NCBI RefSeq assembly: GCF_000626715.1
Contig: NZ_AQRA01000001.1
Location: 248,001 to 312,000, forward strand
DNA: 64,000 bases
Source: Aquimarina atlantica
Lineage (GTDB): Bacteria > Bacteroidota > Bacteroidia > Flavobacteriales > Flavobacteriaceae
Direction: 5' to 3'
Shown here piece by piece: positions 1 to 64,000 of this stretch. A model generated the notes under the pieces. It saw nothing but the letters and a program-made list of their open reading frames with translations. It had not been told where the DNA came from and searched no databases. Position 1 is the stretch's first letter; the number at the start of each line of letters is the position of its first letter. Position numbers and translations under genes: made by a program.

Positions 1-2082
1 AGGCTTAGAACCTTCAATTGGCTCAACTACTTGGTGTACTGCCTGTACACGTCGTTCTCCATTAGTAAAGGTTCCGCTTTTCTCTAAGAATGATGCGCCA
101 GGTAATATAACATCTGCATATTTTGCAGTTTCGGTCATAAATAATTCCTGTACAATTACCAGATCTGTAGCTTGAAGTGCTTTAATAACTTTTTGAGTAT
201 TCGGGTCGGTTTGTACTACATCTTCTCCAATAATCCAAATAGCTTTAAGATTACCTTTTAGAGCAGCATCAAACATTTCCGGAATTTTATATCCTATGTT
301 TTTAGGCACATTAACACCATAAAATTCATTATATGTTTTATTAACCTGATCATTCGTAACATCCAGATATCCTGCTCCCTGGTGTGGTTGTACCCCCATA
401 TCAGCAGAACCTTGTACATTATTCTGACCACGTAATGGGTTTACACCAACACCACGTCTGCCGATATTTCCTGTAAGAAGAGCTAAATCTGCTATTTGCA
501 TTACAGTAAATGTTCCTTGAGAATGTTCTGTCACTCCTAATCCATGAAAAGACATGGCATTAGGAGCAGATGCATATGCAATAGCTGCTTCACGTACCTG
601 GTTACGATCTACACCAGAAACGGCTTCTAGCTTATCTATATTTATAGAAAGAATCTCTTTTTTATACTCTTCAAATCCTTCAGTCCTGCTTTCGATAAAA
701 GAAATATCTGTTAATTCTTCGGTGATGATATAATACATCATCATATTAAGAACGGCTACATTAGTTCCTGGTCGTAATGCTAAGTGATGTGTTGCATATT
801 TAGCCAATTCGGTACGTCTTGGATCAATAACAATAGATACATTGTCACTTTTCATGGCAAATTGCTTTAATTTGGCACCTGTAACGGGGTGTGCATCGGT
901 TGGGTTGGCCCCAATTACCATAATGCAATTTGTATCTTTTAAATCATCGATAGAATTTGTAGCAGCACCAGTACCAAAAGTACGTTGCATCCCTAAAGCA
1001 GTGGGAGAGTGGCATACCCTTGCACAACCATCAATATTATTGGTTTGGATTACAGCTCTAAAGAATTTTTGCATTAAATAATTCTCTTCATTGGTACATC
1101 GCGAAGATGAAATCCCTGCCATAGAATCAGAACCAAATTCATCTTTATAAGCAGTTAATTTTGAAGCGATATAGTCATATACTTCATCCCAGCTAACATT
1201 TTCAAACGTTCCATTTCTTTTGATCATAGGAGAGTTTAAACGCTCTGGGTGATCATAGAACTTAAATGCATATCGACCTTTTAGGCAAGTATGTCCCTGA
1301 TTTACTTCGGCATCATAGGGAGCTTGTATACTTAAAATTTCTCCATTACTGGTAGCGACTTCAAGATTACATCCTACACCACAATAGGTGCAAATAGTTC
1401 TTGTTGTATCGGTTGCTTTAATAGCTTTCGACTGAAAAACATCTGAAATAGCAGAAGTTGGACATGCTTGAGAGCAAGCACCACAGCTTACACAATCAGA
1501 ATCCATAAAAGATTGATCTAATCCTTTAATAATTGAAGAATCAAAACCTCGACCAGACATACTTAATACAAACTGCCCTTGCACTTCATCACAAGCACGC
1601 ACACATCGATAACAATTAATACATTTAGACAAATCTGAAGTCATATAAGGATGACTTAAATCTTTCGTTTTATAAAGGTGATTATCTCCTTCTGGGTATC
1701 GCACTTCTCTGATTCCTACTTGAGCCGCAACTGTTTGCAATTCACAATTTCCATTTACCTCACAAGTCAAGCAATCAAGAGGATGATCGGTTAATACCAG
1801 CTCAACGATATTTTTTCGTAATTCTTTTACTGATTCAGAATTTGTATATATATATTGCCCTTCTGCTATTGGGGTATGACAAGAAGCCATAGTTTTAACA
1901 GCTCCATTTTCTTCTAATGCTACTTCTACACTACACACACGGCAAGAACCAAAAGGATCTAAGTTGGGTGCGTCGCATAAGGTGGGAACAAGATTTCTTT
2001 CCTTATACCTCCTTATAAAGGTGAGCATGGTTTCTCCCTCAACTATTTCAAAAGCCTGATTATCTATATATGCTGTTTTCAT
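1..2082 (-). CDS. fdhA: formate dehydrogenase catalytic (alpha) subunit, partial
   Basis: Molybdopterin-dependent formate dehydrogenase, oxidising formate to CO2 in the cytoplasm. The gene runs off the left edge: 694 codons are present and the C-terminal part is missing. Read from the ATG at 2082 it has an N-terminal [2Fe-2S] ferredoxin-like domain, a NuoG-type motif (DHPLDCLTCEVNGNC), two 4Fe-4S motifs (CINCYRCVRAC and CVSCGACSQAC), then a molybdopterin oxidoreductase domain opening with CTYCGVGC. The active-site motif RVCHSPT has Cys at residue 357, where some relatives carry selenocysteine. It lies 104 bp downstream of the NAD-reducing subunit gene in the same orientation, so the pair probably forms a soluble NAD-linked enzyme (inference). 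The start is chosen because it gives the complete ferredoxin domain. Confidence 0.93.
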   Translation of the reverse strand, partial: MKTAYIDNQAFEIVEGETMLTFIRRYKERNLVPTLCDAPNLDPFGSCRVCSVEVALEENGAVKTMASCHTPIAEGQYIYTNSESVKELRKNIVELVLTDHPLDCLTCEVNGNCELQTVAAQVGIREVRYPEGDNHLYKTKDLSHPYMTSDLSKCINCYRCVRACDEVQGQFVLSMSGRGFDSSIIKGLDQSFMDSDCVSCGACSQACPTSAISDVFQSKAIKATDTTRTICTYCGVGCNLEVATSNGEILSIQAPYDAEVNQGHTCLKGRYAFKFYDHPERLNSPMIKRNGTFENVSWDEVYDYIASKLTAYKDEFGSDSMAGISSSRCTNEENYLMQKFFRAVIQTNNIDGCARVCHSPTALGMQRTFGTGAATNSIDDLKDTNCIMVIGANPTDAHPVTGAKLKQFAMKSDNVSIVIDPRRTELAKYATHHLALRPGTNVAVLNMMMYYIITEELTDISFIESRTEGFEEYKKEILSINIDKLEAVSGVDRNQVREAAIAYASAPNAMSFHGLGVTEHSQGTFTVMQIADLALLTGNIGRRGVGVNPLRGQNNVQGSADMGVQPHQGAGYLDVTNDQVNKTYNEFYGVNVPKNIGYKIPEMFDAALKGNLKAIWIIGEDVVQTDPNTQKVIKALQATDLVIVQELFMTETAKYADVILPGASFLEKSGTFTNGERRVQAVHQVVEPIEGSKP

Positions 2083-2186
2083 CTGTTCGTTTTTTATTGT
2101 TTTTTAATGGTCAGATGGAATTCGCCACTGAGTATTTTGGTTGGTATAAACGTAATAGTAATGGCTCGTTTCATGATATCTAATAT

Positions 2187-3839
2187 TTAGTTGAAGTACA
2201 TTTTCAATTCATCTTCAAAATAATGTAATGCATTTCGGATAGGTAACGGAATACCTCCTCCGTGTGCACATAATGACCCTTGTTCTAGGGTTGTTAAAAG
2301 GTCTGAGAACAATTTTTGATCTATTTTATGACCAGAATGTAACGCTCTGGTCGAAAGTTCATGTCCTCGTTTCGTTCCTAATCTACAAGGGAAGCATTTT
2401 CCACAACTTTCATAAGCAGCAAAATCAAAAAGATGTTCAATAAATTTCATCATCGGAAAGCTTACAGGAATACAAATAATAGATGCATGACCAAGTAAAA
2501 AACCTTCTTTTGAAAAAGATTCAAAATCTATTGTTAAATCATTAATTTTTGAAACAGGTACCACTCCGCCAAGAGGGCCGCCAATCTGAAGTGCTTTAAC
2601 TTCGGATTTAAATCCACCCCCCAGTTCATTAATAACAACAGAAAGAGGTGTCCCCATTTCTACTTCATATAGACCAGGTTTGTTAAAAAAACTATCTAAA
2701 GAAACCAGTTTCGTTCCCGAAGAACGTTCGGTTCCAATTTGTTTCCAGGCATTTCCTCCATTACTAATGATATAGTGTAAAGCAGCTAGTGTTTCCACAT
2801 TATTAACTACGGTTGGCTTATTAAATAAGCCTTTTTGAGCAGGATAGGGGGGACGAACACGAACTTCTGGCCGTTGCCCTTCTATCGAGTTAATAAGCGC
2901 GGTTTCTTCTCCGCAAATGTATGACCCTTGTGCTTGTATAATTTTGAAATCAAAGCTAAACCCGCTATCATAAATATTATCACCTATTAATCCTTCATTT
3001 CGAAGATCATCAATAGCATCTTGTACAATTTTTACGGCTTCAGGATATTCTGCACGTATATACACAATTCCATAATTGGCATGAGTAACATATCCAGAAA
3101 TAAGCATCCCAAATAATACCGAATGTGGTCTGTGTTCTAGTAAATATCGATCTGAAAAAGCACCTGGATCTCCTTCATCTGCATTGCAAATGATAAATTT
3201 TGTAGTGTTTTCTACATTTCTGCAAAACTCTAATTTTAATCCCATTGGGAAACCAGCGCCACCACGACCACGAACATTCGAGGTCTTAATTTCTTCTAAT
3301 ACCGTAGCAGAATCTTTTTGAAGTGCATCTATAAAAGGTTTGTAAAAATCAGCAATAGTAGTGAATGATTGGGTAAGTATTGCTTTTCCACTAGCTTTTA
3401 CATTATAACTATCTTGATTTAGTTCATTTTGCGAATTGATGATATTATCAAGATTTTGAAACGCATCGCCAGAATAATTTTTTCCGTTATAATGAAACGC
3501 ATTGTTTTCATGACACCTCCCCAGACAAGTCATATGCCCGATTTCGTCTTCTTTAAAATGCTCTTTAAGTGAATTGCTTACAGTATTTTGCGTGCCAGCA
3601 CAAACACATGCGGTTCCATTACATACATATGCTTTTTTGCCTTTGTTTTCAGGTTTTAAAAAATCATAAAAACTAGCTGTACCGTATGTATTAGCTTTTC
3701 CAATTAAAAAAGCATCAGCCAATTTGGCTAATTCTTCATCACTTGGTGCCCCTGTAGGTTTTGCCAATTCTCCCATTTTATTGAAGAGGCTTTGATCTAC
3801 TTTTTTTCTACCTAATAATTCACTTAAATTATCTGACAT
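2187..3839 (-). CDS. NAD-dependent formate dehydrogenase, NuoE/NuoF-like (beta) subunit
   Basis: Electron-output subunit that passes electrons from the formate dehydrogenase to NAD+. The 550 residues combine an N-terminal thioredoxin-like [2Fe-2S] domain resembling NuoE (CNGTACVCAG and CLGRC) with a NuoF-like domain carrying the FMN/NAD motifs RGRGGAGFP, NADEGDPGAF and GSYICGEETAL and a 4Fe-4S site (SCGKCFPCRLG plus a later Cys). It resembles complex I subunits, but the neighbours are fdhA and fdhD and no other nuo genes are present, so a formate dehydrogenase role fits better. The gene is 9 bp downstream of fdhD and probably in one transcript with it and fdhA. Confidence 0.9.
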   Translation of the reverse strand: MSDNLSELLGRKKVDQSLFNKMGELAKPTGAPSDEELAKLADAFLIGKANTYGTASFYDFLKPENKGKKAYVCNGTACVCAGTQNTVSNSLKEHFKEDEIGHMTCLGRCHENNAFHYNGKNYSGDAFQNLDNIINSQNELNQDSYNVKASGKAILTQSFTTIADFYKPFIDALQKDSATVLEEIKTSNVRGRGGAGFPMGLKLEFCRNVENTTKFIICNADEGDPGAFSDRYLLEHRPHSVLFGMLISGYVTHANYGIVYIRAEYPEAVKIVQDAIDDLRNEGLIGDNIYDSGFSFDFKIIQAQGSYICGEETALINSIEGQRPEVRVRPPYPAQKGLFNKPTVVNNVETLAALHYIISNGGNAWKQIGTERSSGTKLVSLDSFFNKPGLYEVEMGTPLSVVINELGGGFKSEVKALQIGGPLGGVVPVSKINDLTIDFESFSKEGFLLGHASIICIPVSFPMMKFIEHLFDFAAYESCGKCFPCRLGTKRGHELSTRALHSGHKIDQKLFSDLLTTLEQGSLCAHGGGIPLPIRNALHYFEDELKMYFN

Positions 3840-3848
3840 ATGTTCTTT

Positions 3849-4685
3849 TTAACTTGCTTTTATATCGATGTTTCGAAATTGTTTGGTCGTTTTAACTCGG
3901 TAAGGATTAGAATAACAGGTTACTCTATGATTACGGCAAAACGCTAATAATGTGATTCCTAATTCTTTAGAGTAATCTACGGCTAAAGAAGACGGAGCTG
4001 AAACGGCTGCTAAAAACGGAATTTTTGCTTTAAAACATTTAACAACAATTTCATAAGAAACACGTCCGCTTACGGTAATTATTTTTGCTTGATCTAATTT
4101 GCTCATTAAAATTAGTTTACCAATAACTTTGTCTACGGCATTATGACGACCAATATCTTCCATCGAGCATAGTAATTCTCCTGTAATAGTAAATGCTGCA
4201 GCAGCATGTGCACCACCAGATTGATTGAAATTATGCTGTAAGGCACTCATTTTTGTAAATAATTGATGAATAAGATCAACATCAATTATTTCGGTATCAT
4301 CAATGGTTTTTCCTAAGAAAGATAAGTCTCCAAGTTCTGTTCGCCCACAAATACCACAAGAAGAGACAGATAATAAACTTCTGCTATTAGAATATCCATC
4401 ACCTAATTCTTCTTCGGGGATGGTGAGATTTACCACAGTTACAATACCATCATCGTTTTCTTTTTTTAAAACGATATCGGGAAGAAAATTTATATTTTTG
4501 ATGATATCTTCAGAATGAAGCATGCCACGAATTAGGCTAATATCTTCTCCCGGAGTCCTCATAGACACCGTAAAAGGTTTGTCGTTGATATTTATTTGCA
4601 ATGCTTCTTCAATAGTAAGTGAATCTAATGTTTTATTCACTGAATCTACTTCATATTTCTTGCCTTCATAATTTCTAATTGCCAT
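3849..4685 (-). CDS. fdhD: formate dehydrogenase accessory sulfurtransferase FdhD
   Basis: FdhD transfers sulfur, taken from a cysteine desulfurase, to the molybdenum cofactor of formate dehydrogenase, which the enzyme needs for activity. The 278-residue length is normal for the family. The sulfur-relay Cys pair is visible as SSCGICG (Cys110 and Cys113), and the later segment GRHNAVDKVIG is the conserved FdhD core. It is first in an apparent fdhD-fdhB-fdhA transcript on the minus strand. A TAACTTTG sequence about 33 bp upstream of the ATG (4718-4725, minus) fits the Bacteroidota -7 box, but no matching -33 TTG was found at the usual distance. Confidence 0.95.
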   Translation of the reverse strand: MAIRNYEGKKYEVDSVNKTLDSLTIEEALQININDKPFTVSMRTPGEDISLIRGMLHSEDIIKNINFLPDIVLKKENDDGIVTVVNLTIPEEELGDGYSNSRSLLSVSSCGICGRTELGDLSFLGKTIDDTEIIDVDLIHQLFTKMSALQHNFNQSGGAHAAAAFTITGELLCSMEDIGRHNAVDKVIGKLILMSKLDQAKIITVSGRVSYEIVVKCFKAKIPFLAAVSAPSSLAVDYSKELGITLLAFCRNHRVTCYSNPYRVKTTKQFRNIDIKAS

Positions 4686-4793
4686 AAGAACTATTAATTA
4701 ATAAAGAGCTATTTACACAAAGTTAATAGAAATAATTGTATTATGTTAAACATTAACTATTATGCAAAAGGGCGTGTTTGTTGCTATTGATTT

Positions 4794-6461
4794 CTAAAAT
4801 AGCCCTGTAATATTGCCATCATTATCAATATTTATATTTTCTGATGCCGGATGTGCAGGAAGGCCAGGCATTCTCATCATGTCTCCGGTAATAGGCACTA
4901 AAAATCCTGCGCCTGCAGCAATTTCTATTTCTCTAATCGTTATAGTGAAATTTTTAGGACGACCAATTAGCTTTGGATTATCGGATAAAGATTTTTGAGT
5001 TTTGGCAATACAAACCGGAAGGTTTTCTAATCCTAATGCTGCAATTGTTTTTAGATTTTTCTTAGCTTTTGCCGTATAATCAACGCGATTTGCACCATAT
5101 ATTTTTGTGGCAATGGTTTCGATTTTGGCAGTTACATCTGTTTCCCAATTGTATAAAGGAGTAAAGTTTGATTCACCCGACTCTACAATCTCTACGACGT
5201 GTTTTGCAAGCTCTAAGGCGCCTTTACCTCCTTTGGCCCAAACTTCGGCTAAAGCAACTCTCACGTTATTCCTTTTTGCAAACTCTTGAATAGCCGCAAT
5301 TTCTTCATCGCTGTCTGATACAAATCGGTTAATTGCAATAACAGGAGTGATTCCAAACTGCTTTACATTTTCTAAGTGCTTTTCAAGGTTTGGTATTCCG
5401 TTTTTTAGTGCTTCTACATTAGGATCGGTTAATGATTTTAGATCCGCTCCTCCGTGGTATTTTAATGCTCGTATTGTAGTAGTAATTACAATTGCTTTTG
5501 GCGATATTCCTGCACTTTGACATTTTATATCTAAAAATTTCTCTGCACCTAAATCTGCACCAAAACCTGCCTCGGTTACGGTGTAATCAGAAAGCGACAT
5601 TCCCATTCGCGTAGCAATTACAGAATTGGTGCCTTGTGCTATATTTGCAAAGGGTCCACCATGAATAATCGCGGGATTACCTTCTATAGTTTGCACCAGA
5701 TTTGGTTTAACAGCATCTTTAAGAAGTGCTGCCATGGCTCCTTCGACTTTTAAATCTTTGGCATAGATTGGTTTTTTATCAAAAGTATAGCCAATAAATA
5801 TGTTTCCTAATCGTTCTTTTAGATTTTCTAAATCATCAGCAAGGCATAAGATTGCCATTATTTCTGATGCTGCTGTGATATCAAACCCCGTTTCTCTTGG
5901 CACACCAGAAGTTGTTCCTCCCAGTCCTACAATAATATGCCGAAGAGCTCTATCGTTCATGTCCATTACCCTTTTCCAGGTAACAGTTCTGGCATCTATT
6001 CCCAGTGAATTTGTTTTACTTTGAATATTGTTATCAATAACAGCAGAGAGTAAATTATGTGCTTTTTCAATAGCAGAAAAATCACCTGTAAAATGCAAGT
6101 TAATATCTTCCATAGGAAGCACTTGGGAATAACCACCTCCCGTTGCTCCTCCTTTGATCCCAAATACAGGACCTAATGATGGTTCTCTTAAGACTACTGT
6201 GGTTTGTTTCCCGAGTTGATTTAAACCTTCAGACAAACCAATAGACATTGTAGTTTTTCCTTCACCAGCAGGTGTTGGAGAAATAGCAGTAACAAGAATT
6301 AAGTTACTTTTATTAGCCTTATCTTTATCAATAACAGAATGTGGTAATTTGGCTTTATATTTACCATACATTTCAATATCATCTGAGTTTAATCCCAGTT
6401 TTTCGGCAATAGTACTTATGTGTTTAAGTTGTATTTGTTTTGCTATTTCTAAATCATTCAT
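4794..6461 (-). CDS. fhs: formate-tetrahydrofolate ligase
   Basis: Makes 10-formyltetrahydrofolate from formate, ATP and tetrahydrofolate in the cytoplasm, feeding one-carbon units into purine and methionine metabolism. The 555 residues are full length. The nucleotide-binding segment TPAGEGKTTMSIGL and downstream family blocks (LREPSLGPVFGIKGGA, GGPFANIAQGTNS, TEAGFGADLGAEKF) are clear. It sits immediately upstream of fdhD in the same orientation, so the four genes link formate assimilation and oxidation. The 108 bp gap to fdhD suggests separate or weakly coupled transcription. AT-rich inverted repeats lie just ahead of the start (6483-6540). Confidence 0.96.
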   Translation of the reverse strand: MNDLEIAKQIQLKHISTIAEKLGLNSDDIEMYGKYKAKLPHSVIDKDKANKSNLILVTAISPTPAGEGKTTMSIGLSEGLNQLGKQTTVVLREPSLGPVFGIKGGATGGGYSQVLPMEDINLHFTGDFSAIEKAHNLLSAVIDNNIQSKTNSLGIDARTVTWKRVMDMNDRALRHIIVGLGGTTSGVPRETGFDITAASEIMAILCLADDLENLKERLGNIFIGYTFDKKPIYAKDLKVEGAMAALLKDAVKPNLVQTIEGNPAIIHGGPFANIAQGTNSVIATRMGMSLSDYTVTEAGFGADLGAEKFLDIKCQSAGISPKAIVITTTIRALKYHGGADLKSLTDPNVEALKNGIPNLEKHLENVKQFGITPVIAINRFVSDSDEEIAAIQEFAKRNNVRVALAEVWAKGGKGALELAKHVVEIVESGESNFTPLYNWETDVTAKIETIATKIYGANRVDYTAKAKKNLKTIAALGLENLPVCIAKTQKSLSDNPKLIGRPKNFTITIREIEIAAGAGFLVPITGDMMRMPGLPAHPASENINIDNDGNITGLF

Positions 6462-6482
6462 GTGAAAATCATTTTTTTAGGA

Positions 6483-6540
6483 GTATAATATTAATTAAAT
6501 TATTTTGATTCTAATATTATACTTGTGAAAAACATTTTCA
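6483..6540. promoter_or_regulatory. inverted repeats in the fhs leader
   Basis: Two adjacent perfect inverted repeats lie in the 178 bp before fhs. Arms GTATAATATTA (6483-6493) and TAATATTATAC (6512-6522) flank an 18-nt spacer; next to them TGAAAA-ACA-TTTTCA occupies 6526-6540. They start about 21 bp upstream of the ATG. The sequence is very AT-rich, so chance pairing is possible. An operator or leader hairpin is only an inference. Confidence 0.35.
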
Positions 6541-6639
6541 GATAATGATAATTTATGTTGATTATAATTAAAGATAAGAATGGATTCTGATCCAGAGTTA
6601 TTTATAAGTATAATTGTTTATATAATGAATGTTCTTTTT

Positions 6640-7434
6640 TTACTTTACATTCATCCTTTTGATATCAAAGAAACCTGCAATCGCAAAAACAACAAAATAT
6701 CCTAAACTATACCATGATACTGTAGGAAACCACCAAAAGAGATTAAGATCTGAAGTTTTTTCATCTAATGGATTCATGCTTATCATAGAATAGGAATACG
6801 GAAAATAAATAGATTCGGGTGCTCTTGCGGCAATTAGGCCTACAATTACCAATACCATACCAACACCTAAAGGAATGATAAAGTTTTTAAATCGAAAACT
6901 TAACCAGAATTGAATAGCCAAAATACCTAGAACAGAAACAAAAGAGCGAAATAGTATTTTTATATGAAATACATATTCTGGAGAAAATTCTGAAAAATTT
7001 AATTGTGGACGTATGCTACCTAATACATTTCCATTTAGCAAAATTAAACCATAATACATAGTATATGTAACAAATACAGTAGCAATAACAATACTTAGTT
7101 TACCAAAATACACACTCCATTTTGGGATTGGTAAAGCAAACAAATGTTTAATAGCTGTAGCTTTATGTTCAACTTGAATAATTAAACTTGTAATAAGGAC
7201 AATAAATAAAGGAACCAGAGCAGGAAGGCTATTTGCAATTTGTTCATTTGCGAATTTATTCCAGGGGTTAACTCCTTCAGCAGGAATCAGTTTTTCCCAC
7301 TTAACTATATAAACTATAAAAAATAATAAAGGAATTAATAATGCACAAATAGCCGTTAACCATAAAGCAAACGTATGCTTTAATTTTAATGTTTCGTTTC
7401 TTAAGCTTTTGAAATAAAATGTAGTAGTTGTCAT
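6640..7434 (-). CDS. ABC-2 type transporter permease
   Basis: Membrane half of a two-gene ABC exporter. The 264 residues show about six hydrophobic segments, beginning near residues 24-45 after a short cytoplasmic N-terminus (KSLRNETLKLKHTFALW) of the sort seen in permeases of lantibiotic/bacitracin immunity transporters. The substrate cannot be read from sequence. Its start is 5 bp downstream of the ATPase stop codon, so the two are almost certainly co-translated. It is the last gene of that unit; 178 bp separate it from the upstream end of fhs. Confidence 0.85.
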   Translation of the reverse strand: MTTTTFYFKSLRNETLKLKHTFALWLTAICALLIPLLFFIVYIVKWEKLIPAEGVNPWNKFANEQIANSLPALVPLFIVLITSLIIQVEHKATAIKHLFALPIPKWSVYFGKLSIVIATVFVTYTMYYGLILLNGNVLGSIRPQLNFSEFSPEYVFHIKILFRSFVSVLGILAIQFWLSFRFKNFIIPLGVGMVLVIVGLIAARAPESIYFPYSYSMISMNPLDEKTSDLNLFWWFPTVSWYSLGYFVVFAIAGFFDIKRMNVK

Positions 7435-7439
7435 TTGAA

Positions 7440-8360
7440 TTAATTTTCGGTGAGATTAAGAAACAATTCTTCTAGGTTATTTTTAATTGTTACCTGGTAA
7501 ATACCAATATTGTTTTTTCGCAGTGAGTCTACCAATACAGGGATTTGGGATTTTTCTTTTACAGAAACCATAAGGAGGTGTTCTTCGTGCGCTATTTTTT
7601 TTGTTTCGAATCCCATTTTAATCAGTTGATCATATGTACGATATTTGTCATCTGTTTCAAGTTCGATTTGTAATCGGTCTGATTGTGATGCAGTTAATGC
7701 CTTAACAGTATCTTGAAAAAGCATTTTTCCTTCTCGAATAATCCCAACATGGGTACATGTTTTTTCAATTTCACTTAATAAATGGCTTGAGATAAAAATG
7801 GTGATACCCTCTTTGTTTAGTTTTTTTATTAATTCTCTCATTTCGATGATTCCCTTTGGGTCCAATCCATTTGTTGGCTCATCTAATATCAATAACTCTG
7901 GTTTTGAAAGCAGGGCTATTGCCAATCCCAGGCGTTGTTTCATTCCCAAAGAAAAAGTTTTGACCTTTTTGTTTTTTACGTGCAAAAGATTGACCGTTTC
8001 TAAAACTTCATCTATTCGATCTTTATTAATGTTTGCCCGATATGTAGAGGCAATACGCAAATTTTGTTTTGCACTTAAATGGTTGTAAAGAGAAGGGTTT
8101 TCTATTAATGCACCGATTTTTGATAAGGTATCAATTCTGTGATCTGCAAAAGGTTTTTCAAAAACCTTAACATTTCCTGAGTTTTTATTGAGTAAACCTA
8201 AGAGAAGTCTTATGGTAGTTGTTTTTCCCGAACCATTTGGACCTAAAAAACCATATATACTTCCTTTAGGGACTTCTAAATCTAAACTATCAATATCTTT
8301 TTTGGATTTCGAATAGGAGAAGTTAAGCTTTTCTGTTTTAACTATTAATTGACTCATCAT
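7440..8360 (-). CDS. ABC transporter ATP-binding protein (BcrA/NatA type)
   Basis: ATPase of the exporter whose permease follows 5 bp downstream. Walker A is GPNGSGKTT (about 40-48), the signature is FSLGMKQ (136-142), Walker B is LLILDEP (157-163), and the switch histidine is in ISSHLLSE. A C-terminal extension of about 80 residues after the ATPase core is typical of BcrA-like proteins, which often export lipophilic drugs or antimicrobial peptides; the actual substrate is unknown. Two in-frame ATGs exist (8360 and 8357); either fits. The leader contains a 17-bp-arm inverted repeat (8362-8433) that ends only two bases before the upstream ATG. Confidence 0.92.
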   Translation of the reverse strand: MMSQLIVKTEKLNFSYSKSKKDIDSLDLEVPKGSIYGFLGPNGSGKTTTIRLLLGLLNKNSGNVKVFEKPFADHRIDTLSKIGALIENPSLYNHLSAKQNLRIASTYRANINKDRIDEVLETVNLLHVKNKKVKTFSLGMKQRLGLAIALLSKPELLILDEPTNGLDPKGIIEMRELIKKLNKEGITIFISSHLLSEIEKTCTHVGIIREGKMLFQDTVKALTASQSDRLQIELETDDKYRTYDQLIKMGFETKKIAHEEHLLMVSVKEKSQIPVLVDSLRKNNIGIYQVTIKNNLEELFLNLTEN

Positions 8361-8361
8361 C

Positions 8362-8433
8362 TATACATTTCCCTGAAGACGAATCAATAAGTAAGTTGTT
8401 ACACTTGTCGTAATCCCTTCAGAGAAATGTATA
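8362..8433. promoter_or_regulatory. long inverted repeat in the leader of the ABC transporter operon
   Basis: TATACATTTCCCTGAAG (8362-8378) is matched by CTTCAGAGAAATGTATA (8417-8433): 16 of 17 positions pair, with a 38-nt spacer. On the minus-strand transcript the second arm lies directly before the start codon and includes the only plausible Shine-Dalgarno-like stretch (AGGGA). It could be a hairpin controlling translation of the ATPase or a divided operator. No downstream T run is present, so a plain terminator is unlikely. Confidence 0.6.
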
Positions 8434-8453
8434 ATTTTATGAGTAATATCAAT

Positions 8454-9107
8454 TTATTCTTTTGATTTTCTCGTAGCAATCTCAATAAACAAAACTATTT
8501 CTTGTTTTTTGGTTACTTTTTCGATCACCTGATAAAGTTTGATTGCTTTATCATAGTCCTTATTTCTTTCATATAACCAACTCAAAAAGAACATACTTGG
8601 AATATGATTGGGATCCATTTTTAAGCACTCCTGATAATCAATTTTTGCATTTTTCAATTCGTTATTAGCGAAATACAAATTTGCTCTTTCCCAAAGTAAT
8701 TCAGTTGTTTTATTTTTTGAAATAAGAGTAGTGATAGAATCTACTTTTGATTGACTATATTTCTTTTTCATAGCGAGAATAGATTGTTCTCTTAAGTTTT
8801 CAAAGAAAAGAAAATAGGCATCACATTTTTGAATCAAACTCTGTTGCATTTCAAAAAATATTTTTTTACCTATGATTTCGCCTTGCTTATACTCAGAAAT
8901 AGAAGAATTTTTGTCAATGAGTTTATCCAATTCATTTCTATAATTACCAATATTTTGGGTAAAACAGTTTTCTAGTGTATTGATCCCTTTTTTATTATTT
9001 TCTGTAAAACATTTACAAACATCATTGCTAAGTTTTTCCTTATACTCTTGCCCATAGATAGAAATAGTAATAAAGAATAGGGATACAATAGAGAGAAAAT
9101 TATTCAT
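8454..9107 (-). CDS. hypothetical exported protein with TPR-like repeats
   Basis: I do not recognise a named family. The 217-residue product begins with a probable signal peptide (MNNFLSIVSLFFITISIYGQ), followed by a Cys-containing region (NDVCKCFTENN, LENCFTQ) and, from about residue 130, two tetratricopeptide-like repeats (ANLYFANNELKNAKIDYQEC and LSWLYERNKDYDKAIKLY). It is probably periplasmic or outer-membrane associated and mediates protein contacts (inference). It stands alone between the TerC gene and the ABC operon on the same strand, with 93 bp downstream that contain the inverted repeat of the ABC leader. Confidence 0.75.
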   Translation of the reverse strand: MNNFLSIVSLFFITISIYGQEYKEKLSNDVCKCFTENNKKGINTLENCFTQNIGNYRNELDKLIDKNSSISEYKQGEIIGKKIFFEMQQSLIQKCDAYFLFFENLREQSILAMKKKYSQSKVDSITTLISKNKTTELLWERANLYFANNELKNAKIDYQECLKMDPNHIPSMFFLSWLYERNKDYDKAIKLYQVIEKVTKKQEIVLFIEIATRKSKE

Positions 9108-9170
9108 ATTTTGTTTTTAATACATTTAAACTGTTTTCCTTTTGAAATGGTATACTATTACAAATTACAG

Positions 9171-9977
9171 TTATACCTTTTGTTTAGCCGATTTTTGCTT
9201 TTTTCGTAGTTTGAAGTTTAAAAATTCAACCAATAAGGAGAATGCTATTGTAAAATAAAGATATCCTTTTGGTATGGTACCCACTTCGCTTTCGAATATC
9301 TGAAGATGTGCTAAATGTGCAGCTTCTGCGATAAGCATAAATCCGATAAGGATTAAAAACGAAAGCCCTAATATCTGAATTGATGGGTGTTTGTTTACAA
9401 AACGTCCTACAGGAGTTGCAAATATCATCATAATTAAAACAGATACTACTACAGCAATAATCATTATTATTAAAGCATCATTAGGATTATCACTTAATCC
9501 GTTTGTCATTCCAACCGCAGTAAGGATAGAATCAAAAGAAAAGACAACATTAATTAAAGTAATCTGTACAATCGCATTAGAAAGAGAAGAAGAACTTTTA
9601 GCTTTTATTTCTTTTTCTTCTTCACCTTTTTCATCGACTTTTTCATGAATTTCATGCACACTTTTATACAGCAGAAACATCCCACCTGCAAATAGGATTA
9701 AAGCCTGACCGCTAATACCGGCTTCTATCCAGGGAAGATTGATATGCCAAAAAGGAGCTTCCATAGCAACTAATAGTGATATACCAAATAATAAAACGAC
9801 ACGCATAAGCATAGCCAACAGTAGTCCGATATTAGTCGCTTTTTTTTGTTGTTGGTCTGGTAATTTGCTAGAAGCCAGTGAGATAAATATGATATTATCG
9901 ATACCTAGAACAATTTCTAAAAATGTAAGCGTTAATAGGGCGACCCAGGCATCTGCAGATGTAAAAATTTCGAACAT
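9171..9977 (-). CDS. TerC family integral membrane protein
   Basis: TerC-family multi-pass membrane protein. Family members are linked to tellurite resistance and, in better-studied cases, to metal-ion (Mn) efflux associated with exoprotein metalation. The 268 residues contain about seven hydrophobic helices. The family's conserved acidic membrane motifs are present: EIVLGIDNIIFISL near residues 21-34 and FSFDSILTAVGM in the middle. A charged cytoplasmic loop (EIHEKVDEKGEEEKEIKAK) separates the two halves. Its ATG overlaps the stop codon of the upstream lipoprotein gene by one base (TAATG), so the two genes are translationally coupled. Confidence 0.9.
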   Translation of the reverse strand: MFEIFTSADAWVALLTLTFLEIVLGIDNIIFISLASSKLPDQQQKKATNIGLLLAMLMRVVLLFGISLLVAMEAPFWHINLPWIEAGISGQALILFAGGMFLLYKSVHEIHEKVDEKGEEEKEIKAKSSSSLSNAIVQITLINVVFSFDSILTAVGMTNGLSDNPNDALIIMIIAVVVSVLIMMIFATPVGRFVNKHPSIQILGLSFLILIGFMLIAEAAHLAHLQIFESEVGTIPKGYLYFTIAFSLLVEFLNFKLRKKQKSAKQKV

Positions 9978-10351
9978 TATTTTATTTTTTTTGCGGTTCC
10001 ACGTTGTTTGTTATTAGAATCTACTAATCCGTATTCAAAAGTGTAGATGTTTTTATCCGTAGTTAAGATTTTCATGTGTATAGCTTTTTTCTCTGCCATA
10101 TTTTTTGGAGACAATTTTTGTACAATATACTCGCAGTCATTAATCCATCGAATACTGGCCGTGTCCACCTTACCTCTGAAAAAATCAATTTCTATAGAAT
10201 CATTACGGATAAAAGTGGTTGTAACTAATTCGCCATCTAGAAAAGTTTCGAATTCAAAAGTTCCTGTATGAAAATCTACACAGTTGCGTTCTTGTTGGTA
10301 GCAACTACTTATAAGTAGTGTAGAGAAAAATAGTAAAGCAAATTGCTTCAT
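9977..10351 (-). CDS. small hypothetical lipoprotein
   Basis: The 124-residue product starts with MKQFALLFFSTLLISSCYQQ, a lipoprotein signal peptide with a lipobox Cys at residue 17, so it is probably anchored to a membrane. The remainder (CVDFHTGTFEFETFLDGE, later IRNDSIEIDFF and WINDCEYIVQK) looks like a small beta-rich domain recurring in flavobacterial genomes. Similar proteins are sometimes labelled DNA topoisomerase IV; nothing in the sequence supports that. It overlaps the terC start by one base, suggesting a shared role, but I cannot say what that is. Confidence 0.75.
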   Translation of the reverse strand: MKQFALLFFSTLLISSCYQQERNCVDFHTGTFEFETFLDGELVTTTFIRNDSIEIDFFRGKVDTASIRWINDCEYIVQKLSPKNMAEKKAIHMKILTTDKNIYTFEYGLVDSNNKQRGTAKKIK

Positions 10352-10420
10352 AATTGTTATAAATGAAAAACGAAAATAATTCTATTTCCAGAAAGTTAAT
10401 AGAAAGGAAGAAAAAAGTTG

Positions 10421-10900
10421 TTAAGATTTTTTCATGTGATATGAACTAAAGGTACCATCGGTATAAAAAATAACAATTCTATCTATTTTGTTTTCGGTAG
10501 AAATTACTTGAGAAATTTTTTCTAGAGGAGGAGTATTTGGGGCAACCGTTTTTTCTTCTAGTGATGACTGCGAAAATAAATCTTGTTTAGAAACTGTAAT
10601 TGGAGGAGGTGTAGATTGAGAAATAGTAGAAGTGTCTGGCAAAGGATTTTTTTTCTCTACAGGTACATTCTCAGATTTAGGAAATGTTCCTTTTCCATAT
10701 AACAACCATTGTAAATCTACATCAGTATATGCATCAACAATTTTCATTACAAAATCAAGACTAGGTTTGTTTCGTCCGCTAAGAATATGAGAAATAGAAG
10801 AACGACCTACACCCATGTAATCTGCAAAGGATGAGGCAGATACAGCATGATAATCCATTATTTTTTGGATTCTTTTACCAAAATCTTTATTGTTTACCAT
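10421..10900 (-). CDS. XRE-family helix-turn-helix transcriptional regulator
   Basis: DNA-binding regulator of 159 residues. An XRE/Cro-type helix-turn-helix covers about residues 7-65 (FADYMGVGRSSISHILSGRN is the recognition region), followed by a Pro/Ser/Thr-rich linker and a short C-terminal segment (KIDRIVIFYTDGTFSSYHMK). There is no protease or ligand-binding domain. It is divergent from the M14 peptidase-like gene, and the region between them is packed with GTTTAC-N4-GTAAAC palindromes. One overlaps this gene's own start codon (10892-10907) and one overlaps its candidate -7 box TACCTTTG (10932-10939, minus). Autorepression and control of the neighbour are therefore likely (inference). 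Confidence 0.9.
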   Translation of the reverse strand: MVNNKDFGKRIQKIMDYHAVSASSFADYMGVGRSSISHILSGRNKPSLDFVMKIVDAYTDVDLQWLLYGKGTFPKSENVPVEKKNPLPDTSTISQSTPPPITVSKQDLFSQSSLEEKTVAPNTPPLEKISQVISTENKIDRIVIFYTDGTFSSYHMKKS

Positions 10901-11217
10901 TGTAAACGAGTTTAAGAGTAAATATTGGTTACAAAGGTAAACAAATTTGTTGAAAACACTGGTTTACAATTGTAAACTGAGGATTATTGGTGTTAAACTT
11001 TTAATTTACATTAACATGATTAAATATCTGATTAATAATATATTGATATTGTGAATATGTGATAAATGTTTTTTTTGTTAATAACTAAAATACATTTGGA
11101 AACACGGTAAGTAGTAGTGTTTAATAATGTAAACAAATAAGTATATTTGTTATGTTTACAAATGTAAATAAAGTATTGTTACACTTGTAAACATCACTCC
11201 AGTTTACAAGTGTAAAT
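10892..11217. promoter_or_regulatory. array of about seven palindromic operator-like sites
   Basis: The divergent intergenic region holds repeated copies of GTTTAC-N4-GTAAAC. Perfect copies: 10892-10907 and 10962-10977. One mismatch: 10927-10942 (GGTTAC left arm), 11119-11134 (GTTTAA), 11154-11169 and 11202-11217 (GTAAAT right arm). Two mismatches: 11177-11192 (TGTTAC). Starts are 35 bp apart for the first three and again for the fourth and fifth. Three sites sit at the XRE promoter and start, four lead towards the M14 gene. A TATATTTG box (11142-11149, plus) lies between sites four and five. The XRE protein next door is the obvious candidate binder. Nothing else was seen in 10978-11118, a plain AT-rich stretch. 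Confidence 0.82.
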
Positions 11218-11283
11218 ATTAATCTGATTTGTTATGAATCTTCAGTAAACTATAGTAATTTCGTAGTCTTATAAAACAAATTA

Positions 11284-12441
11284 ATGAACACACATACGTT
11301 GCAAAATTGGTTCAATACCTATAAAGAAGTTTCCTTATTTGGGCGTTATATTACCCCGGATCATATTTCTCCTTTACTAGATCTTTTATCTTTAAAAACC
11401 GAAATTGAACAGATAGGACTTTCTGAAGATAATGAGCCTATACATCTTATTAAACTAGGTAACGGATCTAAAAAGCTTTTGTTTTGGTCGCAAATGCATG
11501 GTAACGAAAGCACAACTACAAAGGCTGTATTTGACCTATTAAACTTCGTTACAGACGTTTCAAATGACTTGGCAAAAACCATTTTAAAAGAGTGTACAAT
11601 ATATATAATACCTATTTTAAGTCCTGACGGAGCAAAGGCGTATACCAGGCTTAATTTTAACCAGGTAGATCTTAATAGAGATGCACAACAAAAAACTCAA
11701 AAGGAGAGTATAGTATTTGGTAAATTAATAGAACGTATTCGACCGGATTTTGCCTTTAATCTTCATGGGCAACGTACTATTTTTAGTGCAGGAGAAACTA
11801 AACATCCTGCTACTGTGTCTTTTTTATCTCCTGCAAGTGATTTAGAACGATCGATAACTCCAGGCCGTAAAATAGCTATGGAAATCATTGCTAAAATGAA
11901 TACGGTACTCCAACAATTTATTCCGAATCAGGTAGGGCGGTATGATGATGGTTTTAATTTAAATTGTGTGGGAGATACTTTGGCAAATATGGGGGTGCCT
12001 ACAATATTATTTGAAGCCGGGCACTATTCAAATGATTATGATCGGGAAATAACACGAGAATATATATTTTATTCTCTTATAACTTCAATAGAATATATAG
12101 CAACTACTCAAATTACAGGAGATAGGTATAAAGATTATTTTTCAATACCAGAAAACGGAAAATGCTTTTATGATATTATTATAAGAGATGTGATGTTAAA
12201 GGAGAAAAACGTAGATATAGCAGTTCAATACAGTGAAGAACTAGTCAAAAATAGTGTGAAATTTATACCAAAAATTGTTAAAATTGGCAATCTTCAAAAA
12301 TTTTACGGTCATAGAGAAATTATTGGCAAAAAAAGGACAATATATAACGAAAACGTTACAGTAGAGATAGTTCCAGAGGCTAAGCTGTTAAAATTTCACC
12401 TAAACTCTGAATTATTCTTAATAGAATCAACAAAAAGTTAA
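11284..12441 (+). CDS. M14-family zinc carboxypeptidase-like protein
   Basis: Predicted metallo-carboxypeptidase or amidase of the M14 (zinc carboxypeptidase/succinylglutamate desuccinylase) fold, 385 residues. The zinc ligands are His72 and Glu75 in MHGNE and His161 in NLHGQR; Glu244 in FEAGHY fits the catalytic glutamate. There is no signal peptide, so it should act in the cytoplasm. The substrate is unknown; peptides, cell-wall fragments or amidated amino acids are possible. The C-terminal ~120 residues lie beyond the catalytic core and have no motif I recognise. It is divergent from the XRE regulator and preceded by four of the palindromic sites. Confidence 0.87.
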   Translation: MNTHTLQNWFNTYKEVSLFGRYITPDHISPLLDLLSLKTEIEQIGLSEDNEPIHLIKLGNGSKKLLFWSQMHGNESTTTKAVFDLLNFVTDVSNDLAKTILKECTIYIIPILSPDGAKAYTRLNFNQVDLNRDAQQKTQKESIVFGKLIERIRPDFAFNLHGQRTIFSAGETKHPATVSFLSPASDLERSITPGRKIAMEIIAKMNTVLQQFIPNQVGRYDDGFNLNCVGDTLANMGVPTILFEAGHYSNDYDREITREYIFYSLITSIEYIATTQITGDRYKDYFSIPENGKCFYDIIIRDVMLKEKNVDIAVQYSEELVKNSVKFIPKIVKIGNLQKFYGHREIIGKKRTIYNENVTVEIVPEAKLLKFHLNSELFLIESTKS

Positions 12442-12517
12442 AATAAAATGTATGGAAACTGTATTTTTCTGCTAAATTTGCAATGTAAATAATCGGGAAA
12501 AATAATAAAAAAACAAT

Positions 12518-12997
12518 ATGGCAAAGTTTAAATTAGACGAAGTTGACCACCAAATTCTGGACATGCTGATCGAGAATACTCGTACACCATTTACAGATAT
12601 CGCAAAAAAATTGTTGATTTCTGCAGGTACAGTACACGTGCGAGTTAAAAAAATGGAAGAAGCAGGTATTATTGAAGGATCTTCATTAACATTAGACTAT
12701 AAGAAATTGGGATATTCATTTATAGCATATGTTGGGATTTATCTTCAAAATACTTCGCAAACCAAATTCGTCTTAGAAAGGATTAATGAAATACCATTTG
12801 TAACGGTTGCTCACATAACAACAGGAAAGTTTAATATTTTCTGTAAAGTAAGAGCTAAAGACACGAATCATGCTAAGGAGATTATTTTTAAACTAGATGA
12901 TATTGATGGCGTATATCGTACCGAAACTATGATTTCATTAGAAGAAAGTATTAATGATAAGAAACGATTAATGCATTCTATTTTTCAGGATTTATAA
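12518..12997 (+). CDS. Lrp/AsnC-family transcriptional regulator
   Basis: 159-residue regulator of the leucine-responsive family. It has an N-terminal winged helix (LDEVDHQILDMLIENTRTPF through SAGTVHVRVKKMEEAGII) and a C-terminal RAM/effector domain (about 68-145; GKFNIFCKVRAKDTNHAKE). Such proteins form dimers or octamers and respond to amino acids or related small molecules. It lies 76 bp after the M14 gene in the same direction and may share its transcript, though a TAAATTTG box at 12473-12480 could give it its own promoter. A strong hairpin terminator follows at 13022-13056. Confidence 0.94.
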   Translation: MAKFKLDEVDHQILDMLIENTRTPFTDIAKKLLISAGTVHVRVKKMEEAGIIEGSSLTLDYKKLGYSFIAYVGIYLQNTSQTKFVLERINEIPFVTVAHITTGKFNIFCKVRAKDTNHAKEIIFKLDDIDGVYRTETMISLEESINDKKRLMHSIFQDL

Positions 12998-13021
12998 AGG
13001 GAATAACTAAACAAATTATAG

Positions 13022-13059
13022 AATAAGCCCTTTAAGAAAACCTTAAAGGGCTTATTTTA
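13022..13059 (+). terminator. hairpin terminator after the Lrp gene
   Basis: Perfect 15-bp stem: AATAAGCCCTTTAAG (13022-13036) pairs with CTTAAAGGGCTTATT (13042-13056), loop AAAAC, followed by a short T stretch. It starts 25 bp after the Lrp stop codon and separates that gene from ppc. Confidence 0.85.
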
Positions 13060-13169
13060 TTAGTTAAAACCCTTTTATTAACTATATATGGCGAGATGTT
13101 CTAAACAAATTTCTCTGCTATATCATTAACAAGAATACATATTAACCATAAACAAGTACCACCACACCA

Positions 13170-15755
13170 ATGGCTAGAAAACCAAAAATTGAACGTTTTA
13201 ATGAAAACGTTCTTGCTAAGTACCAGATATACAATAGTATATTTATAACACTACCTTTTGATACTATAAGTAACACAGGGGTTTTATTACCACTTTTTAA
13301 AGAAGTATGCGAAAAAGGCTATGATCAACACAAAAATCCTACAGAAATTGTAGAAGACTTTTTTTTATTATACCAGGATAAACCTACTTCAAAAGAAAAG
13401 CATGATTTACTATTTAGGTTTATTCAGTATATCGAACGTCAAGTTGTATTGTTTGATGCAATAGAAGATGCTGCTTTTCCTGTAGTAAACAATATGGATG
13501 GCCGAGGGACTTTAAGAAGTATTAAAGAAGAAGCTCAGGCAAAAGGTAAATTAGAAGAGTTAAAAGATTATCTAAGAAGATTTAAAATTCGACCTACCTT
13601 AACAGCTCACCCTACACAATTTTATCCGGGAACAGTACTTGGGATTATTCATGATTTGGACGCAGCAATTCGTAATAATGATTCACCTAGAATAAAAAAG
13701 CTACTAGCTCAACTAGGTAAAACAGCCTTTTTTAAGAAAGAAAAACCAACACCTTATGATGAAGCGGTAAGCTTGATTTGGTATTTAGAAAACGTATTTT
13801 ACCATTCTGCAGGAACGATATATAATTATATCCAGCAAAATATATTTGAAGGCGAAGATCTCGAAAACGACTTAATTAATTTAGGATTCTGGCCTGGAGG
13901 AGATAGAGACGGAAACCCATTTGTAACCACAGAGATTACTTTAAAAGTAGCAAAACGATTACGAAAAACAATTTTGATTAATTATTATCGAGATATTCGG
14001 GTATTAAAGCGAAGAATTACTTTTGGGAACCTTCAGGATAAAATAGCGGTTTTAGAAAATGCATTATATGATAACTTTTATTATGCAAAAACTGCAGAAC
14101 CATTATCGATAGAAACATTAATGAATGGATTGCTCGAGATTAGAGAAGAATTAATAAAAGAGCATCAATCTTTGTTTTTAGAAGACCTGCAAGATCTAAT
14201 TAATAAAGTTAAAATTTTTGGTTTTCACTTTGGGACACTTGATGTTCGACAAGATTCAAGAGTTCATCATAAAGTGCTTACAGAAGTTGTACAAAAGACG
14301 AATGAGTTGGGGCTAGATATTTTTCCTAAACAGTATGAATCTCTTTCTGAAAAGGAACAGGTTAATGCGCTTTCAACTATTAAAGGAAAATTAGATCCTT
14401 CTGTTTTTGATGATGATATAACAAGAGCAACAATAGAATCTATTTATGCAATAAAAACTATACAGCAAAATAATGGAGAACGAGCAGCTAATCGTTATAT
14501 CATTAGCAATAATGGAAGCGAGCTTAATATAGTAGAAACATTTGCGTTAATAAGGCTTTGTGATTGGGAATTTCCTACGGTAGATGTAATTCCTCTTTTT
14601 GAAACAGTGCCAGATTTACAGGTTGCACACCAGGTGATGGAGTCTTTATATAATAATCCAGAATATATGGAGCACTTAAAACGCCGTGGAATGAAACAAA
14701 CTATTATGCTTGGTTTTTCTGATGGAACCAAGGATGGAGGGTACCTTATGGCGAATTGGGGAATCTTTAAAGCGAAAGAAGCATTAACTGAAGTCTCTAG
14801 AAAATATAATGTAAAAGTGATATTCTTTGATGGTAGAGGCGGACCACCAGCGAGAGGAGGAGGAAATACAAATCAATTTTATGCATCTCTTGGACCTACA
14901 ATCGAAGACGAAGAAATTCAATTAACTGTTCAAGGGCAGACGATTAGTTCTAATTTTGGTACACTGGATTCTTGTCAGTATAATTTAGAACAACTATTAG
15001 GAGCCGGAGTAGAAAATGAATTAACAAGTAACGAGGGTAACCTTTTCTCTGCAGAGAATAAGCAGACTATGCAAGAGCTTGCAGATATAAGTTATCAAAC
15101 TTATGTTGATTTTAAAAATCATCCTAAATTCCTTCCGTATCTGGAGCACATGAGTACGTTAAAGTATTATGGGAAAGCAAATATTGGTAGCCGACCTTCT
15201 AAGAGAAGTAAAAGTGCAACTTTAGATTTTGGGGATTTAAGAGCTATACCTTTTGTTGGAAGTTGGAGCCAGTTAAAACAGAATGTCCCTGGTTTTTATG
15301 GAGTAGGAACCGCTCTAAAAGTATTTGAAGAAAAAGGAGAATTTGATAAAGTAATGTCGTTGTATAGGGATTCGCCATTTTTTAGAGCGCTGATCGGTAA
15401 TAGTATGATGAGTCTTACCAAATCCTTTTTCGAATTAACTTCTTACATGAAAGAAGATGAGGAATATGGTGCATTTTGGGATATCATTCATGACGAATAC
15501 TTGTTAACCAAACGATTGTTATTTAAGTTAACAGGATACTCTGAGTTAATGCAAAACGAACCTGCAGGAAAAGCATCTATCGATATTAGAGAAAATATCG
15601 TATTGCCTCTGCTTACAATACAGCAATATGCATTGAAGAAAATTCAGGATTTAAATAAAAATAAAGATGCAGATCTAGAAGATATTGCAATTTATGAGAA
15701 GATGGTAACTCGTTCTTTGTTTGGAAATATTAATGCAAGCCGTAATTCGGCATAA
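13170..15755 (+). CDS. ppc: phosphoenolpyruvate carboxylase
   Basis: Anaplerotic enzyme that carboxylates phosphoenolpyruvate to oxaloacetate in the cytoplasm. Full length at 861 residues. The catalytic His lies in LTAHPTQ (His147), with GGDRDGNPFV near residue 245 and the GFSDGTKDGGY block. The mobile glycine-rich loop reads FDGRGGPPARGGGNT, whereas the well-known enterobacterial form is FHGRGGxxGRGG. The change of His to Asp and the PPA insertion-like segment mark a different PEPC subgroup, possibly with altered regulation (inference). The gene is monocistronic, bounded by terminators at 13022-13056 and 15791-15826. Confidence 0.96.
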   Translation: MARKPKIERFNENVLAKYQIYNSIFITLPFDTISNTGVLLPLFKEVCEKGYDQHKNPTEIVEDFFLLYQDKPTSKEKHDLLFRFIQYIERQVVLFDAIEDAAFPVVNNMDGRGTLRSIKEEAQAKGKLEELKDYLRRFKIRPTLTAHPTQFYPGTVLGIIHDLDAAIRNNDSPRIKKLLAQLGKTAFFKKEKPTPYDEAVSLIWYLENVFYHSAGTIYNYIQQNIFEGEDLENDLINLGFWPGGDRDGNPFVTTEITLKVAKRLRKTILINYYRDIRVLKRRITFGNLQDKIAVLENALYDNFYYAKTAEPLSIETLMNGLLEIREELIKEHQSLFLEDLQDLINKVKIFGFHFGTLDVRQDSRVHHKVLTEVVQKTNELGLDIFPKQYESLSEKEQVNALSTIKGKLDPSVFDDDITRATIESIYAIKTIQQNNGERAANRYIISNNGSELNIVETFALIRLCDWEFPTVDVIPLFETVPDLQVAHQVMESLYNNPEYMEHLKRRGMKQTIMLGFSDGTKDGGYLMANWGIFKAKEALTEVSRKYNVKVIFFDGRGGPPARGGGNTNQFYASLGPTIEDEEIQLTVQGQTISSNFGTLDSCQYNLEQLLGAGVENELTSNEGNLFSAENKQTMQELADISYQTYVDFKNHPKFLPYLEHMSTLKYYGKANIGSRPSKRSKSATLDFGDLRAIPFVGSWSQLKQNVPGFYGVGTALKVFEEKGEFDKVMSLYRDSPFFRALIGNSMMSLTKSFFELTSYMKEDEEYGAFWDIIHDEYLLTKRLLFKLTGYSELMQNEPAGKASIDIRENIVLPLLTIQQYALKKIQDLNKNKDADLEDIAIYEKMVTRSLFGNINASRNSA

Positions 15756-15790
15756 TTTTTTAATAAAGTACTGTTAAGGATATTATATTA

Positions 15791-15826
15791 TGAAGCTGGA
15801 ATGATTAAATTCCGGCTTCATTTTTT
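15791..15826 (+). terminator. Rho-independent terminator after ppc
   Basis: TGAAGCTGGAAT (15791-15802) pairs with ATTCCGGCTTCA (15809-15820) with one G-T wobble, loop GATTAA, followed by six Ts (15821-15826). It begins 36 bp after the ppc stop. Confidence 0.92.
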
Positions 15827-15899
15827 AGCCTATATTATAATAATGTGGGTTTATGTACTATTTTAAATAAATTGAAATTTAATTAACACCTAATATACT

Positions 15900-16412
15900 A
15901 TGATAGCACAGTTAAAAGAAGGAGAGTTTGATCCGTATTATGGGACATATATTTCTAAAGCAGGATCGTCTGATATTGTAAAAGGATTGCAGAGCAGTCA
16001 AATAGAATTTGTGGATTTTGTGCAATCTATTCCAAAAGAAAAGCTTACCCACGCTTATGCAGAAGGTAAATGGACTATAGCAGAGGTGTTACAACATATA
16101 ATTGATGCCGAGCGTATTTTTGCATATAGAGCTTTGCGTTTTGCAAGGAATGATAAAACACCAATCATAGGATTCGAACAGGATGATTATGTGCCATATT
16201 CAAATGCAAATAATTATAGTAAAGAAGAATTGGTCTCAGATTTTCAATCTGCAAGAAATAACTCTATTTCTTTGTTTAAAAGTTTTACCGACGAAATGTT
16301 GATCAGAATAGGAGAGGCATGCGGTAGTCCTATGAGTTCAAGAGCTGCAGGATATATATTAATAGGACATCAAAACCACCATTTTGAGGTTATAAAAGAA
16401 AGATATTTATAA
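15900..16412 (+). CDS. DinB-family protein
   Basis: 170-residue four-helix-bundle protein of the DinB/YfiT group, which includes metal-dependent thiol transferases (for example bacillithiol-dependent ones) and uncharacterised enzymes. The probable metal-binding histidines are in VLQHIIDAERI (about residue 67) and near the C-terminus in GHQNHHFEVI. The reaction cannot be deduced. The next gene, an NTF2-like protein, starts 2 bp after the stop codon, so the two are co-transcribed and possibly functionally linked. Confidence 0.9.
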   Translation: MIAQLKEGEFDPYYGTYISKAGSSDIVKGLQSSQIEFVDFVQSIPKEKLTHAYAEGKWTIAEVLQHIIDAERIFAYRALRFARNDKTPIIGFEQDDYVPYSNANNYSKEELVSDFQSARNNSISLFKSFTDEMLIRIGEACGSPMSSRAAGYILIGHQNHHFEVIKERYL

Positions 16413-16414
16413 GT

Positions 16415-16792
16415 ATGACAAAAGAAGAAGTTGCCCAGAATTACCTTTCGTTTTTAGAAAAAAATGAAGTAGATAAAGTTGTTAGTTTATTTGCCGATGA
16501 CGGAATTGTTGAATCTCCATTGTACGGAACAATGCCAGCTAGTAAGTTTTATAAAGCTTTGGCAGAGGATACCACTACTTCAAAATTGAAGTTTGATGGT
16601 TTGTTTTTTGAAAAAGATTCAGATAGAGTTTCATTACTTTTCGATTTTGATTGGGAATTAAAAGACGGAAAAAGGGTTGTGTTTAAAGTAGTAGATATCA
16701 TAGTGCTAAATTCTGAAAATAAGATTCAAAAACTAACTATTATTTATGACACTGTTCATAGCAGATCAGCAATAGAAGAGTTAAAAAAGTAG
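16415..16792 (+). CDS. NTF2/SnoaL-like protein
   Basis: Small 125-residue protein with the cone-shaped NTF2-like fold pattern: N-terminal helix (NYLSFLEKNEVDKVVSLFAD), then GIVESPLYG and a beta-rich second half (VSLLFDFDWELKDG, VFKVVDIIVLN). The family contains enzymes and ligand-binding proteins, so no substrate can be assigned. It follows the DinB gene by 2 bp. Its stop is 10 bp from the end of a convergent hydrolase gene, with no terminator hairpin in between. Confidence 0.8.
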   Translation: MTKEEVAQNYLSFLEKNEVDKVVSLFADDGIVESPLYGTMPASKFYKALAEDTTTSKLKFDGLFFEKDSDRVSLLFDFDWELKDGKRVVFKVVDIIVLNSENKIQKLTIIYDTVHSRSAIEELKK

Positions 16793-16802
16793 TTAGATGG
16801 AT

Positions 16803-17441
16803 TTATAATAAATTGATCAGGGTTTTCGGATCTAGCTCGTGTCCTCCCGGATGAGTTCTAAATTCAATCTGGGGTAATATCTCTTGTACCCGTACTTTCT
16901 CGGCTTCAACTTTTTCTATTTCAAAAAATGGATCTTTTTCTCCCAGAATATGAGTGATTTTTGTCTGATCGGTAAGAAAAGTAAAATCTTCTCTGGACAA
17001 TTCTTTAGGAAAACCACCAGATATCATAACCAGGGCATCACAATGTATTTTACGACTGGCAACCCATCTACTGGCAATACTTACTCCTTGAGAGTACCCT
17101 AAAACAATTAACTTGGCATGCTCAGGAAGCTTTTCAGATGTTAGTATTGCATCTACATATCGTAATACATTTTTGGTTTCTGCCGGTGTATTTTCTTTGG
17201 TTAACCAGCTAGAGCCAACTCTTCTGTAGTTATCACCTTTGTAATATTTTGAAGGAGCCTGCGGAGCAATAAAATAATTATCTTCTTTATTAAGACTTTC
17301 GAATAACCGAATAAAATAGCGACTCAAATATCCAATGCCATGAAAAACTAACCAAACATTTTTAGTATTCGGGTGTAAATTGTTAAGTGTAGAATAGGTG
17401 TTTGTTGCAGTATAGGAAATTTCTTTTTCGATAGCATTCAT
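16803..17441 (-). CDS. alpha/beta hydrolase (carboxylesterase/phospholipase type)
   Basis: 212-residue serine hydrolase of the small carboxylesterase/lysophospholipase group. The nucleophile elbow is GYSQG (Ser117), the oxyanion region is FHGIGY near residue 34, and a C-terminal His is in HPGGHELD. A longer reading frame begins at 17549, but that start would overlap the upstream hydrolase gene by 80 bp and add a hydrophobic stretch with no homology, so the ATG at 17441 is chosen. It is last in a TetR-hydrolase-hydrolase unit. The substrate is unknown. Confidence 0.87.
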   Translation of the reverse strand: MNAIEKEISYTATNTYSTLNNLHPNTKNVWLVFHGIGYLSRYFIRLFESLNKEDNYFIAPQAPSKYYKGDNYRRVGSSWLTKENTPAETKNVLRYVDAILTSEKLPEHAKLIVLGYSQGVSIASRWVASRKIHCDALVMISGGFPKELSREDFTFLTDQTKITHILGEKDPFFEIEKVEAEKVRVQEILPQIEFRTHPGGHELDPKTLINLL

Positions 17442-17469
17442 ATGATATATGATAATAGATCTTTTGTAT

Positions 17470-18321
17470 TTAATTAAGATGAAACCAATCGTCGATAATG
17501 GGCCACAAGATATCTCGATTTTTTGTTCTAAAAAAATCAAAATGACCAATAGTTTTTAGGTTAAAATCACTTGGTTTTAGATGTTTTCTAGTCACCTTGG
17601 CATTTTTATATACACGTTCACCCAAAATGTCTACTGATTTTTTAGGAGCAAATAAGTCATCATCAATGCTTAATAAAAGCATAGGCTCTTTGATTTCCTT
17701 ATAATATGTGCTAGTGTCTTTTTGAGTAAAATATAACATCGAATCGGGATGTAATAAAAAAATAGCCCAATCTTTTGCTGCTTTGGTAGTTAAGGGGGTT
17801 CCTAATCCAAACCAACCAGAAGGGTAGTAGTCTAAAAGCGATGTGGTAAGCGGTACAAAAAACTTAAAATTAAGATAGATGAGTATTCTCATTTTTAAAG
17901 TGAAGTGCTTGTAGAATCCAAATTGCGAAGCTACAGTAAAGTATTTGTCATAATATTGATATGCATCACTAAAACCTACACTATTGCCACCATAACTATG
18001 GCCGATCATATATTGTTCGTTTTCAGGGAATTCTTCTTTTGCATGTTTAGAAACAGTTTTAAAATCCTGTGCCCAGAATAAAAAGCCATGTTCTTTTAAC
18101 GATTGAATGCTTTGAGAAAGAGAATCTCCGATTCCGCGATAGTCAAAAGTAAATACATTACATCCCTTGGCAGCGAGGTATTTGGCAAGAGGAAAATAAA
18201 TTTTTTGAGGAACTGCCACCGCAGGAGCAAAAACTATTGTTTTGTGATTAGGAGATTTAGGAACAAACTCATGAACCGAAATAGGGTAGCCGTCAGAAGA
18301 ACGAATAGTGTATGATTCCAT
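17470..18321 (-). CDS. alpha/beta hydrolase
   Basis: 283-residue serine hydrolase resembling the serine aminopeptidase S33/lipase group. The nucleophile elbow is GHSYGG (Ser109), with a probable acid in SIDDDLFAP and the catalytic His near the end in GHFDFF. There is no signal peptide. The start is 3 bp downstream of the TetR stop codon, so the hydrolase and the regulator share a transcript. The family is too broad to name a substrate; an ester or lipid-like compound sensed by the TetR protein is a reasonable guess. Confidence 0.87.
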   Translation of the reverse strand: MESYTIRSSDGYPISVHEFVPKSPNHKTIVFAPAVAVPQKIYFPLAKYLAAKGCNVFTFDYRGIGDSLSQSIQSLKEHGFLFWAQDFKTVSKHAKEEFPENEQYMIGHSYGGNSVGFSDAYQYYDKYFTVASQFGFYKHFTLKMRILIYLNFKFFVPLTTSLLDYYPSGWFGLGTPLTTKAAKDWAIFLLHPDSMLYFTQKDTSTYYKEIKEPMLLLSIDDDLFAPKKSVDILGERVYKNAKVTRKHLKPSDFNLKTIGHFDFFRTKNRDILWPIIDDWFHLN

Positions 18322-18324
18322 ATG

Positions 18325-18888
18325 TTATAGATTTAATATTGCCGTTTCTGTTCTTTTCATAGCGTTGTTAATGTATTTTGGGTCATCATAAATTTGCGTT
18401 AATAAGATACCTCCTTCAATATCCTGAACCATTTGCTCTGCCAGTAGTAATGCTTTTTCGGTTGAGTGATGTACTTCAAGCAGTTGTTGTAAGCCTAAAA
18501 TGAAATCTTTAAAAAATGATTGTATTTCTTTTTTATATGTGGGGTCGAGGTGAATGGTTTCTAATGCAGTATTTGCCATAATACAACCACCATCTGAAGC
18601 TCTGAATAATTTGTCTAGAAGTAGCTTCATTTTTAACACTTTTTCGTTAAGGGATAAAGCATTACTTTCAATAATCTTAAATAAGTTATAATTAAAATAA
18701 CTGTGAACAGTTGCTAGAACTTCTCTAATTAGATCTTCTTTATTACTGAAATAATAATAAAAATGAGATTTCTGTATGCCACAGGCTTTAGAGAGCTCAC
18801 TCATACTACTGTTTTGCACACCGCGTGATCGCAGAATGGGGATTACCTTTTTTAGAACTTCTTCTTTTGATGTTTTTACTTTTGGCAT
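18325..18888 (-). CDS. TetR-family transcriptional regulator
   Basis: 187-residue regulator. The N-terminal helix-turn-helix covers about residues 8-55 (SMSELSKACGIQKSHFYYYF followed by SNKEDL is the TetR hallmark), and the rest is the helical ligand-binding and dimerisation domain. It heads a unit with two alpha/beta hydrolases. Its promoter region has the palindrome TTGAACGTTCGTTAAA (18893-18908) directly upstream of the ATG at 18888, downstream of a TATATTTG box (18917-18924, minus), so it probably represses itself and the hydrolases until an effector binds. Confidence 0.92.
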   Translation of the reverse strand: MPKVKTSKEEVLKKVIPILRSRGVQNSSMSELSKACGIQKSHFYYYFSNKEDLIREVLATVHSYFNYNLFKIIESNALSLNEKVLKMKLLLDKLFRASDGGCIMANTALETIHLDPTYKKEIQSFFKDFILGLQQLLEVHHSTEKALLLAEQMVQDIEGGILLTQIYDDPKYINNAMKRTETAILNL

Positions 18889-18892
18889 TTTA

Positions 18893-18908
18893 TTGAACGT
18901 TCGTTAAA
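18893..18908. promoter_or_regulatory. TetR-type operator
   Basis: TTGAACGTTCGTTAAA has TetR-operator geometry: half-sites TTnAACG and CGTTnAA around a 2-bp spacer. It lies 5 bp upstream of the tetR start codon and just downstream of a candidate -7 box (TATATTTG at 18917-18924, minus), so binding there would block transcription. Confidence 0.68.
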
Positions 18909-18975
18909 ATAATAATCAAATATAGTTAGAATTATTAAATAGCATTGTATATTTTTGGTTTAAATTATAAAGCTT

Positions 18976-19401
18976 ATGAATTTGACACAGACAGAAGTGC
19001 TGGAACAATGCGCTAAGATGTGTAAAAACACTTTAATGGAAACTTTAGAGATTTCTTTCTGTGAAGTTGGTAAAGATTATCTGGTTGCTAAAATGCCAGT
19101 GACTCCAAGAGTACATCAGCCAGATGGTGTTTTACATGGGGGAGCTATGGTAGCGCTGGCCGAGAGTGTGGGTAGTGCTGCATCATTTATTTTTCTTAAT
19201 GCCAAAGATTTTTATATAAGAGGAATAGAGATTTCTGCAAATCATGTAAAGAGTGTTAAGCAAGGGTATGTGTTTGCAAAAGCAGAAATATTACATCAGG
19301 GTCGTACTACTCAGTTATGGGATATAAAGATAAAGGATGAAGAAGGTAACTTGATTTCGATAGTTAAGTTAACCACTATTGCGCTTCCTAAAACTAAATA
19401 G
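18976..19401 (+). CDS. menI: hotdog-fold thioesterase, probable 1,4-dihydroxy-2-naphthoyl-CoA hydrolase
   Basis: 141-residue hotdog thioesterase. The segment PDGVLHGGAMVALAESVGS followed by GIEISANHVKSV closely matches E. coli YdiI/MenI (LLHGGASVVLAE, LEINANHVRSA), with the catalytic Glu in ALAES. In menaquinone synthesis this enzyme hydrolyses DHNA-CoA, the product of MenB. The isochorismate synthase gene begins one base after the stop codon and menD follows, so a menaquinone role is well supported by context. A generic PaaI-type thioesterase is the alternative. A TATTTTTG box at 18950-18957 could serve as promoter. Confidence 0.85.
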   Translation: MNLTQTEVLEQCAKMCKNTLMETLEISFCEVGKDYLVAKMPVTPRVHQPDGVLHGGAMVALAESVGSAASFIFLNAKDFYIRGIEISANHVKSVKQGYVFAKAEILHQGRTTQLWDIKIKDEEGNLISIVKLTTIALPKTK

Positions 19402-19402
19402 T

Positions 19403-20494
19403 ATGGACATAGGAGATGTTTATGCTAAAATTAAAGAGCAGTTAGACCAAAACTTACCTTTTGTAGTATATAGGAAAGCTGATTCTATGATACTACATGC
19501 TGTTTTTCAAGAAAATAATAAGGTATATGAAGTAGAAGATTATACTGATTCGGGATTTGTTTTTGCTCCTTTTGATAATACTCATAAAGCCGTTATTATT
19601 CCTTCGGGAAAAAGTAATTATTGCACTGCTACCATTTTATCACAAACCGTAAATAGTGAAAAAAGAACTTCGGGAATAATAGATAATACACTTTTAGAAG
19701 ATCTTGAAGCTCAAAAAAAACATATAGAGCTTGTAGAAAAAGGGATTGAAACAATACAATCAGGCCGTTTTAAAAAAGTAGTGTTGTCGAGAAAAGAAGA
19801 GGTTTCGATACCAGATTCTTTTAGTAGTTTACACACATTTAAAAACCTAATAGATTATTATCCAAAAGCCTTTGTGTATCTATGGTATCACCCAAAAATT
19901 GGTACATGGATGGGAGCGACTCCAGAAACCTTGATTCGGATAAAAAATGATAATTTTTTTACTATGGCTCTGGCCGGTACCCAACCCTATATAGATACTA
20001 TAGATGTCGATTGGGGAGCTAAAGAATTAGTAGAGCAGGAAATGGTTACTTCTTTTGTTACGAATAAATTATCTTCAGTTATTAAGGATATACAACGTTC
20101 TAAAACGTATACACATAAAGCTGGTACACTTTTGCATTTGCGTACCGATATTAGCGGGGTTTTGGATAATGAAAACTCAAGGATTGAAAAAATAATTGAA
20201 GCATTGCATCCCACTCCAGCGGTTTGTGGGCTTCCTAAAGATGAAGCTAAATCTTTTATTCTAGCTACAGAAAGGTATAATCGTAAGTATTATACAGGTT
20301 TTCTGGGAGAACTCAATATGAATAAAGATGGTGTAATTAAATCAAACTTGTTTGTGAATCTTCGTTGTATGGAGTTGAGTAATGGTAAAGCTATTATTTA
20401 TGTAGGAGGAGGAATTACAAAAGATTCTGATCCAGAGAAAGAATGGGAGGAAACTGTGAAGAAAACAGAGACAATGAAAAGAGTTTTGTTGTAA
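19403..20494 (+). CDS. menF: isochorismate synthase
   Basis: Converts chorismate to isochorismate, the first committed step of menaquinone synthesis. The 363 residues carry the chorismate-binding blocks WMGATPETLI, MALAGTQ, HPTPAVCGLPK and YVGGGITKDSDPEKEW. An open frame extends back to a TTG at 19379, but that overlaps menI; the ATG at 19403 gives the usual start (MDIGDVYAKI). MenF and siderophore-type isochorismate synthases look alike; menD 63 bp downstream points to menaquinone. Confidence 0.93.
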   Translation: MDIGDVYAKIKEQLDQNLPFVVYRKADSMILHAVFQENNKVYEVEDYTDSGFVFAPFDNTHKAVIIPSGKSNYCTATILSQTVNSEKRTSGIIDNTLLEDLEAQKKHIELVEKGIETIQSGRFKKVVLSRKEEVSIPDSFSSLHTFKNLIDYYPKAFVYLWYHPKIGTWMGATPETLIRIKNDNFFTMALAGTQPYIDTIDVDWGAKELVEQEMVTSFVTNKLSSVIKDIQRSKTYTHKAGTLLHLRTDISGVLDNENSRIEKIIEALHPTPAVCGLPKDEAKSFILATERYNRKYYTGFLGELNMNKDGVIKSNLFVNLRCMELSNGKAIIYVGGGITKDSDPEKEWEETVKKTETMKRVLL

Positions 20495-20557
20495 TCAGGG
20501 TTAAATTATTTAAAATTCTGGTGTAAATTAGTTCGATATTGTAATTTAGCGATTCGA

Positions 20558-22282
20558 ATGAAGAAACGCTTATATTCAAAAATTCCTTTAGCACAATCTA
20601 TTGTTACCTTATGCGAAGCAAAAGGAATTACTCATATTGTTATTTCGCCTGGCTCTCGTAATGCACCACTAATAATTGGTTTTAGTGAACATCCCGATAT
20701 GCAATGTTATAGTATCGTAGATGAACGATGTGCGGCATTTTTTGCATTAGGTATTGCACAACAAATCCAAAAACCGGTTGCTTTGGTCTGTTCTTCGGGA
20801 AGTGCGTTGTTAAACTATTACCCCGCAATTTCTGAAGCATTTTATAGTGATATACCGCTAGTGGTCCTAAGTGCAGATCGTCCTATTGAAAGAATTGATA
20901 TTGGAGACGGACAAACGATTCGTCAAAAAAATGTATTTGAAAATCATATTTTGTATTCGGCTAATTTGTATTCTGAAGTTGTTGCAGAAACAAAAATTGA
21001 TGATCCCAAAGTACGCCAAAAACACCATGAAGCTCAAAAACATAATGAAAGAGAAATCAATCTGGCGCTAAATAAAGCAATAGAACAAAAAGGACCAGTA
21101 CATATTAATGTGCCTTTTTATGAGCCTTTATACGATAAACTAGAGCACCCTACCATTGTTTCCAGAAATATCCCAGTAGAAAAGCCACATCATCAGTTTT
21201 CTGAAGACTTACAATCAGAAATGCGCGAAGAGTGGAGCCTGGCAAAACGTAAAATGGTATTGATAGGTGTTAATTCACCAGGAACAGTTGAGCAAAAATG
21301 GATAGAATACTTTGCCGATGATCCTTCGGTTCTGGTGTTAACAGAGACAACATCTAATATTCATCATGCGTCCCATATTAATTGTATTGATCAATTAATT
21401 TCTACTTTGAACGAAAATGAATTTAAGGCATTACAACCCGATATTCTTTTAACTATAGGAGGTATGGTTGTTTCTAAGCGTATCAAAGCATTTTTGAGAC
21501 AATACCAACCAAAATCACACTGGCATATTGATTCAAAAAAAGCATTTGATACCTATTTCTGTCTTACAGAACATATAAAATTACAACCCAATGTATTTTT
21601 CTCGCGTTTTTTTCAAGAAATAAAGAGCGTGGATAGTACCTATAAGTCTTCTTGGGTATCTATAAGAGATCATCGTAGATTGAGACATGCGGCATATCTT
21701 GATAAAATCGCTTTTACCGATCTTAAAGCGTTTGAAGTTATTTTTAATAGTATTACAGATGGGCAAATGATACAGCTAAGTAATAGCTCTACTGTTCGTT
21801 ATGCACAACTATTTACATTAAACCCAACTTTTCAGGTGTTCTGTAATAGAGGAACAAGTGGTATCGACGGAAGTACATCTACTGCCATTGGTGCAGCTCT
21901 GGCTTCAGGATTACCTACAACTTTGATAACGGGAGATCTAAGCTTCTTTTATGATAGTAATGGGTTGTGGAATGATTATATTCCTTCGAATTTCAAAATT
22001 ATTGTTATTAATAATGAAGGAGGAGGGATATTCAGGATTTTACCCGGAAAAGAGGAAAGTGCTAATTTTAAAACATATTTTGAAACAACACATCATCTTA
22101 CAGCAATGCATTTATGTAAGATGTTTGGTTTTGAATACCATACTGCGCATACGTTTGAAGAATTAGTTCGTGAATCTAAAAAAGTGTACGAAAATGATCA
22201 TATGCCTCAACTCCTTGAAGTTTTTACACCTCGAAAAGAAAATGATAGTACTTTGATCGATTATTTTAAGCATTTTGTCTAA
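20558..22282 (+). CDS. menD: 2-succinyl-5-enolpyruvyl-6-hydroxy-3-cyclohexene-1-carboxylate synthase
   Basis: Thiamine-diphosphate enzyme joining isochorismate and 2-oxoglutarate in the second step of menaquinone synthesis. Full length at 574 residues. The N-terminal ISPGSRNAPLIIGF and VDERCAAFFALGIA blocks are characteristic, and the C-terminal ThDP/Mg motif begins at GDLSFFYDSNGLWN and runs into INNEGGGIF. It follows menF by 63 bp in the same orientation and is probably in one transcript with menI and menF. An inverted repeat (22307-22334) follows the stop by 24 bp. Confidence 0.96.
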   Translation: MKKRLYSKIPLAQSIVTLCEAKGITHIVISPGSRNAPLIIGFSEHPDMQCYSIVDERCAAFFALGIAQQIQKPVALVCSSGSALLNYYPAISEAFYSDIPLVVLSADRPIERIDIGDGQTIRQKNVFENHILYSANLYSEVVAETKIDDPKVRQKHHEAQKHNEREINLALNKAIEQKGPVHINVPFYEPLYDKLEHPTIVSRNIPVEKPHHQFSEDLQSEMREEWSLAKRKMVLIGVNSPGTVEQKWIEYFADDPSVLVLTETTSNIHHASHINCIDQLISTLNENEFKALQPDILLTIGGMVVSKRIKAFLRQYQPKSHWHIDSKKAFDTYFCLTEHIKLQPNVFFSRFFQEIKSVDSTYKSSWVSIRDHRRLRHAAYLDKIAFTDLKAFEVIFNSITDGQMIQLSNSSTVRYAQLFTLNPTFQVFCNRGTSGIDGSTSTAIGAALASGLPTTLITGDLSFFYDSNGLWNDYIPSNFKIIVINNEGGGIFRILPGKEESANFKTYFETTHHLTAMHLCKMFGFEYHTAHTFEELVRESKKVYENDHMPQLLEVFTPRKENDSTLIDYFKHFV

Positions 22283-22306
22283 TTTCTTTGTTTTAATATA
22301 CTTTGC

Positions 22307-22334
22307 AGATGAATTATTAATGAATAATTCATCT
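22307..22334. promoter_or_regulatory. 12-bp inverted repeat between menD and the DUF2853 gene
   Basis: AGATGAATTATT (22307-22318) and AATAATTCATCT (22323-22334) form a perfect stem with loop AATG. There is no T run after it. The right arm abuts the box TATATTTG (22334-22341), which looks like the -7 element for the DUF2853 gene. It could be an operator for that promoter or a weak menD terminator. Confidence 0.5.
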
Positions 22335-22387
22335 ATATTTGATCTGGAAAAAAAAGTGAACTAAAAACCTAAAAACACATTTATCCT

Positions 22388-22729
22388 ATGAGTAAAAGAG
22401 ATGAATTAATCACAAAATACGCCGCAGATATCAAAGATAAAATTGGTCAAACTCCAGATATGGATCTTTTAACCAAAGTAACTATTGGATGTGGTCCTTC
22501 AATATACAATGCAGATGCTGCTACTGTATCTGGTTCTGATCAAAGTGAATTAGATACCGTAAAGAAAAACTTTTTAATTAATAAACTAGGTCTTGCTGAT
22601 GGACCAAAGTTAGATGAAGCTATTGCTTCTGTAATTGAAGCATATGGTAAATCAAACCGTAATAAATATAGAGCGGTTGTTTATTATCTTTTAACAAAAC
22701 ATTTCGGAAAAGAATCTGTTTACAAATAA
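22388..22729 (+). CDS. DUF2853 family protein
   Basis: 113-residue soluble, helical protein that I recognise as DUF2853 from KRDELITKYAADIK, the central SIYNADAATVSGSD and the C-terminal YRAVVYYLLTKHFGKESVY. Its function is unknown. It lies downstream of menD but has its own candidate promoter box (TATATTTG, 22334-22341) overlapping an inverted repeat. It is convergent with the aminotransferase gene, with a long hairpin at 22827-22885 between them. Confidence 0.82.
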   Translation: MSKRDELITKYAADIKDKIGQTPDMDLLTKVTIGCGPSIYNADAATVSGSDQSELDTVKKNFLINKLGLADGPKLDEAIASVIEAYGKSNRNKYRAVVYYLLTKHFGKESVYK

Positions 22730-22826
22730 TAGATTGTTTTTATAATTTTAGAATAACATAAGATTTGTAATCTTGTTGGTCTAGAGTTATACTTCCTTGT
22801 GTCAGTTGTTTCTGTAGCAAGTTATT

Positions 22827-22885
22827 AAACCTTCAATAGTTATTTTCGAATTTTAAAATTTACGGTAAATAATTATTGAAGGTTT
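22827..22885. terminator. long bidirectional hairpin between convergent genes
   Basis: AAACCTTCAATAGTTATT (22827-22844) pairs with AATAATTATTGAAGGTTT (22868-22885) with one G-T wobble, an 18-bp stem. The 23-nt loop itself contains the palindrome AATTTTAAAATT (22849-22860). Position between two converging genes and T-rich flanks suggest a bidirectional terminator. Confidence 0.72.
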
Positions 22886-22928
22886 TCTTATGGACAAATA
22901 AGTGTTATAGATCTAGACGCTAAAACTT

Positions 22929-24080
22929 TTACATTTTTGAAACTTCTTCTCTTATCGCATTTACGAGAAAATCTACATCTTGTTTTGGTCGTGCTGCAAT
23001 TCTAAAGTGTTGCTTAGTAGAGCCCATTTTATTTTCACAATTTCTAATAAAACAAGATTTGTTTTTTAGTAGCCTATTTCTTAATTCTTCTCCGTTAATT
23101 TGTGAGTCTAATCTAGCAAATACGAAATTAGAATTTGTAGGAAAAACTTTAAAAAAATCTAATTCACTAAAACGATCTGTTAAATATATTGTGTCGTGAA
23201 TTACTTTAACTCTGCTTTCATCATATGCTAATTTTTCTTTTTGTATAAGCATCAATAGCATTTCTGATATTCCATTAATATTCCAATATGGAAGGTGTTT
23301 TTTAAGCTTGTTAATATTATTTTCATTACTAATAGCATATCCCATTCTAAGCCCATGTAAACCAACATTTTTTCCTAAACTTTTGATAACCCAGGCATTA
23401 GAGAACAAATGAACATCATTTTTTATTGTTGGTGGAGTTTTAGAAGAGAAATCAATAAAAGATTCATCGATGATAATATTGTCTAAATGATCTAATTTCC
23501 TTAATATAAATAATAGTTCAGCTCTTGAGAAAATAGAGCCTGTTGGATTGTTTGGGTTGCAAATAACTGCGTTTTTTGCTCCAGATTTTAGTACAGCTTC
23601 TACAAATTTTTTCGAAGAGAGTAACTGATTGTTGCTGTCACAATATTGTATAGTGTGTAGTTTTACTCCTAAGTTTATAGGCTCTTCTATCCATCTGCCA
23701 AAAGAAGGTACAGGAACAAATAGACTATCTTTTATAAATAGTGAATTAAGCCAAGAAATAATTTCGGTTGATCCATTTCCGGCAATAATTCTTTTAGGAT
23801 TTTCAATATCAGAGAAGCTTGCAATATATTCTGTGATAAGGTTGTTGGAACTAGGATAGTATTTTAAAGCACTTGGTATTTTTTTGTATAGATCATCCAT
23901 TAATGATCTTGAAGGGAAGTAAGTGTTTACAGGAATACAAAAGTCTTTCAATCCGTTTATTTTTTCAAAATTATTGGTTAGACTAGCATAAGAAGGATTG
24001 TGAGTTGTTTGATTAAATAAGCTAATGTCAATGTGCTTATTGTTGTTTTTTGATTCAGGGAATTGAGTTTTAAAAGTCAT
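22929..24080 (-). CDS. PLP-dependent class I/II aminotransferase
   Basis: 383-residue fold-type I aminotransferase. Hallmarks: NPNNPTG (175-181), the PLP-contacting Asp in IIIDES (Asp205), the Schiff-base Lys in SLGKN (Lys237) and a substrate-carboxylate Arg in FRIAAR near the C-terminus. It resembles the histidinol-phosphate aminotransferase/threonine-phosphate decarboxylase branch, but no histidine or cobalamin genes are nearby, so the substrate is open. It is a single gene, divergent from the CvfB-like gene across a 190-bp AT-rich region. Confidence 0.88.
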   Translation of the reverse strand: MTFKTQFPESKNNNKHIDISLFNQTTHNPSYASLTNNFEKINGLKDFCIPVNTYFPSRSLMDDLYKKIPSALKYYPSSNNLITEYIASFSDIENPKRIIAGNGSTEIISWLNSLFIKDSLFVPVPSFGRWIEEPINLGVKLHTIQYCDSNNQLLSSKKFVEAVLKSGAKNAVICNPNNPTGSIFSRAELLFILRKLDHLDNIIIDESFIDFSSKTPPTIKNDVHLFSNAWVIKSLGKNVGLHGLRMGYAISNENNINKLKKHLPYWNINGISEMLLMLIQKEKLAYDESRVKVIHDTIYLTDRFSELDFFKVFPTNSNFVFARLDSQINGEELRNRLLKNKSCFIRNCENKMGSTKQHFRIAARPKQDVDFLVNAIREEVSKM

Positions 24081-24270
24081 CTTTTTTGATTTATGTTTGT
24101 TTTATATTAACAACAATGTAATTTCTGTAAACCCTATTTTTTATTTATTGTGTTAATTTGATTTTTTTTTATGTTAGATGACCTATTATTCTTTTGTAGA
24201 TTAATTTTCTTGATGCTCTACATTACATTAATCAGGTTAAAAAATTATCTTTGCGCAAAAAAATAGAGAC

Positions 24271-25104
24271 ATGCTTAAGCTTGGGGAATACAATATGTTA
24301 GAGATTGTTAGAGAAAGAGATCAGGGGATTTACCTTTGTGACGAAGAAGGGGATGAGGTTTTATTGCCTAATAAGTATGTGCCAGAACAATTTCAGATAC
24401 GAGATGTTTTAAAGGTGTTTGTATATTTAGATAGCTCAGAACGTATTGTTGCTACTACCTTAGAGCCTTTTGCAACTGTAAAATCTTTTGCCTATCTAAA
24501 ATGTACAAACGTATCAGAAATTGGCGCTTTTCTGGATTGGGGGTTAGAAAAAGATCTTTTTGTTCCGTTTCGAGAGCAATCTTCAAAAATGAGAGTAGGT
24601 AGCTGGTATCTTGTTTATGTATACCTCGATGAAGAAACCAATCGACTTGTTGCATCAAGTAAGACTAACGCTTTTTTAGATAATTCTTTGGTTTTACTAT
24701 CGTCATATGATAAGGTTGATCTTATTGCTTCCCATCCTTCACCACACGGATGGAACATGATTGTAAATCAAAAACATTTAGGACTGGTATATAGCGATGA
24801 GATTTTTCAAAAAATTACACCAGGAGATCAGCTTAAAGGATTTGTGAAAAAAGTTCGCCCTGATGGTAAAATAGACCTTACATTGCAACGACATGGATTT
24901 AGAGGAATAGAACCAAATGCAGAGCTGATTTTAAAAGAGTTGAAATCTAGTGGCGGTTTTATTGATCTGAATGATAAATCGGATCCAGAAGATATTAAAG
25001 AAATGTTTCAATTAAGTAAGAAAAGTTTTAAAAAAGCTATAGGATCGTTATATAAAGACAGAAAAATTATCATCGAAAAAGAAGGAATACGCCTGGTAGA
25101 GTAA
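24271..25104 (+). CDS. CvfB-type S1-like RNA-binding protein
   Basis: 277-residue protein with the layout of CvfB (conserved virulence factor B): an N-terminal S1-like domain (LKLGEYNMLEIVRERDQGIY), central S1 domains (EIGAFLDWGLEKDLFVPF; later PGDQLKGFVKKVRPDGKIDL) and a C-terminal winged helix (QLSKKSFKKAIGSLYKDRKI). CvfB proteins bind RNA and influence expression post-transcriptionally. A box TATCTTTG (24246-24253) precedes the start by 17 bp. Confidence 0.88.
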   Translation: MLKLGEYNMLEIVRERDQGIYLCDEEGDEVLLPNKYVPEQFQIRDVLKVFVYLDSSERIVATTLEPFATVKSFAYLKCTNVSEIGAFLDWGLEKDLFVPFREQSSKMRVGSWYLVYVYLDEETNRLVASSKTNAFLDNSLVLLSSYDKVDLIASHPSPHGWNMIVNQKHLGLVYSDEIFQKITPGDQLKGFVKKVRPDGKIDLTLQRHGFRGIEPNAELILKELKSSGGFIDLNDKSDPEDIKEMFQLSKKSFKKAIGSLYKDRKIIIEKEGIRLVE

Positions 25105-25205
25105 ACCAAAAATACAATCCACAGTTATAATTAAAGGGAAAGTTAATTTTTATTTATTTTATTTGGATTAAATCTAAATAAAAGGTATTTTAGCGGCCGT
25201 TAATT

Positions 25206-25517
25206 ATGGAATTAATTTTTTCTTCAACATACTACGCCTCTTATCAATCATCTACAGAGCGATGTTATTATATCGATTTTGGCCATAAAATGGTTAAAAT
25301 TTCTTTCTGTCAATTGCTTAGTCTAAGATACAAGGCAAAACAAATGTCTACATTTGATTATATAAATAATTTACTTAATCATAATGACACTGTATTGTTA
25401 TCATTATGCGATAAAGAACATTTAATTTTATTAGATACATTAATGGTGTTGGATTTTGTAGATCTTATGAAAGGAACATTTGCTATGATAGAGCTAAATG
25501 CTATGTTGGTAGCATGA
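25206..25517 (+). CDS. hypothetical protein, 103 residues
   Basis: I do not recognise this gene. The product is a small soluble protein with no signal peptide, membrane helix or metal motif. It has a central basic segment (FCQLLSLRYKAKQMS) followed by two hydrophobic helical stretches (HLILLDTLMVLDFVDLM). It lies between the CvfB-like and ferritin genes on the same strand, with about 100 bp on each side, so it may have its own promoter. Codon use is like its neighbours. A real but functionally unknown gene is the most likely reading. Confidence 0.6.
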   Translation: MELIFSSTYYASYQSSTERCYYIDFGHKMVKISFCQLLSLRYKAKQMSTFDYINNLLNHNDTVLLSLCDKEHLILLDTLMVLDFVDLMKGTFAMIELNAMLVA

Positions 25518-25609
25518 TATTTTGATGTTAGATTTAGACTTACTATAAATTGAGTATCGATTAAGTTTTACATCTGGATTTTCTATACTTTTATTAAAAA
25601 TATTGAAAA

Positions 25610-26119
25610 ATGGAAAATCTAACACGACAGGAAATAAGCATTAATCTAGAAGTAATGGATATGCTTAATCAGCAAATCGAGAAAGAACAAAAAGCCTCGT
25701 CATTATATCTGGCAATGGCTTCATGGTGTGATCAGAAAACGCTTGTGAATAGTGCTTCTTTTTTTTATAAACAAGCAGAGGAGGAAAGAGAGCATATGAT
25801 GAAAATTTTTAAATTCATTAATGATACGGGTGGATCGGCTTACTCTCCTAATGTCTCTAATATTACTCATGAATTTTCTTCACTTCGGGAAATTTTTGAA
25901 ATGGCTCTTAATCATGAGATATCTATCACACAATCTATATACAAAATTGTTGCAAAATGCAGACAGGTAAATGATTTTGGTTCAGAAAACTTTTTGATGT
26001 GGTTTGTAGAAGAGCAGCTAGAGGAAGAAGAAACTATCAAAGATATTTTAGATATGTTTGATTTATCAGGAGATATGCCACTTCAATTCATCGACGAAAG
26101 AATTCCTGTTGGTAAATAA
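25610..26119 (+). CDS. ferritin
   Basis: Iron-storage ferritin, 169 residues, with the four-helix bundle plus short fifth helix of bacterial FtnA. Ferroxidase ligands appear in IEKEQKASSLYLAMASWC, in AEEEREHMMK (Glu and His) and in the third and fourth helices (NHEISITQSI; FVEEQLEEEETI). It oxidises Fe(II) and stores it as a mineral in the cytoplasmic shell. There are no haem-ligating Met features that would make it a bacterioferritin. It stands alone, convergent with a small hypothetical gene. Confidence 0.95.
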   Translation: MENLTRQEISINLEVMDMLNQQIEKEQKASSLYLAMASWCDQKTLVNSASFFYKQAEEEREHMMKIFKFINDTGGSAYSPNVSNITHEFSSLREIFEMALNHEISITQSIYKIVAKCRQVNDFGSENFLMWFVEEQLEEEETIKDILDMFDLSGDMPLQFIDERIPVGK

Positions 26120-26182
26120 CCTTATAAAAGATTTTAAATCAAAATAAATATTGGGGCTTCAGATTCTTTTCGGGATGATAAA

Positions 26183-26599
26183 TTAATATGCTAAACCTGT
26201 AATAGGGCAGAAAGCACCACTATACAAACTAGCATCTTTATAAGCTGTGTTTTTTATACCTCCTCTATTGGTATTGGGGGTATAACCGTTACCATATACC
26301 CTAAAACCAGATGTTTTGGGCTGTGGGATTGCAACATTATATTTTGATGAAATATCTTTATATTTTGGAGTATCAATATACATTGTATAGCTTTTTTTAA
26401 AAGCTTGTTGTCTTAAATCCACCGTCAAATCTACTTCCTGTAATTGATAATTTTGAGCTTTAGCCTCTTTTTTATGCATTACCAGTGGAGCACTTAGTTG
26501 TTCCCATTCTATAGCTATAGCTATTGTTTGTATTGCATCCTCTTGTCCATATGATAAAAAGCTGATGCTTCCGATAAGTAGTACTAAAAAAACTTTCAT
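26183..26599 (-). CDS. hypothetical exported protein
   Basis: 138 residues beginning with a clear signal peptide (MKVFLVLLIGSISFLSYGQ), so it is exported. No family recognised. The C-terminal third is Gly/Asn/Tyr-rich (RVYGNGYTPNTNRGGIKN, ending in GAFCPITGLAY) and contains the single Cys. It lacks a T9SS-type sorting domain. It is flanked by ferritin (convergent) and menB (divergent). Confidence 0.7.
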   Translation of the reverse strand: MKVFLVLLIGSISFLSYGQEDAIQTIAIAIEWEQLSAPLVMHKKEAKAQNYQLQEVDLTVDLRQQAFKKSYTMYIDTPKYKDISSKYNVAIPQPKTSGFRVYGNGYTPNTNRGGIKNTAYKDASLYSGAFCPITGLAY

Positions 26600-26760
26600 A
26601 ATGGTAAATATATTATCAATTCAGAATAAAACTATCAAAAACTATACTAAAATCTATTTTTTATTTAAAATAAAATTAAAAATTAGGGGATTTACCCTGT
26701 AATTGATGCTGTGAGATATAGTATATTGTAGTATTTTTGAGGATACAAAAAAACATATTA

Positions 26761-27603
26761 ATGAGTTCAATAGATTGGAAAACTGTAAAAGAATACGAAG
26801 ATATTACCTATAAAAAATCTGGAGGTGTTGCTAGAATAGCATTTAACAGGCCAAATGTGCGTAATGCTTTTAGGCCAAATACAACAAGCGAACTTTATGA
26901 TGCCTTTTATGATGCGCAAGAAGATACATCTATTGGTGTAGTTTTACTTTCTGCAGAAGGACCTTCAACAAAGGATGGTGTATATAGTTTTTGTAGTGGA
27001 GGAGATCAAAAATCTAGAGGTCACCAGGGATATGTGGGTGATGACGGTAGACACAGATTAAATATCTTAGAAGTACAAAGGCTTATTAGATTCATGCCAA
27101 AAGTTGTTATTGCAGTTGTGCCAGGATGGGCCGTAGGAGGAGGGCATAGCCTTCATGTAGTTTGTGATCTTACTCTGGCAAGTAAAGAACATGCTATTTT
27201 TAAACAAACCGATGCAGATGTTACAAGTTTTGATGGAGGATACGGCTCTGCATATCTGGCAAAGATGGTAGGACAAAAAAAAGCACGTGAAATTTTCTTT
27301 TTAGGAAGAAATTACTCGGCACAAGATGCTTATGAAATGGGAATGGTAAATGCAGTGATTCCTCATGATGACCTTGAAGATACGGCATATGAATGGGCAC
27401 AAGAAATACTTGAGAAATCACCAACATCTATCAAAATGTTAAAATTTGCAATGAATCTTACAGATGATGGTATGGTAGGACAACAGGTATTTGCAGGAGA
27501 AGCAACACGACTGGCATATATGACAGACGAAGCCAAGGAAGGAAGAGATGCGTTTCTTGAAAAGAGAAAACCAGATTTTAAAAACATTAAATGGATGCCT
27601 TAG
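26761..27603 (+). CDS. menB: 1,4-dihydroxy-2-naphthoyl-CoA synthase
   Basis: Crotonase-fold enzyme that cyclises o-succinylbenzoyl-CoA to DHNA-CoA in menaquinone synthesis. The ATG at 26761 is chosen over an upstream TTG (26737) because it gives the normal MenB N-terminus and 280 residues. Visible motifs are YSFCSGGDQKSRG (substrate and oxyanion loop), GWAVGGGHSLH and SFDGGYGSAYLAKMVGQKKA. The segment KQTDADVTSFDGG carries the Asp of the bicarbonate-independent (type II) enzymes, where E. coli has Gly. It lies about 4.5 kb from menD, with unrelated genes between. A TATTTTTG box is at 26732-26739. Confidence 0.95.
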   Translation: MSSIDWKTVKEYEDITYKKSGGVARIAFNRPNVRNAFRPNTTSELYDAFYDAQEDTSIGVVLLSAEGPSTKDGVYSFCSGGDQKSRGHQGYVGDDGRHRLNILEVQRLIRFMPKVVIAVVPGWAVGGGHSLHVVCDLTLASKEHAIFKQTDADVTSFDGGYGSAYLAKMVGQKKAREIFFLGRNYSAQDAYEMGMVNAVIPHDDLEDTAYEWAQEILEKSPTSIKMLKFAMNLTDDGMVGQQVFAGEATRLAYMTDEAKEGRDAFLEKRKPDFKNIKWMP

Positions 27604-27651
27604 TTTTGTAATTATCGATCTTTCCTAAAATAAGAATTACCTTAACATACA

Positions 27652-28467
27652 ATGGATAAGAAAGAAGAAGAGCTTATATCGATGCATTATCAGATGGAAA
27701 AAACTGATATCAAACAGCAACGGCTGGAGGATCGACTTATCTCTATTTCTGAAGATCTGAAGAGAAGTAAAAGAATACGTAATTTTTATTTTATATTTAT
27801 TCTTGTTTTGATGTTGTTGTTAACCGCAGGAAGTCTATATGTGATCCTTGGCAAAAAGGAAAATATTACCCAAATTGACTCTTTAGAAGGAGGAGTGGAC
27901 GTTCAGCGACTTATGTTTGAAAATGATTCTTTACAAAAGGAAGTGAATAAACTTAAAACAGATATTTCTAAATATCAAAATGAAGAATTATCGAATAAAG
28001 CAAATTCAACAACTTCCCTTTCGGGTACTATCGGAGATGTAAAGAAAGAAGAAGAGGATGGTAAAGAAGGGAAATCTAAACTAAAATTTGAAAGGAAATA
28101 TTGTTACATAAATAAGGTGTATAAAAGCAATGATGTTGTTTTTATAGAAGCAGATATTATAGAGTATTATCAGGGTAGAAAAGCAGTTAAAAAAGCTAAA
28201 GAATTAGGGAAAGCTGAGTATGATTTGGATAAAAATGGAGATACATTGTATTTTTTATATAATAATTATTATATTCATAACCAGAGTTCTAAGTCTAAAA
28301 TATTAGAGCTTGACGATAAGGCGAGGGTGAAGATTGAAAATATTAATCAAATTTCTTCCGGTTTTCCATTAAAAGCTTTCCAGAAAGTAATTACAGACAG
28401 ACCTGTTTTAATTTTGGAAATTAGTAATGGAATAGTGTATAAAATAACCGAACAGAAACTCCCTTAA
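27652..28467 (+). CDS. membrane-anchored coiled-coil protein
   Basis: 271-residue protein of unknown function. A cytoplasmic N-terminus (MDKKEEELISMHYQMEK, then basic RLEDRL repeats) is followed by one membrane helix at about 45-66, a coiled coil (about 80-110) and a C-terminal domain with FERKYCYINKVYKSNDVVF and PLKAFQKVITDRPVLILEIS. The next gene encodes a clear paralogue of the first 110 residues. The C-terminal domain here has no SPOR pattern that I can see. The pair lies directly after menB in the same direction. Confidence 0.72.
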   Translation: MDKKEEELISMHYQMEKTDIKQQRLEDRLISISEDLKRSKRIRNFYFIFILVLMLLLTAGSLYVILGKKENITQIDSLEGGVDVQRLMFENDSLQKEVNKLKTDISKYQNEELSNKANSTTSLSGTIGDVKKEEEDGKEGKSKLKFERKYCYINKVYKSNDVVFIEADIIEYYQGRKAVKKAKELGKAEYDLDKNGDTLYFLYNNYYIHNQSSKSKILELDDKARVKIENINQISSGFPLKAFQKVITDRPVLILEISNGIVYKITEQKLP

Positions 28468-28528
28468 GCATTGTTTAAAAAAAATATCTTTAGAATAACT
28501 AACTAAACTTTTGAATCTATCCCCCACA

Positions 28529-29140
28529 ATGAAAGTTATGAAAGATGAGGATCTTCTATCTTTACATTATCAGATAGAAAAAGCCGAAATTAAACAGAAA
28601 AAGCTCGAAGATCTTCTGGATGAAGAGTCTGATAAGCTAAAAAAAAGTAAGAAATCTAATAGGCTATTTGGGTCATTCTCATTAGTTCTATTTTTATTAA
28701 CCATTTTCCTTGTAGCTAATGCTTTTTATTTTAGTAAATCACAATCAAAAAGTAGTAAGGCAGAAAATAACGAGCTTTCTTTGGTAAAGCAAGAACTTAT
28801 CTCTGCTAAGCAGGAATTAGAAGTGTTAAAAAAAGAAAAAGTTAGCCTAAAAGAAATCAAAGATCTATACCTGTATAGAAGTTTGATTAAAAAGGATACT
28901 GTATATTCGGTGCAGTTAAAAGCATTTAGTGCAAAAAACACACCAGCTATTTCTGAGAAATATACAAATGCACTTATTTATAGCGATACTTCGTTCTATA
29001 AAATGAGTTTAGGTATTTTTGAAACCTTGAGCGAAGCCCAGGACTTTAGAAAAACACTTATAGCTTCCGGGTTTGATAAAAGAATATTTGTAATATCTTA
29101 TAAAGACGGAAAACGATTAAAAATAGAAGAATTTCAGTAG
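28529..29140 (+). CDS. membrane-anchored coiled-coil protein with SPOR-like domain
   Basis: 203-residue paralogue of the preceding gene: KDEDLLSLHYQIEKAEIKQK matches the neighbour's N-terminus, followed by a membrane helix (about 47-68), a coiled coil (76-113) and a C-terminal SPOR-like domain (from YSVQLKAF near 126 to the end; LGIFETLSEAQDFRKTL). SPOR domains bind denuded peptidoglycan, often at the division septum. ATGs at 28529 and 28538 are both possible; an upstream TTG at 28511 is unlikely. It ends 4 bp before the convergent E1 gene. Confidence 0.72.
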   Translation: MKVMKDEDLLSLHYQIEKAEIKQKKLEDLLDEESDKLKKSKKSNRLFGSFSLVLFLLTIFLVANAFYFSKSQSKSSKAENNELSLVKQELISAKQELEVLKKEKVSLKEIKDLYLYRSLIKKDTVYSVQLKAFSAKNTPAISEKYTNALIYSDTSFYKMSLGIFETLSEAQDFRKTLIASGFDKRIFVISYKDGKRLKIEEFQ

Positions 29141-29144
29141 CTAA

Positions 29145-31559
29145 TTACCTTAATTTTGGGAAATTAGCTGGATCTGCTTCATTTATAATTTCATACACTT
29201 TTTCGAAAATATCTTCTGTAGAAGGTTTACTAAAGTAATCTCCATCAGTTCCAAAAGCAGGTCTATGTGGTTGTGCACTTAGAGTCTGTGGCTTACTATC
29301 CAGGTATTGATACACGTTTTGTTCATCAATCAATTTGTGTAAAATATATCCAGTCGCACCACCAGGTACATCTTCATCAATAATTAATAATCGGTTTGTT
29401 TTTGCAACACTTTTAACGATATCATGATTTAGATCAAAAGGAAGTAAAGACTGTACATCAATTACTTCGGCATTAATCCCTACGGTTAATAGTTCTTTTG
29501 CTGCTTGCTCAACTAATCGTAATGTAGAACCATATGATACCAAGGTGATATCTGTTCCTTCTTTAACAGTTTCAACAACACCAATTGGTGTTCTTATCTC
29601 AGATAAATTAGAAGGCATCTTTTCTTTTAAGCGGTATCCATTAAGGCATTCTACAACCAAAGCAGGTTCATCACTATCCATTAGTGTATTATAAAAACCT
29701 GCAGCTTTAGTCATATTTCGAGGTACAAGAATATGAATACCTCTTAGTAAATGAATAAGGCCACCCATTTGAGAACCAGAATGCCATATTCCTTCTAGTC
29801 TGTGTCCTCGAGTTCTTATAATTAGAGGAGCTTTTTGTTTTGCAAATGTTCTGTATCGTAATGTAGCAAGATCATCACTTAATCCTTGTACACAATATAA
29901 GATATAATCTAAATATTGAATTTCTGCAATCGGTCTAAGGCCTCGCATAGCCATCCCAATTCCTTGCCCTATTATAGTAGCTTCTCTAATACCGGTATCA
30001 GATACTCTGGTTTCTCCAAACTTTTCCTGAAGCCCTTCAAGTCCTTGATTTACATCACCAATTTTACCACTATCCTCTCCAAAAATAAGAGCTTCGGGAA
30101 TTCTGTTAAATAATTTTTCGAAATTATCTCTTAAAATAACTCTACCATCAACTTGCAGTGCATTGGTATCGTATTGAGCTTTTACTTCATCAATATAAAT
30201 AGCGCTAGAATCATTTTCATTATATAAATGGCTGCTGTATTTTGGTTGAATACGAGCAATGTAATTATTTATCCATTCCTGAAGTGTAGATTTTTCTGCA
30301 AAGTTTTCTTTTGTAATATATTGTAATGTTTTTCTTGTAGCTTCAAGAATATCTTTGCGTATTGGTTCTTCTTTTGAAGCCAAAATATTAACCAGAGGAG
30401 AAATGAAGTTTTTATTAGCACTTTTGCTTTCTACAGATTTAAGAATTTCTAATGCTTCTTTTTGTTCTGACTTAATTTCTGACAGATACGCATTCCAGGC
30501 TTCGGTTTTACCTTTTCTTACTTCTTTTTTAGCAGCTTTTTCAAAATCCAGAAGTTCTTCCGCTGTTGCGATATTATGCTCAATGATCCATTCTTTAAAC
30601 TTTTTGTTGCAATCATATTCACGTTCCCAATTTAAACGCTCTTCGCTTTTGTATCTTTCGTGAGACCCAGAAGTAGAGTGTCCTTGCGGTTGCGTTAATT
30701 CTTTTACATGAATAATAACAGGAATATGTTTTTCGCGTGCTAATTTTTCAGCTTTTTCATAAGTGTCCATTAGGGCAGGGTAGTCCCAACCATTAACTTT
30801 TAAGATTTCATAGCCTTCGTGATTTTCGTCACGTCTAAAACCTTCGAGAATTAAAGAAATATCTTCTTTGGTTGTTTGGTGCTTTGCATGAACAGAGATA
30901 CCGTATTCATCATCCCAAACACTAACCACCATAGGTACCTGTAGCACTCCTCCTGCATTAATAGTCTCCCAAAATAAACCTTCACTGGTACTTGCATTAC
31001 CAATAGTTCCCCAAGCTACTTCATTTCCTTTACTTGAGAAATTAGAATGATTAGAAATGCCTTTTTCGTTACGATACACCTTTGATGCCTGGGCAAGACC
31101 TAGTAACCTGGGCATTTGCCCTGCGGTAGGAGAAATATCTGCACTCGAGTTCTTTTGTTGCACCAGATTTTTCCATGTGCCATCTTCATTTAGACTGTGA
31201 GTAGCAAAATGACCTCCCATTTGTCTTCCCGCCGCAAAAGGTTCTTTGTTGATATCAGTATGAGCGTATAATCCCGCAAAGAATTGTTCTACTGTATATT
31301 GATCAATAGCCATCATAAATGTTTGATCTCTATAGTACCCTGATCTAAAATCACCATTGCGAAAAACTCTGGCCATTGCAAGTTGAGGCAACTCTTTTCC
31401 TCCTCCAAAAATTCCAAACTTAGATTTACCTGTCAATACTTCTCGTCTTCCCAGTAAACTACATTCTCTACTAATTAAAGCTATTTTGTAGTCTCTAAGT
31501 ATTTGATCTCTATATTCTTCGAATGAAATATTAGATGAAGTAATGGTTTCAGGCTGCAT
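29145..31559 (-). CDS. 2-oxoacid dehydrogenase E1, fused alpha and beta subunits
   Basis: Thiamine-diphosphate decarboxylase/dehydrogenase component of a 2-oxoacid (branched-chain type) dehydrogenase complex. The 804 residues join an alpha part (GGGKELPQLAMARVF, GTIGNASTSEGLFWETIN with ThDP-binding features, GHSTSGSHERY) to a beta part starting near 460 (ALIFGEDSGKIGDVNQGLEG, LDYILYCVQGLSDDLATL, RTRGHRLEGIWHSG). The alpha-beta fusion is common in Bacteroidota. It is monocistronic here with no E2 or E3 nearby. A good promoter (31583-31613, minus) lies upstream. Confidence 0.92.
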   Translation of the reverse strand: MQPETITSSNISFEEYRDQILRDYKIALISRECSLLGRREVLTGKSKFGIFGGGKELPQLAMARVFRNGDFRSGYYRDQTFMMAIDQYTVEQFFAGLYAHTDINKEPFAAGRQMGGHFATHSLNEDGTWKNLVQQKNSSADISPTAGQMPRLLGLAQASKVYRNEKGISNHSNFSSKGNEVAWGTIGNASTSEGLFWETINAGGVLQVPMVVSVWDDEYGISVHAKHQTTKEDISLILEGFRRDENHEGYEILKVNGWDYPALMDTYEKAEKLAREKHIPVIIHVKELTQPQGHSTSGSHERYKSEERLNWEREYDCNKKFKEWIIEHNIATAEELLDFEKAAKKEVRKGKTEAWNAYLSEIKSEQKEALEILKSVESKSANKNFISPLVNILASKEEPIRKDILEATRKTLQYITKENFAEKSTLQEWINNYIARIQPKYSSHLYNENDSSAIYIDEVKAQYDTNALQVDGRVILRDNFEKLFNRIPEALIFGEDSGKIGDVNQGLEGLQEKFGETRVSDTGIREATIIGQGIGMAMRGLRPIAEIQYLDYILYCVQGLSDDLATLRYRTFAKQKAPLIIRTRGHRLEGIWHSGSQMGGLIHLLRGIHILVPRNMTKAAGFYNTLMDSDEPALVVECLNGYRLKEKMPSNLSEIRTPIGVVETVKEGTDITLVSYGSTLRLVEQAAKELLTVGINAEVIDVQSLLPFDLNHDIVKSVAKTNRLLIIDEDVPGGATGYILHKLIDEQNVYQYLDSKPQTLSAQPHRPAFGTDGDYFSKPSTEDIFEKVYEIINEADPANFPKLR

Positions 31560-31582
31560 GTGAACGGTGTTTTAATGTTTTG

Positions 31583-31613
31583 CAAATTTAGCTAAAATCC
31601 TAACCATTTGCAA
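31583..31613 (-). promoter_or_regulatory. Bacteroidota-type promoter of the E1 gene
   Basis: On the minus strand TTG (31613-31611) is followed by a 20-nt spacer and TAAATTTG (31590-31583), matching the TTG/TAnnTTTG consensus of flavobacterial promoters. Initiation would fall roughly 10-20 bp before the E1 start codon (31559). Confidence 0.65.
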
Positions 31614-31761
31614 GGCGTAAACTCTTAATTTTTTTGAATATAATTCATTAAAACTGTGTTTTTGTTGATGAATTATAGTTTTTGAGCAGTATTTTAAGGA
31701 TTGGTTAACAAATGTTCAAAATTTTCACATTTGTTTTTTGATTTGGCTTTTTACAAGAACA

Positions 31762-34590
31762 TTAATACCATTCTCTGGTAAAAAGGCCTATTAATGTTTC
31801 TGGACTTAATGTTATAATAAATCGAATTTGCTCTTCGTAATTTGGTTGTGATATTTCCCACCCTTTATTAGAAACTACAGGAAAAAAGACTTCGAAATAA
31901 TCAGCTACTAGACTAAGTCTAATTCCTGCATCATAAACAAATTTTGGAGAGATGTTTTTGTTTTTTACCACCCCTGCATCTCCATATACATAAATCCATT
32001 TCCATATATTGGTATTTGCGTTAAGAGTGGTAATCCATTGATTAGCAAAAGGGTATTCGAGTTGTGACTTAAATCCTCCTTCTGCCAAAATAATCTGTTG
32101 GCTTACCAAACCGGTATCTTCACTACGTCCAAGGTAGTTATAATCGAATAAATAATCTGTGGGCCTGTCTAATGCAAAGCTAAAGAAATCACCATCTTTT
32201 TCTGTATCATTAAAAAGAAAAGACCCTGCGAATAGACGTAAATTTAATTGTCGATTATTAAGAAACAGCTTCCTGTAATTTACAGTAGCTGATAGTTTAC
32301 TAAAGTTTTTTGATATTTGATAATCAATAGTGTATCCTAAAAAATTAGTAAGATTAAAATCAGAATATTTATATCTTACATTAAATACATTATAATCTGG
32401 AGTGGTAACAGGGTTTTCTTTATCCCGATCTCTAAATACATTGATGTTTCTAAGAAGAAGCCTTTGCTTTTTATTAGACCTAAGATCCTCTGGCCTAAAA
32501 TAAAAACTTACAGATGATGAGAATCGTTTAAACAACAAATCGGGAGCATAGCTAAACATACTGCCATTTATCCCATATCGCATTTTGTATAATCCATAAT
32601 CAGAAAGTTGTTGTCTATAAAAAATAGATGCTGACCCCAATAGTCTATTGGATTTGAAACCATATGCAGGGGAGAAGTTATATTCTAGGTTTCTTTTTAT
32701 AAAAGATTTGTTGTAAAACTTTGACGCTAATGTAAAACCATCATATACATTAAACTCGATTTCTGGAATAAAAAATATTTGGGTATACCTGGGATCTTCT
32801 ATATCCTGTAAAAACCTAAACTGTATAGGTTTATTAAATATCCATTTTAGATTTCTGTAATTATTACGTCTGTTTACTTCTGGGATATTCTGATCATAAT
32901 CCAATACCAGTTTACTAATATCTTCATTGGCAATTTTTACTTTTTTGGTCCCTGTGATCCCCATAATCCAGGTTTTAGAAACCATATCTTTTTTTCTAAA
33001 TCCATAAAGAGAAATCGGCATTGTATTATTACCATTATTCTTAATCGTCACTTCGATCGAATCTTTTCCTTTTTTTACAGATTTGATTTTAAAATCAAGC
33101 TTTTCATTGGTTTGCACATAATCCTCAAAAAACCATTCTACATCTAGAGGGGCTATATCGAGAAGTACTTTTTTATACGTATCTGAATTTGTATATTTTA
33201 ATACATTTTGAGTGTAGAAATCTTTAATACTCTGGTCGACAATATTATCATCACCCAGGTAATCTTCCAGATATTTAAATCCTACTCCTGCTTTATATGC
33301 ATTTGCTATATTTTTATTGAATTTTACCAATTCATCTTGTGGTTGTAATAGAGGTTGATCTAAAAACAATCGAGCCATGTTTTTATAAGCTAAGAAATAT
33401 TGATCATTAAAATCCAGATCGGCAGCATGAAACCATCGTATACCGATTACTTTACTCAGTTTACCGATAATTTTCATTTCGGGATAATACTGTTCTGTAT
33501 ATGCCATCATTAAGTAGATGTGTATCGCATCTTTTATCCATGCGTCATATCTGGGATTTATAATAATGGTTCTTTCGAGGTAATTTTCGGTAATAGCCTT
33601 AAGTTGTTTGATTTCAAACTGAAAGCCATCAGGAAAAGGCCTTAATATATCGGGTAATTGGTTTAGTCCATATACAGGGTTACTTTTGTAATCATTTTCA
33701 GAAATTACGATCTTATCAAAAGGGTATGGGCCTAATTTTTTTTGTAAAAATCCAATAATCCTATCAGTTGCTACCGATTTCATTTCTGGCATTAAATCAT
33801 TGTCATCTATATTGCTTATAAACTGAACACCATCAGAAGGGAAACTATAGAAAGAAGATGTTTTTTCTAAGTATAAGTTAGCTTCATTTCTTTTGTTGCC
33901 TTCGAGTTGTATAGTTTTGATAGTTTCATCCTTTGATAGAATGCTATTTTTTTGTTCTAGATCACTAACTATTTCGTAGGTAGAAGGTAAAGTGAAATGA
34001 ATTTGATAATTTGCTATAGGAGCATATAAGTCATCCAGGTTTTTATGGCTATAGATATTCCATTTTGTATCATATACTGCCGGAAGAATATACCAATACT
34101 TTAAACTGAAGTTTCCGTTAGGATGATATCCGTACCTGGTAAATTTGTTACTTGCAATTTTAATTTGATATTTTAAAAGAAAAGTTCGACTTTCTCCTGG
34201 ATAAATAGGCTTAGAAGATTTTATCCATAATATATCCTGGATTCCATCGTGTCGACCCCATTGTAGAGGTCGTGATTCTTTATCACTTATATTTTGAATT
34301 ATAGTTCCTCCTCGTTCTTCGTCTTTGGCAAAATAAAAACGTTTTATAAAATCTTCTGCAAACCTTTTGCCAAGGGGAGTGGTCTTATCAGAGAAGCTAT
34401 TGGCCCAATCATGAAAGAATATTTGTGTAAGCGTATCTTTTGATAAATTCGTATAGGTAACTTTCTGCTCTATAGTTATTATCTTTTTTTTGGCATCTAG
34501 ATTAGCATTTATAATGATATTATGCTGTGCAGACCCTGCGGTAAGCGCAAAAAAGAAAATTATAAAACTATATATTTTTAAAATATTCAA
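31762..34590 (-). CDS. degenerate M1-peptidase-like protein fused to an outer-membrane beta-barrel
   Basis: 942-residue exported protein. A signal peptide (MNILKIYSFIIFFFALTAGS) is followed by an M1-aminopeptidase-like N-terminal beta domain and central region. The expected HEXXH zinc site is absent; the corresponding area reads EIKQLKAITENYLERT and then KDAIHIYLMMAYTEQYYP. A likely membrane beta-barrel of alternating strands covers about residues 620-942, ending in an aromatic (Trp-Tyr), as outer-membrane barrels do. It may be a pseudo-enzyme or a periplasmic adaptor attached to a barrel. The start is TTG; no in-frame ATG precedes the signal peptide. Function unknown. Confidence 0.72.
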   Translation of the reverse strand: MNILKIYSFIIFFFALTAGSAQHNIIINANLDAKKKIITIEQKVTYTNLSKDTLTQIFFHDWANSFSDKTTPLGKRFAEDFIKRFYFAKDEERGGTIIQNISDKESRPLQWGRHDGIQDILWIKSSKPIYPGESRTFLLKYQIKIASNKFTRYGYHPNGNFSLKYWYILPAVYDTKWNIYSHKNLDDLYAPIANYQIHFTLPSTYEIVSDLEQKNSILSKDETIKTIQLEGNKRNEANLYLEKTSSFYSFPSDGVQFISNIDDNDLMPEMKSVATDRIIGFLQKKLGPYPFDKIVISENDYKSNPVYGLNQLPDILRPFPDGFQFEIKQLKAITENYLERTIIINPRYDAWIKDAIHIYLMMAYTEQYYPEMKIIGKLSKVIGIRWFHAADLDFNDQYFLAYKNMARLFLDQPLLQPQDELVKFNKNIANAYKAGVGFKYLEDYLGDDNIVDQSIKDFYTQNVLKYTNSDTYKKVLLDIAPLDVEWFFEDYVQTNEKLDFKIKSVKKGKDSIEVTIKNNGNNTMPISLYGFRKKDMVSKTWIMGITGTKKVKIANEDISKLVLDYDQNIPEVNRRNNYRNLKWIFNKPIQFRFLQDIEDPRYTQIFFIPEIEFNVYDGFTLASKFYNKSFIKRNLEYNFSPAYGFKSNRLLGSASIFYRQQLSDYGLYKMRYGINGSMFSYAPDLLFKRFSSSVSFYFRPEDLRSNKKQRLLLRNINVFRDRDKENPVTTPDYNVFNVRYKYSDFNLTNFLGYTIDYQISKNFSKLSATVNYRKLFLNNRQLNLRLFAGSFLFNDTEKDGDFFSFALDRPTDYLFDYNYLGRSEDTGLVSQQIILAEGGFKSQLEYPFANQWITTLNANTNIWKWIYVYGDAGVVKNKNISPKFVYDAGIRLSLVADYFEVFFPVVSNKGWEISQPNYEEQIRFIITLSPETLIGLFTREWY

Positions 34591-34754
34591 CCTTTATTTT
34601 TAATTAAAAGACGTTTTCTAAGATATAAACCAAAAAGGAATATTGTTACCTATTTGATTTTATCTATTAAAACTTTATTGACTATGGCAGCACTTTATTG
34701 AAATACTCTTCAAAATCGATTTTACATTAATAATTAATTTAATAACAAAATGAA

Positions 34755-35444
34755 TTAGAAATTTGGACTTAAATTATACTGAGTATAAAATTTATCTAAA
34801 ATTTCTAATACTTCACCTGGGGTGTCTACAATATGTATTAGGTCTAAATCCTCTGGGCTTATATTTCCAAACTTTTGAAGCAATGTACTTTTTACCCAAT
34901 CGATTAGTCCACCCCAAAATTCTGTGCTTACCAGTATAATTGGGAATTTTGCAATTTTCTTGGTTTGTATTAATGTTATCGCCTCGAATAACTCATCCAA
35001 AGTTCCAAACCCTCCTGGCATAACTACAAATCCCTGAGAATATTTTACAAACATCACTTTACGCACAAAAAAATAGTCAAAATCCAGGCTTTTGTCGCTA
35101 TCGATATACGGATTATCATGTTGTTCAAAAGGTAGATCTATATTAAGTCCTACAGAAGTTCCTCCTCCCAGATGTGCTCCTTTATTTCCTGCTTCCATTA
35201 TACCGGGACCACCGCCAGTAATAACTCCATAACCCTGATCCACAATTTCTTTGGCAACATCTACAGCTAATTGGTAGTATTTATCATCTGTTTTTGTACG
35301 GGCAGATCCAAAGATAGATACACAAGGTCCTATTTTACTCATTTTTTCAAACCCATTAACAAACTCTCCCATAATCTTGAAGATTGCCCATGAGTCATTT
35401 GTCTTTATTTCATTCCAACCTTTATGGTGTTGCTCTTTTCTCAT
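34755..35444 (-). CDS. LOG-family (TIGR00730) Rossmann-fold protein
   Basis: 229-residue member of the LOG/lysine decarboxylase-like family, whose characterised members are cytokinin-activating phosphoribohydrolases or nucleotide 5'-monophosphate nucleosidases. The signature PGGFGTLDELFE is present, with upstream GSARTKTDDKYYQLA and GGGPGIMEAGNKGAHLGGG. It probably acts on nucleoside monophosphates in the cytoplasm (inference). It lies 25 bp downstream of uvrA in the same direction and may share its transcript. Confidence 0.93.
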   Translation of the reverse strand: MRKEQHHKGWNEIKTNDSWAIFKIMGEFVNGFEKMSKIGPCVSIFGSARTKTDDKYYQLAVDVAKEIVDQGYGVITGGGPGIMEAGNKGAHLGGGTSVGLNIDLPFEQHDNPYIDSDKSLDFDYFFVRKVMFVKYSQGFVVMPGGFGTLDELFEAITLIQTKKIAKFPIILVSTEFWGGLIDWVKSTLLQKFGNISPEDLDLIHIVDTPGEVLEILDKFYTQYNLSPNF

Positions 35445-35469
35445 AAATTTATTTTTTAAATATTGTTAC

Positions 35470-38298
35470 TTACAACTCATTCTTTAAAAACTGAGCAGTA
35501 TAGCTTTTTTTATCTTTTATAATTTCTTCTGGCGTACCTGTAGCTACAATTTTTCCTCCATTTTTTCCTCCTTCATATCCGATATCAATAATATAATCTG
35601 CCATTTTGATTACATCTAGATTATGTTCTATAATTAAAACCGTATTTCCTTTATTTACTAATTCATTTAGTACTTCCATCAAAACACGAATATCTTCAAA
35701 ATGAAGCCCTGTCGTGGGTTCATCTAGAATATAAAAAGTATTACCAGTATCTCTTTTTGATAATTCTGTGGCTAGTTTAATGCGTTGTGCTTCACCACCA
35801 GATAGTGTGGTTGATTGCTGCCCAAGAGTAATATATCCTAAACCAACATTTTGGATGGTTTTCAATTTTCTTGAAATTTTGGGAATATGTTCAAAGAATA
35901 CACAGGCTTCATTGATGGTCATTTCTAAGACATCAGAAATAGATTTTCCTTTATATCGAATCTCTAAGGTCTCTCTATTGAATCGTTTTCCCTGGCAGGT
36001 TTCGCATTCTACATATACATCGGGTAAGAAATTCATTTCTATTACCCTTAATCCACCTCCTTTACAGGTTTCACATCTTCCTCCTTGAACATTAAAGCTA
36101 AAACGTCCTGGTTTATACCCGCGAATCATAGCTTCTGGAGTTTTGGCAAATAAACTTCTTATTTCAGAAAAAACACCTGTATATGTTGCAGGGTTAGATC
36201 TTGGTGTACGACCTATAGGAGATTGATTAATATCAATTACTTTATCAGAGTGTTCGAGACCCTTGATGCTTTTATATGGCATTGGTTTTTTTACACCATT
36301 AAAATAATATGCATTTAAAATAGGGTAGAGTGTCTCGTTGATAAGTGTAGATTTTCCGCTACCAGATACCCCGGTAACAGCAATCATTTTACCCAAAGGA
36401 ATATCAATAGATACGTTTTTTAAATTATTTCCTGTAGCTCCTTTTAATGAAATGGTTTTTCCGTTTCCTTTTCTACGTTTGGCCGGAGTTTCGATTTGCT
36501 TTTTACCACTTAAATAATCTGCCGTAAGCGTATTGTGTTTTTGTAATTCTTCGGGAGTACCTTCGCTAATAATTTCTCCGCCATGTTTCCCAGCCAAAGG
36601 GCCAATATCGATAACGTGATCTGCACGTTCTATCATATCTTTATCATGCTCTACAACAATAACAGAATTACCGATGTCTCTTAACTGAACCAGTGAATTA
36701 ATTAATTTCTGATTATCTCTCTGATGTAAACCAATACTAGGTTCGTCCAGGATGTATAAAACCCCAACCAATTGCGAACCGATTTGAGTCGCTAATCGTA
36801 TACGTTGTGCCTCGCCACCAGAAAGTGACTTACTACTTCGGTTTAAAGATAAGTAAGTGAGTCCTACATCTACCAAAAATTGAAGCCTGGCATTTATTTC
36901 CTTTAATATTTCTCCCGAAATCTTCTTTTGTTTTTCGCTTAGATGTTCAGAAAGGGATTTAAACCAATCAGAAAGCTCGCTAATATCCATTGCAGATAAT
37001 TCGGCAATATTCTTAGAATTTACTTTAAAATATAAAGATTCTTTACGCAGTCTTGATCCTTCGCATGTAGGACATTGAATATTGTCCATAAAATCTTTGG
37101 CCCATCTTCGCAATGATGTCGAATCATTATTTTTATATGTATTTTCTATAAACGATGCTACCCCTTCAAAATCAATTTTGTAGTCTCTGGTAACTCCAAG
37201 AGATTTGCTGTTTACAGTAAACTTTTCTTTTCCGCCATAAAGAATAATTTGCATGGCTTCTTCGGGGATTTTTTTTATAGGATCACTTAATTTAAAATCA
37301 TAGCGTTGTGCGATTAATTCTAATTGCTTAAAAATCCAATTATTTTTTTGAGGTCCCTGCGGAGCTAAACCTCCATTTTTTATAGATATAGAATCATCTG
37401 GGATGATCTTTTTTAGGTTTACTTCATACAGATTTCCTATGCCATTACATTTAGGACATGCTCCTTTTGGAGAGTTAAATGAAAAATTGTTGGGTTCTGG
37501 GTTGGGATACGAAATACCACTAGATGGGCACATTAGATTTCGACTGAAGAAACGTACCTCCTGAGATTCTTGTTCGATTACCATCAATACATCATTACCG
37601 TGGTACATTGCAGTATTGATCGTTTCCATTAGACGTTTTGAATTATCCTGATCTTTGGTAACTTTTAATCGATCAATAACAATTTCTATATCATGGGTTT
37701 TATAGCGATCGAGCTTCATACCTTTGGTGATATCTTTAATTTCTCCGTTAGTACGTACTTTTACAAAACCTTGTTTTGCAATTTGCTCAAATAACTCTCG
37801 ATAATGTCCTTTTCTAGAACGAACAATAGGAGCCAGGATACTGATCTTTTTTTCTACAAAATCTTTTAAAATAAGATCTTTGATCTGCTCATCGCTATAG
37901 CTCACCATTTTTTCACCAGTATTATAGCTATAGGCGTCACTTCCTCTAGAGAATAATAACCTGAGAAAGTCATAAATTTCTGTAATGGTTCCAACCGTAC
38001 TACGTGGACTTTTACTGGTTGTTTTTTGCTCGATCGCAATAACAGGAGAGAGCCCATCAATCTTATCAACATCAGGTCGTTCTAATCCTCCTAAAAATTG
38101 TCTTGCATAAGCAGAAAAGGTTTCTATATAACGTCGTTGCCCTTCTGCATAAATGGTATCAAAGGCCAAAGAAGATTTACCAGATCCCGATAAACCTGTA
38201 ATCACTACTAATTTTTCACGAGGTATGGTAACGTCGATATTTTTCAAGTTATGAACACGTGCTCCTAAAACCTCAATATTTTCTTCTGATGTAACCAT
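35470..38298 (-). CDS. uvrA: excinuclease ABC subunit A
   Basis: Damage-recognition ATPase of nucleotide excision repair, full length at 942 residues. Two ABC-type nucleotide-binding domains are present: the first Walker A is GLSGSGKSS (35-43), the second GVSGSGKSTL, with signatures SLSGGEAQRIRLA and TLSGGEAQRIKLA. Zinc-finger Cys pairs appear as CPKCNGIG and CETCKGGG/CETCQGKR. A TACATTTG sequence (38318-38325, minus) lies upstream of the start but has no matching -33 TTG. Confidence 0.98.
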   Translation of the reverse strand: MVTSEENIEVLGARVHNLKNIDVTIPREKLVVITGLSGSGKSSLAFDTIYAEGQRRYIETFSAYARQFLGGLERPDVDKIDGLSPVIAIEQKTTSKSPRSTVGTITEIYDFLRLLFSRGSDAYSYNTGEKMVSYSDEQIKDLILKDFVEKKISILAPIVRSRKGHYRELFEQIAKQGFVKVRTNGEIKDITKGMKLDRYKTHDIEIVIDRLKVTKDQDNSKRLMETINTAMYHGNDVLMVIEQESQEVRFFSRNLMCPSSGISYPNPEPNNFSFNSPKGACPKCNGIGNLYEVNLKKIIPDDSISIKNGGLAPQGPQKNNWIFKQLELIAQRYDFKLSDPIKKIPEEAMQIILYGGKEKFTVNSKSLGVTRDYKIDFEGVASFIENTYKNNDSTSLRRWAKDFMDNIQCPTCEGSRLRKESLYFKVNSKNIAELSAMDISELSDWFKSLSEHLSEKQKKISGEILKEINARLQFLVDVGLTYLSLNRSSKSLSGGEAQRIRLATQIGSQLVGVLYILDEPSIGLHQRDNQKLINSLVQLRDIGNSVIVVEHDKDMIERADHVIDIGPLAGKHGGEIISEGTPEELQKHNTLTADYLSGKKQIETPAKRRKGNGKTISLKGATGNNLKNVSIDIPLGKMIAVTGVSGSGKSTLINETLYPILNAYYFNGVKKPMPYKSIKGLEHSDKVIDINQSPIGRTPRSNPATYTGVFSEIRSLFAKTPEAMIRGYKPGRFSFNVQGGRCETCKGGGLRVIEMNFLPDVYVECETCQGKRFNRETLEIRYKGKSISDVLEMTINEACVFFEHIPKISRKLKTIQNVGLGYITLGQQSTTLSGGEAQRIKLATELSKRDTGNTFYILDEPTTGLHFEDIRVLMEVLNELVNKGNTVLIIEHNLDVIKMADYIIDIGYEGGKNGGKIVATGTPEEIIKDKKSYTAQFLKNEL

Positions 38299-38874
38299 AA
38301 ATTTTAAACCAAGATTGCAAATGTAGTTATTTGACAGCGTTTTGTGAAATTGGAAAAGTTTCAGTTGTGTTAAATCAACATTTTTATTGTAGATATCAGT
38401 TTTGTGTTGTGTAAATTAAAGTGTAAATAACTGAAAAACAGTATTTTATATGTGTAAAAAACGTAAAATCAGTGTATTACTTTTCTTTCAAGATAAAGTG
38501 CGTGTAAGAATTTTGTTTTAACAAGTAAGAAGTTTTATAAAATTTTAGGGGCCAGCATTCTAAAAAAAACTATTACGTAATATGAGACATTTATTTGAAT
38601 TTGAGATCGAGTTTTAGAAATAAATATATCTAATGGTATATTCTTTTTTAAGATTTTTTTTTAATTAAATGATTTTAATAGTAAGAATATTTTAATTTTT
38701 TAACTAAAATATTGAGTGATTTGCAATTTATGAAACTCCACATTAACTTTTTTAAATCGGTATGTAGAATTAGTAACTTAATTATTCACAAACTCTTTGA
38801 AGTTTTTGCTATTGATCGTATAAATAGCCCAATGTAGTCAATAGAGGAATTCTTCAAAATTAAAACTTATCACG
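38299..38874. other. 576-bp divergent intergenic region without a gene
   Basis: Upstream of both uvrA (minus) and the metalloprotease (plus). No coding frame of note on either strand. It is very AT-rich with many T runs. Seen: a 12-bp palindrome TATTACGTAATA (38571-38582), a spaced inverted repeat CTATTGA/TCAATAG (38809-38815 and 38838-38844) close to the protease start, and a TACATTTG box near the uvrA start. No RNA gene was recognised. Confidence 0.6.
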
Positions 38875-40974
38875 ATGAAAAACATATTCAAAATTGCAAT
38901 TACCTTTTTTATGGTAATAAATTTTATGCAGGCTCAACAGCCACAGCATACACCTAGTGAGTTGGTAAAACAACAAAAATCACTGGGTTCTGATTTTCAG
39001 GATGTTAAATTGTTTAGTTTAATGACTGCTAAACAAAAATCGAGTGTACAATTACCAAAAGAGGTTAAGGATTACACTTTATTTTCTTTAGATGCTAAAA
39101 AAATGGCATTTATGAAGTCTAATACTCCCAAAACTATGAATTTGGAAATCCCAGGGCAAAAATCGTCTATAATACTAGAATTAGTTAAAGTAGATATTGC
39201 TACAGATGATTTTAAAATTGTAGAAATGCCTTCTGGTAACGTTGTTAAACCGAGTAGCACTGTTTCTCATTATAGAGGAGTAGTAAGAGGTAAAACAAAC
39301 TCTATTGCCGCTGTTAGTTTATTAGATGGTGAGGTCTCGGGCGTTATTAGTATAGGTGGCGACGATGGGAACCTTGTTATGGGGCGATTAGAAAATAGTT
39401 CGAAACATATCATGTATAAGGATAGTAATTTACTTCACTTACAAGACTTTACTTGTAATGCTGAAGCAAATTATGAAGGCTATACAAAAGAAGAGCTTTC
39501 TGATAACCCTTCTACCAGTAAAGCGGCAGAAAAGTGTGTTAAGGTATACTTCGATATAGGAAATGATGTTGTAAGAGATAAAGGAGGAAGCCAGCAAGCA
39601 TCTGATTATTTGCAATCTATATTTAATCAGGTAGCAATATTGTATTCTAATGATAATGTGACTGTAAAAATATCACAGATAAATGCGTGGACTTCTCAAA
39701 ATCCTTTTAGTGGATTATCTGATTATTCGAGTTATAGAAGGCAAAATGGTCTTAACGGAGCTGATCTGGGGCATTTTGTAACTTATGATTTCTCTGGTGG
39801 AGTAGCATACCTGAGTGGTGTTTGTCAATCTAATTATAGATTTGCAGTTTCTGGTATTAATAAAACTTTTAATAATGTACCTACATATTCATTTTCTGTA
39901 ATGGTAATTGCACATGAGATGGGGCATAACTTAGGTTCAAATCATACTCAGGCTTGTGTTTGGAATGGTAATAATACTGCGATTGATGGTTGTTATAATG
40001 TAGAAGGTAGTTGTTCCAGACCGGCAATCCCATCGGATGGAGGTACTATTATGAGTTACTGTCACCTAACTAGTGCAGGAATTAATTTTACTAAAGGATT
40101 TGGCCCACAGCCGGGTAACGTGATTCGTAATACGGTCAGTTCTGCCAGTTGTCTTCAAACCTGTGGTACTACAGGATGTAATACTGGTGATTCTGCAACG
40201 GTAACGTTTAACAATAATACAGATTGTACTTTAGAGTATTTTACAAATAATAGCTCTCAGTTCTCTATTAATTCTGGTCAAACCAGACAGGTTTCAACGA
40301 CTAGAGGAGCGAGTTGGGAAGCTAAAAATTCATCTAATGCTACTGTAGATTCTTTTACGGTTCAATGTGGTCAGGATAGTTATGCCTCTTCTGGTAACTG
40401 TACTGATGGTGGAATCACTTGCGAGGGTGTACCACCTTATTCTAGTGGTACTGTATATTCTGTAGGAGATCGGGTAACCTATCAAGGAAGTTTATATGAG
40501 AGAACGTCGACAGGTTGGAAAAACCTGGGACCATGCCCAACTAATCCAAATGATCCATGTGCAGGAGTTTCTCCATGGTCATCTTCAGAAACGTACGCTG
40601 TAGGAGATCGAGTAACCTATCAAGGAAGTTTATACGAAAGAACATCTACTGGTTGGAGAAATCTTGGACGTTGTGGTTCTGCTACTCAAGCTTCTTTACA
40701 AAGAGATGGAATTTCTGGTGAGCTAAGTATTAAAGCGTATCCTAATCCAGCCGATGAAATTCTTACCATTGAAGTTAGTAATGTATTAAATACTTCTTCT
40801 ACATTGTCTATTAAAGATATTAATGGTAGAATATTAAAAGTTGTTGATTTAGATACTCCTCCGGGAGGAAAAGATCGTCATACTATAGATATTAGCACAT
40901 TCTCTCCGGGTATGTATTTTGTTCAGGTAACAGATTCTAAAAAGACAGTTACCAAAAAAATATCTATAAAATAA
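38875..40974 (+). CDS. secreted zinc metalloprotease with T9SS sorting domain
   Basis: 699-residue extracellular protease. A signal peptide (about 1-20) is followed by a propeptide (to about 205) and a metzincin catalytic domain with HEMGHNLGSNH (His347, His351, His357) and a Met-turn IMSYCH, as in reprolysin-like M12 enzymes. Then come a Cys-containing beta domain, two carbohydrate-binding-like repeats (residues 520-554 and 566-600) and a C-terminal T9SS type A domain (YPNPADEILTIEVS, GMYFVQV). Export is by Sec then T9SS, with removal or anchoring at the C-terminus. A terminator follows at 41002-41026. Confidence 0.95.
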   Translation: MKNIFKIAITFFMVINFMQAQQPQHTPSELVKQQKSLGSDFQDVKLFSLMTAKQKSSVQLPKEVKDYTLFSLDAKKMAFMKSNTPKTMNLEIPGQKSSIILELVKVDIATDDFKIVEMPSGNVVKPSSTVSHYRGVVRGKTNSIAAVSLLDGEVSGVISIGGDDGNLVMGRLENSSKHIMYKDSNLLHLQDFTCNAEANYEGYTKEELSDNPSTSKAAEKCVKVYFDIGNDVVRDKGGSQQASDYLQSIFNQVAILYSNDNVTVKISQINAWTSQNPFSGLSDYSSYRRQNGLNGADLGHFVTYDFSGGVAYLSGVCQSNYRFAVSGINKTFNNVPTYSFSVMVIAHEMGHNLGSNHTQACVWNGNNTAIDGCYNVEGSCSRPAIPSDGGTIMSYCHLTSAGINFTKGFGPQPGNVIRNTVSSASCLQTCGTTGCNTGDSATVTFNNNTDCTLEYFTNNSSQFSINSGQTRQVSTTRGASWEAKNSSNATVDSFTVQCGQDSYASSGNCTDGGITCEGVPPYSSGTVYSVGDRVTYQGSLYERTSTGWKNLGPCPTNPNDPCAGVSPWSSSETYAVGDRVTYQGSLYERTSTGWRNLGRCGSATQASLQRDGISGELSIKAYPNPADEILTIEVSNVLNTSSTLSIKDINGRILKVVDLDTPPGGKDRHTIDISTFSPGMYFVQVTDSKKTVTKKISIK
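40432..40674 (+). repeat. tandem carbohydrate-binding-like repeats inside the protease gene
   Basis: Two 35-codon copies at 40432-40536 and 40570-40674; 27 of 35 residues are identical, including GDRVTYQGSLYERTSTGW in both. DNA is nearly identical in the middle and more diverged at the edges. The aromatic pattern fits chitin/cellulose-binding CBM5/12-type modules. Confidence 0.85.
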
Positions 40975-41001
40975 GTAGAATATACTATTGGGCTATAATA
41001 G

Positions 41002-41026
41002 AGTGGGGTGCAAGCCCCACTTTTTT
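41002..41026 (+). terminator. Rho-independent terminator after the metalloprotease
   Basis: AGTGGGG (41002-41008) pairs with CCCCACT (41015-41021), loop TGCAAG, and the T run continues to 41026. It begins 28 bp after the stop codon, ahead of a convergent gene. Confidence 0.92.
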
Positions 41027-41033
41027 ATACTTG

Positions 41034-41747
41034 TTAATCATTCCAGGTTTTAAGATTACGTATTGGGATTCCGAAGCCAAGTAATTTGTGGTGTTGGGAG
41101 AGGTGGGCTCCTGTCTTTGTTGTTATCCAGTTTTCCCAGGTAGCTTCAAGACCTCCAATAGGAATAATAGATACCCACATTTTGTAGCTTGTAGGCCTGT
41201 AGTTTTTATCCACTTTCCATAGGTAAGAATCTCCGGGAGTAGTTCCTCCAGATTGATAGGTAACTAACAATCCTTTAGTATCGTTTTCTAAGGTTACCAA
41301 TTTACGAATCGTTCCTTTGTCAAAAAGCTTATGAGGAGCAATCAACCAAAAAGAATCATTGTTAAAGTTCATCAATGCTTTTTCTATCATTTTTTTCTTC
41401 TCATGATGACTAAGATGCATGGTACTATGTACTCGGTTTTTTTCTGGAGTATCCAAATGCAGAAGTACTGATTGATCGTCTATTTTTACAGTTACAATAT
41501 TTGATTTTTTATCCCAGAGATAATGGTTTTTATTTCTAAAAGCCCATTGCAAATAATCAGTATTTAGGTAGTTTTCATGCTTAACGGCATCTAGTATTTT
41601 TAATGCAAATTTATCAGCTTCAGGACCAGGTTTTCCTTCAGGAAGTTTTTCATGTAAAGAAAAGTACAAAGTTGCAACAGTAATAACTACTAATGTGAGT
41701 ATGCTTAGTAGTAGTATTTTAAAAAGCTTTATAAATTTTTTTCTCAA
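41034..41747 (-). CDS. hypothetical membrane-anchored protein
   Basis: 237 residues. An N-terminal basic stretch and a single hydrophobic helix (LFKILLLSILTLVVITVATL) anchor it, and the remainder is a soluble domain facing the periplasm. No catalytic motif stands out; the Trp-rich end (TWENWITTKTGAHLSQHH) and WAFRNKNHYLWDKKS could bind a ligand or metal. I do not know the family. The start is TTG because no in-frame ATG is available. It is divergent from the histidine kinase gene, with two inverted repeats between them. Confidence 0.68.
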   Translation of the reverse strand: MRKKFIKLFKILLLSILTLVVITVATLYFSLHEKLPEGKPGPEADKFALKILDAVKHENYLNTDYLQWAFRNKNHYLWDKKSNIVTVKIDDQSVLLHLDTPEKNRVHSTMHLSHHEKKKMIEKALMNFNNDSFWLIAPHKLFDKGTIRKLVTLENDTKGLLVTYQSGGTTPGDSYLWKVDKNYRPTSYKMWVSIIPIGGLEATWENWITTKTGAHLSQHHKLLGFGIPIRNLKTWND

Positions 41748-41792
41748 AAGGTTGTCATTTTAATAAGTATTGTCTTTTGCTAATGTAGTGAA

Positions 41793-41846
41793 ATACTAAA
41801 AATGTAGTTTTTCAATATTGATTTTTAGTATAAGTACAAAGTACTT
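41793..41846. promoter_or_regulatory. paired inverted repeats between divergent genes
   Basis: ATACTAAAAAT (41793-41803) and ATTTTTAGTAT (41821-41831) are a perfect 11-bp inverted repeat with a 17-nt loop. Immediately after, AAGTAC-AAA-GTACTT (41832-41846) is a second perfect repeat followed by Ts. They lie between the membrane-protein gene and the histidine kinase gene, so could be operators or a small terminator on the plus strand. Confidence 0.42.
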
Positions 41847-41948
41847 TTTTATAATTAGGTAGTTATAATGTACAGGGAGTTAGTTTTATAGGATTTAATA
41901 GGTGAATTATTTATTTTAGCTTACTCATCAAAAAATACCCCTTGCGTT

Positions 41949-44687
41949 TTGAAAAATATTTTAAAATCAAAATCATTCATTAAAATTTTTCTTGTACTTG
42001 TTTTATCGTTTCCAGTGACTCGGGCGCAAAACCTCAATGTTATTGATAGTCTTACTACTAGATTAGCTAATTCTAATGAAAGAGAACGTATTTCTATATT
42101 ATTAGCATTGGCTAAATCTCACCAAAACAGCGAGCAAAAAGAGGCCATTAAGTATGCAAACAAATCTATATTGTTAAGTGAAAAATATAATGATCAGTTA
42201 CATATAGGAAGAGCTCATATTTTAATTGGAGATGCATATACAGTTTCAGGTAAATTTGATGAAGCTGAAAAACATCTTGAACAAGCAAAAGATATATTCT
42301 CTGTAGTTAAAAGTGAAAAAGATGAAGTTGATTTATATGGATACTTAGGAGAGTTATATATTAAAACAAATAATTACGACAAAGCTGAGGAATATTATCT
42401 TAAAAGATTAAAAATTAGTAAAAAAATAGGGGGTAAAAAAAAGATTGCTTGGAGTATAAATAATCTTGTGAGTATTTATCTTGAAAGAGGAAAAATGGAG
42501 GAGGCTGAAAGCTCTGCTTTTGAAGCATTAAAATTAGCTGAATCATTAAAAGATAAAAATTTACAGATTAATTTACATGTAAAAATTGCCGATATCATCG
42601 CTTATCAACATGGAGATTTAGATAAGATAAGTGAGCATTATCAAAGAGCTCTTAAATTAGCGGTAGAAAAGAAGAATCCGAGAGCAAGTAGTGCAATAAA
42701 TATCAATTGGGCGGTAACCCTTAGCAACTATGAGAAATTTAAGGAAGCGGAGAAGCATTTTATGGATGCTTTAAAAACATGCGAACAATATGGATATCAT
42801 AATAGGATAATACTTGTATACTCTGGTCTAGGAGAAACTTCTCTTGGTAAAGGTAACTATGAGAAAGCTATGAATTATTTTGTTAAAGCTTTAGGAATAG
42901 TAAATAAAACAAATAATAAAAGGGGGAAAGCTAGTATTTATAGAAAAATTGGAGCTATACATATTGAACAAGGGAGCTATGAAAAAAGCATTGAGTACTT
43001 ATATAAAAGTTTAGGTTTTTATGAAGCATTAAATGATAAAAGTTCACTGTCTGTAGTGTATAACTATATTGGAGAGGCTTTTTACCAATTAAATAATTTT
43101 AGCAAAGCAGAAGAGAATTATCAAAACGGGGTGGTATTATGTGAAGAATTAGGAGATCAGAAAGGCATTGCGATTTCTTATTTGAGCTTGGGAGCTTTAA
43201 AAGTGAAACAAAAGCTATTTGAAGAAGCTATGCTATATTTAGAAAAAGCACATGATAAGGTGAAAAAAATGGGTCACTCCAGAGAACTGATACTTTATTA
43301 TAATGCTATGGCAGAATGTAAGTATAATCAAGGTGAAATTGAAGAGGCTCTCGATTTAATGCTTCAGGTTTTGAGTATGGAGCATAAATTGAAAGAATTT
43401 AAAAAACCAGAAATAGAATCATACACAAGGTTAGGTACAATTTATTACGAACTTCAGAAATACGAAAAAGCAGAGATGTTTTTTAGGAAAAGCTTAAAAA
43501 CATCTATAGTAATGAAATCTAAAATGGAAATTAAGAATAATTATTTTTGGTTATCCAAATGTTATGAAAAATTAAATAAATATGAAAAAAGCTTAGAGTA
43601 CTATAAAAAATACTCTATTATAAAAGATAGTATTTTTAATCTTAACAAGATTAAGCAAATTGCAGATATACAGATAAAGTATGATACCGATAAAAAGGAA
43701 AAAGAGATATTGTTTTTGCAAAAAGAAAAGGAATATCAAACCATTTTATTTAATAGTCAAAAGAATGAATTATATCGAGTAAATCTTGAAAAAGATTTAG
43801 AAAGAGAGCGAAAAGAACGTGATATAATTCAATTAAAATCGGCTCGAAAACAGAGTGAGATCGAACAGTTAAATATGCAAAATAATCTGGAAATAGCAGA
43901 AAAAGAAATCAAAAATAACCAGTTAAGTATACAGAAATCTCGTCTTGCTAGAGAATTGCTAATCAGAAATATTATAATAGGTGGTGGAGTTCTGGCTTTT
44001 ATAGTTTTATTTTTGGCATTAATGTATTATCGACAACGATTAAAAACCCAAAAAATCATTGCAAGAAAGGAAATAGAAGCAATAAACGCTAATATCAATG
44101 GTCAGGAAAAAGAAAGAGAACGAATAGCAAAAGAATTACATGATGGTATTGGAGGGAATCTTGCAGCCATTAAGCTCGATTTATCTAAGTTGTCAAATGG
44201 TTCTAATCATGAACTTCAAAAAGTAATTAAAAATGTTAATGGAACATATAATGAGGTTCGTACACTTTCTCATGATTTAATTCCACCAAAAATCCTAAAA
44301 ACTTCATTCGAGAAACTGATAAAAGATTATCTGAATAATTTGTCTAAAACTTGTTCATTTACAATAAGCAATGATTTTTACCCATCATCAAGATTTAATC
44401 AACTTACAGATAAGATTAAAATTGAGTTATATAGAATTACTCAGGAATTAATGAATAATATCATTAAACATGCTCAAGCCGATCAAGTGAGTTTACAGTT
44501 TATAATGATTGACAAGCGAATTAAATTTATTATCGAAGATAATGGAATAGGATTCGATACAGAAAATATATCAAAAGGAATAGGGTTAAACAATATATTA
44601 TCTCGCACTAAGGTGTTAAGCGGCAATATGCATATTGATACTATAATCAATAGAGGTACTGTTATAGAAATAGATATCCCTGCTTAA
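41949..44687 (+). CDS. TPR-containing sensor histidine kinase
   Basis: 912-residue kinase. A signal-like N-terminus (MKNILKSKSFIKIFLVLVLS) precedes a long TPR array (about 50-560) that should lie in the periplasm, then a coiled coil and one membrane helix (about 677-698). The cytoplasmic HisKA_3 dimerisation domain carries the phospho-acceptor His731 in KELHDGIGG, and the HATPase has N-box ELMNNIIKHA, G1 EDNGIGFD and G2 KGIGLNNIL. It is NarL/LiaS-type. No response regulator is adjacent, so its partner lies elsewhere. The start is TTG. Confidence 0.9.
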   Translation: MKNILKSKSFIKIFLVLVLSFPVTRAQNLNVIDSLTTRLANSNERERISILLALAKSHQNSEQKEAIKYANKSILLSEKYNDQLHIGRAHILIGDAYTVSGKFDEAEKHLEQAKDIFSVVKSEKDEVDLYGYLGELYIKTNNYDKAEEYYLKRLKISKKIGGKKKIAWSINNLVSIYLERGKMEEAESSAFEALKLAESLKDKNLQINLHVKIADIIAYQHGDLDKISEHYQRALKLAVEKKNPRASSAININWAVTLSNYEKFKEAEKHFMDALKTCEQYGYHNRIILVYSGLGETSLGKGNYEKAMNYFVKALGIVNKTNNKRGKASIYRKIGAIHIEQGSYEKSIEYLYKSLGFYEALNDKSSLSVVYNYIGEAFYQLNNFSKAEENYQNGVVLCEELGDQKGIAISYLSLGALKVKQKLFEEAMLYLEKAHDKVKKMGHSRELILYYNAMAECKYNQGEIEEALDLMLQVLSMEHKLKEFKKPEIESYTRLGTIYYELQKYEKAEMFFRKSLKTSIVMKSKMEIKNNYFWLSKCYEKLNKYEKSLEYYKKYSIIKDSIFNLNKIKQIADIQIKYDTDKKEKEILFLQKEKEYQTILFNSQKNELYRVNLEKDLERERKERDIIQLKSARKQSEIEQLNMQNNLEIAEKEIKNNQLSIQKSRLARELLIRNIIIGGGVLAFIVLFLALMYYRQRLKTQKIIARKEIEAINANINGQEKERERIAKELHDGIGGNLAAIKLDLSKLSNGSNHELQKVIKNVNGTYNEVRTLSHDLIPPKILKTSFEKLIKDYLNNLSKTCSFTISNDFYPSSRFNQLTDKIKIELYRITQELMNNIIKHAQADQVSLQFIMIDKRIKFIIEDNGIGFDTENISKGIGLNNILSRTKVLSGNMHIDTIINRGTVIEIDIPA

Positions 44688-44755
44688 CCAAAATGTCCTA
44701 AAGATTCTCACTATACTAGCTAATCATGTAGTATGAATGTTTTTTATACTCAGCA

Positions 44756-45826
44756 TCATAAAGAAGCATAATACTCAAAAGACGTAAGAATCAATTCGTC
44801 TGATACAATACAGTTGTATTTTGCTTCGCCAATGGTATTTAACAGAACAAAGTAGACGTTCCCATTCTCATTCTTTTTATCATGAATAAGAAGTTCCATA
44901 ATTTTTTGATAATCTTCTGCATCAATATCTATTTTTGGAAATGTAGCCAAAATTACAGCGCTAATATGTTCTAATTCTTCTTTGGTTAAAGAAAGTAGTT
45001 CTGTAGCTATATAGGCTTCCATAATCATCCCAATTGCTATGGCTTCACCATGAAGCAATGTAGGTTTTTCGGGATGCGTGAGATAAAAAGATTCAATTGC
45101 ATGACCTAGCGTATGGCCATAATTAAGATATTTACGAACATTTTGCTCGGTAGGATCTTTAGAAACAATTTTGTTTTTGATTACTACAGAGTCATAAATC
45201 ATCTGATCCAGATCTTCAAAATTAAGTTGAGAAAGGTCACTTATTTTTTCCCAATATCCTCGATCTTGAATAAGTCCGTGTTTTAGCATTTCGGCAAAGC
45301 CACTGCACATTTGATTTACTGGTAAGGTAGCCAGATATTCTGTGTCAATAAGAACCATTTCGGATTCACTAATTACACCTACCATATTTTTTAAGTTACC
45401 CAAATCAACACCAGTTTTCCCTCCTACAGAGGCGTCTACCATTGCCAATAGTGAAGTTGGGATATTGATATAGTTAATTCCTCTTTTATAAGTACAAGCT
45501 ATAAAACCACCCAGATCTGTAATAACACCACCTCCCAGATTAATCATGAGGCTTTTTCGATCCATACCTAATTCTGAGAGTGCATTCCAGATACCACTAC
45601 ATGTTTCGATATTTTTGTGGATTTCGCCACTCTCTATTTCAATCACTTCGATATCATATTCTTTTTCAATCTTGCTCATTAATAAAGATAAACAATGCTC
45701 ATGGGTATTATCATCTACGAGGATACATATTTTTGAATGGTTAGCTTTTTCGAGATATGCGTTCAATGCAGTATAGCATTCTTCACCAAAATATACAACA
45801 GAGTCTTTTGAAACTATGGGCTTCAT
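44756..45826 (-). CDS. aroB: 3-dehydroquinate synthase
   Basis: Second enzyme of the shikimate pathway; NAD-dependent closure of DAHP to dehydroquinate, using a divalent metal. The 356 residues contain the hallmark GGGVITDLGGFIACTYKRG, IPTSLLAMVDASVGGKTG and metal-site residues in YGHTLGHAIES and LLHGEAIAIGM. It is a single gene, convergent with the histidine kinase and divergent from proline dehydrogenase. It supplies chorismate, which the menF gene earlier in the window consumes. Confidence 0.96.
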   Translation of the reverse strand: MKPIVSKDSVVYFGEECYTALNAYLEKANHSKICILVDDNTHEHCLSLLMSKIEKEYDIEVIEIESGEIHKNIETCSGIWNALSELGMDRKSLMINLGGGVITDLGGFIACTYKRGINYINIPTSLLAMVDASVGGKTGVDLGNLKNMVGVISESEMVLIDTEYLATLPVNQMCSGFAEMLKHGLIQDRGYWEKISDLSQLNFEDLDQMIYDSVVIKNKIVSKDPTEQNVRKYLNYGHTLGHAIESFYLTHPEKPTLLHGEAIAIGMIMEAYIATELLSLTKEELEHISAVILATFPKIDIDAEDYQKIMELLIHDKKNENGNVYFVLLNTIGEAKYNCIVSDELILTSFEYYASL

Positions 45827-45976
45827 ATAGTATTAAATTATTGGGAGCGAAATTAAGCAGAATTTATAATAAAATAAACTCGCAAGTTCTATATTTGCAG
45901 ATATCTTAAAATAAGTGCAATGTATGCATAAGAATTCATCGTATTTCTATATGCATATTTTTAAAATTAACTTTTG

Positions 45977-47149
45977 ATGAACCAAAACAATTTGTTTGAG
46001 AATACTGAGACTGCATTTAGCTTAAAAAGCGACTCAGAGCTAGAAAGAGCGTACTTTCTGTTTAAAATGATTTCTAATGAACCTTTGGTTAGAATAGGAA
46101 CTGCGGTTACAAATTTTGCCATAAAAGCACATTTGCCAGTTCAAGGATTAATAAGAGCTACTGTTTTTGATCATTTTTGTGGAGGAGTTAGTGAAGAAGA
46201 TTGTTTATCTGTAGTTGATAAAATGTATGACAAGAGGGTATGTTCTGTATTGGATTATTCTGTAGAAGGAAAAGAAGAAGAAGCTCAGTTTGATGCAGTA
46301 TTAGAAAAAACAATGAAACTCCTTGAATTTGCTGATCAAAAAGATGCAATGCCTTTTGGAGTATTTAAACCTACAGGGTTTGGTCGGTTTTTGGTTTGGC
46401 AAAAGAAAACCGAAGGCACTCCTTTAAATGCAGAAGAAGAAAAAGAATGGGAGCGTATCGAAGAGCGTTTTGATATGGTGTGTAAAAAAGCCTATGATTG
46501 CGATGTAGCTTTACTGATTGATGGAGAAGAAAGTTGGATGCAGGATGCTGCTGATGAATTGGTAGCAAAAATGATGAGAAAATACAATAAAGAAAAAGCT
46601 ATAGTATATAATACATTGCAACTGTATAGACACGATCGCCTAGAGTATTTACAAAAATTACACGAAGAGGCTCGAGTCTATGATTTTAAGATTGGTGTAA
46701 AGATTGTACGTGGTGCGTATATGGAAAAAGAAAATGAACGTGCTAAGGAAAAAGGATATCCTACACCTATTTGCAAAGACAAACAACATACAGATCAGAA
46801 TTTTGATACTACAATGAAATATATTCTTGAAAATATAGAAGATATTTCTGTGTTTATAGGAACGCATAATGAAGATAGTAGTTACCTGGCGATGAAATTG
46901 ATGGAAGAACTTAATATTGCTAAAGATGATTTTAGAGTTTGGTTTGGGCAATTGTATGGAATGAGTGATCATATAAGTTTTAACCAGGCTGCAGAAGGGT
47001 ATAATGTGGCAAAATATTTGCCTTTTGGCCCTGTGCGAGATGTAATGCCATATCTAATTCGTAGAGCAGAAGAAAATACTTCGGTTGCCGGGCAAACCAG
47101 TAGAGAATTAAACTTGCTTTCTCAAGAAAAGAAAAGAAGAAAACTATAG
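45977..47149 (+). CDS. proline dehydrogenase
   Basis: Flavoenzyme oxidising proline to pyrroline-5-carboxylate and feeding electrons to quinone. The 390-residue beta/alpha barrel carries FKIGVKIVRGAYMEKE and the C-terminal YLIRRAEENTSVAGQ that contacts the proline carboxylate. A second-step aldehyde dehydrogenase is not fused, so this is the single-function type. The ATG at 45977 is chosen over the adjacent TTG at 45974. It is followed by a VOC-family gene 38 bp away. Confidence 0.95.
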   Translation: MNQNNLFENTETAFSLKSDSELERAYFLFKMISNEPLVRIGTAVTNFAIKAHLPVQGLIRATVFDHFCGGVSEEDCLSVVDKMYDKRVCSVLDYSVEGKEEEAQFDAVLEKTMKLLEFADQKDAMPFGVFKPTGFGRFLVWQKKTEGTPLNAEEEKEWERIEERFDMVCKKAYDCDVALLIDGEESWMQDAADELVAKMMRKYNKEKAIVYNTLQLYRHDRLEYLQKLHEEARVYDFKIGVKIVRGAYMEKENERAKEKGYPTPICKDKQHTDQNFDTTMKYILENIEDISVFIGTHNEDSSYLAMKLMEELNIAKDDFRVWFGQLYGMSDHISFNQAAEGYNVAKYLPFGPVRDVMPYLIRRAEENTSVAGQTSRELNLLSQEKKRRKL

Positions 47150-47187
47150 GTATCTTAGAAATTTCGATACATGAGATAGAATATAAA

Positions 47188-47565
47188 ATGAATCTAAATC
47201 AGGTCACTATACCTTCCCTTGATGTTTCAACCTCTATTTCTTTTTATAAGAAATTGGGGTTACATCTTATCGTTGAATCATTACCACATTATGCACGTTT
47301 TGAATGTGTAGAAGGTGATGCTACTTTTTCTATTCATCTGGTTGATGCATTGCCCGATAATAATAGTGTATATGTATATTTTGAAACTGAAAAATTAGAT
47401 AAAGAAGTAGAACGCCTTATTAACGAAGGACTGCAATTCGATCTATTGCCTACAGATCAACGCTGGTTATGGAGGGAAGCAAAACTTAAAGATCCTGATG
47501 GAAATCAAATCATTTTATATTTTGCAGGAGATAATAGAAAAAATCCACCCTGGAGAATAAACTAA
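47188..47565 (+). CDS. VOC (glyoxalase/dioxygenase-like) family protein
   Basis: 125-residue vicinal-oxygen-chelate protein with two beta-alpha-beta-beta-beta modules: LNQVTIPSLDVSTSISFYKK at the start and LKDPDGNQIILY near the end, the latter with the usual Glu replaced by Gln or similar. Members include glyoxalases, dioxygenases and antibiotic-binding proteins; nothing here narrows it. It lies between proline dehydrogenase and the pentapeptide gene in the same direction. Confidence 0.88.
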   Translation: MNLNQVTIPSLDVSTSISFYKKLGLHLIVESLPHYARFECVEGDATFSIHLVDALPDNNSVYVYFETEKLDKEVERLINEGLQFDLLPTDQRWLWREAKLKDPDGNQIILYFAGDNRKNPPWRIN

Positions 47566-47583
47566 CCTATTGAGATCTATTTT

Positions 47584-48153
47584 ATGAGTCATCCAGTCAT
47601 CGATAAAACTTTTGAAAACCAAGATTTTTCTAATCAAAAATTACCATCAAAAGAATATGATAATTGCGCGTTCATAAATTGTAATTTTTCTAAGACAGAT
47701 ATGTCTGTAGTTACTTTTTTAGAATGTAAATTTGATACCTGTAATTTTAATGCAGTAATGATGAAAGAGACTTCTTTTCAGGAAGTTGTTTTCTATGCTT
47801 GTAAAATGCTAGGGTTAGATTTTAGTACGTGTAACGATTTTCTGTTTGAAGTAGAATTTGATCATTGCAATCTTGATTATGCATCTTTTTATGGCTTTTC
47901 TATGAAAAATACTGTGTTTAATGATTGTAGCTTAAAAGAAGCAGATTTTACAGATGCTAATCTTACGGGTTCAGTATTATCCAAATGTAATTTATCAGGA
48001 GCAATTTTTGAGAGAACTATTGCAGAGAAAGTTGATTTTAGAACTGCTACAAATTTTAGTATTGATCCAGAAATCAATAAATTAAAGAAAGCAAAATTTA
48101 GTACACCTGGACTTATAGGGCTGTTAGAAAAATATGATTTGACGATAGAGTGA
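47584..48153 (+). CDS. pentapeptide-repeat protein
   Basis: 189 residues forming a right-handed beta-helix from repeats of the A(D/N)LxX type: visible units include CNFSKTD, CKFDTCNFNAV, CNLDYASFYG, EADFTDANLTGSVLSKCNL and SGAIFERT. Such proteins can mimic DNA and protect gyrase (Qnr-like) or serve as scaffolds; the many Cys in the helix core are typical of the family in general. It is 18 bp after the VOC gene and is probably co-transcribed with it. It lies 16 bp from the convergent MocR gene. Confidence 0.88.
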   Translation: MSHPVIDKTFENQDFSNQKLPSKEYDNCAFINCNFSKTDMSVVTFLECKFDTCNFNAVMMKETSFQEVVFYACKMLGLDFSTCNDFLFEVEFDHCNLDYASFYGFSMKNTVFNDCSLKEADFTDANLTGSVLSKCNLSGAIFERTIAEKVDFRTATNFSIDPEINKLKKAKFSTPGLIGLLEKYDLTIE

Positions 48154-48169
48154 TTTTGTGTAGTATTTA

Positions 48170-49681
48170 TCAGGTTATCAGTTTGTTGTGTTTTTGCTTA
48201 ACTAATTCGAATACTTTTACTAATCGCTCGATAACTTCGCGAATCTCCTCTTCATTTAACGAAGCAAACCCCATTCTGATTCCGTTATGCCTTGAGTTGT
48301 CATTATCATAACGACGCCAATCTGGATTAAGCTCTATATCTAGTTTTTCGGCTTCATTACATATTACATCCCAATTATATGCTTTGTTTAACTTCACCCA
48401 TATTGCCATTCCTCCTTTCGGAATTTCAAAATCAAAATAATCTCCTAGTTTTTCTTTCAATAAAGAACAAAATAGATCTCTTCTTGTTTTGTAAATTTTA
48501 AGAACCTTGTTGCAATGTCGTTGTACATCTCCTGTACTAATCATTTGAGCTAAGGTTTGTTCTAGCAGTGTATCTCCTTGTCTATCAATAATACGCCTTA
48601 ATCTGGCAGCTTCACCAACAAAATCTTTCGGGGCGATTAAATACCCGATTCGAATAGCTGGAGCAATAATTTTGGTGAACCCACCTATGTAAATTACATT
48701 TCCGTGGTCATCATTACTGGCTAATGGTAAAATCGGAGCATTGTTATAATGAAAATCATAATCATAATCGTCTTCGATAATTGCAAAATTGTAATATTGG
48801 GCTAGCTGTAGTAAGTGCATACGTCGTTCTGCAGAAAGTGTTACAGTAGTTGGATGATGATGATGAGAAGTAGTGTAAACAGCATTAATCTGTTTGATCT
48901 TACAAAGCTTTTCGATAGCATTAGTATCTAAACCCTGATCATCAACAGGTACTTGTTCTATACGTGCTCCTGCTTCTTTAAAGGTATTATCTGCTGTCAT
49001 ATAATTAGTATTACCAACAACAATAACCTTATTCTTTGCAGAAAGTAGTAATTGACTGTTTAAATAAATTCCCATCTGGCTCCCACGCGTAATCAAAATA
49101 TTATCAACAGTAATGTGTAAACCTCTGGTTTGATTAAGATAGGTAACCAAGGATTTTCTTAATTCTAAATTTCCATATGTAGAATTATAGGTGAGCAAAT
49201 TTTCATAATGACTTTTTTTGGTAATATTTCGGTATACTTTTGCAATCTCTTCTATTGGTGCTAATCTGTGATCAGGGCAACCATCATCTACAACAAGCAT
49301 TTTTTGATCGATCTTATGTTTGGGTTTACGTATTAAATGGGATCGGGTAAGAAATGAAAAACCACTTTTCTCTTTGATGTTGTTTTGTAGAACAGGTTGA
49401 ACAAAATTTTTAGGATTTACTATTGGTAAGGAACTGGTAACAAAAGTACCTTTTGTGGGAATGGTTTCGATCCATCCCTGGGAGATAAGTTCTTCATATG
49501 CCGAAATTACTGTTTTGCGATGAACACTAAGAGATTCAGCTAATTTTCGTGATCCTGGTAATTTTGTAGAAGGGGGTAGCTTTCCGGATTTTATAAAACC
49601 AATAATTTGATCACATAACTGAAGGTATAGATTACGATTACTATTTCTAACAAGAACTATATTATTTTTAAATGGAAACAA
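48170..49681 (-). CDS. MocR/PdxR-family transcriptional regulator
   Basis: 503-residue GntR-type regulator with an N-terminal winged helix (about 14-78; SRKLAESLSVHRKTVISAYE) and a C-terminal aminotransferase-like PLP domain (about 110-495) with the cofactor Lys in GGFTKIIAP. MocR proteins bind PLP and sometimes PLP-amino acid adducts, and control vitamin B6 or GABA-type genes. It is divergent from two PNPOx-like genes, its likely targets. The start is TTG (no suitable ATG in frame). Direct repeats AAACTGGA lie at its start and 23 bp upstream (49681-49711). Confidence 0.92.
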   Translation of the reverse strand: MFPFKNNIVLVRNSNRNLYLQLCDQIIGFIKSGKLPPSTKLPGSRKLAESLSVHRKTVISAYEELISQGWIETIPTKGTFVTSSLPIVNPKNFVQPVLQNNIKEKSGFSFLTRSHLIRKPKHKIDQKMLVVDDGCPDHRLAPIEEIAKVYRNITKKSHYENLLTYNSTYGNLELRKSLVTYLNQTRGLHITVDNILITRGSQMGIYLNSQLLLSAKNKVIVVGNTNYMTADNTFKEAGARIEQVPVDDQGLDTNAIEKLCKIKQINAVYTTSHHHHPTTVTLSAERRMHLLQLAQYYNFAIIEDDYDYDFHYNNAPILPLASNDDHGNVIYIGGFTKIIAPAIRIGYLIAPKDFVGEAARLRRIIDRQGDTLLEQTLAQMISTGDVQRHCNKVLKIYKTRRDLFCSLLKEKLGDYFDFEIPKGGMAIWVKLNKAYNWDVICNEAEKLDIELNPDWRRYDNDNSRHNGIRMGFASLNEEEIREVIERLVKVFELVKQKHNKLIT

Positions 49682-49711
49682 AACTGGACTACTAATTATT
49701 TATAAACTGGA
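49681..49711. promoter_or_regulatory. direct repeats in the MocR/PNPOx intergenic region
   Basis: AAACTGGA occurs at 49681-49688 and again at 49704-49711, 23 bp apart in the same orientation. MocR-family regulators often bind direct repeats near their target promoters, so these are candidate sites for the adjacent regulator. Two 8-mers in a short AT-rich region are only modest evidence. Confidence 0.4.
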
Positions 49712-49764
49712 TTGTTTTAACACACCATAAAACTATTATTTTTGAGTAAGAAATAAAATAAATT

Positions 49765-50427
49765 ATGGCAGAATATTCAACTTCCGCACTCAATAAGGTA
49801 GTTCGCGGACCAAAAAGAGCAAGTTACGATGTAGGTACTATTAATACCATATTAGATGATGCATTTTTGTGTCATGTTGGGTATGTGTATAAAAATCAAG
49901 CTATTGTGATTCCTATGGCATATGCCAGAAAAGATGATAAGATCTATTTACATGGGTCACTTAAAAATAGAATGATGCTGAGTTTATTAGAAGCAGGAGA
50001 GGCTAGTATATCGGTAACGCACCTTGATGGATTGGTATTGGCAAGATCGGCTTTTCATCATTCTGCGAATTATAGATCGGTAAATGTATTTGGTAAGGTA
50101 AAAAAAGTAGAAGACCCAGAAGAAAAAATGAAGGCTCTGGAATATATACTTAATCATATGGTTCCTGGTCATTGGGATAATGTAAGGCAACCAAACGAAA
50201 AAGAATTTAAAGGAACTTTAGTTCTTGAAATTAATATAGAAACGGCTTCGGCAAAAATAAGAGCAGAAGGAGTAAATGATGAACCCGGTGATCTTGATTT
50301 ACCGATATGGGCAGGAGTAATTCCTATTAAACAAGTAGCTTTTGACGCCATTTCTGATGATGACCTGCAAAAGGATATTAAAGTACCAAATGCAGTATTG
50401 AATTATGTGACTAACAATAAAAAATAA
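49765..50427 (+). CDS. pyridoxamine 5'-phosphate oxidase-family flavoprotein
   Basis: 220-residue split-barrel, FMN/F420-type protein (KRASYDVGTINTILDDAF, AYARKDDKIYLHGSLKNRMM, FHHSANYRSVNVFGK). Family members oxidise pyridoxamine phosphate or act as flavin reductases and haem-degrading enzymes; the exact substrate is uncertain. It is the first gene of a run of eight in the same direction divergent from the MocR regulator, and the next gene starts 8 bp after its stop. Control by PLP status is a reasonable inference. Confidence 0.85.
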   Translation: MAEYSTSALNKVVRGPKRASYDVGTINTILDDAFLCHVGYVYKNQAIVIPMAYARKDDKIYLHGSLKNRMMLSLLEAGEASISVTHLDGLVLARSAFHHSANYRSVNVFGKVKKVEDPEEKMKALEYILNHMVPGHWDNVRQPNEKEFKGTLVLEINIETASAKIRAEGVNDEPGDLDLPIWAGVIPIKQVAFDAISDDDLQKDIKVPNAVLNYVTNNKK

Positions 50428-50435
50428 TAATAGCA

Positions 50436-50885
50436 ATGCTTACTGCAGAAATAAAGAAATATATCGATAAAAGTGTTTTATGCTGGTTAGCTACATCTTC
50501 ATTAGATCATATTCCTAATGTGTCACCCAAAGAAATTTTCACATATTATAACCATACTACTATTATTATTGCCAATATTGCCTCTCCGCAAACCGTAAAA
50601 AACATTAAAGAGAATAATAATGTATGTATTAGCTTTATAGATGTTTTTGTTCAAAAAGGATTTCAGCTAAAAGGAATAGCAAAGATTATAACAAAAAACG
50701 ACCCCGAATATGCTGCTATGCAAGTTCCTTTGTTGCAGTTAACCGGGGGTAAGTTTCCGTTTGCAACAATCACAAATATTATGGTTAAAGATGTGAAACC
50801 TATAATCGCTCCAAAATATATTTTATATCCAGAAACAACCGAAGAACAGCAAATACAAAGTGCGTTAGAACAATACAAACCATAA
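50436..50885 (+). CDS. pyridoxamine 5'-phosphate oxidase-family protein
   Basis: 149-residue small flavin-binding-like protein of the same split-barrel superfamily as the preceding gene but shorter and only distantly similar: CWLATSSLDHIPNVSPKEIF and ISFIDVFVQKGFQLKGIAKI are the conserved strands. The substrate is unknown. It is tightly spaced (8 bp from the upstream gene, 14 bp before the DUF1272 gene), so all three are probably one transcript. Confidence 0.84.
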   Translation: MLTAEIKKYIDKSVLCWLATSSLDHIPNVSPKEIFTYYNHTTIIIANIASPQTVKNIKENNNVCISFIDVFVQKGFQLKGIAKIITKNDPEYAAMQVPLLQLTGGKFPFATITNIMVKDVKPIIAPKYILYPETTEEQQIQSALEQYKP

Positions 50886-50899
50886 AAAAAATAAAGGAT

Positions 50900-51205
50900 A
50901 TGCTAGAAATAAGACCTAATTGTGAACATTGCAATAAAGCACTACCTAATGATAGTGATGAGGCAATGGTTTGTTCTTATGAATGTACTTTTTGCACTAG
51001 CTGTGTAGATAATGTTTTACATAATGTATGTCCTAATTGTGGAGGCGGTTTTGAAAAAAGACCAACTCGACCGGTAAATTGTCTGACAGGTAATTGCGTA
51101 GAAAAACACCCTGTTGGTACAAGAAAAGTATATAAACCAATTGATAAAAATGTTTTTAAAAAGATTTTGAAAGAATTTAACAATATAGAACCACGAAAAA
51201 GATAA
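50900..51205 (+). CDS. DUF1272 domain-containing protein
   Basis: 101-residue protein with a compact cysteine-rich N-terminal zinc-binding domain: CEHCNKALP, CSYECTFCTSCV and CPNCGGGF give at least four Cys pairs. This matches DUF1272, a small zinc-ribbon-type domain of unknown function. The C-terminal tail is basic (KVYKPIDKNVFKKILKEF). It sits in the MocR-linked operon between the PNPOx-like and acetyltransferase genes and may recruit or regulate one of them. Confidence 0.85.
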   Translation: MLEIRPNCEHCNKALPNDSDEAMVCSYECTFCTSCVDNVLHNVCPNCGGGFEKRPTRPVNCLTGNCVEKHPVGTRKVYKPIDKNVFKKILKEFNNIEPRKR

Positions 51206-51235
51206 GAACAAATCTAAGTAACATACTACAAAAAA

Positions 51236-51697
51236 ATGAATATTAAAATTACTGAAACTACTGTTGAAGAATTAGATGTTTTGACAGAATTATTTGATCA
51301 ATATATGGTTTTTTATAAGAAGCCTTCAGATAAAAACAAGTACAGGTCTTACCTAAAAGAAAGGCTTCAAAATAAGGAGGCAATAGCCTATTTAGCTTTA
51401 GATGATAACACTAGTAACCCTGCAGGTTTTGTATTAAATTATCACTCATTTAGTTCAGTGTCACAGGGGGAAATAGTGATTTTGAATGATTTATTTGTGG
51501 TACCTGAGTATCGTAAAAAAGGAATTGCAGAACGTTTAATTAATTCAGCTTTTGATTTAGCAAAACAAGTTGGAGCTATAAGAGTAGATTTAGGAACAGG
51601 AAAAGATAATGCTACAGCCCAAAGATTGTATGAAAAAATTGGATTTGTAAAGGATGAAGATTTTTATGCATACAGTTACACTATCAGAAATAATTAA
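51236..51697 (+). CDS. GNAT-family N-acetyltransferase (first of four)
   Basis: 153-residue acetyl-CoA-dependent acetyltransferase. Motif A, binding the CoA pyrophosphate, is VVPEYRKKGIAERL near residues 94-107, followed by YEKIGFVKDEDFYAYSY. The substrate may be a small amine, peptide or antibiotic. It is 30 bp after the DUF1272 gene, the first of four tandem GNAT genes. Confidence 0.9.
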   Translation: MNIKITETTVEELDVLTELFDQYMVFYKKPSDKNKYRSYLKERLQNKEAIAYLALDDNTSNPAGFVLNYHSFSSVSQGEIVILNDLFVVPEYRKKGIAERLINSAFDLAKQVGAIRVDLGTGKDNATAQRLYEKIGFVKDEDFYAYSYTIRNN

Positions 51698-51748
51698 GAT
51701 ACTAAAATAATAACTTAAATAAGCTTACTGAAGAAAAGATGGTAAAAA

Positions 51749-52279
51749 ATGAAGATGATTGACATAAGAAGAGCAACTATAAAGGATGCAGAAAAAATTT
51801 CATCTTTAGGAAGAAAGACCTTTGATGAATCCTATGGAGAGTTTTTTAATAATAAAAGCAATCTGATCAATTACTTAGACTGGGCTTTTTCTATTGATAA
51901 GATTAAAAATAGTTTGACAAAACCCGAGAATTTATATTGGTTGGTTACAGATACCTATAATTCACTGCCCATAGGATATGCCAAATTGAAACTAGACTCC
52001 CCTTCAGAGTTTATAGATGAAAAGCACATTTGTAAGCTTCAACGTATATATTTACTGCAAGGGTATGAAGCAAGAGGTATAGGAGGGAAGCTACATCAGT
52101 GTATAGTAAAGGCTGCAGTTGATAACAAAAGCAATTGCATATGGTTATCCAACCTAAAACTTAAAAAACAGGCTGTTGCTTTTTATAAAAAGAAAGGCTA
52201 CCAAATTGCAGGAGAACATACTTTTACGATTGGTGATGAAACTTTTGAGTTTTGGGCAATGCAAACTAAACCGAAATAG
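51749..52279 (+). CDS. GNAT-family N-acetyltransferase (second of four)
   Basis: 176 residues: IRRATIKDAEKISSLGRKTF starts the fold, with motif A at LLQGYEARGIGGKLHQ and YKKKGYQIAGEHTFTIGDE at the end. This fits spermine/spermidine- or antibiotic-acetylating GNATs. It is not closely similar to its three neighbours, so the cluster is not a simple recent duplication. Confidence 0.88.
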   Translation: MKMIDIRRATIKDAEKISSLGRKTFDESYGEFFNNKSNLINYLDWAFSIDKIKNSLTKPENLYWLVTDTYNSLPIGYAKLKLDSPSEFIDEKHICKLQRIYLLQGYEARGIGGKLHQCIVKAAVDNKSNCIWLSNLKLKKQAVAFYKKKGYQIAGEHTFTIGDETFEFWAMQTKPK

Positions 52280-52285
52280 TCATAC

Positions 52286-52807
52286 ATGAATATGGGTTTG
52301 AAATATAGAGAAGCTAATGCTGATGATTTTGAGGGATTACGGCGATTAGGGAAAATTTCATATGCAGAATTTTCAGAGGTGTTAAGTCCGGAGAACTGGA
52401 AAACATTGAGTACCGTTTTAGAAAGTGAAGAAAATGTATTAAATCTAATAGAAATTAGTAAAATTTTTATTTGTGAAATCGATTCAGATATAATTGGAAT
52501 GATTTATTTTATTCCGAAAGGAAATCCAACAGAATTGTACCAATCTGATTGGTGTTATATACGGTTTTTAGGAGTTGATCCAAAATACCGTGGTTTTGGA
52601 ATAGGAAAAGAATTGGTGAACACCTGTTTAAGATATGCAAAAAAGACTGGAGAACAAACTATTGCTCTGCATACATCAGAGTTTATGGATCCTGCTCGGA
52701 CCATATATGAGAAAATAGGGTTTAAAAGGATAAAAGAAATTGAACGATTAGGAAAAAAGTATTGGGTGTATACCATGAAATTATGTTTCATTAAAGAACT
52801 CAACTAA
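52286..52807 (+). CDS. GNAT-family N-acetyltransferase (third of four)
   Basis: 173 residues with motif A GVDPKYRGFGIGKELV and C-terminal YEKIGFKRIKEIERLGKK. It resembles general GNAT enzymes such as those acting on amines or peptide N-termini. The start is 6 bp after the preceding stop codon, so the two are co-transcribed. Confidence 0.9.
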   Translation: MNMGLKYREANADDFEGLRRLGKISYAEFSEVLSPENWKTLSTVLESEENVLNLIEISKIFICEIDSDIIGMIYFIPKGNPTELYQSDWCYIRFLGVDPKYRGFGIGKELVNTCLRYAKKTGEQTIALHTSEFMDPARTIYEKIGFKRIKEIERLGKKYWVYTMKLCFIKELN

Positions 52808-52826
52808 AAATATGTAAGGATTAAAG

Positions 52827-53252
52827 ATGGAAATACGTATTGCTCAACTTAAAGATATAGAAGTATTGATCCCTACACTTTTAGAATTAAGACCAAATTT
52901 AGACCTCACAACTCTAAAACAGAAATTCATAAACCAACTAGAAGAAGGGTATCAAATCGTTTTTATAGGGAATGATAAACTTGCTTTTGCTATAGCAGGT
53001 TTCAGAACTTTAAACTTTTTCTTTAGTGGTAAAACACTTTATATTGATGACTTAATAACGAATTCAAACCATAAGAGAAATGGATATGCAGGACAGCTGT
53101 TGGATTGGATTAAAGACTATGCAAAAGAAAATAAGTATGATCATGTTTCGTTAGATTCTGGTTTCCAAAGAAAAGATGCTTATCGTTTATATTTGAATAA
53201 AGGATTCGAAGTCGAATCACTACATTTTGGGAGAAAAGTAGAGGGCTTCTAA
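52827..53252 (+). CDS. GNAT-family N-acetyltransferase (fourth of four)
   Basis: 141 residues, short GNAT: DLITNSNHKRNGYAGQLLDW is motif A and YRLYLNKGFEVES ends the fold. It has an AAGGA Shine-Dalgarno sequence 7 bp before its ATG. It is the last acetyltransferase before the 126-bp gap to the small peptide gene. Confidence 0.9.
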   Translation: MEIRIAQLKDIEVLIPTLLELRPNLDLTTLKQKFINQLEEGYQIVFIGNDKLAFAIAGFRTLNFFFSGKTLYIDDLITNSNHKRNGYAGQLLDWIKDYAKENKYDHVSLDSGFQRKDAYRLYLNKGFEVESLHFGRKVEGF

Positions 53253-53296
53253 ACTTTATTTGGTTATAAACTACTTAATTTTTTTATAATTTTCAC

Positions 53297-53312
53297 CATA
53301 AATATTTTTATG
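53297..53312. promoter_or_regulatory. short palindrome upstream of the peptide gene
   Basis: CATAAA-TATT-TTTATG lies in the 126-bp gap between the last acetyltransferase and the peptide gene. It could be an operator for the peptide gene; in such AT-rich sequence chance is a real alternative. Confidence 0.25.
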
Positions 53313-53378
53313 ATTTTACTAAAAAAAGAATTAGAAAATTATTAAACTTGTAATGCAATATTGCTAATAATTTATAAT

Positions 53379-53564
53379 ATGATAAAGAAACTTAATATGA
53401 TTAAGATGATAAAAAAAATAGATATCTGTACTTTTGAAAAAGAAAACAAGAAGAATTCATTAAATAGAAAATTATTGCTTAAAATATATGGGGGTTCTGG
53501 GACAGAAGACACATGTTCTGAAGAAGAAGATGAATCAAAGATGGTAATAGTCGGAAGTAGGTAA
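53379..53564 (+). CDS. small peptide with Gly-Gly leader-like sequence (candidate RiPP precursor)
   Basis: 61 residues from the ATG at 53379 (a TTG at 53361 and ATGs at 53397 and 53406 are alternatives). A basic, hydrophobic N-terminal part ends in SLNRKLLLKIYGG, the shape of a double-glycine leader of Bacteroidota bacteriocin/RiPP precursors. The 22 residues after the Gly-Gly are acidic and carry one Cys (GTEDTCSEEEDESK). No maturase, radical-SAM or C39 transporter gene is nearby; the closest genes are four GNATs. Coding status is likely, because a hairpin terminator follows at 53593-53619, but function is inferred from the leader shape alone. Confidence 0.55.
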   Translation: MIKKLNMIKMIKKIDICTFEKENKKNSLNRKLLLKIYGGSGTEDTCSEEEDESKMVIVGSR

Positions 53565-53592
53565 ATACTCTAATAAAATAATAATCAAATAT

Positions 53593-53619
53593 GGTCATTA
53601 TATAATATAATGGCCTCTT
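53593..53619 (+). terminator. terminator hairpin after the peptide gene
   Basis: GGTCATTAT (53593-53601) pairs with ATAATGGCC (53607-53615), one G-T wobble, loop ATAAT, followed by TCTTTT. It lies 28 bp after the stop codon of the peptide gene, which supports that gene being expressed. Confidence 0.75.
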
Positions 53620-53676
53620 TTATATGTATAAAATTCAATTCTCGAATTAGTTGAATGAAATGATGTGAAAATAAAT

Positions 53677-54051
53677 TTAGGGAATAACATCCAGCACATT
53701 AATTTTAGCAATAGAATCACAATTTTCGATAAGCATATTAACATTTTTTTCTTTAACAGTTCCTTCAATAAAATAGGTTTTGCAAGAATCTAGTTTAGTA
53801 TTGCTTTTAGAAAAAATCACATCCCCATTTGTTAGTAAAAAAGAAACATCTGCAGTATCTATTTCGTATTTCATCATATTACTTGAAGCTTGTTCTGAAA
53901 AAGCTTTTTTCTTTATTCTAATATTTTTTAGTACTCTGGCCGAAGGACCATAGTCACAAGAAGCTTTTTTTCCGCCAAGAAAGAAAAATAAAAGAATAAG
54001 TCCAATGGCAAACCCGCCTAAGTAGTAAAATAATCGTTGTGCTAATTTCAT
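53677..54051 (-). CDS. membrane-anchored protein, DUF4258-like
   Basis: 124 residues: one N-terminal membrane helix (LGGFAIGLILLFFFLGG) followed by SCDYGPSARVLKNIRIKKK and a soluble domain. I recall such flavobacterial proteins being assigned to DUF4258; the function is unknown. It is downstream of ald on the same strand with a 100-bp gap. It probably faces the periplasm or cytoplasm from a single anchor; topology cannot be fixed from sequence. Confidence 0.72.
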   Translation of the reverse strand: MKLAQRLFYYLGGFAIGLILLFFFLGGKKASCDYGPSARVLKNIRIKKKAFSEQASSNMMKYEIDTADVSFLLTNGDVIFSKSNTKLDSCKTYFIEGTVKEKNVNMLIENCDSIAKINVLDVIP

Positions 54052-54151
54052 AAATAGAATGCAATATTATGACGCCAAAAGTAAGCAAAGTTTTAAAAAA
54101 TCATACGCTTAGCGATACAAAGTTTACTATAAAAAGAGTAATGCAATACTA

Positions 54152-55354
54152 CTATAAAATGAGCAAGTTTATATCCCTATAAGAAAGGTCAAACCAATCA
54201 GCTATAGGTTTGCTGGTCAAAATCCCATGATAAAAATACAATCCATTTTTAAGCCCACGATCAAAACGCACAGCATTTTCTATTCCTCCTTCATCACCAA
54301 TTTGCAATAGATAAGGTGTGAAAATATTACTTATCGATAATGAAGATGTTCTGGCATATCGAGAAGGGATGTTAGGAACACAATAATGTATGATCCCATG
54401 TTTTTCAAAAGTGGGATGGTCATGAGAAGTAACTTCGCTTGTTTCAAAACATCCTCCCATATCTATACTAACATCAATGATTACAGCTCCAGGTTTCATA
54501 CGCTCTACCATGGTTTCAGTAACTATAATCGGTGCACGATTTTTTCCTCTTACGGCACCAATTACAACATCGCAACGACGTAGCGCTTTTAATAAATTTT
54601 TTGGCTGGATAGTAGATGTGTATAAAGGGCGTCCTACATTGGTTTGTATACAGCGAAGTTTGGTAATAGAATTGTCAAAGACCTTTACGTTTGCACCTAA
54701 CCCAATAGCCGAACGTGCAGCAAATTCACCAACTGTACCAGCACCAAGAATAACAACTTCTACGGGGGGGACACCACTAATATTACCCATCATTAATCCC
54801 GAACCCATAGTTGTAGCACTACTCATTAATTCTGAAGCAATGAGTACAGCTGCTGTTCCTGCAATTTCACTAAGCGCTCTTACAGCAGGATAGGCGCCAT
54901 CCATATCTCGAATAAACTCAAAACCAAGAGCTGTGATTCTCTTTTTGGCAAGTCCCTGAAAATATTCTTTAGACTGTGTTTTAAGCTGTAAAGCAGAAAT
55001 TAATACAGTTTGAGGGTTGATATATTCGAGCTCCTCTAAAGAAGGGGGCTCTACTTTTAAAATGATAGGGCACCCAAAAACTTTTCTCTTATCATTAGTG
55101 ATTTCTGCACCTGCCTCACTATAATCTCTATCAGTAAAACTTGCTCCAATACCAGCATTGGTTTCTAATAAAACTCGATGACCATGTGCTGTTAATGCAG
55201 CTACAGCATCTGGTGTAAGACATACTCGCTTTTCTTGATAGTGAGTTTCTTTAGGGATACCAATAAAAAGCTTTCCTTTTTTGCGGGCTACTTCTATCAT
55301 TTCTTCCTGCGGTAGCAGCTGCTCTTTGGTAAAAGGAGATTTTGGTGTACTCAT
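54152..55354 (-). CDS. ald: alanine dehydrogenase
   Basis: NAD-dependent L-alanine/pyruvate interconversion. The 400 residues show the family blocks GIPKETHYQEKRVCLTPDAV, VEPPSLEELEY, the Rossmann motif VVILGAGTVGEFAARSAIG and VIIDVSIDMGGCFETSE. There is an N-terminal extension of about 30 residues before the conserved GIPKE block. It also resembles NAD(P) transhydrogenase alpha, but the length and blocks fit ald better. It is followed upstream by tsaE and porX on the same strand. Confidence 0.92.
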   Translation of the reverse strand: MSTPKSPFTKEQLLPQEEMIEVARKKGKLFIGIPKETHYQEKRVCLTPDAVAALTAHGHRVLLETNAGIGASFTDRDYSEAGAEITNDKRKVFGCPIILKVEPPSLEELEYINPQTVLISALQLKTQSKEYFQGLAKKRITALGFEFIRDMDGAYPAVRALSEIAGTAAVLIASELMSSATTMGSGLMMGNISGVPPVEVVILGAGTVGEFAARSAIGLGANVKVFDNSITKLRCIQTNVGRPLYTSTIQPKNLLKALRRCDVVIGAVRGKNRAPIIVTETMVERMKPGAVIIDVSIDMGGCFETSEVTSHDHPTFEKHGIIHYCVPNIPSRYARTSSLSISNIFTPYLLQIGDEGGIENAVRFDRGLKNGLYFYHGILTSKPIADWFDLSYRDINLLIL

Positions 55355-55449
55355 TTGTGTGAAATTCTGTATCTCAAATTACGAATAAAAATGCCAAGAA
55401 AACAAATAGGATTAATTATTTGATAGTATTACTTTGATTATCAGTATTT

Positions 55450-55851
55450 CTAAAATGAAAGAATCCGCTTTTCATTATCAAGTAAATTAATAGTAATGTT
55501 AATACTATTTTCAGGTAATAATCCTGAAACTTTTTCGGGCCATTCTATAAATATCCATGCATCAGAGTCTAAATATTCTTCAAACCCTATTTGATATGCT
55601 TCTTCTTCTTCTTTTATTCTATAAAAATCAAAATGATATATTATTCCATCATTGCTTTCATATTCGTTTACCAAAGAGTAAGTAGGGCTAGAAATGATAT
55701 CTTCTACCCCTAAGTGTTTACATATTTCTTTTATTAACGTGGTTTTACCAACCCCCATCCTGGCATTAAAGAGAATTATTTTACCAGCTACATTTGATAT
55801 TATTTTTTCTGCCACATCAGGAAGGTCCTGCAAGGTATATTCTATTGTCAT
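55450..55851 (-). CDS. tsaE: tRNA threonylcarbamoyladenosine biosynthesis ATPase TsaE
   Basis: Small ATPase needed, with TsaB and TsaD, for the t6A modification of tRNAs reading ANN codons. The 133 residues have a Walker A-like ARMGVGKTT (30-38), in which the first Gly is replaced by Ala, plus SSPTYSLVNEYE, YHFDFYRI and FIEWPEK, which are family landmarks. The gene ends 95 bp before ald and its start is 42 bp downstream of the porX stop. Confidence 0.93.
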   Translation of the reverse strand: MTIEYTLQDLPDVAEKIISNVAGKIILFNARMGVGKTTLIKEICKHLGVEDIISSPTYSLVNEYESNDGIIYHFDFYRIKEEEEAYQIGFEEYLDSDAWIFIEWPEKVSGLLPENSINITINLLDNEKRILSF

Positions 55852-55893
55852 TTTTCTAATTCTATATTCTAATAAGAATACTACAAAAATTGG

Positions 55894-57444
55894 TTATCTA
55901 GGGTTTAATACTATAAAAGGAATGATCATTTCTTCTAAAGATACTCCACCATGTTGGTATGTATTTCTATAATAACTAACATAATGATTATAGTTATTAG
56001 GGTAGGCAAAGAAATAATCTCCTTTTGCAAAAATAAAAGAACTGCTCATATTTATTGATGGCAAATGTACCGCTTTTGGGTTTGTGGCTTCCAAAACCTC
56101 CTTCCTTTCATACGTAAGACTTTTTCCTGTCTTATATCGTAGATTAAGACTAGTGTTTTTATCACCTATCACCTTAGAAGGGTTTTTTACATTTATTGTA
56201 CCGTGATCTGTAGTTAACAATAGTTTAAACCCAAGTTGTTGCGCTTGCTGAATCATTTCTAGTAAAGGAGAATTTTTGAACCAACTCTGAGTCAATGATC
56301 TGTATGATTTGTCATTTGAGGCAAGTTCCTTGATAACTTCCATTTCTGTCTTGCTATGAGAAAGCATATCCACAAAATTATACACTACAACTGTTAAATC
56401 GTTGTCTTTTAATCCTTTAAAATTTGCGGCTAAGGTTTTTCCAGATTTTTCGTTAGTGATTTTATAATATTCATGCTTGATATCCATGCCTAATCGCTGT
56501 AATTGTGCGGTTAGAAATTCATTTTCATTCATATTTTTCCCTCCTTCATCTGTGTCATCTAACCAGAGATCAGGATGCATTTTTTTCATCTCAGAAGGCA
56601 TAAGTCCCGAAAAAATAGAATTCCTGGCGTATTGTGTTGCCGTTGGAAGAATACTATAGTATGAAACTTCTTGTTCTTTTTTATAATAATTATTTATAAT
56701 AGGTTCAAAAGCTTTCCATTGATCATATCGCAGATTATCAATTACTACTAAAAGAGTAGGTTGATTTTTACTAATTTCGGGCACTACTTTTTCTCTAAAC
56801 AAAGTGTGTGACATCACCGGGGCTTCCTTGTTTTTGTCAAACCAATAGGGATAGTTTTTGTCAATAAATTTGCAGAATTGAGAATTTGCCTCTACTTTTT
56901 GTGATTCTAAAATCTCAAACATCCCCGTATCTTCAATATTCTCTAATTGTAATTCCCAATAAATTAGTCTTTGATACAGATCAGACCATTCTTCGCATGA
57001 ATTTACCATAGCCATATCCATAGCTATTTTTCTAAATTCTTGTTGATAGTTAGCTGTAGTTTTTTCTGAAACCAAACGGGAATTATCCAGGTTTTTCTTT
57101 AAACTTAAAAGTATTTGATTAGGGTTAACAGGCTTAATTAAATAATCGGCAATCTTACTACCAATTGCTTCTTCCATGATGTATTCCTCTTCACTTTTGG
57201 TTATCATTACTACAGGAATACTATCTTCTTTTTCCTTAATTTCTGATAATGTTTCTATTCCAGAAAGACCAGGCATGTTTTCATCCAAAAAAATGATGTC
57301 AAAATTATCATCATCTATTATGTCTAAGGCTTCAGTTCCACTTTGACACTTGGTTACATCATAGTTTTTTTGTTCCAAAAATAGTATATGTGGTTTAAGC
57401 AAATCAATTTCATCATCTACCCAAAGTATCTTTATTTTACTCAT
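55894..57444 (-). CDS. porX: PorX-type response regulator with PglZ domain
   Basis: 516-residue T9SS regulator. An N-terminal receiver domain (about 4-120) carries the phospho-acceptor Asp54 in FLDENMPG and a Lys in YLIKPVNP; a central helical linker and a C-terminal alkaline-phosphatase-like PglZ domain (about 200-516; VVIDNLRYDQW, LTTDHGTIN) follow. PorX works with PorY and sigma factors to control T9SS genes, and its PglZ part hydrolyses phosphodiester or oligonucleotide substrates in other species. The ATG at 57444 is used; a TTG one codon earlier is in frame. It is divergent from the HD-domain gene. Confidence 0.93.
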   Translation of the reverse strand: MSKIKILWVDDEIDLLKPHILFLEQKNYDVTKCQSGTEALDIIDDDNFDIIFLDENMPGLSGIETLSEIKEKEDSIPVVMITKSEEEYIMEEAIGSKIADYLIKPVNPNQILLSLKKNLDNSRLVSEKTTANYQQEFRKIAMDMAMVNSCEEWSDLYQRLIYWELQLENIEDTGMFEILESQKVEANSQFCKFIDKNYPYWFDKNKEAPVMSHTLFREKVVPEISKNQPTLLVVIDNLRYDQWKAFEPIINNYYKKEQEVSYYSILPTATQYARNSIFSGLMPSEMKKMHPDLWLDDTDEGGKNMNENEFLTAQLQRLGMDIKHEYYKITNEKSGKTLAANFKGLKDNDLTVVVYNFVDMLSHSKTEMEVIKELASNDKSYRSLTQSWFKNSPLLEMIQQAQQLGFKLLLTTDHGTINVKNPSKVIGDKNTSLNLRYKTGKSLTYERKEVLEATNPKAVHLPSINMSSSFIFAKGDYFFAYPNNYNHYVSYYRNTYQHGGVSLEEMIIPFIVLNPR

Positions 57445-57559
57445 CAAATTTTATTTTTTTTATTTATAAACTTAATATATAGCCTATTTATTCACATTAC
57501 TAAGAAAACTTTAATAATTTAAATTCATTTTGAAATGTTTTATATGCCTAGCATATATG

Positions 57560-57567
57560 TATATTTG
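57560..57567 (+). promoter_or_regulatory. TATATTTG box before the HD-domain gene
   Basis: TATATTTG matches the flavobacterial -7 box. It lies inside the longer open frame that begins at 57530, so it supports the downstream ATG (57584) as the true start. The nearest TTG (57530-57532) is 27 nt away, longer than the usual spacer. Confidence 0.42.
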
Positions 57568-57583
57568 CTTCCGTAAATGTAAG

Positions 57584-58819
57584 ATGAACTTGAAAAAAAG
57601 AAATAAGCTTAAAATATTAAACGACCCAATTTACGGTTTTATTACGATACCCAATGAACTAATTTTCGATCTTATCGAACATAAGTATTTTCAGAGGTTA
57701 CGTCGTATATCTCAGATGGGACTCTCATATTTGGTATATCCGGGAGCACATCATACTAGATTTCATCATGCTTTGGGATGTATGCATCTTATGCAAAAAG
57801 CGGTGAGAGTTCTTAGTTTTAAGGGGGTTAGCATTTCTGAAGAGGAAGAAGAAGCCCTTTATGTAGCAATCTTATTACATGATATAGGGCATGGTCCTTT
57901 TTCTCATGCAATGGAGCATAGTATCGTAAATGAGGTAAATCATGAGTCTATTTCTCTTATGTTTATGGAGAAGATTAATGAAGAATTTAACGGTAGTTTA
58001 ACGTTGGCAATTCAGATTTTTAAAGGAGAATACCACCGTAATTTTTTACATCAGTTGATTTCGAGCCAATTAGATATGGATCGTTTGGACTATCTGAAAC
58101 GCGATAGTTTTTACACAGGTGTAGCCGAAGGAAATATCAATAGTGAACGTTTAATTACCATGCTTACTGTTGTTAATGATGAATTGGTAGTAGAAGAAAA
58201 AGGGATTTATTCTGTAGAAAAATTTTTATTGGCAAGACGTTTGATGTATTGGCAGGTATATCTTCATAAAACAAGTTTGGTAGCAGAGAATTTATTGATT
58301 AGAGTATTGAAAAGAGCTAAAGAATTAGTAGAGAAGGGGACAGAGCTAAAAGCTAGTGAAGCATTAACATTTTTTCTCGAAAATAAGATAACAGCAGAAA
58401 ATTTTACTACAGAAGTTTTAGAAACATTTTCTAGATTAGACGATTACGATATTATTTCGGCAATGAAAGAATGGTCTCGTTCAGAAGATTTTGTTTTAAG
58501 TATGTTATCTTCAATGATTATTGATAGAGATCTTTTAAAAATAAAAATAAAAAAGAAACCTTTTCAGAGCCATAAAAAAGAAAATCATATCGAAAAATTT
58601 AAGAAACAATATAAAATTTCTGATGAAGAAGCTCGTTATTTTATTTTTGAAGGGACTATTTCTAACCAGGCCTACCACCTTAATAAGCAGAATATAAATA
58701 TTTTATATAAATCAAGAAAAATTGTTGATGTAGTTAAAGCTACAGATGAGTTTAATCTTGAAGCCCTATCAAAACCGGTAACCAAATATTTTATGTGCTA
58801 TCCAAAGCACAAACATTAA
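57584..58819 (+). CDS. HD-domain phosphohydrolase (dNTPase-like)
   Basis: 411-residue HD superfamily enzyme related to YwfO/SAMHD1-type deoxynucleotide triphosphohydrolases. Metal-binding motifs: HHTRFHHALG (H...), HDIGHGPFSH (HD) and a late D in LDMDRLDYLKRD. It may hydrolyse dNTPs to deoxynucleosides; the exact substrate is not settled. The upstream TTG at 57530 would add 18 residues without homology and is rejected. It is 24 bp ahead of lpxD in the same direction. Confidence 0.9.
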   Translation: MNLKKRNKLKILNDPIYGFITIPNELIFDLIEHKYFQRLRRISQMGLSYLVYPGAHHTRFHHALGCMHLMQKAVRVLSFKGVSISEEEEEALYVAILLHDIGHGPFSHAMEHSIVNEVNHESISLMFMEKINEEFNGSLTLAIQIFKGEYHRNFLHQLISSQLDMDRLDYLKRDSFYTGVAEGNINSERLITMLTVVNDELVVEEKGIYSVEKFLLARRLMYWQVYLHKTSLVAENLLIRVLKRAKELVEKGTELKASEALTFFLENKITAENFTTEVLETFSRLDDYDIISAMKEWSRSEDFVLSMLSSMIIDRDLLKIKIKKKPFQSHKKENHIEKFKKQYKISDEEARYFIFEGTISNQAYHLNKQNINILYKSRKIVDVVKATDEFNLEALSKPVTKYFMCYPKHKH

Positions 58820-58843
58820 CACATTTTTTATACTTTTGCTAGA

Positions 58844-59872
58844 ATGATTTTTACAGCCACACAAATTGCGGGTATTTTGAACGGAGAAATCGAAGGAGAT
58901 GAAACCGTCGAAGTATCTAAACTAGCTAAAATTGAAGAAGGAACTAAAGGTTCATTAACCTTTTTGTCAAATCCTAAATACACCCAATATATCTATTCTA
59001 CTGATGCATCAATAACTATCGTAGATAAAAACTTTGAGGCAGAGTCTACAATTAAAACAACTCTTATTAGAGTAGATGATGCATATAAAGCTTTTTCTCA
59101 ACTGCTTGAGTATTATAATATGGTAAAGATGAATAAGGCAGGGATAGAACAACCAAGTTTTATTTCTGAAACAGCATCTTTTGGAGAAAATATTTATTTC
59201 GGAGCATTTTCATATATAGGAGATAATGTTAAAATTGGCGAAAATGCTAAGATCTTTCCTAATGTATATATAGGAGACAATGTAACCATTGGTGATAATG
59301 CAATTGTTTTTGCCGGTGCAAAAATATATTCAGAAACCATAATCGGAAATAATTGTGTAATTCATAGTGGAGCTATAGTAGGAGCCGATGGTTTTGGATT
59401 TACACCTAATGAAAAGGGAGAGTATAGTAAAGTGCCTCAAACTGGTAATGTTATCATAGAAAATAATGTTGATGTAGGAGCAGGTACAACTATTGATAGA
59501 GCTACGCTAGGGTCTACAATCATACGTACAGGAGTAAAACTAGATAATCAAATACAAATTGCTCATAATGTAGAAATAGGAGAGCATACAGCAATTGCCG
59601 CCCAGACAGGAATTGCAGGATCTACCAAGATAGGTAAACATTGTCTTATTGGTGGGCAAGTTGGTATTGCAGGACATCTTGTTATAGGTAATAATGTAAA
59701 AATACAAGCACAATCAGGTATAGGAAGAAATATAAAAGACGGAGAAGCTATTCAAGGATCCCCTGCTTTAGGATACTCTGACTTTAATAAATCTTATGTG
59801 CATTTTAAAAATCTTCCCAAAATTGTGGATAGAGTATACAAACTAGAGAAAAAGATAAACAATAATGAGTGA
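58844..59872 (+). CDS. lpxD: UDP-3-O-(3-hydroxymyristoyl)glucosamine N-acyltransferase
   Basis: Third step of lipid A synthesis: adds the second acyl chain to UDP-3-O-acylglucosamine. The 342 residues have an N-terminal uridine-binding domain and a left-handed beta-helix of hexapeptide repeats ([14 protein letters not shown] and so on), with the probable catalytic His in [10 protein letters not shown]. It opens the lpx cluster and overlaps the LpxC/FabZ gene by 8 bp, so the two are translationally coupled. Confidence 0.96.
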
Positions 59873-61268
59873 TATTGTCGTAGGAAAACAAAGAACCATT
59901 AAAAAGGAAATAAAGCTTACAGGTGTAGGCTTACATACCGGAAAAGAAGTGACCTTAACTTTTAAACCGGCACCAGAGAATCATGGCTACGCATTTTGTA
60001 GAATTGATCTTGAAGGCAATCCAATTATTGAAGCTGATGCTAACTATGTTGTAAATACGCAACGAGGTACAAATCTAGAGAAAAACGGGGTTAGTATTCA
60101 AACATCAGAACATGTGCTTGCAGCTTGTGTTGGATTAGAAATCGATAATCTTTTGATAGAATTAAACGCATCAGAACCTCCGATTATGGATGGTTCTAGT
60201 AAGTTTTTTATCGAAGCTCTGGAGCAAGCAGGAATTGTAGAACAAGAAGCAGAAAGAGAAGAATATATTGTAAAAGATGTAATTTCTTATGTAGACGAAG
60301 AATCTGGTAGTGAGATTATTGTAATGCCATCTGATGAATATCAAGTGACTACAATGGTAGATTTTGGAACCAAAGTATTAGGAACTCAAAATGCTTCTTT
60401 AAAACGTCTTTCGGATTTTAAAAAGGAAATAGCAGATGCCAGAACCTTTAGTTTTCTACACGAATTAGAAATGCTGTTAGAACATGGTCTGATTAAAGGA
60501 GGAGATTTAAATAATGCTATAGTGTATGTGGATAAAGAATTAAGCCCAAGCACAATGGAAAAACTTAAAGTAGCATTTGGAAAAGAATCTATCGCTATAA
60601 AACCCAATGGTATTTTGGATAATTTAACATTACATTATCCAAACGAAGCTGCACGCCATAAACTATTAGATGTTATAGGAGATATTGCTTTAATAGGAAC
60701 AAGGATTAGAGGAAAAATCATAGCTAATAAGCCTGGACATTATGTAAATACCCAGTTTGCTAAAAAGCTTTCGAAGATTATAAAAATTGAAAAGCGTAAT
60801 AAAGTCCCTCAATTTGATCTTTCTAAAGAACCTTTAATGGATATTAATAAGATCATGGGGATGCTTCCACATAGGCCTCCTTTCTTGTTAATAGACAGAA
60901 TTTTAGAAATGTCTGATAAACATGTGGTTGGTCTTAAGAATGTAACCATGAACGAGCCATTTTTTGTAGGGCATTTTCCGGGAGCACCAGTAATGCCAGG
61001 AGTGCTTCAGATCGAAGCTATGGCGCAGACAGGTGGGATTTTAGCATTGAGTACAGTACCCGATCCAGAGAATTATCTTACCTATTTCATGAAAATAGAT
61101 AAAGTAAAATTTAAACAGCAAGTATTGCCTGGCGATACTTTGATATTTAAATTAGAATTGATAACCCCCATTCGTCGTGGTATTTGTCATATGCAGGCTT
61201 TTGCCTATGCCAATGGTAAACTAGTTACCGAAGCAGAGCTTATGGCGCAAATTGTAAAATCAAAATAA
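59865..61268 (+). CDS. bifunctional LpxC/FabZ
   Basis: 467-residue fusion of UDP-3-O-acyl-GlcNAc deacetylase (LpxC, about 1-310) with 3-hydroxyacyl-ACP dehydratase (FabZ, about 325-467). LpxC metal ligands appear in TSEHVLAAC and [11 protein letters not shown], with a later HYVNTQFA. FabZ is seen in [13 protein letters not shown] and the active-site [20 protein letters not shown]. The fusion is common in Bacteroidota and couples lipid A and fatty-acid flux. It overlaps the lpxD end by 8 bp and is 12 bp from lpxA. Confidence 0.96.
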
Positions 61269-61280
61269 TCAATAAAATAG

Positions 61281-62063
61281 ATGAATCAACCATTAGCATA
61301 CGTTCATCCAGGAGCAAAAATTGCAAAAAATGTTGTAATAGAACCTTTTACAACCATACATAATAATGTGGTAATAGGAGAAGGAACCTGGATAGGTTCT
61401 AATGTTACTATTATGGAAGGAGCGCGCATAGGAAAAAACTGTAGTATTTTTCCTGGAGCTGTTATTTCTGCTACTCCTCAGGATAAAAAATTTAATGATG
61501 AAGATACTATAACCGAAATCGGAGATAATACTACGATTCGAGAGTGTGTTACCATTAATAGAGGGACAGCCGATAGAATGAAAACCAAAATTGGTAAAAA
61601 TTGTTGGATTATGGCGTATTGTCATATAGCGCATGATTGTGTTGTTGGCGATAATTGTATATTTTCTAATAATAGTACATTGGCTGGGCATATTAACGTT
61701 GGTGATTATGTTGTTTTAGCTGGTATGGCTGCAGTACAACAGTTTTGTAGTATTGGTAACCATGCATTTGTAACAGGAGGGTCATTAGTACGCAAAGATG
61801 TACCTCCGTTTGTTAAAGCAGCCAGAGAACCTCTATCCTATGTTGGAATTAACTCTATAGGTCTGCGTCGAAGAGGATTTACAACAGAAAAAATAAGAGA
61901 AATACAGAATATTTATCGAATTTTATATCAACAGAACTATAACAATACTCAGGCCGTTGCAATTATCGAAGCAGAAATGGAAGCAACACCAGAACGTGAT
62001 GAGGTTTTAGAGTTTATCAAGAACTCTCAGAGAGGAATTATGAAAGGATATTTTTCTAATTAA
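61281..62063 (+). CDS. lpxA: acyl-ACP-UDP-N-acetylglucosamine O-acyltransferase
   Basis: First step of lipid A synthesis. The 260 residues form a left-handed beta-helix with hexapeptide repeats and a C-terminal helical cap. The catalytic His lies in HIAHDCVVGDNC, and SATPQDKKFNDEDTITEIGD matches the UDP-GlcNAc side. It is third in lpxD-lpxC/fabZ-lpxA. Confidence 0.96.
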   Translation: MNQPLAYVHPGAKIAKNVVIEPFTTIHNNVVIGEGTWIGSNVTIMEGARIGKNCSIFPGAVISATPQDKKFNDEDTITEIGDNTTIRECVTINRGTADRMKTKIGKNCWIMAYCHIAHDCVVGDNCIFSNNSTLAGHINVGDYVVLAGMAAVQQFCSIGNHAFVTGGSLVRKDVPPFVKAAREPLSYVGINSIGLRRRGFTTEKIREIQNIYRILYQQNYNNTQAVAIIEAEMEATPERDEVLEFIKNSQRGIMKGYFSN

Positions 62064-62104
62064 GAAATTCGATACAGATAATAATCATAAGAAATTAAAG
62101 AATA

Positions 62105-62671
62105 ATGGCAAATACTAGTGATATCAGAAATGGATTGTGTATCAGATACAATCACGACATCTATAAAATTATTGAGTTTTTACACGTAAAACCTGGTAAA
62201 GGCCCTGCTTTTGTACGTACAAAACTAAAAAGCGTAACTACAGGAAAAGTGATTGATAATACATTTTCTGCAGGTCATAAAATTGATGATGTACGAGTAG
62301 AAACGCATAAATTTCAATATTTGTATGCCGAAGGTGATACTTTTCATTTTATGAATACCGAGGATTACAATCAAATTACATTACAAAAATCTAGTTTGGA
62401 TGCTCCTGGTTTATTAAAAGAAGGAGAAGTGGTAACCGTTATTATTAATTCTGAAGATCAAATGCCTCTTTCTGTAGAAATGCCTGCAAGTGTTATTCTT
62501 GAGGTAACAGCTACCGAGCCTGGTGTTAAAGGAAATACGGCTACCAATGCTACTAAACCCGCAACTGTAGAAACTGGTGCAGAAGTAATGGTGCCTCTTT
62601 TTATCAACGAAGGAGATAAAATTAAAGTTGAAACAGAAAAAGGGACGTATAAAGAAAGAATAAAAGAATAA
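62105..62671 (+). CDS. efp: translation elongation factor P
   Basis: 188-residue EF-P, which helps ribosomes through polyproline stretches. The N-terminal KOW-like domain carries the tip loop VKPGKGPAFVRTK with Lys32, the residue modified in other species. Two OB domains follow, with the C-terminal VPLFINEGDKIKVETEKGTY. It lies between lpxA and the second lpxD-like gene; this mixing with lipid A genes is common in Flavobacteriia. Confidence 0.97.
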   Translation: MANTSDIRNGLCIRYNHDIYKIIEFLHVKPGKGPAFVRTKLKSVTTGKVIDNTFSAGHKIDDVRVETHKFQYLYAEGDTFHFMNTEDYNQITLQKSSLDAPGLLKEGEVVTVIINSEDQMPLSVEMPASVILEVTATEPGVKGNTATNATKPATVETGAEVMVPLFINEGDKIKVETEKGTYKERIKE

Positions 62672-62695
62672 TATTTTATATCCCAAATTTTTATA

Positions 62696-63634
62696 ATGAA
62701 ATTTCCACAAGCGCATACCTTACAACAAATAGCTACTATTATATCGTCAGAGTATGTAGGAGACTCTAATTTCCCGGTTTTAGGGATGAATGAAATTCAT
62801 GTAGTTTCCGCGGGAGATATAGTTTTTGTTGATCACCCAAAGTATTACGATAAAGCATTACAAAGTGCTGCAACTGTAATTTTGATTAATAAAGAAGTAG
62901 AATGCCCAGAAGGTAAGGCACTCCTTATTTCTGATGACCCTTTTAGAGATTTTAATATACTTACAACATATTTTAAACCCTTCAAAAAAGCAGATTCCTT
63001 AATTTCAGAAACCGCTAAAATTGGTAAAAATACGATCATACAACCCGGTAGTTTTATCGGAAATAATGTGAGTATTGGTGATAATTGTATTATTCATGCC
63101 AATGTGAGTATTTATGATAACACTAGTATTGGTAATAATGTTACTATACATGCTGGGACTATTTTAGGAACCGATGCTTTCTATTATCAAAAAAGACCTC
63201 ATGGATTTGATAAATTAATTTCTGGCGGACGTGTAGTAATAGAAGATAATGTAGATTTAGGGTCGTCCTGCACCATAGATAAAGGAGTTACAGGAGATAC
63301 TATTATAAAAGAAGGAACCAAAATAGATAACCAGGTACATGTTGGTCATGATACTGTAATAGGCAAAAAGTGCTTGATCGCTTCTCAAGTAGGAATTTCG
63401 GGTTGTGTTGTTATTGAAGATGAAGTGACGATCTGGGGACAAGTTGGTATTACTAGCGCTATTACTATTGGTAGCAAAGCCATTATTTCTGCGCAATCAG
63501 GAGTGAGTAAATCATTAGAAGCCAATAAAAGTTATTTTGGAACTCCTGCAGATGATTTTAGGAAAAAATATAAGGAGATCGCGTCAATACGACAAATCCC
63601 TGATTTAATAGATAAATTGAAAAAAAATGAATAA
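62696..63634 (+). CDS. second LpxD-like acyltransferase
   Basis: 312 residues with the same architecture as lpxD: an N-terminal uridine-binding-like domain and hexapeptide repeats (IGDNCIIHANVSIYDNTSIG), including a His in VHVGHDTVIGKK aligned with the LpxD catalytic histidine. It is shorter than the upstream lpxD and clearly diverged. It may acylate another sugar or share in lipid A remodelling (inference). It lies 24 bp after efp and overlaps the following NTF2-like gene by 8 bp. Confidence 0.88.
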   Translation: MKFPQAHTLQQIATIISSEYVGDSNFPVLGMNEIHVVSAGDIVFVDHPKYYDKALQSAATVILINKEVECPEGKALLISDDPFRDFNILTTYFKPFKKADSLISETAKIGKNTIIQPGSFIGNNVSIGDNCIIHANVSIYDNTSIGNNVTIHAGTILGTDAFYYQKRPHGFDKLISGGRVVIEDNVDLGSSCTIDKGVTGDTIIKEGTKIDNQVHVGHDTVIGKKCLIASQVGISGCVVIEDEVTIWGQVGITSAITIGSKAIISAQSGVSKSLEANKSYFGTPADDFRKKYKEIASIRQIPDLIDKLKKNE

Positions 63635-64000
63635 AACAGTTAAGGATATAGTACGATCTTTTTATAAAACAGATCTTATTCATAATACTGAAGCCTTTTC
63701 TGAGTATTTACATCCCGAAATTGAATTGTATTGGAATAGTAGTTTTGGGTTTAATAAGAAAGATTTTAATGATATTAAGGCCATGTTTCATGAAATGGCG
63801 TTGTCTTTTGAAACTTTAAGATGCGAAATTAGTCATCTTATAGCCGAAGGGGATACAGTGACTGTACGACACACGTATTTTGTTCAAACTATCGAAGCGC
63901 CAGATAAAGAAGAGCCTATAGCTCATTTTATTACAATTTGGGAACTTAAAAATGATAAATTGTATAAAGGATATCAAATAAGCCAGCAAGGAGATAATGC
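63627..64000 (+). CDS. NTF2/SnoaL-like protein, partial
   Basis: Begins at the ATG at 63627, which overlaps the preceding gene by 8 bp, and runs off the right edge. The 124 codons present show an NTF2-like fold (VKDIVRSFYKTDLIHNTEAF, YLHPEIELYWNSSFG, ITIWELKNDKLYKGYQISQQ). Function cannot be assigned; in related genomes a succinyl-CoA synthetase gene often follows. Confidence 0.8.
   Translation, partial: MNKTVKDIVRSFYKTDLIHNTEAFSEYLHPEIELYWNSSFGFNKKDFNDIKAMFHEMALSFETLRCEISHLIAEGDTVTVRHTYFVQTIEAPDKEEPIAHFITIWELKNDKLYKGYQISQQGDN

Follow-up and report, generated by a model that had tools for sequence, protein, structure and literature searches.

A seven-palindrome array between an XRE regulator gene and a divergent M14 carboxypeptidase gene in Flavobacteriaceae: comparative evidence for a probable autoregulatory repression loop

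The intergenic region between an XRE regulator gene (xre) and a divergent M14 peptidase gene of Aquimarina atlantica carries seven copies of the palindrome GTTTAC-N4-GTAAAC, and comparison with other Flavobacteriaceae makes it probable, on sequence grounds, that they serve an autoregulated XRE repressor, which bridges two operator clusters in a phased loop and represses both xre and M14. XRE dimers would bind the seven palindromes, which are regarded here as predicted operators, and would bridge the X cluster, situated at the regulator's own promoter and start codon, and the M cluster, which leads towards M14; the helically phased DNA loop formed in this way would repress xre together with the divergent M14 gene. 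XRE as the binding protein, looping of the DNA and repression as the effect are all three points that we infer. The features of the locus are listed below with their positions in the window, i.e., the whole analysed stretch of 64,000 nucleotides.

10421 to 10900, minus strand: xre, 159-aa regulator with N-terminal HTH (Phage_CI_repr/HTH_3), low-confidence linker and short conserved C-terminal hairpin
10892 to 10907: predicted operator X1, 0 mismatches; spans the xre start codon, right arm encodes Val2-Asn3
10927 to 10942: predicted operator X2, one mismatch; contains the predicted xre -7 box
10932 to 10939, minus strand: predicted xre -7 box TACCTTTG; consensus TAHHTTTG (PMC6847099)
10962 to 10977: predicted operator X3, perfect
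10978 to 11118: linker between X and M clusters; poorly conserved sequence, larger length changes mostly near one helix turn
11119 to 11134: predicted operator M3, one mismatch
11154 to 11169: predicted operator M2, one mismatch
11177 to 11192: predicted operator M1, two mismatches; corresponds in position to the M14 -7 box operator of other genera
11202 to 11217: predicted operator M0, one mismatch; an additional site found in Aquimarina
11256 to 11263, plus strand: predicted M14 -7 box TAATTTCG, which differs from TAHHTTTG at one position and lies downstream of the array
11284 to 12441, plus strand: M14-family metallocarboxypeptidase, 385 aa (PF00246 Peptidase_M14)
12518 to 12997, plus strand: Lrp/AsnC-type regulator following M14; considered not to belong to the switch

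The array (10892-11217) is intergenic, with xre and the M14 gene on either side, and comprises two perfect copies, four with one mismatch and one with two. The original prediction had named seven copies, two of them perfect, at these very positions, which the site scan confirmed, and its 35-bp spacing repeated three times is borne out by the measured steps between successive sites (35, 35, 157, 35, 23 and 25 bp). When the 392-bp stretch 10892-11283 was dinucleotide-shuffled 5000 times, the mean was 0.009 sites at up to one mismatch (maximum 1, observed 6) and 0.09 sites at up to two mismatches (maximum 2, observed 7). A scan of the whole genome with up to one mismatch retrieved 24 sites, six in the array and 18 elsewhere; as the reversed control pattern likewise gave 18, copies outside the array are at chance level, and the only two perfect palindromes of the genome are both located in the array. 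A looser pattern of two sites 10-40 bp apart matched four times in 5.69 Mb, each time at the array, with one match for the control. Shuffles, genome scan and two-site pattern together rule out a chance or low-complexity origin, and a genome-wide regulon of such arrays is likewise ruled out, sites elsewhere being at control level. Random spread of the motif through intergenic DNA, which would have spoken against the original prediction, was accordingly not encountered in the genome scan. Contrary to its remark that no further copy of the motif was seen in the window, a one-mismatch copy was found at 29225-29240; this is the only other such copy in the window, lies within an 804-codon reading frame and was judged a chance occurrence.

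Among the sampled relatives the array goes together with xre. When 506 relatives were ranked by XRE similarity, the top 80 (among them Aquimarina, Flavobacterium and Kordia) all had M14 adjacent to xre and divergent from it. Lrp comes after M14 in 79 of these loci, and the one in which it was not seen, L055, is cut short by a contig edge. Each of the 80 has, in the 700 bp preceding xre, three to eight sites (up to two mismatches) whose positions agree between loci, near -7, -42, -77 and beyond -200 from xre; X3 is missing at this threshold in many of them. A family sample of 199 Flavobacteriaceae genomes, about one per genus, showed an XRE match (1e-10) in 185 and an M14 match (1e-40) in 188, some of which may be a longer paralogue. 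For those 96 further genera, out of the 185, in which xre and M14 were listed on one contig, at least one site was present between the genes in 95, at least two in 93 and at least three in 83; the genus without sites (G366) has xre and M14 about 870 bp apart. The comparison of related intergenic regions proposed with the original prediction thus recovered at least three sites at the locus in all 80 close relatives and in 83 of 96 further genera. Altogether, the 96 stretches (57 kb) hold 369 sites versus 65 for the reversed control, a figure which overlap with the operators themselves may have raised; because the control also scores there, a single site means little. A strict two-site pattern matched in 42 of the 199 family genomes (reversed control: 1), and 41 of these matches lie upstream of xre and/or M14, 38 placed by comparison of coordinates with the xre and M14 matches and three by further inspection, with G292 as the exception; none occurred in the 14 family genomes without an XRE match. 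Most XRE-bearing genomes have no strict match, so that the pattern shows exclusiveness and not presence. Outside the family the pair is retained in part: of 20 short stretches from other families, 10 show a divergent M14 match, and zero to five sites were counted across the 20, most clearly in L121 with five. In L118, from another family of the order, a long stretch without called frame precedes M14, and the gene beside XRE resembles proline dehydrogenase.

The operators coincide with promoter elements. The flavobacterial -7 box TAHHTTTG is located at -12 to -5 according to passages of PMC6847099 and PMC9723704, from which an xre transcription start at about 10927 with a 27-nt leader is predicted. 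A perfect xre -7 box lies inside X2 in 78 of 80 loci and in 61 of 89 further genera, seven of the 96 having been left out for want of a recognised xre start. All 34 non-Aquimarina loci have a perfect box on the M14 strand inside an M operator, as a rule 25-30 bp ahead of the start codon, and the M14 box is inside an operator in 74 of the 89 further genera, 81 of which possess X1. In Aquimarina some M operator contains a perfect box in 22 of 46 loci, and a conserved box, mostly TAATTTCG, is situated 21-30 bp before the M14 start, behind the extra operator M0; L044, labelled Aquimarina, shows the layout of the other genera. The predicted M14 promoter is hence downstream of the array in Aquimarina and inside the array in other genera. 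The Aquimarina M14 start is about 80 bp further from xre than that of Flavobacterium (window 11218-11283, L001-L045), and a conserved block of about 30 bp there contains a further -7 box. From M0 to the box 53-54 bp were counted in most Aquimarina, 62-63 bp in a few and 59 bp in L042, and the two main distances are again about one turn apart. As regards X1, its Asn3 codon is AAC in 75 of 78 loci, as against 173 of the 648 Asn codons elsewhere in xre, a bias which indicates that the DNA itself is kept at this site and not only the protein. In two of the 80 loci (L032 and L048, at 3001) the usual xre start codon within X1 reads ATC instead of ATG.

Natural losses and rearrangements link the operators to xre. 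Ten evaluable genomes, G048 and G181 (genus g2) and representatives of eight other genera, possess M14 and have no XRE match at E 1e-10 (1e-3 for two); they are 82-100% complete, and L170 and L171, which end at contig edges, were left out of this set. Within 500 bp upstream of M14 none of the ten displays a single operator. The order TerC-HYP-M14-Lrp is kept in five and HYP-M14-Lrp in two more, Lrp still adjoins M14 in all ten, and a perfect TAHHTTTG box lies near the M14 start in seven. In one of the loci without XRE match, L132, such a box is located within a stretch resembling a decayed operator; in the same locus a decayed remnant of the xre C-terminal tail, intact copies of which occur in relatives, lies beside M14 (2751-2810). 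In G072 (locus L108) a single contig carries both genes, but about 30 kb separate them; six sites lie at xre and none at M14, which, read by eye, appears to follow closely on another open frame. Operators therefore follow xre, as they are absent from M14 loci without xre and have stayed with xre in G072. Both operator clusters of L108 are situated at xre, next to which no divergent gene was seen, and the target of its M cluster may be xre itself. In the seven genomes that have an XRE match and none for M14, 4, 1, 1, 1, 1, 2 and 0 sites were counted nearby, from which it follows that the array shrinks without M14 as well, except in L156; the G072 array is likewise kept, M14 there having only moved. 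The corresponding loci L156-L162 come from small genomes (1.2-2.3 Mb) with a mostly shrunken array, and Lrp is adjacent in six of the seven. The idea of an autoregulated switch with cooperative sites, put forward in the original prediction, is supported by this comparison, namely by the co-occurrence of array and xre, the loss of operators where xre is gone, the box in X2 of nearly all close relatives and the restriction of the array to this one locus of its own genome.

The distance between the clusters bears on the loop. From the operator with the xre box to that with the M14 box it amounts, in 66 genera, to 213 bp (1), 223-226 bp (4), 235-239 bp (37) and 246-249 bp (19), with 267, 279, 283, 328 and 408 bp once each in the remaining genera and empty gaps between the main classes; in the loci L046-L080 it is 257 bp in 23 and 248 bp in five, while 225, 235, 236, 237, 246 and 260 bp occur once each. 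By weight matrix, the X2-M2 distance was measurable in 160 of 202 loci, with 42 (31 among the 96 genera, 11 among the 106 other loci) below the score thresholds. Taking one locus per genus (65 of 96), 211-215 bp (37), 222-225 bp (20) and 233-235 bp (3) were obtained, besides single values of 199, 201, 208, 243 and 255 bp; Aquimarina (43 of 46 loci) displays 213-216 bp (5), 223-227 bp (30) and 234-235 bp (8), which is 2-3 bp more than in other genera. The period fits best over a broad range, 10.5-10.75 bp, with R = 0.82 for the 64 genera within 180-250 bp (one of the 65 values lies outside this range). Shared descent inflates this R; when each of the 22 distinct values is counted once, the peak is weak (R = 0.40 at 11-11.5 bp), and values of 208 and 219 bp are off the grid.

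Because relatives share distances, changes were counted by parsimony on a tree of 95 loci, tree and counts being approximate. Of the 33 changes, 16 comprise 1-2 bp, three 3-8 bp, 12 9-13 bp, one 14 bp and one 21 bp; hence 12 of the 17 inferred changes of at least 3 bp measure 9-13 bp, and the classes are about 10.75 bp apart. This distribution of sizes differs from a uniform one (p = 0.0012, or 0.0027 with the period free between 9.5 and 12) and from a model of decreasing sizes (p 1e-5 or less). Two control gaps on the same tree yielded seven versus three and three versus three changes of 3-8 versus 9-13 bp, so that 12 to three changes of 9-13 versus 3-8 bp at X2-M2 face six to ten in the pooled controls (Fisher p = 0.029). 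The separation of the clusters is thus constrained modulo the helical turn, as expected of a loop, with a moderate margin over the control gaps, and the assumption of a linker without phase lock was dropped once the distances were measured. Since the length from M14 stop to Lrp is also rather constant, an unchanging length is of little weight by itself. Across 22 loci of the 257-bp class, almost all from Flavobacterium, identity amounts to 52% in the linker and to 88-100% in the operators; judged from these alignments, linker length is kept and its sequence much less so.

These distances also form the ground on which the loop has to be weighed against its nearest competitor, according to which the same XRE and operators are at work without a loop, the clusters act independently and the periodicity is an accident of descent and few indels. 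We consider this unlikely. In its favour, X-M distances are shared by descent (233 bp recurs in 23 loci, all but one labelled Flavobacterium), nearly half of all changes are indels of 1-2 bp, which shows that these are tolerated, and the Fisher test against the control gaps gives no more than the p value stated above. Against it, changes of one turn recur on the tree and outnumber those of 3-8 bp fourfold, the distance classes recur within Aquimarina, and in G072 the M cluster stayed at xre with M14 far off, as expected if it serves xre. Somewhat less probable, yet a live rival, is that XRE is a repressor of xre and, in Aquimarina at any rate, an activator of M14, acting there from sites upstream of a weak promoter. 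The Aquimarina M14 box lies about 40 bp past the last operator, which weakens simple repression there; under the preferred reading, M14 would be controlled in this genus via the loop or via contact with RNA polymerase, and not by an operator that covers the box. All four M sites are upstream of the conserved, mostly mismatched box, at about -58, -83, -106 and -141 from the predicted M14 start, and the spread of M0-to-box distances given above fits activation as well. Against it, the M14 box lies within an operator in every non-Aquimarina locus of the close-relative set, which suits repression, and most xre-less genomes keep M14 with a perfect box, as would be expected of a gene that needs no activator.

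A quite different proposal, that the array is bound by another regulator such as the downstream Lrp/AsnC protein, draws on the nearly constant adjacency of Lrp and M14 in the close relatives and on the fact that many Lrp proteins bind arrays of sites. But the ten xre-less M14 loci keep Lrp and have no operators, and in G072 M14 and Lrp stand together without sites, which are found with xre; Lrp as the array-binding protein is ruled out by these loci, and another binder is given hardly any credence. The boldest reading, a family-wide, non-phage core switch of lambda-like kind, in which XRE closes a single phased loop over both promoters and governs a cytosolic carboxypeptidase in an all-or-none manner, with M14 or its peptide products throwing the switch through action on the conserved C-terminal tail of XRE, is regarded as improbable; as part of the same reading, such a switch would be the carboxypeptidase counterpart of ImmR/ImmA. 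The retention of M14 in genomes that lack xre and the intact tail of the M14-less L156 both argue against it, while the weak tail of the M14-less L157 speaks in its favour (two of the seven M14-less loci inspected). The phased repression loop with XRE at both clusters remains the preferred explanation.

The two proteins were characterised with regard to domains and fold. XRE matches PF07022 (E = 2e-9) and PF01381 (E = 1.6e-8), both above cut-off, and in the structure model the HTH covers residues 4-68, followed by low confidence at 78-131 and a short hairpin of good confidence at 141-155. HTH and the tail motif IVIFYxDGTFxSY are conserved and the linker is not; the recognition-helix region is nearly invariant, like the operator. 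Bridging of dimers might be brought about by the C-terminal hairpin, a candidate for this role. An S24-like C-terminal domain was not detected in XRE, for which Pfam at E 0.001 gives HTH families only; its sequence has no match in the PDB at E 0.01, a fold search matched HTH with none at E <= 0.001, and NCBIfam contains no family above cut-off for XRE or for M14. In M14, the zinc ligands HxxE...H, the catalytic Glu and the substrate-binding Asn-Arg are all present, H72, E75, N131-R132, H161 and E244 (residue numbers of this M14 protein) being invariant in 21 aligned sequences. Its model has a pLDDT of 82 and is weak near residues 164-169 and 224-231, and its best fold matches include the bacterial cytosolic-carboxypeptidase-like enzymes PDB 4b6z, 3l2n, 3k2k and 4a37 (14-19% identity, TM about 0.5; sequence match to 3l2n E = 7.5e-8). 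M14 may be called cytosolic in keeping with the original prediction and with these relatives. The ten M14 genes of xre-less genomes all retain the HGNE, DLNRD and NLH motifs, and eight of them (not L168 and L177) the last motif, from which a role of M14 without XRE can be deduced. A second, longer M14 gene (open frame of about 470-500 aa) was observed at L172-L176 and L178, on the same contig and 29-102 kb from the first in G257, G301, G339, G341 and G369 and on another contig in G243, with zero to one operator-like sites near these longer copies.

Among known systems the arrangement resembles that of lambda/434-type CI and Cro at OR/OL. Lambda OR/OL is a multi-operator architecture with long-range bridging, and shared traits are the HTH of the Phage_CI_repr family, with weak fold matches to 434 Cro (E 0.007) and P22 c2 (E 0.03), several palindromes at divergent promoters, one of them over the regulator's own, and the proposed long-range bridging. 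In contrast to lambda, xre is a chromosomal near-core gene with a carboxypeptidase as target, and none of the neighbours scanned (TerC, Lrp, PEP carboxylase) is a phage gene; unlike CI, XRE as modelled has no folded C-terminal domain, only the low-confidence linker and a 15-residue hairpin. With ImmR/ImmA and DdrO/IrrE the locus shares an XRE regulator beside a zinc peptidase gene, as well as weak HTH fold matches to DdrO and ImmR, whereas here the genes are divergent and M14 is kept in genomes without xre. ImmA/IrrE peptidases (M78) are not of the M14 carboxypeptidase kind, and membership in these systems is ruled out by the PF00246 match and the carboxypeptidase fold matches of the neighbouring gene. 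CopY belongs to a protein family other than XRE. The operator core of CopR/CopY, TACANNTGTA (PMC7253601), is contained in many copies in the array; identity with the CopY operator is ruled out, only the core being similar and no copper gene occurring among the scanned neighbours. BioL of Elizabethkingia was discarded too, being a MocR-type regulator (PMC12915131). The lac, ara and gal loops share the phase-dependent distance between operators and differ in protein family from XRE, and the phasing is read here from evolution and not from a reporter; in-vivo helical repeats fitted for lac loops, 11.08-11.60 bp in passages of PMC1762422, are near the 10.5-10.75 bp of X2-M2.

CI-like repressors, multi-operator promoters and loops are already known as such. 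Literature searches yielded no report of this XRE, its operator or this M14, and the main text of a 2025 survey of XRE palindromes (PMC12565409) contains no Bacteroid, Flavobacter, GTTTAC or TTTACA at word starts. Nor did the searches yield a family-wide, single-locus, non-phage example of a loop with an evolutionary record of its phasing.

While DNA loops are mostly known from reporter tests, the xre-M14 pair, which occurs in more than 90% of the Flavobacteriaceae genomes sampled, has a single operator array of its own, for which natural deletions serve as controls and a record of helical phasing is readable over dozens of genera. The array is thus a ready system for looping tests within a phylum that has a distinct promoter code; of such tests Aquimarina, with its predicted promoter outside the array, offers a second version, and at the same time an entry to the role of a widespread carboxypeptidase.
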